DNA of 42,478 bases from Gammaproteobacteria bacterium. GTDB taxonomy: Bacteria; Pseudomonadota; Gammaproteobacteria; Ga0077536. Under the pieces are notes generated by a model, which did not search any database, had not been told where the DNA came from, and was given only the letters and a program-made list of their open reading frames with translations. Below are positions 1 to 42,478 of this stretch, one piece after another. Each line of letters starts with the position of its first letter. Position 1 is the first letter of the stretch. The stretch is from the NCBI GenBank assembly GCA_030429865.1, contig JAUIFX010000012.1, positions 1 to 42,478 on the forward strand, given 5' to 3'. The position numbers and the translations under genes are program-made.

Positions 1-821
1 AGCACCATGCGCGACTCGCTGACCCCGCTGCGGCACATCGCCAGCCAGGCGCGCGGACCCCAGTCGGCGCGCGCGAGCCCGGCACGCGCTTCGCGCCAGA
101 AGCGGAAGCCTTGCGGCAGGTCGCGCCGATGCGGGTTGTCAGGCAGCTGCCCGCCGGCGACCAGGCGGTCGAACGCGAGCCCGCTGATCACGGCGATGCC
201 CATCGACAGGACGACGAAGCCGAGTGTCCAGGGAACGCCGATCAGCGCGAACAGGATCAGGGTCATCGAGAACGAGTTCCACGGGCTCGCGATGAGAAAC
301 GCGATGACCTGCCCGGTGCTCGCGCCGCGCTCGTAGAGCTTGGCCGCGACCATCAGGATGCCGTGGCTGCACAGGTCCAGGAGCACGCCGGCGAACGTCG
401 CGCGGACGATGCCGACGACGCCGCTCGGTCCGAGCGTGCCGATGACGAATTCGCGCGGGATGCGCGACAGCACGCCGATCATGAGCATGCCGAGCAGCAC
501 GCCCCACCAGATCGTGTTGACGACGTGGTGGATACCCATGGCGAAGGTGCCGGCGACGGGCACCTCGAGCTCGAGCGTGGTCAGCACGAAGTGCAGGACG
601 TAGCCGATCACGATCAGCGCCGCGCTGCCGCTCAGCAGCCAGTCGACGCGGCGCGGGCCGCTGCCGGCGTCCTCGCCGGCGCAGCAGCTCGGCACCGTGC
701 GCGGCTCGGCTTCGCCTGCGCAGCAGCCAGGTACGGTGCGGGCCGGCGGCGCGGGCTGCTCCGCGCAGCAGCCGCCGGTAGCGTGGCGCGCGGGCTCGTT
801 CTCGGCGTGGCAGTTGCTCAT
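1..821 (-). CDS. DUF318/YraQ-like permease, putative metal (Cu/Zn) efflux transporter with Cys-rich N-terminus; 3' end runs off the window
   Basis: Own minus-strand translation from ATG at 821: MSNCHAENEPARHATGGCCAEQPAPPARTVPGCCAGEAEPRTVPSCCAGEDAGSGPRRVDWLLSGSAALIVIGYVLHF... then hydrophobic segments and ...LYERGASTGQVIAFLIASPWNSFSMTLILF. Open to the window edge. Confidence 0.75.
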   Translation of the reverse strand, partial: MSNCHAENEPARHATGGCCAEQPAPPARTVPGCCAGEAEPRTVPSCCAGEDAGSGPRRVDWLLSGSAALIVIGYVLHFVLTTLELEVPVAGTFAMGIHHVVNTIWWGVLLGMLMIGVLSRIPREFVIGTLGPSGVVGIVRATFAGVLLDLCSHGILMVAAKLYERGASTGQVIAFLIASPWNSFSMTLILFALIGVPWTLGFVVLSMGIAVISGLAFDRLVAGGQLPDNPHRRDLPQGFRFWREARAGLARADWGPRAWLAMCRSGVSESRMV

Positions 822-968
822 GGAACAAGGATACCGCGGTATGTCGTCGTTGCGTTGATCCGGGCCGCCCCGCCGCGGCGTCCGCGGCATGAGCGGCGCG
901 CGGCGGCCCGGCCGCCGCTTGGACCCGGACGGGCGGCGGCGGGTTCCGCCGACCGTCCGCCGCGGCGC

Positions 969-1370
969 TCAGGTGAGCAGCCGCACGACCCAGAGGATGC
1001 TGACCACCTGCTGCACGGTGAAGAACGTCGCGCGCACCAGCACCATGGCGGGGCTGGTCGAGATGAGGTGGGCGACGGACTGCGCGATGCGCGCGCCGAG
1101 GAAGATCATCGCCATGCCATCGGTCACCGCGCTGAGGCCCGCAGCCTGCGCGTAGAGCAGCAGGCCGACCGGAATGGCCAGCCATTCGAGCGCGTTGCCG
1201 TGGGCGCGGGTGACGCGCTGACCGAGGGCATCGAGCTCGCTGCCGGTCTGGGTGAAGGTGTTGATGGCATGCCCCTTGAGCATGGCCACGGTGCGCACGC
1301 TGAGCAGCAGCAGCGTCAGTACGAGCGCCCAGGCGATGAGCCCGAGCAGGCAGGTTGCGGTTGCGGTCAT
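969..1370 (-). CDS. MAPEG-family small membrane protein
   Basis: C-terminal part of ORF 969..1703: MTATATCLLGLIAWALVLTLLLLSVRTVAMLKGHAINTF...RVTRAHGNALEWLAIPVGLLLYAQAAG... Four hydrophobic segments and an RAHGNALE-type MAPEG motif. Start set at ATG 1370. Confidence 0.8.
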   Translation of the reverse strand: MTATATCLLGLIAWALVLTLLLLSVRTVAMLKGHAINTFTQTGSELDALGQRVTRAHGNALEWLAIPVGLLLYAQAAGLSAVTDGMAMIFLGARIAQSVAHLISTSPAMVLVRATFFTVQQVVSILWVVRLLT

Positions 1371-1509
1371 GGTTCCTCTCCCCTGGTTGTCGCGGCGCGG
1401 TACGCGCCGAGCGCCAGCATACGCGCTGGCGCCGGCAAGGGACATCGGCACGCGCCGCCGCGCGTGGGCTTTCGCACCCGGCACATCGCGCGCGGCAAGC
1501 CAGCGCCGT

Positions 1510-4500
1510 TCAGGCGCCGCCGCGGTTGAGCAGGTGGTCGAGCCACAGGTTGGAGAGCTTCTCCTGCACCGAGTTCTGGCGTAACCGGGCGCGCAGGTTG
1601 GGGAAGTCGACGTGGTCCAGGGGCTGGTCCTGGTTGTAGCAGGAGTAGACGAAGGATTCCTCGCCGGTTTGCGGATCGACGTGCTTGCACAGGCATTGCG
1701 CACACACGCCCTTCATCATGCACTGCATCGGCGAGTTGATGGAGCCAATCGCAGCGTGCGCGGGATTCAGCCACGGTGCGAGGACTTCGCGGCGGGCGCG
1801 CTTGACCGCTCCCATCATGGCGTCGGAACCGATGACGATGAGTTCGTCGACGTCCGACAACGCGATCGGCACGTCGCCGAGTTTGCCCTCGGCGTAGGCG
1901 ACCATCGCTTCGACGACGTTCCCGACGAAGCTGCGGTCCTGCGGCCGCCCCGCGGGGATCGGACTGACGCCCGCGCCGGGGTCGACGGCCCAGACGACGA
2001 CGTCCGCGGCCGCCTCGATGTCGGCCATCTTGAACACGTCCTGCGGGCGCTTGTAGCCGGCGAAGTAGAGCACGCGGTTGCCGGCCGCGCGCAAGGCCTT
2101 GCCGATGGAGAACAATACGGCGTTGCCGAGGCCGCCCCCAATCAGCAGGACCGTGCCGTCGTGCGGGATGTGCGTCGGCGCACCGGTCACGCCCATCACG
2201 ACCAGCGGATCGCCTGGGCGGCAGCGTGCAAGCAGGCGCGAGGAGGCACCCATCTCGAGCGCGATGAGGGAGATGAGTCCCTGCGCCTTGTCGACCCAGG
2301 CGCCGGTCAGCGCGAGGCCCTCCGGTGACAGCACGGTGTCCTCGATGCGCGGCGCGAAGGCTTCGGGGTTCTGCACGCGGTAGAACTGGCCGGGCTCGAA
2401 CTTGGCCGCCGCGGCCGGCGCGTGCACGATGACCTCGATGATCGTCGGCGTGAGCCGGTTGACGGCGACGATGGTGGCGAGCAGGGCTTCGTCGAGGGCC
2501 TGGAAGAAATGATGCAGGTCGACTTCGCGGCGCGGCTGCGCCTGCTCGTCGAGCGCGGCGAGGTCGTCGGCGAACAAGGCGACGACGTGCGGGTAACCGT
2601 GCTTCGCGCTCGCCATGGCCTTGACCACGTTGCCGGCGTAGACGGGGTGGTTGTCGCCGTAGAAGCTGACGAAGCGGCCGCCTTCACTGTAGGAGGTGAA
2701 CGGGGATGGCGTGGCGAGCTTGGGGATGGTAGTGGCGTCGTCCGCGACCGGCACGAGGGCGCCGCCGGCGTGATCGAAGCGGCGGAAGAACTTGCCGTCG
2801 AGGGCGAACGTGCCCGGATGCTCCTGTTCGTAGATGGTGTTGGGCGAGGTCCCGGCGGCAACGAACAGGCTGCGCAGGGGGACTTCGAGAACCTGTTCGT
2901 CGCTGTCGGGTGCGTTGCGCGCGAAACGCACCGCGGCGAGCGCGCCGTGTTCGTCGGGCAGGGCTTCGATCGGACTCATCCACGGGGCAATTTCCATACC
3001 CTCGCTGAGCGCTTCGTTGACCTCCTCGTGGTTCTGCCGGTAGGCCGGCGAATCCTCCAGTCCCTTGCGGTAGAACAAGGTCACGCCGCCCCAGCCCGCC
3101 ACGAGGGCCGCGAAGTCGGGCGCCTCGCCGGCGAGCTGCGCACGCTCGCGCTCGCGGCGCACGGCGCGGCCGTGGGCCAGCGACTCGTCGAGGATCGCGA
3201 GCTCTTCGGCGTCGTAGCGGGCCCGCACGGCCTCGGCGCCGAGGTCGCCGACCAGGCGTTCGTAGCGATGCAGCACCTTCTCGACCTGCCGCGGGTAGTA
3301 GGCCATCACCTCGGTCGCGGTATCGATCGCGGTCAGGCCGCCACCGATGACGCCGGCGGGCAGGCGTACCTGCAGGTTGGCCAGCGAGGCGTCCTTGGCC
3401 GCGCCGGTCAGCTGCAGGCCCATGAGGAAGTCCGAGGCCTTGCGGATGCCGCGGATGAGATTGTTCTTCAGCCCGATGATCGAAGGCTTACCGGCACCGG
3501 TGGCGAGCGCGACGTGATCGAAGCCGAGTTCCCAGGCGTCTTCGAGCGTGACACTGCCGCCGAAGCGCACGCCGCCGTAGGCGCGGAAGGTCCGCTGGCG
3601 CAGCAGGGTCAGGTAGATGACCTTGAGGAAGTTCTTGTCCCAGCGCACGGTGATGCCGTACTCGGCAACGCCGCCGAAGCCGCTCACCGTGCGCGTGTCG
3701 AGGTCCTCGTAGAGCGTGCGGAAGTCGCGCACGGGCTGCGGCGGCGCGTGCAGCGAACCGGTCAGCGCGGCCGGCAGCGGTTCGAGCTTGAGAGCATCGA
3801 TACCGACGACCGCGAAGCCTTCGTTCAGCAGGTAGTGCGCGAGCGTGTAGCCGGCCGGCCCGAGCCCCGCGACGAGGACCTTCTTACCGTTGTACGGCAG
3901 CCGGTAGGGGCGCGCGATGTTGAGCGGATTCCAGCGCGTGAGCAGCGCGTAGATCTCGTAGCCCCAGGGCAGGGCGAGCACCTCGGTGAGGACGTTGGTC
4001 TCGATCTGCGGGATGTCCACCGGCTCCGTCTTCTGGTAGATGCAGCCCTTCATGCAGTCGTTGCAGATGCGATGGCCCGTTCCCGGGCACATGGGGTTGT
4101 CGATGACCACCAGCGCGAGCGCACCGATGTTGTCGCCGCCACGCTTGACCACGTGCATCTCCGAGATCTTCTCGCCCAGCGGGCAGCCGGTGACGGGGAC
4201 GCCGAGCGCGTTGGTCTTGAAGCCGCCTTCCTTTTTGTTCGGCATGCCCTTCGAGCAGGTGTCGTTGTCCCGGTCGTGGCAGTAGATGCAGTGATCGACC
4301 TCGTAGAGCACGCGGCGCAGGGGATGGCGCGGGTCGGTCAGTGAGAAGCCGTCGCGGCGGCGCCGGTGGGCGTCGTCCGCGGCCCAGGTCGTGTAGCCGG
4401 CGTGCTCGCGCTGCGGATGGTGCACGAGGCGCTTGACGTCGGTGCGCGCGGGTTCCTTGAAGCTGACCCAGGTGTGTGCCGCGACCGCGTCGAAATCGGG

Positions 4501-5145
4501 GTCATGCTTGACCAGGTGGCACCAGCGCTCGAGCGCGCCGCGCGCGGCGGCGAGCAGGGTCCCGTCGTCTAGCGCCGACCAGGCGTCGTGGGCGTCGCGC
4601 AGCCGTGCGAGGAACTTCGGCGGCAGTGGCGCGCGTCCGCTGAGCAGGGCGGCGGCACGCGCGGTGAGGTATTCGTCGTCCTCCGGCAGGCGCGCGCCTT
4701 CGCCGGCGGCGGCGCGCAGCACGGCGGCCTCGATGGCGAGGCCCTCACGGTCGTAGCCGGCGGGGTCGTCGCCCTTGAGTGCCTTGGCGAGCGGCGCGAT
4801 GAAGTCGTTGCGGAAGCCGAACACGATCTCGTCTTCGTCGCGGATGCGCGCCTGCTGTTCGCGCCAGGCGTCCTCGATGCGAAACAGGCGGGCAATGAAA
4901 CGGCCGAGGTGGGGCGCGCTGTCGACCAGGATCTCGGATACGGACTCCGGGCTCATGCCGTCGCCGCGGCAATCGCGATAGGCGTGGAGGCGACCGGCCA
5001 CGGCGGCGTCGGCGGCGGCGAGGTAATCGTCGAAAGCTGCCGCGAGGCGCGCGAGTGCGCGGGGCTCGTAGAGATCGGCGTAGGTGAAGCCGGCGATACC
5101 GAGGCTGAGCGGGTGGCTGTCGTAAGCGGGAGCGGCGTCGTTCAT
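1510..5145 (-). CDS. Large FAD/NAD(P)-dependent oxidoreductase, GltD/NfnB-like module fused to PyrK/NfnA-like module (about 1211 aa)
   Basis: Starts MNDAAPAYDSHPLSLGIAGFTYADLYEPRAL. Cys clusters CIYCHDRDNDTCSKGM, GCPLGEKISEMH, CPGTGHRICNDCMKGCIYQ. Dinucleotide-binding motifs VLVAGLGPAGYTLA and VIGGGLTAIDTA. C-terminal ferredoxin-reductase-like part with VLLIGGGLGNAVLFSIGKAL and terminal CMMKGVCAQCLCKH...YSC. Confidence 0.8.
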   Translation of the reverse strand: MNDAAPAYDSHPLSLGIAGFTYADLYEPRALARLAAAFDDYLAAADAAVAGRLHAYRDCRGDGMSPESVSEILVDSAPHLGRFIARLFRIEDAWREQQARIRDEDEIVFGFRNDFIAPLAKALKGDDPAGYDREGLAIEAAVLRAAAGEGARLPEDDEYLTARAAALLSGRAPLPPKFLARLRDAHDAWSALDDGTLLAAARGALERWCHLVKHDPDFDAVAAHTWVSFKEPARTDVKRLVHHPQREHAGYTTWAADDAHRRRRDGFSLTDPRHPLRRVLYEVDHCIYCHDRDNDTCSKGMPNKKEGGFKTNALGVPVTGCPLGEKISEMHVVKRGGDNIGALALVVIDNPMCPGTGHRICNDCMKGCIYQKTEPVDIPQIETNVLTEVLALPWGYEIYALLTRWNPLNIARPYRLPYNGKKVLVAGLGPAGYTLAHYLLNEGFAVVGIDALKLEPLPAALTGSLHAPPQPVRDFRTLYEDLDTRTVSGFGGVAEYGITVRWDKNFLKVIYLTLLRQRTFRAYGGVRFGGSVTLEDAWELGFDHVALATGAGKPSIIGLKNNLIRGIRKASDFLMGLQLTGAAKDASLANLQVRLPAGVIGGGLTAIDTATEVMAYYPRQVEKVLHRYERLVGDLGAEAVRARYDAEELAILDESLAHGRAVRRERERAQLAGEAPDFAALVAGWGGVTLFYRKGLEDSPAYRQNHEEVNEALSEGMEIAPWMSPIEALPDEHGALAAVRFARNAPDSDEQVLEVPLRSLFVAAGTSPNTIYEQEHPGTFALDGKFFRRFDHAGGALVPVADDATTIPKLATPSPFTSYSEGGRFVSFYGDNHPVYAGNVVKAMASAKHGYPHVVALFADDLAALDEQAQPRREVDLHHFFQALDEALLATIVAVNRLTPTIIEVIVHAPAAAAKFEPGQFYRVQNPEAFAPRIEDTVLSPEGLALTGAWVDKAQGLISLIALEMGASSRLLARCRPGDPLVVMGVTGAPTHIPHDGTVLLIGGGLGNAVLFSIGKALRAAGNRVLYFAGYKRPQDVFKMADIEAAADVVVWAVDPGAGVSPIPAGRPQDRSFVGNVVEAMVAYAEGKLGDVPIALSDVDELIVIGSDAMMGAVKRARREVLAPWLNPAHAAIGSINSPMQCMMKGVCAQCLCKHVDPQTGEESFVYSCYNQDQPLDHVDFPNLRARLRQNSVQEKLSNLWLDHLLNRGGA

Positions 5146-5446
5146 GGTGGGACCGGGTGACCGGGGGCGTCGGAAAAGGTTCGCAACGATACGGGAGCGC
5201 ACGAGCGCGGCGCAACACGCTCGTGCGGCGTACGCCCCTGCGCGCGGCTTCTCATGTTGCAATGCACCATGGCAGTGCCGGCGGCGCCATCGCGGTGCCG
5301 CGAGGTGGCTCCGGGGCGCGTCGCACGCCGCGCCGGTGGCAGCGTTCAAATAATTGAAAAATATGTCTTTTTTTTGTTTTTCCGACACTGGCATCGGGGT
5401 TGCAGGCTGGTCCATGCGTGTTCGCGCGGGACCGGAGAACGGCGGA

Positions 5447-6532
5447 ATGACGAGATACGACGATGCGGTTCGCAAGCGGGCAGCACGGCTGCTGCGGATG
5501 TCGGGCGGCGGCGTCGCGCCTTCGCGGGCGGTGTCCCTGCTGGCCGGCCTGTGCCTGCTCGGCGCGCTGGTGGCGGCCGCTGCGGCGCAGGCGAACGGAT
5601 CGTCGGTGCTCGCCCGCCACCCGGGACGGATGGTCGATATCGGGACCCATGCCCTGCATCTCGATTGTCGCGGCACGGGCATGCCGGTCGTCGTGCTCGA
5701 GTCGGGGATCGGCGGTTTCTCGCTCGAATGGCACGCGGTCCGCCAGGCGCTCGCGGGTCAAGCGCGCGTCTGCGCCTACGACCGCGCCGGCTATGGCTGG
5801 AGCGAACCCGGGCCGATGCCGCGGACCGCGCGGCGCAGCGCGGCGGAACTCGCGATGCTGCTGGCGGCGGCCGGCGAACGGCCACCCTACCTGCTAGCGG
5901 GCCACTCCTACGGTGGCTTGATCGTGCGCGAATTCGCCGCGCGCTGGCCCGAGAAGGTCGCCGGCATCGCCTTGCTCGACGCCGCCGCGCCCGAGCAGTT
6001 CACGCGTCTGCCGCCGGGCGCCCTGCCCCGCGCCTACCTCGCCGCGCTTGCCGGCGGCGGGCGCGTGTTTTCCATGCCGCGGCCGGCAGCCGGGTTTGCG
6101 CCGTCGATGCGTACCCTCGGCCTGCAGCTGATGATGTTGCCCAAAGCGCGGCATGCCTACCAGGCCGAGATGCGCGATTTCGAGCGCAGCGCACGCGCGC
6201 TCGTCGATGCGGGGAAGCGGACGCTGCGCGCGCCGCTGGTGGTGATCTCGCGGGCCCGTGCCGAGTTCGACGAGCGTGCCGGTGGCGAGCGAGCCGAACA
6301 GGTGTGGCAGGAGATGCAGGCCGGTATGCGGCGCTTGTCGGCCCGGGCCGATCACTGGATCGCCGCCGGTGCCGGCCACCAGGTCCACGCCGACCGGCCC
6401 GACCTGGTCGCGCACGCACTGCGCGAACTCGGCGCCCCGGACCAACCCGACGTGTACACCACCGACGCCGTCAGCGCGCAACCGGGTTACGCGCGCCTGG
6501 TACTGGCCGCGCCGCCGTGGCCGCTGCGCTGA
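5447..6532 (+). CDS. Alpha/beta hydrolase, probably exported or membrane-anchored
   Basis: Hydrophobic N-terminus, then VVVLESGIGGFSLEWHAVRQAL...VCAYDRAGYGWSEPGP, nucleophile elbow GHSYGG, late GAGHQVHADRPD. Start ambiguous (5414 or 5447). Confidence 0.85.
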   Translation: MTRYDDAVRKRAARLLRMSGGGVAPSRAVSLLAGLCLLGALVAAAAAQANGSSVLARHPGRMVDIGTHALHLDCRGTGMPVVVLESGIGGFSLEWHAVRQALAGQARVCAYDRAGYGWSEPGPMPRTARRSAAELAMLLAAAGERPPYLLAGHSYGGLIVREFAARWPEKVAGIALLDAAAPEQFTRLPPGALPRAYLAALAGGGRVFSMPRPAAGFAPSMRTLGLQLMMLPKARHAYQAEMRDFERSARALVDAGKRTLRAPLVVISRARAEFDERAGGERAEQVWQEMQAGMRRLSARADHWIAAGAGHQVHADRPDLVAHALRELGAPDQPDVYTTDAVSAQPGYARLVLAAPPWPLR

Positions 6533-6542
6533 ATGCCGCGCT

Positions 6543-7190
6543 TCAGGCGTGGGCCGCGCGTTTGGCGGAAGCCGCGCGGCCGGCGAGCCAGCGCGACCAC
6601 CAGGCGTGACCGTCCCCCAGGTTCTCGGCCAGCAGGGTGAACGGGTTGGGCCACTGCGGCCGCAGGCTGGCTTCGATCTCCGTGCCGCTGACGGCGAGCG
6701 TCATGCCGAACCTGAGAGCGAGCGCGCGCATGCGCCGGTTCTCGCGCAGGAACAGGATGCGGACCGGCGCCGCGCCGCGGTTGCGCGCGAGCACGATAGC
6801 GCGGCGCATGAGCTCGGTGCCGATACCGCGGCCCTGGTGGCCGGACTCGACCGACAAGGCCAGCTCGCAGCCGCCAAGCCAGGCGGGACGCGCATCGAAC
6901 ACGGTCTCGGCGACGCCGCGCACGACGCCTTCCTCGAAGTAGGCCAGCACGCAGCGCTCGTTGCGGCCGGCGTCGCGGCAGTAGCGCGCGATGTGCGCAT
7001 CTGTCACGCAGCCCATGAAGCGCATCGCCCGGTCGTGCTCGCCGAGGCGCAGCAGGTGGGCGGCATGCAGCGGCGCTTCGGTCGCGGCAAGCTTGCGAAT
7101 CAGGGGCTGTACGAGCGCCGGCCCCACGGCGTTGCGGGACCCGGTGCAGCCGGGGTGGCAGGTCACGGTGGAATCGGCGGAGTCGCTCAC
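6543..7190 (-). CDS. GNAT-family N-acetyltransferase
   Basis: SVESGHQGRGIGTELMRRAIVLARNRG matches the GNAT acetyl-CoA motif A. Likely GTG start at 7190 (VSDSADSTVTC...). The upstream part of ORF 6543..7526 is low-complexity out-of-frame sequence. Confidence 0.75.
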   Translation of the reverse strand: MSDSADSTVTCHPGCTGSRNAVGPALVQPLIRKLAATEAPLHAAHLLRLGEHDRAMRFMGCVTDAHIARYCRDAGRNERCVLAYFEEGVVRGVAETVFDARPAWLGGCELALSVESGHQGRGIGTELMRRAIVLARNRGAAPVRILFLRENRRMRALALRFGMTLAVSGTEIEASLRPQWPNPFTLLAENLGDGHAWWSRWLAGRAASAKRAAHA

Positions 7191-7359
7191 GACGGGCTGC
7201 CTTGCGCGAACGGCGCGGCTGATGTTGCGTTGCAACAATAGCGGCGGGCAGGGGCGATTCCTAGAGTCCCCGCCTGCAAAAGTCTTGTGAACGCGCGGCG
7301 CCGCGGGTCCCTGGCCGGGATGCCGCCGCGGCCATCGCGCGTGACGCCGCACGGCGCGC

Positions 7360-7953
7360 TCAGGCCGTCGTGCGGTAGGTGCAGCCGATATGGATGCGAT
7401 CGTCGCGCACGGTGCGGTGGCGCACGCGCGCGAGCAGTGCGTGGGCCGGTTTTCCGGGCGTGACGAGGAGATCGAGCGCGAACGCGTCGCGCTCACCGAG
7501 CAGCCGCGCCTGGGCGCCGTCGACACGGAAACCGATGCCGCCGGGCGAATGGTCGACCACGTCGACCTCGACGGCGCCGCTGGCGTCGCCGTCGAGCTGC
7601 ACGACCGCGCGCAGCCCGGCCGGGAGATCGATCCTGCGCGGCGCCGCGCGGCGTTCGGCGGGCGCCGCTGGCGCAGGCTCGCCGGGGACGACGAGGGCCG
7701 GCCGGGAGTCGAAGCGCAGCGCGACGATCATGCACGGTCCGCGGCCGGCGACGAACGTGACCGTCGCCGGTACTTCGACCGCGCGCCCGACATCGTGCAG
7801 GCGCAGGCTGGCTGTCACCGTCTGTCCGCTCGTGAGCAGGGGCACGTCGTCGTGGTCGAACTCCGCACGCACGCCGCTTGCGCTGAACTCCGCGATGCGC
7901 GCGGCGGGATGGCACTGGCCGTCGTGAATGAGGCTCAAGCGTGGCTCGGACAT
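7360..7953 (-). CDS. PilZ-domain-like protein
   Basis: MSEPRLSLIHDGQCHPAARIAEFSASGVRAEF... and RRAAPRRIDLPAGLRAVVQLDGDASGAVEVDVVDHSPGGIGFRVDG, with an RR...D.S.GGIGF PilZ-like pattern. Confidence 0.7.
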   Translation of the reverse strand: MSEPRLSLIHDGQCHPAARIAEFSASGVRAEFDHDDVPLLTSGQTVTASLRLHDVGRAVEVPATVTFVAGRGPCMIVALRFDSRPALVVPGEPAPAAPAERRAAPRRIDLPAGLRAVVQLDGDASGAVEVDVVDHSPGGIGFRVDGAQARLLGERDAFALDLLVTPGKPAHALLARVRHRTVRDDRIHIGCTYRTTA

Positions 7954-8058
7954 GGGCTGGCGCGTCGTCGCGGGGTCGGAACGCGGACCACTCTAGCAAG
8001 TCGCTACGCCGGAAGATGTAAAAGTTGGTGGCGCGCCGGCGCGTCGTGGTCGGCGCCG

Positions 8059-10848
8059 TCAGGCCTCGGGCCGGCGTACCGATTCGATCAGCCGCCGGTG
8101 CGACTCGACGAGGCGCGTGCCGAGCACGTTGGAGATGTTCCGGTGCAGGCCGGCGGCGATACGCGGATAGAAGCGCAGGCCACGATGCGCGCTCTCCGCG
8201 TCGAGCCGGACCACCGTCATCGGCTCGACGGCCGTGACCGTCGCCGTGCGCTCCACGCCGTCACCGGAAAAGCCGATCTCGCCGACGATGTCGCCCGGCC
8301 CGACTTCGTCGATGTCCAGCCAGATGCCGTCGCGCTCGAGGCCGACCGCCCCGCGGCCCTTCAACACGACGTACATACCGCGCGAGACGCTGCCCTGCTC
8401 GATGATCACCTCGCCGGGTGCGAACTGCTCGATATCCGACAGCACCACGACTTTCTTCACTTCGAAACGCGACATGCCTCGGAACAGCGGGCAGCTGACG
8501 AGCACCTCGCGGTCGAGTTCGAGCGCGATGATGTCCCACACCGTGGCCAGCCGCAGGTGCATGAGCAGGATCGGCATGAGCAGCAGGTCGGCCAGCGCGG
8601 CATAGATCATCGTTGCCGCGGCGAGCAGGCCGAACTGGGCGACCACGCTGAAGTCCGACAGCGCGAGCGCGGCGAAGCCGAGGGCCAGCGCGAGCGAGGT
8701 CGACACGATCGGCACCGCTTCGCCCCGTACCGTGTGCCGCACTGCTTCGCGCTCGTCGATGTGACGCTTGCTCTCGGCACCGAAGCGCGTCATGAGGTGG
8801 ATGGTGTCGTCGACCGCGATGCCGATGGCGATGGCCGCGACCATCGCCGTGCCGGGGTTGAGCGGAACGCCGAGCCAGCCCATGAGGCCGAAGTTCAGAA
8901 CGATCGGAATGACGTTCGGCACCAGCGCCAGCAGGCCCGCCAGCCACGAGGTGTAAAGCACCGAGAAGAGCGCGAAGATGATGGCGAGCACGAGGGCGAG
9001 GGACGTGATCTGGCCCTCGACGAGCGACGCCGCGGCGCGGTTGACCATCAGGTTCTTGCCGGTGAAAGCGACCTCGACGTGATCGCCGACGACATTCGCC
9101 GCGATGCGGCGCAACTCGTCGACCGAGGCATTCAGCCGTACCGAATCGCTGACGTTGTGGCGCACGCTGATCCGAGCGGTGCGAAAGTCCTCGGTAACGA
9201 AGGGTTCGAGATCCGGACGCGTGAGCGTCGACAGGTAGAGGTCGATGTCCTCCTGCTGATCGCTGATGCGGAAGTAGCGCGGGTTGCCGGCGTTCATCTC
9301 CTGGTGCATCAGCGCGAGCAGCGTCGCCAGCGAGAGCGTCTTGTCGTAAAGCCCCTGGTTGTCGAGCAGGGCCTGGACCGCGGCGATGGTCTTCAGGCCG
9401 CGCGGCGTGCGGAAGTAGTCCGGTTCCTCGGCACGCAGGACGACGCTGAAGACGTGCAGCCCGGCGAGGTCGCGGTGGACGCGCTCGGCGTCGTGCACGA
9501 AGGCGTGGTCGGCCGGGAAGTAGGACAGCGGATCGTTGTTGACGCGGATATCGAAGACCTTGGCGCCGAACCACGCCAGCAGCATCAGCGTGGCGGCGAC
9601 GACGAGCAACGGTGCGCGCCCGCCCAGCGCCTCGACAGCGCGCACGATGAGTCCGATCACCCCGCCGGGCATACCGCCGGCGTGGCGCAACCGGCTGGAG
9701 CGCGGCCCGAACCAGGTGAGCAGCAGCGGCACGGTGAGCACCGTGACGACGAAGTTGGCGAACATCGCGAACGCGCTGGCGATGGCGAACTCGAAGATCA
9801 GCGGGATCTCGGTGAGGACGTTGGCGGCGAAGCCGATCATGGTCGTGATCGAGGTGATCAGCACCGGCAGTCCGACCTGTCGCGCCATGTGCGCGATGGC
9901 CTGCTCGCGCGTGACCGGGGCCGGGCCGGCGGCACCGTCCGCGGGTGCGCCGTCCAGGCCTTCGAGATAGGCCGCCACGAGATGGACGTCCTCGACCGCG
10001 CCGATGACGATGACGAGCGCCGGGATCATCGCCGTCAGCAGGGTCACGGGAATGCCGGTCACGGCCATGAAACCAAGCGTCCAAAGCACGCTGAGCGCAG
10101 CGGTGACGAGCGGGATCGGCACGACGCGCAACGACTTCAGGAACAGCGCGATGACAACGACCAGGATGGCCAGGGCGAGCGGGATCAGGGTGCGCAGGTC
10201 GTGCGTGAGGCCGCGCCCGATCTCGACGTTGAGGCGCGGCCGCCCGAGCTGGAAGGCGATGTCGAAGTCACCGCGCAGCGGCGCGACGAGGCGCTCGACG
10301 ATGTCGTGGATCTCGAGTTCCCAGTCGGGGTCGTCGGGGCGCGCCTCGTAGCTCAGGTTGATGGCCGTGGCATGGCCGTCGTCGGAGATGAAATTGCGCC
10401 GCATCACCGGGCTGTAGGCGGCGTCCTCGCGCAGCTCGGCAATCCTCGCCGCGTCGCGCGGAACGATGGTGGCAAGCGGACCCGCATCGACGTATTCGCC
10501 CTTGTCACGGATGTTGGTGGCCGACAGCAAACTGCTGACGGCGAGGATCTCGGGCCGATCCTCGAGATCGAAGCCGAGTTGCTGGAGCTGCTTGAGGCGG
10601 GCCTCGGTCCACAGGTCGTCGGCGCGCAGGTAGATGATTAACGTCTGCTCGGCGCCGAAGTCTTCCTGCATGCGCAGGAAATCGCGCCAGCCCGGGGCGC
10701 TGGTGTCGATCAGGCGGTCGTCGCTGCGATCGATGGTGAGGCGCGGCAGGGCGAGGAGCGCGGCGATGCTGACCATGACCAGGACGAAGCCTGCCCAGGC
10801 GCGTCCACGCGGGCTGCTCGCGAGCAGTGCGCGCATCAGGCGCAACAT
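8059..10848 (-). CDS. RND/MMPL-superfamily transporter with C-terminal cyclic-nucleotide-binding domain
   Basis: 929 aa. Two RND-like transmembrane blocks (TGIPVTLLTAMIPALVIVIGAVEDVHLVA; GTAMVAAIAIGIAVDDTIHLMTRF). C-terminal FAPGEVIIEQGSVSRGMYVVLKGRGAVGLE...GDIVGEIGFSGDGVERTATVTAVEPMTVVRLD is a cNMP-binding fold signature. Confidence 0.85.
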   Translation of the reverse strand: MLRLMRALLASSPRGRAWAGFVLVMVSIAALLALPRLTIDRSDDRLIDTSAPGWRDFLRMQEDFGAEQTLIIYLRADDLWTEARLKQLQQLGFDLEDRPEILAVSSLLSATNIRDKGEYVDAGPLATIVPRDAARIAELREDAAYSPVMRRNFISDDGHATAINLSYEARPDDPDWELEIHDIVERLVAPLRGDFDIAFQLGRPRLNVEIGRGLTHDLRTLIPLALAILVVVIALFLKSLRVVPIPLVTAALSVLWTLGFMAVTGIPVTLLTAMIPALVIVIGAVEDVHLVAAYLEGLDGAPADGAAGPAPVTREQAIAHMARQVGLPVLITSITTMIGFAANVLTEIPLIFEFAIASAFAMFANFVVTVLTVPLLLTWFGPRSSRLRHAGGMPGGVIGLIVRAVEALGGRAPLLVVAATLMLLAWFGAKVFDIRVNNDPLSYFPADHAFVHDAERVHRDLAGLHVFSVVLRAEEPDYFRTPRGLKTIAAVQALLDNQGLYDKTLSLATLLALMHQEMNAGNPRYFRISDQQEDIDLYLSTLTRPDLEPFVTEDFRTARISVRHNVSDSVRLNASVDELRRIAANVVGDHVEVAFTGKNLMVNRAAASLVEGQITSLALVLAIIFALFSVLYTSWLAGLLALVPNVIPIVLNFGLMGWLGVPLNPGTAMVAAIAIGIAVDDTIHLMTRFGAESKRHIDEREAVRHTVRGEAVPIVSTSLALALGFAALALSDFSVVAQFGLLAAATMIYAALADLLLMPILLMHLRLATVWDIIALELDREVLVSCPLFRGMSRFEVKKVVVLSDIEQFAPGEVIIEQGSVSRGMYVVLKGRGAVGLERDGIWLDIDEVGPGDIVGEIGFSGDGVERTATVTAVEPMTVVRLDAESAHRGLRFYPRIAAGLHRNISNVLGTRLVESHRRLIESVRRPEA

Positions 10849-10893
10849 GGCGATGCCCGAAGCCGCAACGCGGGGCGGGGGCCCGTCATGCCG

Positions 10894-12186
10894 TCAGGCG
10901 GGCGGCAGGAAGTGCCGGGCCAATCCCTGCCAGCAGTTGGCGTAGTCGTCCTGCAGCGCGGGCGATTCGAGCGCCCAGCGCGAGAGCGCCAGCGGGTAGC
11001 GCGTCTCGAACATGAAGGCGAGCGTGTCGTCGAGCTTCTGCGGTGCGAGCGCGGCGGTGCTGGCCGCTTCGTGGACGCCCGCTTCGGGACCGTGCGGCAC
11101 CAGCGCGTTGTGCAGGCTCATGCCACCCGGCTCGAAGCCGCGCTTGCGCGCGTCGTACTGGCCGTAGACGAGCCCCATGAATTCGCTCATCACGTTGCGG
11201 TGGTACCAAGGGGGACGGAACGTGTCCTCGGCGACCAGCCAGCGCGGCGGGAAGATGACGAAGTCGAGATTGGCGACGCCGGGCGTGTCGGACGGCGCGG
11301 TCAGCACGGTGAAGATAGACGGGTCGGGATGGTCGTAGCTGATCGAACCCATGGTGTTGAACAGGCGCAGATCGTATTTCCAGGGCAGCGCGTTGCCGAC
11401 CCAGGCGACGACATCGAACGGGTCGTGACCGAGGGCGGCGCGAAACAAGCGCCCCTGGAAGCGGGTAACGATCTCGCAAGGCGTTTCCGCGTCGACGTAG
11501 GCCGCAGTGGGTGCGAGGAAATCGCGGTCGTTGGCGAAACCGTCCGAGCCGACCGGGCCGCGCTCGGGCAGGCGCAGCGGTACACCGTAGTTCTCGCACA
11601 GGTAGCCGCGCGCTGCGCCGTCGCGCGGATCGAAGGCGCATTTCATGCCGCGCGGGATGATGAGGATCTCTCCCGGTTCGGCCTCGAGACGCCCGCACTC
11701 GGTGCGCACCGCGAGCGCGCCGGCCTGCGGCACCACGAGCAGTTCGGCATCGGCGTCGACCAGGCAGCGCGCGGTCATCGGCCGCGTCATCGCGTACAGG
11801 TGCACCCCGATGCCGGCCTGCAGGGCGACGTTGCCGTTGGCCGCGACGGTGACCAGGCCGTCGATGAAATCGCCCGTGTCGGCCAGCGCCGGTGGGTCCC
11901 AGCGCATCGGGTCCGGCGGCGTCACGCCGTCGCCCAGCGGCGCGCTGCGCCAGCCGTCGTGCTCGAGCGGGGTCTGAGGGCCCTGCGTCACCGACGGCCG
12001 GATGCGGTAGAACCAGGTGCGCCGATTTTCCGCGCGCCTTACCGTAAAGGCGGTATTGGAGAACTTCTCCGCGAACAGTCCGAAGGGCACCCGCTGGGGC
12101 GAAAACCGTCCGCGCGGCAGTGCGCCCGCGTGCGCCTCGGACTCGAGCTCGTTGCCGAAGCCGCTGAGGTAGGAGGGTGCGGTCAT
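10894..12186 (-). CDS. hmgA: Homogentisate 1,2-dioxygenase
   Basis: MTAPSYLSGFGNELESEAHAGALPRGRFSPQRVPFGLFAEKFSNTAFT...NRRTWFYRIRPSV, plus FPPRWLVAEDTFRPPWYHRNVMSEFMGLVYGQYDA, typical of HmgA. Confidence 0.95.
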   Translation of the reverse strand: MTAPSYLSGFGNELESEAHAGALPRGRFSPQRVPFGLFAEKFSNTAFTVRRAENRRTWFYRIRPSVTQGPQTPLEHDGWRSAPLGDGVTPPDPMRWDPPALADTGDFIDGLVTVAANGNVALQAGIGVHLYAMTRPMTARCLVDADAELLVVPQAGALAVRTECGRLEAEPGEILIIPRGMKCAFDPRDGAARGYLCENYGVPLRLPERGPVGSDGFANDRDFLAPTAAYVDAETPCEIVTRFQGRLFRAALGHDPFDVVAWVGNALPWKYDLRLFNTMGSISYDHPDPSIFTVLTAPSDTPGVANLDFVIFPPRWLVAEDTFRPPWYHRNVMSEFMGLVYGQYDARKRGFEPGGMSLHNALVPHGPEAGVHEAASTAALAPQKLDDTLAFMFETRYPLALSRWALESPALQDDYANCWQGLARHFLPPA

Positions 12187-12384
12187 GCGTGTTCCGGATC
12201 AGTCACGGCAACCGGCACCACGCCGGCTTCTGGCCATCAGCTTGCAGCCATTAGAATAGACGCAACCGTTGCCGTCCAGTCGTCAGTCCCCGAACGCGAT
12301 GCGAAAACTCACCTTACCGGCCCGGACATCGTCGCGCGTGCATGGACGCCGTGCCCCCCGCATGCCTGACGAGGATGCGCCGCG

Positions 12385-14058
12385 ATGCTCGAACTGACCG
12401 GCACCGTGCTCGGCGGCCTCGGGCTGTTCCTGCTCGCGGTCTCGATGATCAGCGACGGCCTCAAGCTCGCCGCCGGCAACGCCCTGCGCGACATCCTCGC
12501 GCGGTCGACGGCGACCCGCTGGCGCGGCGTCGCCTCGGGCATCGTCGTCACCGGTATCGTGCAGAGCTCGAGCGCGGTGACCGTCGCCACCATCGGTTTC
12601 GTCAATGCCGGGCTGCTCAATCTCACCCAGGCCCTCGGCATCGTCTACGGCGCGAACGTCGGCACGACCATGACCGGCTGGCTGGTCGCGGCGGTCGGCT
12701 TCAAGCTGAAGGTCGAGGCTTTCGCGCTGCCGATGATCGGGGCGGGCATGTTCCTGCGCCTGGTCGGTTCGGCTACGCGCGTGGGCGCCTGTGGAGAAGC
12801 GCTCGCCGGTTTCGGGTTGTTCTTCATCGGCATCGACGTGCTGCGCTGCGCCTTCGAAGTGCTTGCCGCGAGCCTCGATCTGGCGACGCTGGTTCCGGCC
12901 GGCGCCGCGGGCCTGCTCACCTGTCTCGGCTTCGGCTTCCTCATGACGGTACTGACGCAATCGTCGAGCGCGGCGATCGCGATCACGCTGACCGCCGCCA
13001 GCGGCGGCGCGCTGCCCATCGATGCGGCCGCGTCGATGGTCATCGGCGCCAACGTCGGCACGACCTCGACGGCGGCCTTCGCCGTGATCGGTGCGACGCC
13101 CAATGCGCGGCGCGTGGCGAGCGCGCACGTGGCGTTCAACCTGCTGAGCGGCGTGGTGGCTTTGCTGCTGCTGCCGCTGCTGCTGCGCGGCGTGCACCTG
13201 GCGGAGAGCCTGCTCGGCCTCGCTGCGGCACCGGCGGTGACGCTGGCCCTGTTCCACACGACGTTCAATTTTCTCGGCGTCGCGTTGATGTGGCCGCTGA
13301 CGCCGCCGCTGGTGCGTTTTCTCAGGCGACGTTTCCGTACGCTCGCCGAAACGCTCGCCCAACCGGCGCACCTCGATCAGAACGTCCTCGCCACTCCCGG
13401 TCTCGCGCTCGACGCACTCAGGCTCGAACTGGCACGCATGGCCGGCATCGGACGCCGCCACGCGATCGCGGCCTTGGGCGGCGCCACGGCCCCGGCCGAA
13501 CGCGAGCAGGAGCGCGATGCCCTGCACCAGCTCGGCGCCGCGGTCGAACAGTTCGTGACGCGCCTGGAGCGCCAGCGCTTGCCCGCGGCGCTAGCCCCGA
13601 GTGTCCCCAACGCGCTGCGCATCAACGGTTATATCGAGGAGGTCGCGACGCTGGCGCAGGCCTTCACCGCGCGCGCCGACGATATCGCCGCGATTCGGCG
13701 CGGCCCGGTGGCCGATGACATCGCCGCCTACCTGGCTGCGGCGACCCGCCTGCTGATGGCGAGCGATCCGGCGACGCTCGATTTCGCCACGGCCGAACTC
13801 GAGCGGGACTACGCCGCGCTGCGCCGGCGCTGGCACGACCTCAAGGGTGTGCTGCTCGACGCGGCGAGCGACGATACGATTCCCGTCGCCGCGCTGAACC
13901 CGGCGCTCGAAGGCTTGCGTGCGGCACTGCGCATGGCCGAGCAGAGCATCAAGCTGGCCACGCGCCTGCGCCATTTCGAGCGCGGCGGCGAAGCCGCGAC
14001 CGAGTCCCCCGGAGCGGACGTGCAGGCGCCGGCGCAGGAATCCGACGCCGCTGCCTGA
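12385..14058 (+). CDS. Na/Pi cotransporter family protein with C-terminal helical (PhoU-like) region
   Basis: GGLGLFLLAVSMISDGLKLAAG...GIVQSSSAVTVATIGFVNAG...YGANVGTTMTGW and a second QSSSAAIAI...GANVGTTSTA repeat, diagnostic of the family. Confidence 0.92.
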   Translation: MLELTGTVLGGLGLFLLAVSMISDGLKLAAGNALRDILARSTATRWRGVASGIVVTGIVQSSSAVTVATIGFVNAGLLNLTQALGIVYGANVGTTMTGWLVAAVGFKLKVEAFALPMIGAGMFLRLVGSATRVGACGEALAGFGLFFIGIDVLRCAFEVLAASLDLATLVPAGAAGLLTCLGFGFLMTVLTQSSSAAIAITLTAASGGALPIDAAASMVIGANVGTTSTAAFAVIGATPNARRVASAHVAFNLLSGVVALLLLPLLLRGVHLAESLLGLAAAPAVTLALFHTTFNFLGVALMWPLTPPLVRFLRRRFRTLAETLAQPAHLDQNVLATPGLALDALRLELARMAGIGRRHAIAALGGATAPAEREQERDALHQLGAAVEQFVTRLERQRLPAALAPSVPNALRINGYIEEVATLAQAFTARADDIAAIRRGPVADDIAAYLAAATRLLMASDPATLDFATAELERDYAALRRRWHDLKGVLLDAASDDTIPVAALNPALEGLRAALRMAEQSIKLATRLRHFERGGEAATESPGADVQAPAQESDAAA

Positions 14059-14097
14059 ACGCGGCGCACACGGCGACTGTCGCCTGGGCCACGCCGC

Positions 14098-14940
14098 TCA
14101 GTGCGCATGCTGTACGCTGCGCCGCGGCCAGCGCGCGGGATCGAGATCGAAGAACGCCGCGAGCGCCGCGTAGAGTTCGGGGTGGCCGTGCTCGAGTTCG
14201 CGGCCACGCTCGAAGAACGTTTCCACGGCGACGGCGAAGAACTCGGCCGGTGCCGTCGCGGCGTAGGGATCGAGCAGCGTGTGCTGGCCCTGGTCGAGCG
14301 CCTTCGCCAGGCGTTCGTACTCGCGATGGAACACGTCCGGCCAGCGCCGTGCCTGGGCGCCGTCGAGTTCGGGCGCGCCGTCGACCAGCCCGTCCTGTTC
14401 GTCGAGCTTGTGCGCGAACTCGTGCAGCACGACGTTGTGCCCGTCACCGCCGTGGTGGAGATCGTCGCGCAGGTCGGCCCAAGACAGGACCACCGGCCCG
14501 CGATACCAGGACTCGCCGGCGCGCACGTGGCGGCGGGTCGATTCGAGCAGGCCGTCGTGCTCGGTCTCGACGGCGACGAAGGCATCGGGGTAGATCAGGA
14601 TGGAGGTGAAATCGGGGTAGTACTTGGTCGCGAGATTGAGCTGCAGGAGGCAGGCCTGGGACGCGACCGCGAGCCGCATGGTGTCGGTGACTTCCAGCCC
14701 GTCCTGCCCGTAGAAGCGCTTCTCGGCGAGAAACACCGCGATGTCGCCGTGCAGCCGGCTGCGCAGGTCCGCTGGCAGCCGGCGGTAGAGCGGAACCCGC
14801 GTGAGGGCCCGGACCCAGGTCCGTGGCAACGCCTGGCGGCGCAGCTGCGCACGGCGCCGTTCGCGCCAGCGTCGCCTGACCAGCGGCCATGCCAGCACCA
14901 CGGCCGGCACGGCCAGGATCAGCAGGATTTCCAGGGCCAA
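14098..14940 (-). CDS. mtfA: MtfA-family zinc-dependent peptidase
   Basis: LALEILLILAVPAVVLAWPLV... (TTG start at 14940), VVLHEFAHKLDEQDGLVDG (HEXXH), TAPAEFFAVAVETFFERG. Confidence 0.88.
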   Translation of the reverse strand: MALEILLILAVPAVVLAWPLVRRRWRERRRAQLRRQALPRTWVRALTRVPLYRRLPADLRSRLHGDIAVFLAEKRFYGQDGLEVTDTMRLAVASQACLLQLNLATKYYPDFTSILIYPDAFVAVETEHDGLLESTRRHVRAGESWYRGPVVLSWADLRDDLHHGGDGHNVVLHEFAHKLDEQDGLVDGAPELDGAQARRWPDVFHREYERLAKALDQGQHTLLDPYAATAPAEFFAVAVETFFERGRELEHGHPELYAALAAFFDLDPARWPRRSVQHAH

Positions 14941-14951
14941 GGGCGAAGCCG

Positions 14952-15377
14952 TCAGGCGCGCGGTACGGCTCGTACCAGGCTGCTGTCCGGTGCCGCTTCG
15001 AAACCGTGCCGCTCGAGCCAGGCGCGCAGGGCCGGCGCATCGGGATGGCTGGGGCGGATCACGTTGTAGAGGTAGTTCAGGCCGCGTGCGCGCGCCTCGG
15101 CTTCGAGCCGTTCGAGGATGAACGCGCCGACGCCCTGGCGGCGCGCTGCCGGCGCGGTCGCGAGCAGGATCTCGGCATCGCCCCAGGCGGCGTCGAGCCA
15201 GCCGTAGCCGAGCGTGCGGCCGTCGCGTGCGACGCGCCACCATTCACCGAGCAGGGGCGCGCCGTCGGCGAGCGTGGCGTAGCGCCGGTCGAAGATGCCG
15301 GCAGGCGCGTCACCGATGATGTGCTGTTTATCCGCATCCCAGCAGGGGTGGGTTTCCCGGATCCAGTCGAAAGTCAT
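14952..15377 (-). CDS. GNAT-family N-acetyltransferase
   Basis: MTFDWIRETHPCWDADKQHIIGDAPAGIFD...ILLATAPAARRQGVGAFILERLEAEARARGLNYLYNVIRP. Start ATG at 15377. Confidence 0.8.
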   Translation of the reverse strand: MTFDWIRETHPCWDADKQHIIGDAPAGIFDRRYATLADGAPLLGEWWRVARDGRTLGYGWLDAAWGDAEILLATAPAARRQGVGAFILERLEAEARARGLNYLYNVIRPSHPDAPALRAWLERHGFEAAPDSSLVRAVPRA

Positions 15378-15480
15378 GGTGCTTCTCCGCCGCTCTGATC
15401 CCGTACGCCGCATGGTGCGTAGGATACCCGTGCTCATGGCCGTCGACGACGGTTGCAGCAACAACGAGGACGACGCCTGC

Positions 15481-16299
15481 ATGCCCGAGGGCCCGGAGAT
15501 CCGTATCGAGGCCGACCGCATCGAAACCGTGCTGCTCGGTGAAGCGGTCGAGGAAGCGTGGTTCGCGCGGGCGGACTTGCAGCGGCGCTCACGGGAACTC
15601 GCCGGGTGCCGCGTCACCGCGGTGGAGACGCGGGGCAAAGCCCTGCTCACCCGGTTCGACAACGATCTCGTGCTCTACACGCACAACCAGTTGTACGGCC
15701 GCTGGTACGTGCGGCCGCGCGGCGAACTGCCACGCACCGGACGCAGCCTGCGCGTGGCGCTGCATACCTCGCGAGGCAGCGCCCTGCTGTACAGCGCATC
15801 GTCCATCGAGCTGCTCGAACGCGCGGCCCTGGACCAGCATCCCTTCCTGGCCCGGCTCGGTCCCGACGCGCTGTCGCCCGCGCTGGACTGGCAGGCACTC
15901 GCGGCGCGTCTGGACGACGCCGCGTTCCGCGGGCGCGCGCTCGCCAGCCTCTATCTCGACCAGCACTTTCTCGCCGGGATCGGCAACTACCTGCGCTCCG
16001 AGATCCTGTTCTTCGCGCGTCTCTCGCCGTGGCGCAAACCGCGCGAGCTGCGCCGCGGCGAGCGTGGCCGGCTCGCGCGCTGCTCGCTGGCGATTACACG
16101 GCGCGCCTACCGCACACGCGGCGTGACCAATCCGCCGCGCCGCGTCGCCACGCTCAAGGCTGCCGGCGAGCGCCGCGGCCGCTACCGCTTCGCGGTGTTC
16201 GGCCGCGACGGCCGCCCCTGCTACGAGTGCGGCACGCCGGTCGAGCGTGTCACGCTGAACTCCCGGCGCCTCTACTGGTGCCCGTCCTGCCAGGCCTAG
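15481..16299 (+). CDS. nei: Endonuclease VIII (Fpg/Nei family DNA glycosylase)
   Basis: MPEGPEIRIEADRIE N-terminus, QHFLAGIGNYLRSEILF helix-two-turn-helix region, C-terminal zinc finger CYECGTPVERVTLNSRRLYWCPSCQ. Confidence 0.93.
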   Translation: MPEGPEIRIEADRIETVLLGEAVEEAWFARADLQRRSRELAGCRVTAVETRGKALLTRFDNDLVLYTHNQLYGRWYVRPRGELPRTGRSLRVALHTSRGSALLYSASSIELLERAALDQHPFLARLGPDALSPALDWQALAARLDDAAFRGRALASLYLDQHFLAGIGNYLRSEILFFARLSPWRKPRELRRGERGRLARCSLAITRRAYRTRGVTNPPRRVATLKAAGERRGRYRFAVFGRDGRPCYECGTPVERVTLNSRRLYWCPSCQA

Positions 16300-16393
16300 G
16301 GGAGCGCTGCCCGAGCCTGCGTAGCGCGGTTCGCGGCCGCGTCAGGGTGCGTGCAGAGCGTCCCGCGATGGCCGCGAGCGAACCGGGCTTGCA

Positions 16394-17413
16394 TCAGCGG
16401 CGCCGCGTCTCGGGGTGCAGGCTCTTGCCGAGGATGTGGTCGCTGGCGTGCACCACGTGGCTGCCGTAGCCGAGGATCAGCGGATCCGGCTGGTGCACGA
16501 TGTGCTTGTCCTTGTCCGGGTAGGGCAGGCTCCACAGGAAGTGCATCATGCAGTTGATGCGCGCGCGCTTCTTGTCGTCCGACTTGACGATGTGCCACGG
16601 CGCATCGGCGGTGTCGGTGTAGAAGAACATCGCTTCTTTCGCTTCCGTGTAATCGTCCCAGCGGTCGACCGACGCCTTGTCGATGGGCGAGAGCTTCCAC
16701 TGCTTGAGCGGATCGACCTGGCGCGCATTGAAGCGCTTGCGCTGTTCTTCCTGCGTGATGGAGAACCAGTACTTGAACAGGCGGATGCCGCTGCGCACGA
16801 ACATGCGTTCCAGTTCCGGTGTCTGGCGCATGAACTCCAGGTACTCGTTGGGCGTGCAGAAGCCCATTACGCGCTCGACGCCGGCCCGGTTGTACCAGCT
16901 GCGGTCGAACAGCACGATCTCCCCGGCCGTCGGCAACGTGCGGATGTAACGTTGGAAGAACCATTGGCCGCGTTCGGCCTCGGTGGGTTTCTCCAGCGCC
17001 ACCACGCGCGCGGCGCGCGGGTTGAGATGTTCCATGAAGCGCTTGATGGTGCCGCCCTTGCCGGCGGCGTCGCGGCCCTCGAACAGGATCACGATTTTCT
17101 GTCCCGTCTCGCGAATCCACTGCTGCGCCTTGAGCAGTTCGACCTGCAGCGCGGCCTTCTGCTTCTCGTAGGTGGTGCGACGCATGCGCGAGCGATAGGG
17201 GTACTCGCCGGTTTCGAACGTGCGGCGGATGGCGTCCGGATCGTGGCGCATCTCGGCCAGGTCATGTTGCGGCGAGGGATGGGGATCGCTGGCCGCTTCG
17301 GCGGTGCCGTTCTCGTTCGCCGTGGTCTCCGTCACGGTATCGGGCGCGGTCGCCTCGGCAGTGTTCGCGGTCACGGCGGTCAGCGGGGTTGCCGGCTTGA
17401 GCTCTTCTTCCAT
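16394..17413 (-). CDS. ppk2: Polyphosphate kinase 2 (PPK2 family)
   Basis: Start MEEELKPATPLT at 17413. IVILFEGRDAAGKGGTIKRFMEHLNPR (Walker A), LFDRSWYNRAGVERVMGFC, KSDDKKRARINCM. Confidence 0.93.
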   Translation of the reverse strand: MEEELKPATPLTAVTANTAEATAPDTVTETTANENGTAEAASDPHPSPQHDLAEMRHDPDAIRRTFETGEYPYRSRMRRTTYEKQKAALQVELLKAQQWIRETGQKIVILFEGRDAAGKGGTIKRFMEHLNPRAARVVALEKPTEAERGQWFFQRYIRTLPTAGEIVLFDRSWYNRAGVERVMGFCTPNEYLEFMRQTPELERMFVRSGIRLFKYWFSITQEEQRKRFNARQVDPLKQWKLSPIDKASVDRWDDYTEAKEAMFFYTDTADAPWHIVKSDDKKRARINCMMHFLWSLPYPDKDKHIVHQPDPLILGYGSHVVHASDHILGKSLHPETRRR

Positions 17414-17687
17414 TGACGAGTTCCTGTAGGAAGGCACGGGCGTCGCGGGGACGCAGTGCATGGGCTTCTCGGAACAGCCATGGTAGACCCGGATTGACGA
17501 CGCATGACTTGATCTGCAACAAGTCGCGGCGGCGCGGCGTCGATCGCGCGTCTTCGTTGTCCAGCGCCGTACCGCCTGTCGCGGCCGCGAGCGCGCCGAT
17601 TGCAGCCAATGTGGGACGTGACGCCGAAACCGTGTTGGCAACGTGGCAGAATCGGCCCCGACATCCGATTCAACGAGGCAGGAGTGC

Positions 17688-19004
17688 ATGGCTGGAATCT
17701 TCAAGGCGTACGACATCCGCGGTATCTACGGCGAGACCCTCACCGATGACGTGGCGAGCGCCATCGGGCGCGCCTTCGTCGATTTCCTCGGTTGCCGGAC
17801 CGTGGTCGTCGGCCGCGACATGCGGGCCCATTCGGAGGCGGTCTTCGCCGCCCTGGTGCGGGGGCTGACGGCGCAGGGTGCGGACGTGGTCGATATCGGG
17901 CTGGCCAGCACGCCGATGTGCTACTTCGCCAACGGCTCGCTCGGGGCCGACGGCAGCATCATGATCACCGCGTCGCACAATCCCGGGCAGTGGAACGGCT
18001 TCAAGATGTGCCGCGAGCAGGCCATCCCGATCAGCGGAGCGACCGGCATCGCGGACATCGAGCAGCGCGTCGCGCGCGGCGATTTCCCGACCCCCGCGCG
18101 CACCGGCAGCGTGACCGTGGCCGACGTCAGCGCGGCCTACCATGCCCATGTACGGCAGTACGCGGACCTGCGCCGCCCCCTGCGTATCGCCGTCGATTAC
18201 GCCAACGCGATGGGCATCATCGAGCACCGCGCGCTCGACGGGTTGTTCGCCATCGAGCCGCTGTTCGGCGATCTCGACGGCAGCTTTCCCAACCACGAAG
18301 CGAACCCGCTCGACCTGGAAACGCTCGAACCGCTGCAGGCCCTGGTACGCGGCGGCGGCTTCGATTTCGGCATCGCCTACGATGGCGACGCCGACCGCGT
18401 CGGTTTCGTCGACGAACGCGGCGAGGTCGTGCCGATGGACATCATCACGGCGCTGATCGCGCAGATGTTGCTGCGCGCACAGGGCGGCCGGGTGTTCTAT
18501 GACCTGCGCAGCTCCAAGGCGGTACGCGAGGTGATCCGCGAGCAGGGCGGTGAGCCGCTGATGTCACGCGTCGGGCACGCTTTCATCAAGCAGCAGATGC
18601 GCGAGGCCGATGCCCTGTTCGCCGGCGAGTTGTCGGGGCACTACTACTTCCGCGAGAACTACTTCACCGAGAGTTCCGCGCTGGCGGTGCTCTACGTCGC
18701 CAACCTCGTCAGCGCCGCGCAGGTGCCGCTGTCCGAGTTGGTGAAGCCCATCCAGCGCTACGTCGGCAGCGGCGAGATCAATTCGACCGTGGCCGATCCG
18801 GCGGCCGTCTTCGCGGCGCTCAAGCAAACCTTCGCCGATGGCCGCATGACCGAACTCGACGGCCTCAGCATCGAGTACGACGACTGGTGGTTCAACGTGC
18901 GCTCGTCGAACACCGAACCGCTGGTGCGGCTCAACCTCGAGGCCGACGACGCGGCGACGATGGCGGCGCGGCGTGACCAGGTGCTCGCGATCATCCGTGC
19001 TTGA
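17688..19004 (+). CDS. Phosphomannomutase/phosphoglucomutase
   Basis: MAGIFKAYDIRGIYGETLTDDVASAIGRAF; catalytic TASHNPGQWNGFK; FGIAYDGDADRVGFVDERG; RSSNTEPLVRLNLEA. Confidence 0.93.
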   Translation: MAGIFKAYDIRGIYGETLTDDVASAIGRAFVDFLGCRTVVVGRDMRAHSEAVFAALVRGLTAQGADVVDIGLASTPMCYFANGSLGADGSIMITASHNPGQWNGFKMCREQAIPISGATGIADIEQRVARGDFPTPARTGSVTVADVSAAYHAHVRQYADLRRPLRIAVDYANAMGIIEHRALDGLFAIEPLFGDLDGSFPNHEANPLDLETLEPLQALVRGGGFDFGIAYDGDADRVGFVDERGEVVPMDIITALIAQMLLRAQGGRVFYDLRSSKAVREVIREQGGEPLMSRVGHAFIKQQMREADALFAGELSGHYYFRENYFTESSALAVLYVANLVSAAQVPLSELVKPIQRYVGSGEINSTVADPAAVFAALKQTFADGRMTELDGLSIEYDDWWFNVRSSNTEPLVRLNLEADDAATMAARRDQVLAIIRA

Positions 19005-19061
19005 AAACGCGGCGCGTACCCGGCGGCCAGCTGCCGCCGGGCCGCTGCCCGTCTCAGCGCC

Positions 19062-20303
19062 TTACGCCGCGCGGTATTCCTCCAGGGGAGGCTCGCCCAG
19101 CGCCGCGCGGTAGTTGTTGTGAAAATGGTGCAGCGCCGGCTCGTTGCGGCCGAACAGGAAGTAATCGAGCTTGCCGGCCGCGGCCGTGACCTGCGCCTTC
19201 TCCGACATCACGTAGTCCTCGTGCTCGACGGTGCTGACCAGCAGCTCGACGGTCGCCGAGACGTCGAATTCCATCCGCGCCGAGGTGTCCGCGCTGTACA
19301 CGTTGTCGGCTTTCACCGCGGTGCTGCGCTCCGCCTCGCCGAGCTGCTCGCGGATGTGCGGCATGGCGAAATGCGAGATGCGGCTGACCGAGTGGGCGAC
19401 GTCGTTACGATCGGGGTAGATGCGCACCAGTACCACCATGCCGCCGACGAACACGAGCTGCACGTTCGGGAACAGGTAGTAGGCGGCGATCGAGGCGAAG
19501 GAGAAATTCCACTCCGACTCCGGCTGCTCGCGCATGACGTCGAGGTAGCGGCTCGCGGTGCAGATGCGGTGGTTGCGGCCGTACTCGCGGTAGGTTGCGT
19601 AGTCGCTGTGGGCGAGGTTCGACAGCGTCTGGCTGTGCAGGGTGCTGAAATGATAGTTCTCGCCGAAGGTGTCGTTGGCGAGCTTCCAGTTGAGCGCCTT
19701 GTCGATGCTCGATTCACCCTGGAACGCGCACTTGTCGAACTCCCAGTTGGCCAATGCCTCGGCCAGCTCCGCGCCGAGCAGGGCGTCGATGTCGACCACG
19801 CCGTCGAGCTGCGGGTGCACGACGAGGAAGCCGTACTTCTCCTGCGAGGGCAGCTCGATGAGGCTGTGACAGGCCTTGTCCACCTCGCCGAACATCTCGC
19901 CGTGGCGGATGCCCATCAGGCGGCCGTCGGGTGCATAGGTCCAGGCATGGAAGGGGCAGGTGAAGCGGTGCTGTTCGCCGCGGGATTGCTCGGTCAGCTG
20001 CGCGCAGCGATGCCGGCAGGCATTGATGAAGGCGTGAAACTTGCCGTTCTTGTCGCGCGTGGCGAGGATCGGCATACCGAGATCGTTGTTCGTGAGATAG
20101 CTGCCGGGGCCGGGCAGTTCCGGCGACAGACCGATGACCTGCGGGTGCTGCGCGAAAAACGTCTGCCACTCGCGTTCGGCCAGGGCCTCGTCGGTGTACG
20201 AGGAGGTCGGATTGATGACGACCTTGCCCGCGTCGCAGGTGGTCTTGGTGTCAATCTGGTGGATCAGCTCTTTCAGGACGTTGATCTGCTCGGCATGTTT
20301 CAT
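19062..20303 (-). CDS. Aromatic ring-hydroxylating dioxygenase alpha-subunit-like protein (Rieske 2Fe-2S)
   Basis: Start MKHAEQINVLKELIHQ at 20303. Rieske CRHRCAQL...CPFHAWTYAPDG; mononuclear iron-site-like NDTFGENYHFSTLH. Confidence 0.9.
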   Translation of the reverse strand: MKHAEQINVLKELIHQIDTKTTCDAGKVVINPTSSYTDEALAEREWQTFFAQHPQVIGLSPELPGPGSYLTNNDLGMPILATRDKNGKFHAFINACRHRCAQLTEQSRGEQHRFTCPFHAWTYAPDGRLMGIRHGEMFGEVDKACHSLIELPSQEKYGFLVVHPQLDGVVDIDALLGAELAEALANWEFDKCAFQGESSIDKALNWKLANDTFGENYHFSTLHSQTLSNLAHSDYATYREYGRNHRICTASRYLDVMREQPESEWNFSFASIAAYYLFPNVQLVFVGGMVVLVRIYPDRNDVAHSVSRISHFAMPHIREQLGEAERSTAVKADNVYSADTSARMEFDVSATVELLVSTVEHEDYVMSEKAQVTAAAGKLDYFLFGRNEPALHHFHNNYRAALGEPPLEEYRAA

Positions 20304-21016
20304 GGTGTCTCCCCTCGATGGTTTCGCCGGGTCTCGTCGCTGGCCCCGTCTCCGGCGGTGGACGGGGCGAGTGTCGCTATGCGGCGCAACAGTTGCACCT
20401 GGAAGGTCTCCACGGCATCCGCGCTCAGCGTGATGTAGAGATCCGAGAGCGCGATGCGGCGGAATTCGTCGAGCCCGTAGTGACCGAAGGCCCAGCCGCG
20501 GCAGTTCATGCGGAAATTGCGCGTGACGAGGCCGGACATCAGCGTGGCGGGAATGCGTCCGCGCAGCAGGTGCGCGGCGCGGCAGGCCTCGATGCCGCTC
20601 GTCATGAGGCGGCCGACCCAGGCATAGATGCGGGCGACCTCGTCGTGGTGCTGGCCGCCCTGGTCGAGCCACTCCACGGCGAGGAAGGCGGCGCGGTAGA
20701 AGTCCTCGTTCTCGGCGAACAGCGCGATGGATTCGACCACCACCGCGGCCGCGAGCGTCAGCGGGTCGGCGTCGTCACCCGGCGTGGTGCGCGCCTCGAT
20801 TTCGTTCAGGACATCGGCGCCGAGCGCCAGGAGGACGTCTTCCTTGCGCCCGATCAGGTTGTAGATCGTCGGTACGGTGACATCCGCGAGGCGCGCAAGT
20901 TCGCGCAGGTTCAGGGCTTCGAAGCCGCCGCTCGCGAGCAGGAAGCGCGCCTCGGCGAGCAGGCGTTGGCGGCGCTTGTTCATGTTGCGCGTGCGCAGGG
21001 TGGCGGCAGCGTTCAT
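20300..21016 (-). CDS. TetR/AcrR-family transcriptional regulator
   Basis: MNKRRQRLLAEARFLLASGGFEALNLRELARLADVTVPTIYNLIGRKEDVLLALG is a TetR N-terminal HTH. Stop overlaps the next start (ATGA at 20300-20303). Confidence 0.9.
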   Translation of the reverse strand: MNAAATLRTRNMNKRRQRLLAEARFLLASGGFEALNLRELARLADVTVPTIYNLIGRKEDVLLALGADVLNEIEARTTPGDDADPLTLAAAVVVESIALFAENEDFYRAAFLAVEWLDQGGQHHDEVARIYAWVGRLMTSGIEACRAAHLLRGRIPATLMSGLVTRNFRMNCRGWAFGHYGLDEFRRIALSDLYITLSADAVETFQVQLLRRIATLAPSTAGDGASDETRRNHRGETP

Positions 21017-21032
21017 GCGCGAAGTTTTTCAC

Positions 21033-21052
21033 GTTGTTAAAATTTTATCAAC
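21033..21052. promoter_or_regulatory. Putative TetR operator
   Basis: 20-bp near-palindrome GTTGtTAAAATTTTAtCAAC with one mismatched pair, 16 bp upstream of the TetR ATG. Confidence 0.6.
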
Positions 21053-21118
21053 GATCAAATTCTCGCTCGCCCACCAGGCGGCCCGGAACGCTGCCCGGGC
21101 GCCGCGGAAATGGCTTGA

Positions 21119-21886
21119 TCAGGCCATGGGCGAACGCGCCGACTTTCCGCGCCGGCGCAACAGCCACGGTAGCGCGCCGGCCACGGCGCCGAGGGTAGCT
21201 GGCAGGGGAATCGGTGTCGGTGACGGTGCGACGAAGTCCGTGGTCCGGATCGCGATGTTGTCGATGAAGGCGGTAGCGGCCGGATCGAACGGAACGTCGC
21301 CCGACGCTGCACCGATCGCCAAGCGGACGCTGCCTATGGCCGACCCGCCGAACACATCGTCGTAGACGAGCGCGTCATCGATGCTCACGGTCCAGCGGTC
21401 AGCGGCGATGTCCAGCAGCATGTCGACGTGACGTGCAGCGCCGTCCGCGTAGTTCCCCACCGTGTTCGAGGCTCCGGGACCGGGATTGAAGACTTCGATA
21501 TCACCGCTCGAGCGAAACACGAGATTGCGCACGCCCGGGGTATCGACGAGCACCGTGAACTGGCTGGTCGAGCCCAGGAGCTGATGTGTTTCGATGTCGA
21601 AACTGAGCGAGACCTGGCGCGGGATCAAGCCTTCGTCGACGAGGTCGTAGCGGATGGCGTCGTAGCCGAAAACCGGAACGTTGCCCGCGCTGTTGAAGAT
21701 GAGGACCGATCCGTCGAGGACGCCGGCATCGCCGATCTCGACGGATCCCCCGGCCGCGGAGAAGTCGACCCCGTCACCGGCCTCGAAGGTATCGGCGATG
21801 TGCTCCGCCTTGACGGCGTGAGTCGTGGTCGGCGCGCTCGCCAGGGAGGCAATGGCCAGGATTGGAAGAATCCGCAAAGCGTTCAT
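21119..21886 (-). CDS. Exported hypothetical protein with VPLPA-CTERM/PEP-CTERM-like sorting signal
   Basis: Signal peptide MNALRILPILAIASLASAPTTTHA; C-terminus PTPIPLPATLGAVAGALPWLLRRRGKSARSPMA (PLPA, hydrophobic stretch, Arg-rich tail). Confidence 0.75.
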   Translation of the reverse strand: MNALRILPILAIASLASAPTTTHAVKAEHIADTFEAGDGVDFSAAGGSVEIGDAGVLDGSVLIFNSAGNVPVFGYDAIRYDLVDEGLIPRQVSLSFDIETHQLLGSTSQFTVLVDTPGVRNLVFRSSGDIEVFNPGPGASNTVGNYADGAARHVDMLLDIAADRWTVSIDDALVYDDVFGGSAIGSVRLAIGAASGDVPFDPAATAFIDNIAIRTTDFVAPSPTPIPLPATLGAVAGALPWLLRRRGKSARSPMA

Positions 21887-22060
21887 GACGATCGGTCCTT
21901 GTCGGGGAGTGGTCAGGCAATCGTAGCGCTCGAATGTGACCGGGATCCGCGAAGTAGGACCGGTCTGGCCGGACGCAGGCCGGGTGGCGGTCTCTCGTCC
22001 GCTTCATCGTCGTGCCGGTTCACTGTTCGTCGCTCGCCGCGCAGCACCACGGGGACGGCG

Positions 22061-22957
22061 CTAACACAGGGACGCCCTGAATGCCTGCGGTGACAAGCCG
22101 GTCCGGGCGCGAAAGAAGCGGGTGAAGTTTGCCGGCTCGGAGAACCCCAACGCGTATGCAACGTTCTTGACCGACATCTCGCGCCGCGTCAGCAGACGCT
22201 TGCTCTCGAGCACCAGGCGCGCCGTGATGAGCTGGCGCGCAGTCTGCCCGCATGCGGCGAGGAGATGCCGGTCCAGCGTACGCAGCGAAACGCGCAGGGC
22301 CCCGGCATAGGCGGTTGCCCGGTGGCTCGCCACGTAGCGTTCTTCCAGCAAGTCCAGAAATCGTGCGACCAAGGGATCGCTTGCTGCGTGACCAACGACC
22401 GCGGCAGCGGTCTCGGGCAAATCGGCTGCCGCGAAGACGACGAGCGCGAACGCCGACGCGGCGCTCTCGTCGGCGAAACGCGACGAGCGCGGGGCGCGCG
22501 TCTGCGCGGCGAGCGTGTCGAGGGCGGCGCGCACCTGTTGCAAGGAGGGCTCTGCGAGGTGCAGGCGTAAGCCGGCACGCAAGAGCATGTCGCTCGCTCG
22601 TGCCAGGCCACGGATGTCGAGCTTGGAGTGCTCGAGAAAGGCATCCGTGAACAGCACGAGGTAGCCCGCGATCGCGCGTGCCCGATCAAAAGCCTGGACG
22701 CGGCCGGCGGGGATGATGAGCAGGTCACCGGTCTCCGCTCGGTGCGGCTCGAAATCGACGTGGTGCAGCGACGCGCCGGCCTCGACCAGCAGCAGGGTGT
22801 GAAAATCGGTCCGCGTCGGCGTTGTCGTCCGGCGCCTGAACGGAGGGCGCAGCAGGTCTTCCAGACGCAGGACCTCCACCTCGAGCGGCAACCCGTCCCT
22901 GCGTGCGAACCCGGCCCGCTCGAGCGCGGTATGCGCAAGATCTTCGTCTGCGGTCAT
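22061..22957 (-). CDS. AraC-family transcriptional regulator
   Basis: C-terminal LESKRLLTRREMSVKNVAYALGFSEPANFTRFFRARTGLSPQAFRASLC is an AraC HTH signature; N-terminal cupin-like GDLLIIPAGRVQAFD. Confidence 0.9.
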   Translation of the reverse strand: MTADEDLAHTALERAGFARRDGLPLEVEVLRLEDLLRPPFRRRTTTPTRTDFHTLLLVEAGASLHHVDFEPHRAETGDLLIIPAGRVQAFDRARAIAGYLVLFTDAFLEHSKLDIRGLARASDMLLRAGLRLHLAEPSLQQVRAALDTLAAQTRAPRSSRFADESAASAFALVVFAAADLPETAAAVVGHAASDPLVARFLDLLEERYVASHRATAYAGALRVSLRTLDRHLLAACGQTARQLITARLVLESKRLLTRREMSVKNVAYALGFSEPANFTRFFRARTGLSPQAFRASLC

Positions 22958-23126
22958 GACGCCTGATGATAGTCAACTGCGCTCGATCCGTTCGCCATCG
23001 CCCGGTTTCTGACCCGAAATGACAACATCTTGGCGGGTTCCGACATGGCTTCCGAGTGCTCGTGGCGTCTACCGTGGCAACGCGGCCCCGCCCTGGTTGC
23101 CGAGTTGCCCACAGGAGGAGAACAAC

Positions 23127-23510
23127 ATGTCGACGACGAACCCGGACGCCACCGAACTCATGGCGCTGGAACGCGAAACCTATCGCCGCTACGAGGCCGG
23201 CGACATCGACGGCCTCGCGGACATGCTGGCCGAGAATGCCCAAGTCTGCCCGCCAGGTATGGACGCCATTTTCGGCCGGGAGAACCAGCGCGCCCTGTTC
23301 AAACAGATCGCAGCGACGCCGGGGGTCGAACTCTGGTGGGAGCCGCGCGAAGCGCACGTCGGTGCGGCGGGCGACATGGGCTACGTCTATGGCTCGGTCA
23401 ACTGGAAGATGCCCGGCGAAGACCTCGTGCAGGGCAAGTACATCTCCATCTGGACCAAGGTCGATGGCCGATGGATGAACGCCGTGGAGATCCGCAATGC
23501 CAACGGCTAG
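23127..23510 (+). CDS. NTF2/SnoaL-like small protein
   Basis: MSTTNPDATELMALERETYRRYEAGDIDGLADMLAENAQVCPPG...YVYGSVNWKMPGEDLVQGKYISIWTKVDGRWMNAVEIRNANG. Strong RBS aggaggag just upstream. Confidence 0.75.
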   Translation: MSTTNPDATELMALERETYRRYEAGDIDGLADMLAENAQVCPPGMDAIFGRENQRALFKQIAATPGVELWWEPREAHVGAAGDMGYVYGSVNWKMPGEDLVQGKYISIWTKVDGRWMNAVEIRNANG

Positions 23511-23779
23511 GCGGGTCCGCTCCGCTTAAGCCGCGCCGAGATTCGGCTGGTGCTGAGGCACGGCACGCAGGTGCCAGGTCCTGCCGCGCGGCACTTGGCT
23601 CCCGGGTGGCGGGTCCTGCCGCCTGCACCCTGTTGTCACGTCCCTCTGCGAGCGGCTCTGACGACGGCTTCATCTGGACGGGAACAATCCGGCAACGAGT
23701 CCGCTGGTGCTCTCCGTGGACCGCTTATCGGGGTGGGGAGCCCGGTGAGAAGTGCCCTGAAGCACGTGTTCGGGGGAGC

Positions 23780-23890
23780 AGGATTGACTCGCAAACGCTT
23801 GCTGCGTTTGCTCGCCCCTTCGGGGCGCCGTCGCTGCGCGCCGGCGTCCAGGTTCGCTGGCGCGAACTTGTCGAACGGTAGGTTCTCATC
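23780..23890. repeat. Copy 1 of 111-bp direct repeat (hairpin-rich)
   Basis: aggattgactcgcaaacgcttgctgcgtttgctcgccccttcggggcg...gcgcgaacttgtcgaacggtaggttctcatc. Differs from 23964-24074 at one position (ccaggttcg vs ccaagttcg). Confidence 0.95.
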
Positions 23891-23951
23891 GGGCGCGGTT
23901 CATTCGCCACGTGGGGAGTACGGGCCTGGTGGCAGGCACTGTCATGGATGC

Positions 23952-23969
23952 GGTTGGGGGACTAGGATT
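23952..23969 (-). repeat. Partial duplicate of the tRNA-Gln 3' end
   Basis: ggttgggggactaggatt matches 24130-24147 (ggctgggggactaggatt) at 17/18 positions, 178 bp away and in the same orientation. A degenerate copy (gttcgggggagcaggatt) lies at about 23769-23786. Confidence 0.85.
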
Positions 23970-24074
23970 GACTCGCAAACGCTTGCTGCGTTTGCTCGCC
24001 CCTTCGGGGCGCCGTCGCTGCGCGCCGGCGTCCAAGTTCGCTGGCGCGAACTTGTCGAACGGTAGGTTCTCATC
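23964..24074. repeat. Copy 2 of 111-bp direct repeat (hairpin-rich)
   Basis: Same 111-bp sequence as copy 1, 184 bp downstream on the + strand, with one mismatch. Internal stems GCAAACGC/GCGTTTGC, GCCCC/GGGGC and CAAGTTCGC-tggc-GCGAACTTG. Confidence 0.95.
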
Positions 24075-24081
24075 AGGGCCG

Positions 24082-24140
24082 GTCCCCCAGCCAAACAAAA
24101 ACGGGCCCGCAAGGGGCCCGTTCATGTTTGGCTGGGGGAC
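24082..24140. repeat. Perfect 16-bp inverted repeat including the tRNA-Gln 3' end
   Basis: gtcccccagccaaaca (24082-24097) and its exact reverse complement tgtttggctgggggac (24125-24140), enclosing a terminator hairpin. Confidence 0.9.
24096..24122 (-). terminator. Rho-independent terminator downstream of tRNA-Gln
   Basis: Minus-strand read: AACGGGCCCCTTGCGGGCCCGTTTTTGT; 8-bp GC-rich stem followed by T5. Confidence 0.8.
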
Positions 24141-24202
24141 TAGGATTCGAACCTAGACTGGCGGAGTCAGAGTCCGCTGTCCTACCATTAGACGATCCCC
24201 CA
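24129..24202 (-). tRNA. tRNA-Gln (anticodon CTG), CCA encoded
   Basis: Minus strand TGGGGGATCGTCTAATGGTAGGACAGCGGACTCTGACTCCGCCAGTCTAGGTTCGAATCCTAGTCCCCCAGCCA. Full cloverleaf pairing; anticodon loop CTCTGAC; GGTTCGAATC T-loop. Confidence 0.96.
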
Positions 24203-24253
24203 AATGTTCGCTATAGGCTATAAGTTACCGGCGTCGAGTTCAATTGTGTTCGG

Positions 24254-24625
24254 TCAATTCGTCGGTTCGCGGTCGTAGCCGTTGTACTCGCAGCGCTCGA
24301 TCAGGGCCTGTAACTGTTTCGCGATGTGCAGCGCCTCGGCGATCAGCCGGTGGGCGGTGGCCGTTTCCAGCAGGCCGATGTCGGCGGCGATGTAGAGTTG
24401 TGTGCGCATTTCGGCGCAGGCCCCGCGCGCGCTGCGCAGATGCTGTGCGAACTGCGGCCGCGAGCGGCGTTCGTAGCCATCGGCGATGCGTGTCGGCACG
24501 GCCAGCGAGGCGCGCGTGACGTGGTCGCGGAAGGCCGCATCCGTGCAGGCTGCGAGCGCCTCGTAGGTATCGACCGCAAGCCGGCAGGCCCGGTTCCACA
24601 CCGCGAGGCCTTGCAAAGCGTCCAT
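24254..24625 (-). CDS. Four-helix-bundle protein (S23/23S rRNA intervening-sequence-protein-like)
   Basis: MDALQGLAVWNRACRLAVDTYEALAACTDAAFRDHVTRASLAVPTRIADGYERRSRPQFAQHLRSARGACAEMRTQLYIAADIGLL follows the family pattern (L.VW..A..L....Y...., R.a...P.NIAEG..R, A.GS..E..tql..a..lg). Confidence 0.8.
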   Translation of the reverse strand: MDALQGLAVWNRACRLAVDTYEALAACTDAAFRDHVTRASLAVPTRIADGYERRSRPQFAQHLRSARGACAEMRTQLYIAADIGLLETATAHRLIAEALHIAKQLQALIERCEYNGYDREPTN

Positions 24626-24722
24626 GGCAACCTCCTTGTCGCCAGTAGCGCCGCGGTGTCTGCCCTGACACCGCTGGTTGTTCGGGAAACGCCGGGCCGT
24701 CGGAGACGGCCCGGCTGCGCGA

Positions 24723-25115
24723 TCAGCGCTTGGAGTACTGCGGACGCTTGCGCGCCTTGTGCAGGCCCACCTTCTTGCGCTCGACTTCGCGTGCGTCGCG
24801 CGTGACGAAACCGGCCTGGCGCAGCGTGCTGCGCAGGGTCTCGTCGTACTCGATCAGCGCGCGGGTGATGCCGTGGCGGATGGCGCCGGCCTGCCCGGTG
24901 GTGCCGCCGCCTTCGACCGTGACCTTGATGTCGAAGTCGCTGGCCATGTTGACGCTCTCGAGCGGCTGGCGCACGACCATGCGGCCGGTCTCGCGGCCGA
25001 AGTACTCGTCGAGCGGGCGGCCGTTGACGATGATGTTGCCGTTGCCGCGCGTGAGGAACACGCGAGCCGAGGAAGTCTTGCGGCGCCCGGTGCTGTAATG
25101 GGTTTCTGCTGCCAT
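24723..25115 (-). CDS. rpsI: 30S ribosomal protein S9
   Basis: [37 protein letters not shown]...[27 protein letters not shown]...[24 protein letters not shown]. Confidence 0.98.
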
Positions 25116-25119
25116 GGTC

Positions 25120-25548
25120 TCAGAGCTCCAGGGGGATCGGTTGCTGGGCGGTGTGCTTGTGCTCTTCGCCAGCGTAGATCTTCAGCTTGCGGAACATCTG
25201 GCGACCCAGCGGTCCCTTGGGCAGCATGCCCTTGACGGCGCGCTCGATGATGGTCTCGGGCGACTTGTCGCGCAGCTTCGCGAAGTTGATTTCCTTGATG
25301 CCGCCCGGGTAACCCGAGTGACGGTAGTACATCTTGTCTTCGGTCTTGTTGCCGGTGACGCGGACGCGGGCCGCGTTGACGACGACGATGTAGTCGCCGG
25401 TGTCCATGTGCGGCGTATACTCAGGCTTGTGCTTGCCGCGCAGGCGCCGGGCGATCTCGCTGGCGAGCCTGCCGAGCACCTGGTCGGACGCATCGACAAC
25501 GTACCAGTCACGTTTGATCGTGGCTGGCGTCGCGGTGTAAGTTTTCAT
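25120..25548 (-). CDS. rplM: 50S ribosomal protein L13
   Basis: [59 protein letters not shown]...[34 protein letters not shown]. Start at 25548. Confidence 0.98.
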
Positions 25549-25673
25549 CACAGGTGGGACTGGCTGGGAAAAAAGAGGCGCAATGGTACGGACAGCCCAC
25601 AGGGGTGTCAACGTGAAAACCGCGGTTCCGGCCGACTTTTCGCCGCTTCCCGGCGCCGCTCCCGCCTGAGCCG

Positions 25674-26315
25674 ATGCGCCGCCGTTCCCCCATCGACCGC
25701 CTGGTCGGCCGTGCCGACGCCGTGCTGCGGGCCGCGACCCGCACCGGGCTGCGCCAGCAGCGTCCCTACCCGGCCGCGGACCTGCCCGACGAGCCCGCCC
25801 TGGACGCGCCGGCGCGGCGCCACGCCGCCGGGCTGATGCGGGTCAACCACGCTGGCGAAGTCTGTGCCCAGGCGCTGTATGTCGGGCAGGCCCTGCTCGC
25901 GCGCAACGCCCGCACGGAAGCGGCGCTGACGCAGGCGGCGCGCGAGGAAGGCGACCACCTGTTCTGGTGCGAACGGCGGCTGGCCGAGCTGGATGCGCAC
26001 CCGAGCCGGCTCAACCCGGCCTGGTTCACCGGTGCGCTCGCGATCGGTGCCGCGGCCGCGCTGCTCGGCGACCGGGTCAGCCTCGGCTTCGTCGAGGAGA
26101 CCGAGCGCCAGGTCGTGCGCCACCTGGACGGTCACATGGCTTCCCTGCCGGCCGGCGACGAGCGCAGCCGCGCGGTAGTCCGGGCGATGCGCGAGGACGA
26201 GGCGCGCCATGCCGGCGACGCCGCGGCGCGGGGCGCGGCGCGCCTGCCGCGGCTGGTACAGGGGCTGATGGCGCGCCAGGCGCGCATCATGACCACGCTC
26301 GCTTACTGGCTCTGA
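25674..26315 (+). CDS. coq7: Demethoxyubiquinone hydroxylase (COQ7 family)
   Basis: [24 protein letters not shown]...[16 protein letters not shown]...[24 protein letters not shown]; di-iron ExxH motifs. Confidence 0.93.
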
Positions 26316-26426
26316 GCCGCGCGGCGGGCCGTCCTGCGAAGGCCGCGCTTGCCGGTTACACTGCGCGCCTCCGACTCCGTGCGCCGGACCTGCCGGTGTG
26401 CCCCGACTTACGCGCGGTAGATTCGT

Positions 26427-27800
26427 ATGTCCCGTTTCAGCTTCCGCCACTTTGCCCTCATCGCGTTGCTTGCCTGCGGTGTCGTGTCGCAGGCACCCGC
26501 GGCCCTGCCGGCCGCGGTCGACGGCGCACCGTTGCCGAGCCTCGCGCCGATGCTCGAGCGCGTCACGCCGGCGGTCGTGAACATCGCCACCGAGGGCCAT
26601 GTCGAGCTGCGTACCAACCCGCTGTTCAACGACCCCTTCTTCCGTCGCTTCTTCAACTTCCCCGAGCGCCCGCTGCGGCGCAAGACGCAGAGCCTCGGCT
26701 CGGGCGTCATCGTCGATGCCGCGCGCGGCCTGGTGCTGACCAACAACCACGTCATCGAGAACGCCGACGCCATCACCGTCAACCTGCGCGACGGCCGCGA
26801 CCTGGAGGCCGAACTCATCGGCAGCGATCCGGATACCGACGTCGCCGTGCTGCGCATTCCGGCCGAGGGCCTCAGCGCACTCGCGCTGGCCGATTCCGAC
26901 GAACTGCGCGTCGGCGATTTCGTCGTCGCCATCGGCAACCCGTTCGGTCTGGGGCAGACCGTGACCTCGGGCATCATCAGCGCGCTCGCCCGCTCGGGTC
27001 TCGGCATCACCGGCTATGAAGACCTCATCCAGACCGACGCCTCGATCAATCCCGGCAATTCGGGCGGCGCACTGGTCAACCTGCGCGGCGAGCTGGTCGG
27101 TATCAACACCGCCATTTACTCGCGCAGCGGCGGCAACATCGGTATCGGCTTCGCGATTCCGGCCAACATGGCGCGCGACATCATGGAGCAGCTGGTCAAG
27201 TTCGGCGAGGTGCGGCGCGGTTTCCTCGGCACGCAGTTCCAGGATCTCAACCCGGAACTGGCCGAGGCCTTCGGCCTGCCGGTCAGCCAGGGCGCGGTGC
27301 TGTCGAGCATCGCACCGGGCTCGCCGGCCGAGCGCGCCGGCCTGCGCGCGGGCGACGTGGTGACGCATTTCAACGGCCGCGAGGTGTCGAGTGCGGCGGA
27401 CCTGCGCAACCTCATCGGCCTTGCCCGTGTCGGCAGCAAGGTCGAGGTGAGCTACCTGCGCGAAGGACGCAGCGCGAACACCCGCGTCGAGATCGGCACC
27501 CGCGAGGAGGGCAGTCCGAGTTCGCAGTTCAAGAACCAGCGCATGGCCAATACCACCATCGGCGAGATCCCGGAGGATGCACCGGCCTACGGGCGCATCC
27601 GCGGCGTGATGGTCTACGACATCGAGCCGGGTTCGCGCGCGTGGCAGGCCGGGTTGCGCAAGGGCGACATCATCAGCTCGGTCAATCGCCAGCCGACACC
27701 GTCGGTGCCGGTCTTCCTCGAGGTCGTCAACCGTACGGCGGGGCAACTGCTGCTGAGCGTTCACCGCGGCAGCCAGGCCGCCTACATGGTCATCAAGTAG
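26427..27800 (+). CDS. degQ: Periplasmic serine endoprotease, DegQ/DegP (HtrA) family
   Basis: Signal peptide; LTNNHVIENA (His), DTDVAVLRI (Asp), SINPGNSGGALVNLRGELVGIN (Ser); two PDZ-like regions. Confidence 0.93.
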   Translation: MSRFSFRHFALIALLACGVVSQAPAALPAAVDGAPLPSLAPMLERVTPAVVNIATEGHVELRTNPLFNDPFFRRFFNFPERPLRRKTQSLGSGVIVDAARGLVLTNNHVIENADAITVNLRDGRDLEAELIGSDPDTDVAVLRIPAEGLSALALADSDELRVGDFVVAIGNPFGLGQTVTSGIISALARSGLGITGYEDLIQTDASINPGNSGGALVNLRGELVGINTAIYSRSGGNIGIGFAIPANMARDIMEQLVKFGEVRRGFLGTQFQDLNPELAEAFGLPVSQGAVLSSIAPGSPAERAGLRAGDVVTHFNGREVSSAADLRNLIGLARVGSKVEVSYLREGRSANTRVEIGTREEGSPSSQFKNQRMANTTIGEIPEDAPAYGRIRGVMVYDIEPGSRAWQAGLRKGDIISSVNRQPTPSVPVFLEVVNRTAGQLLLSVHRGSQAAYMVIK

Positions 27801-27869
27801 GACGCTTCGCGCATCGCGGCCGGTCGCGGCCGGCGCTGGCGACGATCACCCGACCGCGCGTGGCCGGCG

Positions 27870-28796
27870 TCAGTCGACGTAGCGGACCTGGGCGAGGTCG
27901 GCGTCGCGCACCGCGCCGGCGATGCAGTTGACGAGTTCCGGACGCGCGAACCCACGCCGGTAGAACAACGCTACGGTTCGCGACGGCGCCGGTTCGGTGA
28001 ACGGACGCAGGGTGACGAGGGTGCTGAGGTCCTCGTGCATCGGCATCGTCGACGGCAGCACCGTGACGCCCGCGCCTGTCGCGACCATCTGGCAGATGGT
28101 GTTCAGCGAACTGCTTTCCAGTGTTTGCTGGAGATCGGTGGCATCGCGGCGGGCCGGTTCCGCGCAGGCCGGGCAGGCTTCGATGACCTGGTCGCGGAAA
28201 CAGTTGCGCGCGCCGAGCAGGAGCATGGTCTCGCCGTCGAGATCGCGCGGCGCGATGGCCTCGTGACCGGCCAGCCGATGGTCCGCGGGCAGGGCGACCT
28301 GGAACGGCTCCTCGTAGAGCGGGCGCGAGATGAGGCGGGCATCGCGGAACGGCAAGGACATGATCGCGGCGTCGATCTCGCCCCGCCGCAGCTGTTCGGC
28401 GAGGGCGTCGGTGTAGTCCTCCTTGACGATCAGCGACAGGTCGGGCGCGCGCTGCTTCAAGGCCCTGATGAGGCGCGGCACGAGGTAGGGGCCGATGGTG
28501 AAAATGACGCCGAGCACCAGGCGCCGGCCGAGCGGATCCTGCGCCGCTTCGGCCATCTCCTTGAGCTGTTCCGCGGCATGCAGGACTTCCTCGGCCTGGG
28601 CGACCAGCGCCTCGCCGACCGGCGTAACGAGTACGTCGCTGCGGCTGCGCTCGAACAGGCGCACGCCGAGCTCTTCCTCGAGCTTGCGCACGCCGACCGA
28701 GAGCGTCGGCTGGCTGACGAAGCACGCCTCGGCGGCCTTGCCGAAATGGCGATGTCGCGCCACCGCGACGACGTAGCGCAGTTCGGTCAGGGTCAC
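27870..28796 (-). CDS. oxyR: LysR-family hydrogen-peroxide-type regulator, OxyR-like
   Basis: MTLTELRYVVAVARHRHFGKAAEACFVSQPTLSVGVRKLEEELGVRLFER HTH. CFRDQVIEAC gives two Cys 9 residues apart, matching the OxyR redox pair context. Confidence 0.85.
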   Translation of the reverse strand: MTLTELRYVVAVARHRHFGKAAEACFVSQPTLSVGVRKLEEELGVRLFERSRSDVLVTPVGEALVAQAEEVLHAAEQLKEMAEAAQDPLGRRLVLGVIFTIGPYLVPRLIRALKQRAPDLSLIVKEDYTDALAEQLRRGEIDAAIMSLPFRDARLISRPLYEEPFQVALPADHRLAGHEAIAPRDLDGETMLLLGARNCFRDQVIEACPACAEPARRDATDLQQTLESSSLNTICQMVATGAGVTVLPSTMPMHEDLSTLVTLRPFTEPAPSRTVALFYRRGFARPELVNCIAGAVRDADLAQVRYVD

Positions 28797-28876
28797 GCGG
28801 GCAGTGCTCCGGCAGGCAGGTTCATCGGCGCGTCATTGTAACCGCCGCCGGCGCGGGCCGGCGCGGTAGCGCCGGT

Positions 28877-29677
28877 TCAGGCCGAAGCGCGGACCCTGGG
28901 CAGCGGGCGCGCGGCGGCGGCGTCCTCGAGCAGGGCGTCGATCAGCGCGAGGTCGAGCCAGCGATGGCCGTGCGCGTTGCCGGCAGCCACCGTGAACGGC
29001 GCCGTGGGCTCGCCGACGCCGTCGCAGACCAGCGCCGCGCCACGGAAGTCGTGGCCGCGCGTGAAGCGGTGGGTGGTCACGATGGTGGTCACCCCGGCCG
29101 CGGTCGCGGCGAGCATGCCGTTGCGCGTGTCTTCGAGCGCGACGATGTTCTCGAGCTCGATGTCGAGCCGCGCGAGAACCGCGTCGTAGACCGCCGGCGA
29201 GGGCTTCTTGTCGGCGATCGAGTCGCAGGTCTCGATGGCGCTGAACCAGTCGCGCCAGCCCGGCGGCAGGTTGTTGTCGAGCAGCGTTTCGGCGTTGGTC
29301 AGCGCCGAACTCGTGGCGATGGCGAGCGTCAGGCCGGCATCGCGCGCTTCGTCGATGAGGCGGCGGATCCCCGGGCGCAGCGGCACCTCGCCCTCGGTCA
29401 GCATGGCGGCGTACTTGCGCGTCTTCGCGCGGTGCACGGTGCGCACGAAGTCGTCGAACTCGGCGTCGCTCGGGAAGCGGCGGCGCAGTTCGCGGCCGTA
29501 GGCGGTGATGCGTTCGCGCCCCCCGGAGATGGCGAGCAGCTCCTCGTAGAGCTCGGGCGTCCAGTCCCAGTCGAGACCGAACTCGGCGAACACGTAGTTG
29601 AAGGCGAGTCGGTGGACTTCCTCGGTGTCGGCCAGCGTGCCGTCGACGTCGAAAATGATCGCTTGGAGCCTGTTCAC
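28877..29677 (-). CDS. HAD-superfamily hydrolase, CbbY/beta-phosphoglucomutase-like
   Basis: MNRLQAIIFDVDGTLADTEEVHRLAFNYVFAEFGLDWDW...ATSSALTNAETLL...KKPSPAVYDAVLARL...VALEDTRNGMLAATAAG. GTG start at 29677. Confidence 0.9.
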   Translation of the reverse strand: MNRLQAIIFDVDGTLADTEEVHRLAFNYVFAEFGLDWDWTPELYEELLAISGGRERITAYGRELRRRFPSDAEFDDFVRTVHRAKTRKYAAMLTEGEVPLRPGIRRLIDEARDAGLTLAIATSSALTNAETLLDNNLPPGWRDWFSAIETCDSIADKKPSPAVYDAVLARLDIELENIVALEDTRNGMLAATAAGVTTIVTTHRFTRGHDFRGAALVCDGVGEPTAPFTVAAGNAHGHRWLDLALIDALLEDAAAARPLPRVRASA

Positions 29678-29810
29678 GGTGCCTGTATCAGGTGAATTGA
29701 TGCGTGGGCGCAACAATATTTGACATTTTGTTGCAATGTTAAAACAGAATAATCAATTAAGCGATTGATTTCTGCCTTCCATATCACAATTGCAACAGCT
29801 GCGAAGCCGA

Positions 29811-31202
29811 TTATTCATTATGTCGGATGCCTGCCGCCGAAACTTCAGTCGCTTCGAGTTCGACGCGTTCGATGCGGTCGAATCGTTCAGATATCTTGCG
29901 CGCCGAAATGTTCACTTCGTCGACGTCCCGATTGGCCTGCTGGATGTGCGTGGCGAGCTTGTCCATGCGGCTGCGGAAGCGCTGGAAGTCGCGCGCGAGG
30001 TGGCCGAGATGCTGCTGGATGATGTCGACCTGCTCGCGCGTGGCGGCGTCTTTGAGCACCGACGAGGCCGTATTGAGGATGGCCCACAGCGTGGTCGGCG
30101 AGGCGAGCCACACGCGCGCACCGTGGGCGTGATCGACGAGGTCGGGATGGTGCGCCTGGATCTCGGCGAACACCGCCTCGGCCGGAATGAACATGATCGC
30201 GCCGTCGCTGGTCACCTCGCGGACGATGTAGCGCTCGGCGATGTCCTTGATGTGCTTCTTGATGTCCTGCTTGAAGCGCGCCTCGGCCGCCTTGCGCTCG
30301 GGCTCGCTGCGCGCGAGATCGGTCATCACGCGAAACGCTTCGAGCGGGAACTTGGCATCGATGCAGATGGTGCCGGTCGGCGCCGGCAGGAACAGCGCGC
30401 AGTCGGCGATACGCCCGTTGGGCAGCGTGTGCTGGAGCGCGTAGCTGGCTGGCGGCATCACGTTACCGACCAGGGCGGAGAGCTGCACCTCGCCGAAAGC
30501 GCCGCGTGAACGCTTGTCGGCGAGCAGCTGCTGCAGGCCGACGACTTCGCTGGACAAGGCGGTGATCTTCTTCTGCGCCTCGTCGATGAGGGCGAGGCGC
30601 TTGATCACATCGGTGAACGTCGCGGTGGTCTTCTCGAAGCCGTCGGTGAGGCGCTTGTCGACCTGCCCGCCGATCTCGCGCAGGCGTTCGTCGGTGACGC
30701 GGGTCAGCGCTGCGACCCGCTCGCCGAGGTCGGTCGAGTTGCGCAACAGCGACTCGCCGAGCTGCTTGTGCAGGCTGTCGAAGCCCGTCTGCATGCTCTC
30801 CTGCAGGGTTTTCAGCGCGCGCGCGTTCTGCTCCTCCACGCGCGTGCGGTGCTCGGCCATCACCGCCGCCAGCTGCTCGCGAAGCTCGGCCAGGGTCTGC
30901 ACCTGGCGCGTGCGGCTGTCGGCGAGGTTGTCGCCGACGGTCTGCGTGAACCGTTCGAGCCGCTGGCCGACCTGGTCGCGCAGGTGCTGTGCATCCTGCG
31001 CGAACAGGCCCTGGAGTTGGTTGAGTCGTTGATCGATGATCGTGAGCGTGGCCTGGTGTGCCGCGCCCTGGCGGGCGAGCGCTTCGAGGCGCGCGCCGTG
31101 TTCGGCGGCACGTGCGCCGCGGCGCCAGGCCGCGAGGCCGAACAGGACCGTGGCAACAGCGAGGAGGACAATGGCGACGAGCAGCGTTTGGGTCTCGGGC
31201 AC
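29811..31202 (-). CDS. rmuC: DNA recombination protein RmuC
   Basis: N-terminal TM helix, long coiled coil, then LLADKRSRGAFGEVQLSALVGNVMPPASYALQHTLPNGRIADCALFLP...ICIDAKFPLEAF...YIVREVTSDGAIMFIPAEAVFAEI. Confidence 0.93.
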   Translation of the reverse strand: MPETQTLLVAIVLLAVATVLFGLAAWRRGARAAEHGARLEALARQGAAHQATLTIIDQRLNQLQGLFAQDAQHLRDQVGQRLERFTQTVGDNLADSRTRQVQTLAELREQLAAVMAEHRTRVEEQNARALKTLQESMQTGFDSLHKQLGESLLRNSTDLGERVAALTRVTDERLREIGGQVDKRLTDGFEKTTATFTDVIKRLALIDEAQKKITALSSEVVGLQQLLADKRSRGAFGEVQLSALVGNVMPPASYALQHTLPNGRIADCALFLPAPTGTICIDAKFPLEAFRVMTDLARSEPERKAAEARFKQDIKKHIKDIAERYIVREVTSDGAIMFIPAEAVFAEIQAHHPDLVDHAHGARVWLASPTTLWAILNTASSVLKDAATREQVDIIQQHLGHLARDFQRFRSRMDKLATHIQQANRDVDEVNISARKISERFDRIERVELEATEVSAAGIRHNE

Positions 31203-31417
31203 GGTGGTGCGGGCGCTCCATCAGGGTGTCCCGGCTGCGGTCCGGCGGGGCACGTGGCGGACGCCGGCGGCTCCGGGAACACGCCGCTGCGGAGAGCGGG
31301 GATGCCCGGCGAAAAGGCGCGCCGCGCCCGGGAATCGCAGTGTATACCGGATGCATGGCCATCGCAGGAGGCCGCACGGCCAGGCCGGCGTGCGCCGCGC
31401 ACGGCGGGCCCGCGCGC

Positions 31418-32488
31418 ATGTCTGAGCGCGAGCCGCGCAAGGGACGTGGCGCGACCTACCGGCCGGATGCGCGTTACCTCGACACCACGCGCGAGGGCTT
31501 CGACGACGGTTGGGGCGCGGGGGATGCCGAGGCGCCGCCGCTGCGGACCACGGTCACACCCGAGCGCGTGGCGAGCATCATCAATCGCAACGACTCGCCG
31601 GACATCCCGTTCAACCTCTCGATCAACCCCTACCGCGGCTGCGAGCACGGCTGCGTCTACTGCTATGCGCGGCCGGCACATGCTTATGTCGATCTCTCGC
31701 CGGGCCTGGATTTCGAGAGCCGCCTGTTCAGCAAGCCGGATGCCGCCGCGGTGCTCGAACGCGAACTCGCGCGGCGCGGCTATCGCTGCGAGCCGATCGC
31801 GCTTGGCGCCAACACCGATGCCTACCAGCCGGTCGAGCGCCGTCTCGGCATCACCCGCGCGATCATCGAGGTCCTTGCCGCGTGCGATCACCCGCTCACG
31901 ATCGTCTCGAAATCGGCGCTGGTCGAGCGCGATCTCGACCTCCTCGCACCGATGGCGGAGAAGGGCCTGGTCCAGGTCTTCATCTCCGTGACGACGCTGG
32001 ACCGCGAACTCGCACGCCGCATGGAGCCGCGCGCGGCAGCACCGCAGCGGCGTCTCGAGACGCTGCGGCGCCTCGCCGCGGCCGGCGTGCCGGCGGGCGT
32101 GATGTTCGCGCCGGTGGTGCCGGCGCTGAACGACCACGAGCTCGAACGCGTGCTCGAGCATGCCGCGCAGGTCGGCGCGCGCCACGCCGGTTACGTGGTG
32201 CTGCGGCTCCCGCGCGAAGTCAACCCGCTGTTCAAGGACTGGCTCGCGGCGCATTACCCGCTCAAGTACGAGCGCGTCATGTCGCGCATCCGCGAGCTGC
32301 GCGGCGGCGCCGAGAGCGACGCGCGCTTCGGCCGGCGGCTGACCGGGCAGGGCGTGTGGGCGGGGCTCGTGCGCCAGCGATTCGAACGCGCCTGCCGCGC
32401 CTACGCGCTCGACCGCTCGCGCCACCGGCTGGTCACCGACCTGTTCCGCCCGCCACGGGCCGACGAGCGCCAGCTCGAGTTGTTCTGA
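31418..32488 (+). CDS. PA0069-type radical SAM protein (SplB-like)
   Basis: MSEREPRKGRGATYRPDARYLDTTREGFDDGW...NLSINPYRGCEHGCVYCYARPAHAYVDLSPGLDFE; radical SAM CxxxCxxC; IALGANTDAYQPVER. Confidence 0.9.
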   Translation: MSEREPRKGRGATYRPDARYLDTTREGFDDGWGAGDAEAPPLRTTVTPERVASIINRNDSPDIPFNLSINPYRGCEHGCVYCYARPAHAYVDLSPGLDFESRLFSKPDAAAVLERELARRGYRCEPIALGANTDAYQPVERRLGITRAIIEVLAACDHPLTIVSKSALVERDLDLLAPMAEKGLVQVFISVTTLDRELARRMEPRAAAPQRRLETLRRLAAAGVPAGVMFAPVVPALNDHELERVLEHAAQVGARHAGYVVLRLPREVNPLFKDWLAAHYPLKYERVMSRIRELRGGAESDARFGRRLTGQGVWAGLVRQRFERACRAYALDRSRHRLVTDLFRPPRADERQLELF

Positions 32489-32524
32489 GCGCGAACGCGG
32501 GCGCGCCGGGGATTGCCGCCGCGT

Positions 32525-33208
32525 TCAGCGCCGCAGGACGCGGATCCAGCGCGCGAAATTGAGCAGGCTGGCGAGCGCGCCGGCGACGTAGGTCAGTGCG
32601 CAGGCGGCGAGGATACGTCGCGCCGCAGGCAGGTCGTCGGGGTCCAGGTAGCCGAGCTCGAGAATCGGCAGCGCGCGGCGGAAGCTCGCATCGAACTCGA
32701 CCGGCAGCGTCACGAGGTGGACCAGTACCGGCACCAGCATGCTGCCGACGCCGAGCAGCAGAAGGCCGGCACCGGCGGCCGGCAGGCGCGTGACGACAGC
32801 CAGGAACGGCATGGCGATGAGCGCGATGGCGGCGAATTTCTCGGCGATCATGGCGGCGCGCGCGAGCCGCTGGCGTGCATACAGCGGGCGGTAGCCGATG
32901 TGGTGCTGGATGGCGTGGCCGACTTCGTGGGCGGCCACCACCACCGCGGCCAGCGAGCGCTTGTCGTGATGCGCCGCCGACAGCGCGACCACTCTGTGCG
33001 TGGGGTCGAAATGATCGCCCACGCCGTCACCTGCAGGCGCCACGCGGTAGTCGTCCATGTGGGCCCGGGCCAGCAGGTGACGCGCGAAGTCGGCGCCGCT
33101 GCCGGGCAGGTCGGGACGTTCGCGGCCATGACGCGCGAGCGCCTGGCGGGCCCACAGCTGCGGGCCGAGGATCACGGCGAGCGCGATCACGACGAGGACG
33201 AAAATCAC
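32525..33208 (-). CDS. Membrane zinc metallopeptidase (YugP-like)
   Basis: GTG start at 33208 (VIFVLVVIALAVILGPQLW), VVAAHEVGHAIQHHIGY (HEXXH), several TM helices, LPVEFDASFRRAL. Confidence 0.88.
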   Translation of the reverse strand: MIFVLVVIALAVILGPQLWARQALARHGRERPDLPGSGADFARHLLARAHMDDYRVAPAGDGVGDHFDPTHRVVALSAAHHDKRSLAAVVVAAHEVGHAIQHHIGYRPLYARQRLARAAMIAEKFAAIALIAMPFLAVVTRLPAAGAGLLLLGVGSMLVPVLVHLVTLPVEFDASFRRALPILELGYLDPDDLPAARRILAACALTYVAGALASLLNFARWIRVLRR

Positions 33209-35343
33209 CCGGCGGGCCCCGCAGGCTCGCTGCCACCGAGGCGTTTGATGGCCACGATGGTGACGTCGTCGTGCTGCGCGCGCGCGCCGCGGAACGCCAC
33301 GAGCGCTTCCTCCAGCGCCGCGCACAGTGCGCGGGCGCCGTAGTGGGCGCGTGCCGCGACGAACTCGCGCAACCGCGCCTTGCCGAAACGTTCGCCGCTC
33401 TCGCCGACCGCCTCCCACACGCCGTCGGTACCGAGCAGCACCAGGTCGCCGGGTGCGAGCGCGACGCCCGCGGCGCCCGCGTATTGCCAGTCCGGGTCGA
33501 TGCCGAGCGGGATGTCGCCGCCGCTCAGTTCTTCCACGCGGCCGTCGGCGGCACGGAAGACCAGTGCCGCGTCGTGACCCGCGCTGGCCCACTCGAGCGC
33601 GCCGCTCGCGCTGTCGATGGCGAGCAGGAACAGCGTCACGAACTGGCCGCGGCGGATGTCGTCGGCGAGCTCGCGGTTGACGTAACCGAGCAACTCGCCC
33701 GGCGCGAAACCGCGTCCCCTGCCGCCGTGCAGCAGGGCGCGCGTCGTCGCCATCAACAGGGCGGGCGCGATACCGTGACCAGCGACGTCGGCGACGACGA
33801 CCGCCGTGGTCGGGCAACGGTCGCCGTCGAGTTCGAAGTAGTCGAAGTAATCGCCGCCGGTCTGCTCGGAATAGCGCGTGATGCCGTCGATGTCGAAGCC
33901 GGGCAGGGTCGGCGGCGCCGGGGGCAGCAGGTGTTGCTGGACTTCGCGAGCGAGTGCCAGCGACTCTTCGACCCGCGCGTGCGCCTTGAGGCGCGGCGCC
34001 ATGGTGTTGAACGCATGACCGAGCGCAGCGAGTTCGTCGCGCGTGGTGATCGCGACGCGCGCGCCGAGGTCGCCCGCAGCGAGGCGTTCGACCGCCGCAT
34101 CCAGCTCCTCTATGGGGCGGGTCAGGTGGCGTGCCGCGTAGAGCGCGATGACGATCACCGCGATGGTGACGATGACGACGATGGCGATGAGCGTACGCAC
34201 GTGCTGGCGGGTGGTCTGCGCGGCGTAGCGCTCGGCTTCGCGCGCCGCTTGCGTCGCGCTCGCGACCGGCACGCTCATCACCACCGCCGTCGGCGTGGCG
34301 CCGTAGCGACGGAACAGCACGAAGCTCTCCTGGCCGTCGCGGCTGACCTCGAACTGGCCTTCGTCTCGTTCGAGCAGCGCGCTGCGCAACGCCGCCGTCG
34401 CGGTGCGGTCGCCGAGATCGAAAGTCTGCAGTTCGGGCAGGGTCTGCCAGTCGCTGTCCAGCGTGCCGCCGTGCTGACGCGCCAGTACGACCACGCGGGG
34501 CGCCGCGACCAGCGGCGGTTCGAGCGCCGCGACGTGCATGAGTTCGCTGCCGGCGCGCAGGTGCGGCGGCAGTTCGAGCAACTCGAAGGTCGAGCTCAGG
34601 TCGATGTCTATGCCCGTGACGCCGGCGAAGTTGCCATCGGCGTCATGGAGCGGCATGGTCACGTTGATCAGCAGCGCTCCGGTGCTGGCGTCGTAATGCG
34701 GGCGATACCACACCGGCCCGGCGGAACGCTCGCGGTGCGCGCCGTACCATGGCCGTTCGCGCGGATCGAACGCGTCCGGCGTGCCGCCGTGTCCCGGGTA
34801 GGTCAGGCTGAGCCCGCTGTCGAGCGCCACGTAGTGCCAGCGCAGCAGCGGATCGGCCGGATCGCGCGCATCGCGCAGGAAGCCCGCCATCGTGGCGAGC
34901 GCGTCGGCCTGCGGTCTCACCGCAGCCCGGTCCGTACCCGGGGCAAGATGGAAGGAGGGATGCTGCCACGACACCGGCAGCCGGGTACGAGGCAGGTCGC
35001 GGGTAAGCTGCAGCACGCCGTCGCCGTCATCGAACGCATCGTCGAAATGCACCGCGCCGGGCGTGTCGGTGTGCCGGCGCTCGAATAGCGCGCGCTCCGC
35101 CTCCCGTGCCTGCAAGCGCAGCAGGCGTTCGACGCGCCGGCTTTCGCGGTCGAGGGTATCGGCGTACTCCGCCGTGATGCGGCGCATGGTGGTCAGCGCC
35201 TGGGCCGCCATGGCGCCGGCATTGCGTCGCGTGAGGTCGCTGCCGAGGCTCTCGAGCAGGCGCGCATCGAACGCGATCGTGATCGCGGCCGGTACCAGCG
35301 CGATGGCGCTGAGCAGCGCAACGACCTTGCCGCGTATGGTCAC
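33205..35343 (-). CDS. Membrane sensor PP2C/SpoIIE-type serine phosphatase (Cache-like, HAMP, phosphatase)
   Basis: GTG start at 35343 (VTIRGKVVALLSAIALVPAAITIAF); extracytoplasmic region; TM; HAMP RHLTRPIEELDAAVERLAAGDLGARV; AREVQQHLLPPAPPTLPGFDI, GGDYFDYFEL, VVVADVAGHGIAPALLMA, LGTDGVWEA, HDDVTIVAIK. Confidence 0.9.
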   Translation of the reverse strand: MTIRGKVVALLSAIALVPAAITIAFDARLLESLGSDLTRRNAGAMAAQALTTMRRITAEYADTLDRESRRVERLLRLQAREAERALFERRHTDTPGAVHFDDAFDDGDGVLQLTRDLPRTRLPVSWQHPSFHLAPGTDRAAVRPQADALATMAGFLRDARDPADPLLRWHYVALDSGLSLTYPGHGGTPDAFDPRERPWYGAHRERSAGPVWYRPHYDASTGALLINVTMPLHDADGNFAGVTGIDIDLSSTFELLELPPHLRAGSELMHVAALEPPLVAAPRVVVLARQHGGTLDSDWQTLPELQTFDLGDRTATAALRSALLERDEGQFEVSRDGQESFVLFRRYGATPTAVVMSVPVASATQAAREAERYAAQTTRQHVRTLIAIVVIVTIAVIVIALYAARHLTRPIEELDAAVERLAAGDLGARVAITTRDELAALGHAFNTMAPRLKAHARVEESLALAREVQQHLLPPAPPTLPGFDIDGITRYSEQTGGDYFDYFELDGDRCPTTAVVVADVAGHGIAPALLMATTRALLHGGRGRGFAPGELLGYVNRELADDIRRGQFVTLFLLAIDSASGALEWASAGHDAALVFRAADGRVEELSGGDIPLGIDPDWQYAGAAGVALAPGDLVLLGTDGVWEAVGESGERFGKARLREFVAARAHYGARALCAALEEALVAFRGARAQHDDVTIVAIKRLGGSEPAGPAG

Positions 35344-35917
35344 CGGCGCTGTGCCGCGGGTGCGCCGCGCCCTGGCACGCGGCGCGCCGCGTCGCCGTCC
35401 GCGCGGGAAGCGCCAGGTGCCACGGCCCGGCACGACGACGAGGTTGCGGCGGGCATCGGCGGGGACGTGAATGGAACTGCTGGCACTGTACTCACGATGA
35501 TCGGGGTTGCCCCGGCCGGCCAGGGTGACTCCGCGAAGCGAACCCGGCGGCCCGACCCGCGCCTGCCTGCCGGCGCGCGCAAGGCCAGGCACGGCCCACC
35601 GGGCCCCCGGCCGATTGCCGACGACGCGCGGGCGCCGCGCCCGGCGCTTCGGCCCGGCAGCGGCCGCCGCGGTCGTCGACCCGTGCATGGCGCAGCGTGC
35701 CGGCAGCGCGCTCCGCGTTGCGCAAGCGCATGGCGGGAGATCCAGTTTATACGCGAACGCGGCGACTCGCAGCGCCTTGCCCGCGGCGTCGCCCGGCGCG
35801 CGGGGACACCGCCGTGCGACGCCCTCAGTCCGCGGCCGCGGGGTGGTCGCGCAGTGCCCCGAACATATAATGCGTCGCCCGGACTCGTGCCGGCCCAACG
35901 AGCAGGACAGAGCGAAG

Positions 35918-37051
35918 GTGCAGGGTTCTTCACAACAGGCAGGCCGCGCGGCGTCACCGCTGGCACGCTACGAGGCCGATCTCGCGGCCGGGGTGATCGA
36001 GCCGGATGCGGCCCAGGCCGCGGCGGTGCGTCATCTCGAGCGCGTGTTCGCCGAGATCGCCGTGGCCCCACCGGTCAGGGAGCCTGGCCTGCTCGATCGC
36101 CTGCGCGGCCGGCAGGCGCCGACCTGGACGGCCGTGCGCGGGCTCTACCTGTGGGGCAGCGTCGGCCGCGGCAAGACCTACCTCGTCGATACCTTCTACG
36201 ACTGCCTGCCCGGCGCACAGAAGATGCGCATCCATTTCCACAGCTTCATGCGGCGCACCCACCAGGCGTTACGCGCGCTCGGCGAGCAGCGCGACCCTTT
36301 GCGGCTCATTGCGCGCGACTGGGCGGCACAGCACCGCGTGCTGTGTCTCGACGAGTTCCACGTCGGCGACATTACCGACGCCATGCTGCTGGCCAACCTG
36401 CTCGAGGCGTTCTTCGCCGAGGGCGTGACCCTCATCGCGACCTCGAACGAGGCACCGGACGAACTGTATGCCGATGGCCTGCAGCGCGAGCGCTTCCTGC
36501 CGGCCATCGCGCTCATCAAGACACATCTCGAAGTCTTCGAGGTGGCCGGTGACAACGACTACCGGCTGCGCGCGCTCGAGCAGGCGCCGGTCTACTACCT
36601 GTGCGAGGCGGGCGGCGGTGACGATGATCTCGCACGCTGTTTCGACGCCGTCGCGCCGAGCGCCGGAACGGCCGGGGCGGAGCTGCTCGTGGAGGGGCGG
36701 CCGATTGCGACCGTACGCCTGTCGGAAGGCGTGGCCTGGTTCACCTTCGAGGCATTGTGCGGCGGTCCGCGCGCGAGCGCCGACTACATCGAGATCGCAC
36801 GCTGCCACCACACCGTGCTGCTCGGCGGCGTGCCGCGTCTCGGCCGCGACGACAGCGACGCGACGCGGCGTTTCATCAATCTCGTCGACGAACTCTACGA
36901 TCGCAACGTCAACCTGATCGTCTCCGCCGCGGCCGAACCGGAAGCGCTCTACGACGGCACGCGGCTCGCCAAGCCGTTCCTGCGCACGGCGAGCCGGCTG
37001 CGCGAGATGCGCTCGCACGACTACCTCGCGCGTCCGCACATCAGCGACTGA
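35918..37051 (+). CDS. zapE: Cell division/AFG1-like ATPase ZapE
   Basis: GLYLWGSVGRGKTYLVDTFYDCLPG (Walker A), KMRIHFHSFMRRTHQ, VLCLDEFHVGDITDAMLLANLLEAFF, TSNEAPDELYADGLQRERFLPAIALIK. Start GTG 35918 or ATG 35870. Confidence 0.9.
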   Translation: MQGSSQQAGRAASPLARYEADLAAGVIEPDAAQAAAVRHLERVFAEIAVAPPVREPGLLDRLRGRQAPTWTAVRGLYLWGSVGRGKTYLVDTFYDCLPGAQKMRIHFHSFMRRTHQALRALGEQRDPLRLIARDWAAQHRVLCLDEFHVGDITDAMLLANLLEAFFAEGVTLIATSNEAPDELYADGLQRERFLPAIALIKTHLEVFEVAGDNDYRLRALEQAPVYYLCEAGGGDDDLARCFDAVAPSAGTAGAELLVEGRPIATVRLSEGVAWFTFEALCGGPRASADYIEIARCHHTVLLGGVPRLGRDDSDATRRFINLVDELYDRNVNLIVSAAAEPEALYDGTRLAKPFLRTASRLREMRSHDYLARPHISD

Positions 37052-37172
37052 GGCGCGGCACACGTCCGCTTCTTGCCGGCCGCTCCGGCGTGCGCCGCCG
37101 CGTCCGTGCGCGCGGAATGCCGCGTGCCCGGTGCCGCGGATGCAGGGCACGGCGGTCGAGCGCGGTGCCGAT

Positions 37173-37192
37173 CGCCTCGGAGGCGCTTTTTT
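37173..37192 (+). terminator. Putative Rho-independent terminator after zapE
   Basis: cgcctcggaggcgctttttt: short GC stem followed by T6. Confidence 0.55.
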
Positions 37193-37234
37193 CTGCATTA
37201 ATAATTATAAAAAACAATAGATTAAAAAATTAAT

Positions 37235-37263
37235 TTGACATTCATGATTATGTAACTAAGCTA
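37235..37263 (+). promoter_or_regulatory. Putative sigma70-type promoter in AT-rich island, upstream of the small ORF
   Basis: Perfect -35 TTGACA (37235-37240); weak -10 candidates (taagct/aagcta) at 16-17 nt spacing; surrounding sequence strongly AT-rich. Confidence 0.4.
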
Positions 37264-37314
37264 TCTCCCTAATTGTTACCCGGAGCCTACCGGTTTCCTC
37301 GTCCCCCTTATCCC

Positions 37315-37524
37315 ATGAGCACGACTGTCGACACGACCTTGGAAGAGCACGAACAGGACATCGTCCGCGTCATTGCGCGGCGCTACGGCGACGGCGGCAT
37401 CTACCTGCCCCGGACGCACGACCAGCGGGCCACGCTGCGGCGCGCCATCGATGGCGGATTCGTGTCTCATGAAGGGTTCCTGACCCGGGCCGGACGCCGG
37501 CTCGTCGCGCGATGGGAACGATGA
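37315..37524 (+). CDS. Hypothetical small protein, 69 aa
   Basis: MSTTVDTTLEEHEQDIVRVIARRYGDGGIYLPRTHDQRATLRRAIDGGFVSHEGFLTRAGRRLVARWER. Preceded by TTGACA and followed by hairpins and a terminator. FLTRAGRRLVARWE is loosely winged-helix-like (inference). Confidence 0.65.
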   Translation: MSTTVDTTLEEHEQDIVRVIARRYGDGGIYLPRTHDQRATLRRAIDGGFVSHEGFLTRAGRRLVARWER

Positions 37525-37526
37525 CC

Positions 37527-37605
37527 ACTTACCTCCGTGGGTGAGTCGACAGGTCTCGACCTGTCACCAGCGTATTAGGGCTGCTCTCGCAGCCCTTTTT
37601 TTTTT
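37527..37605 (+). terminator. Three tandem hairpins ending in a strong Rho-independent terminator
   Basis: ACTTACC/GGTGAGT (37527-37546), GACAGGT-ctcg-ACCTGTC (37548-37565), AGGGCTGC-tctc-GCAGCCCT followed by a T run (37577-37605). Confidence 0.85.
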
Positions 37606-37771
37606 CTACCCACTCCAACCGTTGGCCGGCGCTCGCCGGCGTGGTGCATCAAAAAAATAGTTATAAGTAAATCGTCAAATATTCTTTTTGAGAATAATCT
37701 CGGGTTGTTAGGGTGCGCGTCCCGAAACCACGAGGAGCGCGGACCCGCCCCGAGCCGTCCGCGGCAGCGCG

Positions 37772-39418
37772 ATGTATACCTACGACGACTACGATCAGCG
37801 CATCGTCGACGAGCGGGTCAGGCAGTTCCGCGACCAGACCCGCCGCTACCTCGCCGGCGAGCTGTGCGAAGAAGCCTTCCGCCCGTTACGCCTCATGAAC
37901 GGCCTTTACCTGCAGCGCCATGCGCCGATGCTGCGGGTGGCCATTCCCTACGGCCTGCTGTCGGCGCGGCAGCTGCGCATGCTGGCCATGGTCGCGCGCA
38001 CCTACGACCGCGGTTACGGCCATTTCAGCACGCGCCAGAACATCCAGTTCAACTGGCCGGAGCTCGCACGGGTGCCGGACATCCTCGCCGACCTTGCGAC
38101 GGTCGGCATGCATGCCATTCAGACCAGCGGCAACTGCGTGCGCAACATCAGCAGCGACGCGCTCGCCGGGATCGCGCCAGACGAAATCGATGACCCCCGG
38201 CCATGGTGCGAACTGCTCCGCCAGTGGTCGACCCTGCACCCGGAATTCTCCTACCTGCCGCGCAAGTTCAAGATCGCGGTCAGCGGCGCCGAGCAGGATC
38301 GCGCCGCCACCGCGTTTCACGACATCGGCCTGCGACTCGTGCGCGACGCCGACGGCCGGCTCGGTTTCCGCGTGCTGGTCGGCGGCGGCCAGGGCCGCAC
38401 ACCACGCGTCGGCGTGGTGCTGCGGGAGTTCCTCGAGACCCGCGACCTGCTCTCCTACACCGAGGCGATCCTGCGCGTCTACAACCGGTTCGGGCGCCGC
38501 GACAACAAGTACAAGGCGCGGATCAAGATCCTGGTCGGTGCGCTTGGCATCGCGGAGTTCTCGCGTCTCGTTGAGCAGGAGTGGGCCGCGCAGCGTGATT
38601 CCGCGCTCGTGCTCACGCCGCAGGCGATCGCGGCCATGCGCGCGCACTTTGCGCCGCCGGCCTACGACCCCGCGGCCGCCGCGGATACCCTGCCGGCCGC
38701 CGGGCCGGCGTTCGCACGCTGGGTCGAGCGCAACACCCGCGCGCACCGCGTGGCCGGTTACCGCGCGGTATTCGTCTCGCTCAAGGACGGCCGCCATGCG
38801 CCGGGCGATGCCAGTGCCGAGGCGATGGACCTCGTCGCGGCGCTGGCCGAGCGCTACAGCTTCGGCGAGGTGCGGGTCACCCACGACCAGAACCTGGTGC
38901 TGGCCGACGTGCGCGTGAGTGAACTGCACGGGCTGTGGCAGGCGCTCGCCGCCGCCGGCCTTGCGACGCCCAACATCGGTCTCGTGACCGACATGATCTG
39001 CTGCCCGGGGCTCGATTTCTGCTCGCTCGCCAACGCCGCATCGATCCCCGTCGCGCTCGCCATCCAGGCGCGTTTCGACGATCTTGATTACCTGCACGAC
39101 GTCGGCGAGCTCGAGCTCAAGATGTCGGGGTGCATGAACGCCTGCGGCCATCACCACGTCGGCCACATCGGCATCCTCGGCGTCGACAAGAACGGGGCGG
39201 AGTTCTACCAGTTCACGCTCGGCGGCGTCGCCGGTGACGGTGCGCGGCTCGGCGAACGTCTCGGACCGGCCGTGCCGCGCGCCGAGGTCGTCGATACGCT
39301 CGCCCACATTCTCGAGGTCTATCTCGCCGAACGTGGCGCCGAGGAGCGCTTCATCGACACCGTCCGTCGAATCGGCGTGGCGCCGTTCAAAGAGCGCGTC
39401 TACGCGCGCGCCGCATGA
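37772..39418 (+). CDS. cysI: Nitrite/sulfite reductase, CysI-like hemoprotein
   Basis: MYTYDDYDQRIVDERVRQFRDQTRRYLAGEL...YGHFSTRQNIQFNWPEL...TSGNCVRNISSD...CCPGLDFCSLANA...LKMSGCMNACGHHHVGHIGILGVDKNG (siroheme/4Fe-4S Cys motifs). Confidence 0.93.
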   Translation: MYTYDDYDQRIVDERVRQFRDQTRRYLAGELCEEAFRPLRLMNGLYLQRHAPMLRVAIPYGLLSARQLRMLAMVARTYDRGYGHFSTRQNIQFNWPELARVPDILADLATVGMHAIQTSGNCVRNISSDALAGIAPDEIDDPRPWCELLRQWSTLHPEFSYLPRKFKIAVSGAEQDRAATAFHDIGLRLVRDADGRLGFRVLVGGGQGRTPRVGVVLREFLETRDLLSYTEAILRVYNRFGRRDNKYKARIKILVGALGIAEFSRLVEQEWAAQRDSALVLTPQAIAAMRAHFAPPAYDPAAAADTLPAAGPAFARWVERNTRAHRVAGYRAVFVSLKDGRHAPGDASAEAMDLVAALAERYSFGEVRVTHDQNLVLADVRVSELHGLWQALAAAGLATPNIGLVTDMICCPGLDFCSLANAASIPVALAIQARFDDLDYLHDVGELELKMSGCMNACGHHHVGHIGILGVDKNGAEFYQFTLGGVAGDGARLGERLGPAVPRAEVVDTLAHILEVYLAERGAEERFIDTVRRIGVAPFKERVYARAA

Positions 39419-39933
39419 GCGGGGCCGGGGCGATGCGCGTGATCCGCGACGGCCGCGTTATGGATGACCCGTGGCGCACGGTCGGCGCCGAGGAAGCCCT
39501 GCCCGGGGGCGCCATCATCGTGCCCCTGGAACGCCGCGCGGAGGCGCTCGACAGCGGGCACGCTGCCGAAGCGCTCGGCGTGATGCTGCCGGGCAGCGCC
39601 GAACCGGACCTGCTCGAGGGCCTGCTCGGGTCGCTGCCGCTCGTCGCGATCCACTTCGAGAGCCCGGGTGATGGCCGTGGTTACAGTCTCGCGCGCACGC
39701 TGCGCGAGCGCGGTTTCGCCGGCGAACTGCGCGCCTGTGGTGCGTTCGGGCGCGACCACGTGTTCTACCTCGCGCGCTGCGGGTTCGACGCCTTCGCGCC
39801 GGACGGGGACGGCGATCCCGCCGCGCTGCTCGCCGGATTCGACGATTTCTCGCTCGTCTACCAGCCGGCCGCCGATCAGCGTGACCCGATCGGGGCGCTG
39901 CGCGCCGCGCGCGAGCGGACGCCGGCGCGATAG
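39415..39933 (+). CDS. DUF934-family protein, probably coupled with the sulfite reductase
   Basis: MSGAGAMRVIRDGRVMDDPW...PLVAIHFESPGDGRGYSLARTLRERGFAGELRACGAFGRDHVFYLARCGFDAF. Start overlaps cysI stop (ATGA at 39415-39418). Confidence 0.88.
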   Translation: MSGAGAMRVIRDGRVMDDPWRTVGAEEALPGGAIIVPLERRAEALDSGHAAEALGVMLPGSAEPDLLEGLLGSLPLVAIHFESPGDGRGYSLARTLRERGFAGELRACGAFGRDHVFYLARCGFDAFAPDGDGDPAALLAGFDDFSLVYQPAADQRDPIGALRAARERTPAR

Positions 39934-40121
39934 CCCGCCGGCGCCCTGGAGCGCTCAAGTCTGCGGCCGTTCGCGCCGACACAGGAGAGACGTTCAGGAC
40001 CCGGGACCCAACGGCTGCGCGGCCCTGGACCTCCGCTGAAGCCCTGGCTGGAGAGCGCTGCCCCATGTTCCCGATGTCCTGCCGCGCGCAAGCATTGCGC
40101 CGCGCGCGAGCGTGAAAGCGT

Positions 40122-41498
40122 ATGGCGAGCCCCCAACCCGTGCGGGACGATGATCCCATGCCGATCCGCGGCGCGTCGCCGGCGGTGGCCGCGTCACCCG
40201 TGGAGTCGGCGGGCAAACGCCGCGAACGCCCCGTGCGCGCCATCATCATCGATGACTCGCGCGAGTACATGGCGATGCTGCGACGCATGCTCGCCGATAC
40301 GCTGCCGCGCATCGAGGTCACCGAGTACGATCCCGACCAGCAGGGCAAGCCGGGCGCGGGCTTCGACTGGTCGGCCTACGACATCGTGCTGCTCGATCAC
40401 CAGATCGGCGGCGGCGAAACCGGCCTCGACTGGCTGGTCGAGTTCCGTGGCCGTGGTCCGTTCCCGCCAACCATCCTCATGACCGCGAGCGGCGACGACT
40501 ACCTCGCCGCGCGCGCGATCAAGCTTGGCGCCTGCGACTACATCCGCAAGCGGGACGTCACCACGGCACGCATCGGCGCGATGGTGATCGCCGCGCTCGG
40601 CGCGGAGCGTTTCGACGAGACGACCGTACGCGAGGCGCCGAGCGAGCGCGAAGCGCCGCATCTCCTCGTGCTGCAGAAATTGATCGCGGCTCACCCGCCG
40701 CCGGCGGCAGTCGGCGGGCAGAGCTCCGGTTACCGCTTCGTCCGCCTGATCGGCCAGGGCGCGAGCTCGCGCGTCTACCTCGCCGAGCGGATCGGCGACG
40801 GTTCCTCGCTGGTGCTCAAGGTGATCGACATCACCGACGTACAGGACGTCCAGGTCGTCGAGCGCTTCATCCGCGAGGCGGAGATCGTCTCGCACCTGCA
40901 CAACCCCTACGTCGTGCGGTTCTTCGATTACGGGCTGACCGAGACCTATGGCTACATCGCCATGGAGTTCTTCGCGCGTGGTGACCTCAAGCAGCGCATC
41001 GAGCGCGGCGCGGACGTCGACGACGCGCTCAATTACCTGCGCCATATCGCCTACGGACTCGACGCCATCCATCGTGCCGGCATCGTCCACCGCGATCTCA
41101 AGCCCGGCAACATCATGTTCCGCGGCGACGACAGCCTGGCGCTGGCCGACTTCGGCATCGCGCGGCGGCTCGACCAGAGCAGCGAGCTGACCAACCACGG
41201 CAGCGTGCTCGGCACGCCCAACTACCTCAGCCCCGAGCAGGCGCTCGGCGAGCCTGTCGATGCGCGGGCCGATCTCTACAGCACCGGCGTCATCCTGTTC
41301 GAGATGCTGGCGGCGCGCAAACCGTTTCGCGCCGAGAGCGCGGCGGCGCTGGTGTTCCAGCACGTCCACGCCGAGATTCCGGCCCTGCCGGCGCCACGTC
41401 GGGCGTTCCAGCCGCTGGTCGAGCGCCTGCTCGCCAAGCGGCCCCGCGATCGTTGCCAGAGCGCGCGCGAGCTGATCGCCCTGCTCGAAGCGCTCTAG
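40122..41498 (+). CDS. Response-regulator receiver domain fused to Ser/Thr protein kinase
   Basis: Receiver: AIIIDDSREYMAMLRRML...DIVLLDHQIGGGETGLDWL...ILMTASGDDYLAARAIKLGACDYIRKRD. Kinase: LIGQGASSRVYLAE, LVLKVIDI, HRDLKPGNIMF, LADFGIAR, GTPNYLSPEQ. Confidence 0.92.
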   Translation: MASPQPVRDDDPMPIRGASPAVAASPVESAGKRRERPVRAIIIDDSREYMAMLRRMLADTLPRIEVTEYDPDQQGKPGAGFDWSAYDIVLLDHQIGGGETGLDWLVEFRGRGPFPPTILMTASGDDYLAARAIKLGACDYIRKRDVTTARIGAMVIAALGAERFDETTVREAPSEREAPHLLVLQKLIAAHPPPAAVGGQSSGYRFVRLIGQGASSRVYLAERIGDGSSLVLKVIDITDVQDVQVVERFIREAEIVSHLHNPYVVRFFDYGLTETYGYIAMEFFARGDLKQRIERGADVDDALNYLRHIAYGLDAIHRAGIVHRDLKPGNIMFRGDDSLALADFGIARRLDQSSELTNHGSVLGTPNYLSPEQALGEPVDARADLYSTGVILFEMLAARKPFRAESAAALVFQHVHAEIPALPAPRRAFQPLVERLLAKRPRDRCQSARELIALLEAL

Positions 41499-41556
41499 CG
41501 ATACTGCACGCGCGGGCGCGCCTTCCGTCGTCGCCGTGCCGGCCTTGCCGGCCCTG

Positions 41557-41585
41557 CTTGAAATCCCGTCTCCCTACCCTCATGT
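41557..41585 (+). promoter_or_regulatory. Putative sigma32-type heat-shock promoter upstream of lon
   Basis: CTTGAAA (41557-41563), 14-nt spacer, CCTCATGT (41578-41585). Resembles CTTGAAA-N(13-17)-CCCCATNT. Confidence 0.6.
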
Positions 41586-41641
41586 GCACTGCAGCGAGCG
41601 GTGCGCCGCGCCGTCGATCCGTTCATCACCAGCCGAGACCC

Positions 41642-42478
41642 ATGAGCGAAGAACAACCAGAAATCATCATCCCTGGCGAACGTGACGGCGAACCTGGTCG
41701 CGTGCCCGCCCGCGTCAACGACGTCCTGCCCGAGCAGCTGCTCGTTCTGCCGCTGCGTTCGCGCCCGTTCTTTCCCGCGCAGACGATGCCGCTGGTGATC
41801 GAGGACGAGTTGTGGCGCGAGACCATCGAGCGCGTCGGCAATACGCCGCATCGCATGGTCGGACTGGTCTACAGCCGCCACGCCATCGAGCAGCAGGTCC
41901 CGGGCCGGGACGACTTCGCCGAGTGGGGCACGGTCGTGCGCATCCACCAGCCGATGCGCGAGAGCGGCCGCATCCAGTTCATCGCCGAGGGCCTCGAGCG
42001 TTTCCGCATCGCGCGCTGGGTCAAGGGCGCGCCGCCGTTCGTGGTGCAGGCCGAGTATCCGCGCACGGCCGTCGAGCAGACCCAGGAACTGCGCGCCTAC
42101 GCACTCGCGATCATCAACAAGATCAAGGAGCTGTTGCCGCTCAACCCGCTCTACAAGGAAAGCCTGAAAGCGTTTCTCGATCGCTTCACGCCGGACGACG
42201 CATCGCCGCTGGCCGATTTCGCCGCGGCCATGACCAGCGCCGACGCCGAGCAGCTGCAGGAAGTGCTGGAGACGGTGCCGCTGCTGCGGCGCATGGAGAA
42301 GGTGCTGGTGCTGATCCAGCACGAGCTCGAAGTCGCCGGTCTGCAGAGCGAGATCCGCCAGCGTGTCGAAGAACGCATCTCGGTACAGCAGCGCCAGTTC
42401 TTCCTGCGTGAACAGCTCAAGGAGATCCAGAAGGAACTCGGCATCTCCAAGGACGACCGCGCGGCGGAGATCGAGGAG
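41642..42478 (+). CDS. lon: ATP-dependent protease La (Lon), N-terminal part; runs off the window
   Basis: LPEQLLVLPLRSRPFFPAQTMPLVIEDELW...ERISVQQRQFFLREQLKEIQKELGISKDDRAAEIEE. The REQLKxIQKELG segment is typical of Lon. Confidence 0.95.
   Translation, partial: MSEEQPEIIIPGERDGEPGRVPARVNDVLPEQLLVLPLRSRPFFPAQTMPLVIEDELWRETIERVGNTPHRMVGLVYSRHAIEQQVPGRDDFAEWGTVVRIHQPMRESGRIQFIAEGLERFRIARWVKGAPPFVVQAEYPRTAVEQTQELRAYALAIINKIKELLPLNPLYKESLKAFLDRFTPDDASPLADFAAAMTSADAEQLQEVLETVPLLRRMEKVLVLIQHELEVAGLQSEIRQRVEERISVQQRQFFLREQLKEIQKELGISKDDRAAEIEE

Follow-up and report, generated by a model that had tools for sequence, protein, structure and literature searches.

A two-unit array of structured, tRNA-tailed repeats behind tRNA-Gln(CTG) is homologous to the Escherichia coli rtT and rrB elements

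The window analyzed here comprises positions 1–42,478 (forward strand) of contig JAUIFX010000012.1 from the Gammaproteobacteria bacterium assembly GCA_030429865.1. On its minus strand, a tRNA-Gln(CTG) gene is followed by an array of two structured units of about 115 nt each, 184 bp apart (Table 1). A gene for a 23S rRNA-intervening-sequence protein (PF05635, 78 bits) lies on the same strand at 24254–24625 and ends 51 bp before the tRNA gene. An earlier note, made from the sequence alone, had described two repeat units after this tRNA, each ending in a duplicate of the tRNA tail, and sequence comparison bore this out. The nearer duplicate has the position, the distance of 178 bp, and the 17/18 match that were given for it; the chance expectation of such a match inside a few hundred bp is far below one. 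The degenerate duplicate, which the note placed near 23769–23786, was found at 23768–23785 and agrees with the middle copy at 14 of 18 positions. The repeat of 111 bp that the note proposed is real but was made too short, since identity reaches 87% over a stretch of 160 nt (23740–23899 compared with 23924–24083). Likewise, the Arg/Lys/Pro-rich frame running through the array exists as an open reading frame but is not a conserved gene: across units, the lengths modulo 3 and the open frames are random, and there was no Pfam match, so a Tpr-like peptide was rejected. A hammerhead-like motif, CUGAUGAG, scored only 16 bits with the Rfam Hammerhead_II model and was also dismissed.

Between the tRNA and unit 1 lies an inverted repeat with arms of 27 nt (24082–24108 and 24114–24140) that are 93% complementary. 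The terminator hairpin is the inner part of this larger palindrome, and the inverted tRNA 3′ end is found directly behind the terminator. Compared with shuffled sequences, unit 1 folded better and unit 2 less clearly so; in unit 2 the inverted tag has decayed.

Table 1. Features of the tRNA-Gln(CTG) locus (positions in the window)
Feature	Position	Strand	Basis
tRNA-Gln(CTG), CCA encoded; host gene of the array	24129..24202	-	ARAGORN and Rfam RF00005, 64 bits
Long hairpin: tRNA 3′ end, trailer, terminator-like stem, inverted trailer, inverted tRNA 3′ end	24082..24140	-	Sequence
Terminator-like GGGCCC stem with T run, inside the long hairpin	about 24097-24120	-	Sequence
Inverted tRNA 3′ end GGCTGGGGGAC, P1 5′ strand of unit 1	24082..24092	-	Sequence; family-wide tag-swap pairing
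Unit 1, R1 match 99.5 bits, hairpins P2–P6	23959..24072	-	cmsearch, covariation, fold z = -3.35
P2 of unit 1 (GAAC-CUACC-GUUC)	24057..24069	-	Fold
P3 of unit 1	24033..24054	-	Both-side changes at 7/9 pairs, 29 sequences
P4 of unit 1 (long form)	24010..24030	-	Alignment and pair counts
P5 of unit 1 (CCCC-GAA-GGGG)	23999..24009	-	Alignment and pair counts
P6 of unit 1	23975..23995	-	Both-side changes at 6/8 pairs
Tag 1, copy of tRNA-Gln 3′ end, 17/18	23952..23969	-	Sequence comparison; 178 bp from tRNA end
Unit 2, R1 match 95.1 bits	23775..23888	-	cmsearch; fold z = -1.53
Tag 2, degenerate copy of tRNA 3′ end, about 14/18 vs middle copy	23768..23785	-	184 bp beyond tag 1
Mechanical ORF of 79 aa, judged non-gene	23886..24125	-	No Pfam match; frame not conserved

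A covariance model, R1, was built from 29 units of related genomes and contains 26 base pairs. In the underlying alignment 98.7% of the cells pair and both-side changes occur at 16 of the pairs; shuffled or slid versions of the alignment came nowhere near these values. The unit is a structured RNA with hairpins P2 to P6, closed by a stem, P1. Searching the host genome with R1 gave nine units, two of them at tRNA-Gln and the others at tRNA-Ser genes or contig ends. The note had asked whether the unit recurs beside other tRNAs with their own 3′ ends, and it does so in this same genome: single or paired units are found behind tRNA-Ser(CGA), tRNA-Ser(TGA), and tRNA-Ser(GGA), and these units have the Ser 3′ end in inverted form together with a direct tag that comprises at least the T-stem portion. 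A scattered REP-like family, which the note had offered as an alternative, was not supported. In unit 2 and in the Ser units of the host genome the tags are shortened or decayed and lack CCA; therefore, processing at these particular units is doubtful.

The Rfam model for RtT (RF00391) gave no match in the window, either at its gathering cut-off (45 bits) or at E ≤ 10, and because of this the connection of the window to RtT runs through its relatives and R1. That connection was found in both directions. When the tyrT and rrnB regions of E. coli MG1655 were searched, R1 recovered all three rtT units at tyrT (20.6–25.8 bits) and rrB at rrnB (33.6 bits). Conversely, the RtT model scored 61.5 and 54.8 bits on relatives found with R1 (L079 and L113), and gave a full-length match with E = 0.001 at the place of a window-type unit (G006:C325), but it exceeded its cut-off in only 23 of 369 genomes of the class. 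The period of the arrays is mostly 160–190 elsewhere and 178 in E. coli. Since R1 recovers rtT and rrB and the RtT model passes its cut-off on R1 units, the array in the window is a diverged tRNA-linked repeat (TLR), and the note's comparison of the locus with rtT at tyrT holds, with the unit recurring at tRNA-Ser genes. TLRs of exactly this class have been described in E. coli (PMC8144298), and the window array is therefore a diverged new member of it, with two units that share homology with rtT and rrB.

The family proved to be broad. R1 was positive in 131 of 369 genomes sampled from the class and in 48 of 299 sampled from the phylum, other classes included; these counts concern genomes of the phylum, and the background rate outside it rests on E-values. 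A pattern scan of named genomes found units in Woeseiaceae, Sedimenticola, Thiodiazotropha, Alloalcanivorax, Pseudohongiella, Legionellales, and others. We take RtT, RrA/B/F, and AaHKsRNA22 to be one family. R1 extends the TLRs over the Gammaproteobacteria and into further classes of the phylum, and it links the Rfam families RtT and AaHKsRNA22.

Two side observations concern database labels. Rfam sX4 (RF02223) matched a tRNA-Ser gene together with its terminator and inverted tag in several loci (L047 1604–1760, L005, L018, L059, and L079); judging from these matches, the sX4 family apparently covers a tRNA-Ser gene plus its TLR-type hairpin. Metagenome-assembled genomes labelled Klebsiella pneumoniae (CAMAXW, CAMCQE, and CAMATU; L194, L185, L151, and L238) carry window-type units, and the label looks wrong.

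The relation between the tag and its host RNA was determined for a survey set of 179 units that had been collected through DNA similarity or model searches, independently of the position of any tRNA. An upstream tRNA on the same strand was present for 118 of these units and a tRNA just downstream for 16, whereas 22 were near a contig end; among the 22 remaining, several were preceded by the remnant of a tRNA 3′ end or by another copy of the tag they carry. The first unit typically lies about 60 nt behind the tRNA. In 85 of 121 units behind a tRNA, the tag agreed with the last 17 nt of that tRNA at 13 or more positions, compared with 0.9% when the tRNA of another amino acid was used, and CCA followed the tag in 67 of those 85. 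Among the hosts are tRNAs for Ser, Gln, Arg, Glu, Lys, Pro, Asp, Trp, Tyr, and Val. The identity between tag and host tRNA was sharply bounded: 0–3% in the stretch just before nt 58, 79% at nt 58 itself, and 93–100% at nt 59–72, then 93, 89, and 85% at the three positions of the CCA, and 66% in the trailer, dropping to about 50%. The 5′ strand of P1 paired better with its own tag than with a swapped one (-15.6 vs -10.9 kcal/mol, p = 3e-14). These results demonstrated the following: The 3′ strand of P1 is the tail of the host RNA, from the T-loop (nt 58/59) to about the CCA, and the 5′ strand is its complement.

The rule is not limited to tRNAs. One unit (L273) is linked to tmRNA, with the tag AATCCCGCCGCCGCCA corresponding to ATTCCCGCCGCCTCCACCA in the tmRNA itself, and one (L275), a weak R1 match of 13.6 bits, is linked to 5S rRNA with a tag of more than 20 nt from the 5S tail. 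Because the tags match in both single cases, we conclude that the tag is the 3′ end of whichever stable RNA lies upstream. The tmRNA-linked case is an addition to the family made through R1.

About 12 of the 179 units lie within the T-loop of a tRNA copy that is nearly complete apart from this, and an intact copy follows a short way downstream. These T-loop forms may be insertions, or they may be deletions between GGTTCGA repeats. On the minus strand of one locus (L038, G046:C104, 1–1000), tRNA 5′ halves are interrupted by a repeat of another kind. It consists of GCGCCCGTAGCTCAGCTGG or a tRNA-Ser 5′ half, then GTGAG...GCGAACGCCGTACCAGGGATGG...GGGCCGGGGTTT...GCCATGGATGGC, and is present in at least four copies behind tRNA-Ser(GCT).

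How such an array might act is suggested by its E. coli relatives. By analogy with rrB, an RNA polymerase that passes the terminator would transcribe the unit as a tail of the tRNA transcript, and the inverted and direct tags would then pair to form P1. By mimicking the 3′ end of the host RNA, the tag could provide a second 3′-processing site of the tRNA type, which would be cut and trimmed in the same way; in E. coli such sites undergo RNase E cleavage and exonuclease trimming. The predicted product is a short-lived small RNA released in proportion to tRNA synthesis. Transcription and processing to a discrete RNA have been reported for members in E. coli (PMC8144298) and Actinobacillus pleuropneumoniae (PMC4986893), and the annotated end of E. 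coli RttR is the CCA of its tag. TLRs have probably spread by recombination through homology of the T-arm and the core, with selection or gene conversion keeping the tag identical to the host RNA. Taken as a whole, an explanation that combines a TLR array, a read-through tail, and a tag serving as a 3′-processing site is the one we favor, and we regard it as fairly probable. The T-loop units are not expected if processing is the whole explanation.

Those units are the starting point of the strongest rival, which sees the core as a small mobile element, non-autonomous and directed at the tRNA T-loop (nt 58/59), the tag being target sequence and the downstream units being insertions into partial or inverted tRNA copies. 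The flanks GGTTCGA and ATCC are T-loop sequence, several copies per genome are found at different tRNAs, and in the T-loop units the 5′ part of the tRNA is nearly complete with an intact copy downstream, in some cases identical over the 55 nt compared. However, no T-loop is used in the single 5S rRNA case or by rrA/B/F of E. coli, the 5′ strand of P1 changes along with the tag, and a deletion between the GGTTCGA of the tRNA and that of the unit could also have given rise to the T-loop forms. Moreover, the window unit, the only one searched, had no phage or plasmid match at the sensitivity of blastn, and the core contains no conserved open frame. We consider a mobile core unlikely, though worth keeping in mind. 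A larger version of the idea makes the TLRs a single ancient family of mobile RNA cores, spread over the phylum, which insert at T-loop-like positions of stable RNA genes and gain the host 3′ end (of tRNA, tmRNA, or 5S rRNA) and the strand that complements it, through copying or recombination of a kind so far not known from bacteria, with the T-loop-interrupted tRNAs as intermediates; this is speculative, and we think it improbable.

Units might instead be mainly transcription barriers, with terminators and hairpins in series and the tag a by-product of tandem duplication. Consistent with this, a terminator-like hairpin with a T run separated the tRNA from the first unit in 54 of 88 cases, and rrB of E. 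coli sits between T1 and T2. Plain terminators, however, need neither a covarying P3–P6 core nor tag edges running from T-loop to CCA, nor a 5′ strand matched to the tag, and we judge a mere barrier to be a poor explanation.

Titration of CsrA, as proposed for E. coli RrA/B/F, is very improbable here. Binding of RrB to CsrA has been published (PMC8144298), and GGA is found in hairpin loops of 103 of 143 units outside the family of the window; yet neither of the two window units has a GGA loop, csrA was not found in the host genome (G000) or a congener (G001), which are 96% and 100% complete, and GGA loops do not track csrA across genomes, being present in 50 of 70 with csrA and in 10 of 11 without it. 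It is the missing csrA, the missing loops, and this lack of relation that make titration unlikely at the locus; in addition, the 19 TLRs of E. coli tRNA operons scored below 0.01 (PMC8144298). Among unit-bearing genomes 69 of 80 have csrA, including most of the family of the host, the two genomes above being ones in which it was not found. In many genomes, a unit and csrA are no more than about 1 kb apart (G046:C104, G153:C8, G135:C38, G350:C16, G167:C23, G189:C19, G159:C1, G122:C53, and others), a proximity that probably reflects the conserved csrA–serV (tRNA-Ser GCT) neighborhood of E. coli, not a functional link. The note had also raised failed site-specific integrations at an att site in the tRNA 3′ end. 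The tag does span the 3′ end that integrases usually target, but integrations of the phage type can be set aside almost entirely: the unit has no integrase, and one conserved core stands at more than 10 tRNA types, tmRNA, and 5S rRNA, each with its own tail, a pattern not explained by an att core tied to a single tRNA.

The natural variants described here (tag swaps, T-loop forms, and genomes without csrA) make ideas about processing, CsrA, and mobility testable by comparison.

TLRs have been known from E. coli since 1978 (Egan and Landy 1978; Rudd 1999), and an array holds from one to five units in tandem. There are 22 in ten E. coli loci, and their 3′ 18–19 bp are identical to the upstream tRNA or rRNA (PMC8144298). 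A role of rtT in the stringent response was once proposed and has been retracted, as reported in PMC8144298. The window array resembles rtT/RttR at tyrT-tyrV (RF00391) in its position after a tRNA, its period of 178–184 bp, a tag that is the tRNA 3′ end, the motifs GATGAGAA and GGTTCGAC, a series of hairpins with GNA loops, and an inverted tag as the P1 5′ strand. It differs in its Gln(CTG) host, in having a terminator-like hairpin between tRNA and unit, in lying below Rfam detection in the host genome, and in the absence of a conserved Tpr-like frame. RrA, RrB, and RrF, which follow 5S rRNA in E. coli rrnA, rrnB, and rrnD, share the position behind a terminator, the tag from the host 3′ end, and the P3–P6 series; their 5S host, GGA loops, and reported binding of CsrA and Hfq set them apart from the window array, with no GGA loop and a host in which csrA was not found. 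The Aggregatibacter sRNA AaHKsRNA22 (RF02902) aligns along its full model with the two units of the window and with further R1 units, but only with sub-threshold scores (23–39 bits vs 39.8), and Rfam does not link it to RtT. In A. pleuropneumoniae, Arrc20 and Arrc21 are likewise RtT-family RNAs at tRNA genes that give Northern signals; they differ in being Pasteurellaceae RNAs associated with Asn and Lys tRNAs and in being described as upstream (PMC4986893). The published accounts of TLRs that we found cover Enterobacterales and Pasteurellaceae; relative to the TLRs known from them, the breadth of the family and the T-loop forms are new.
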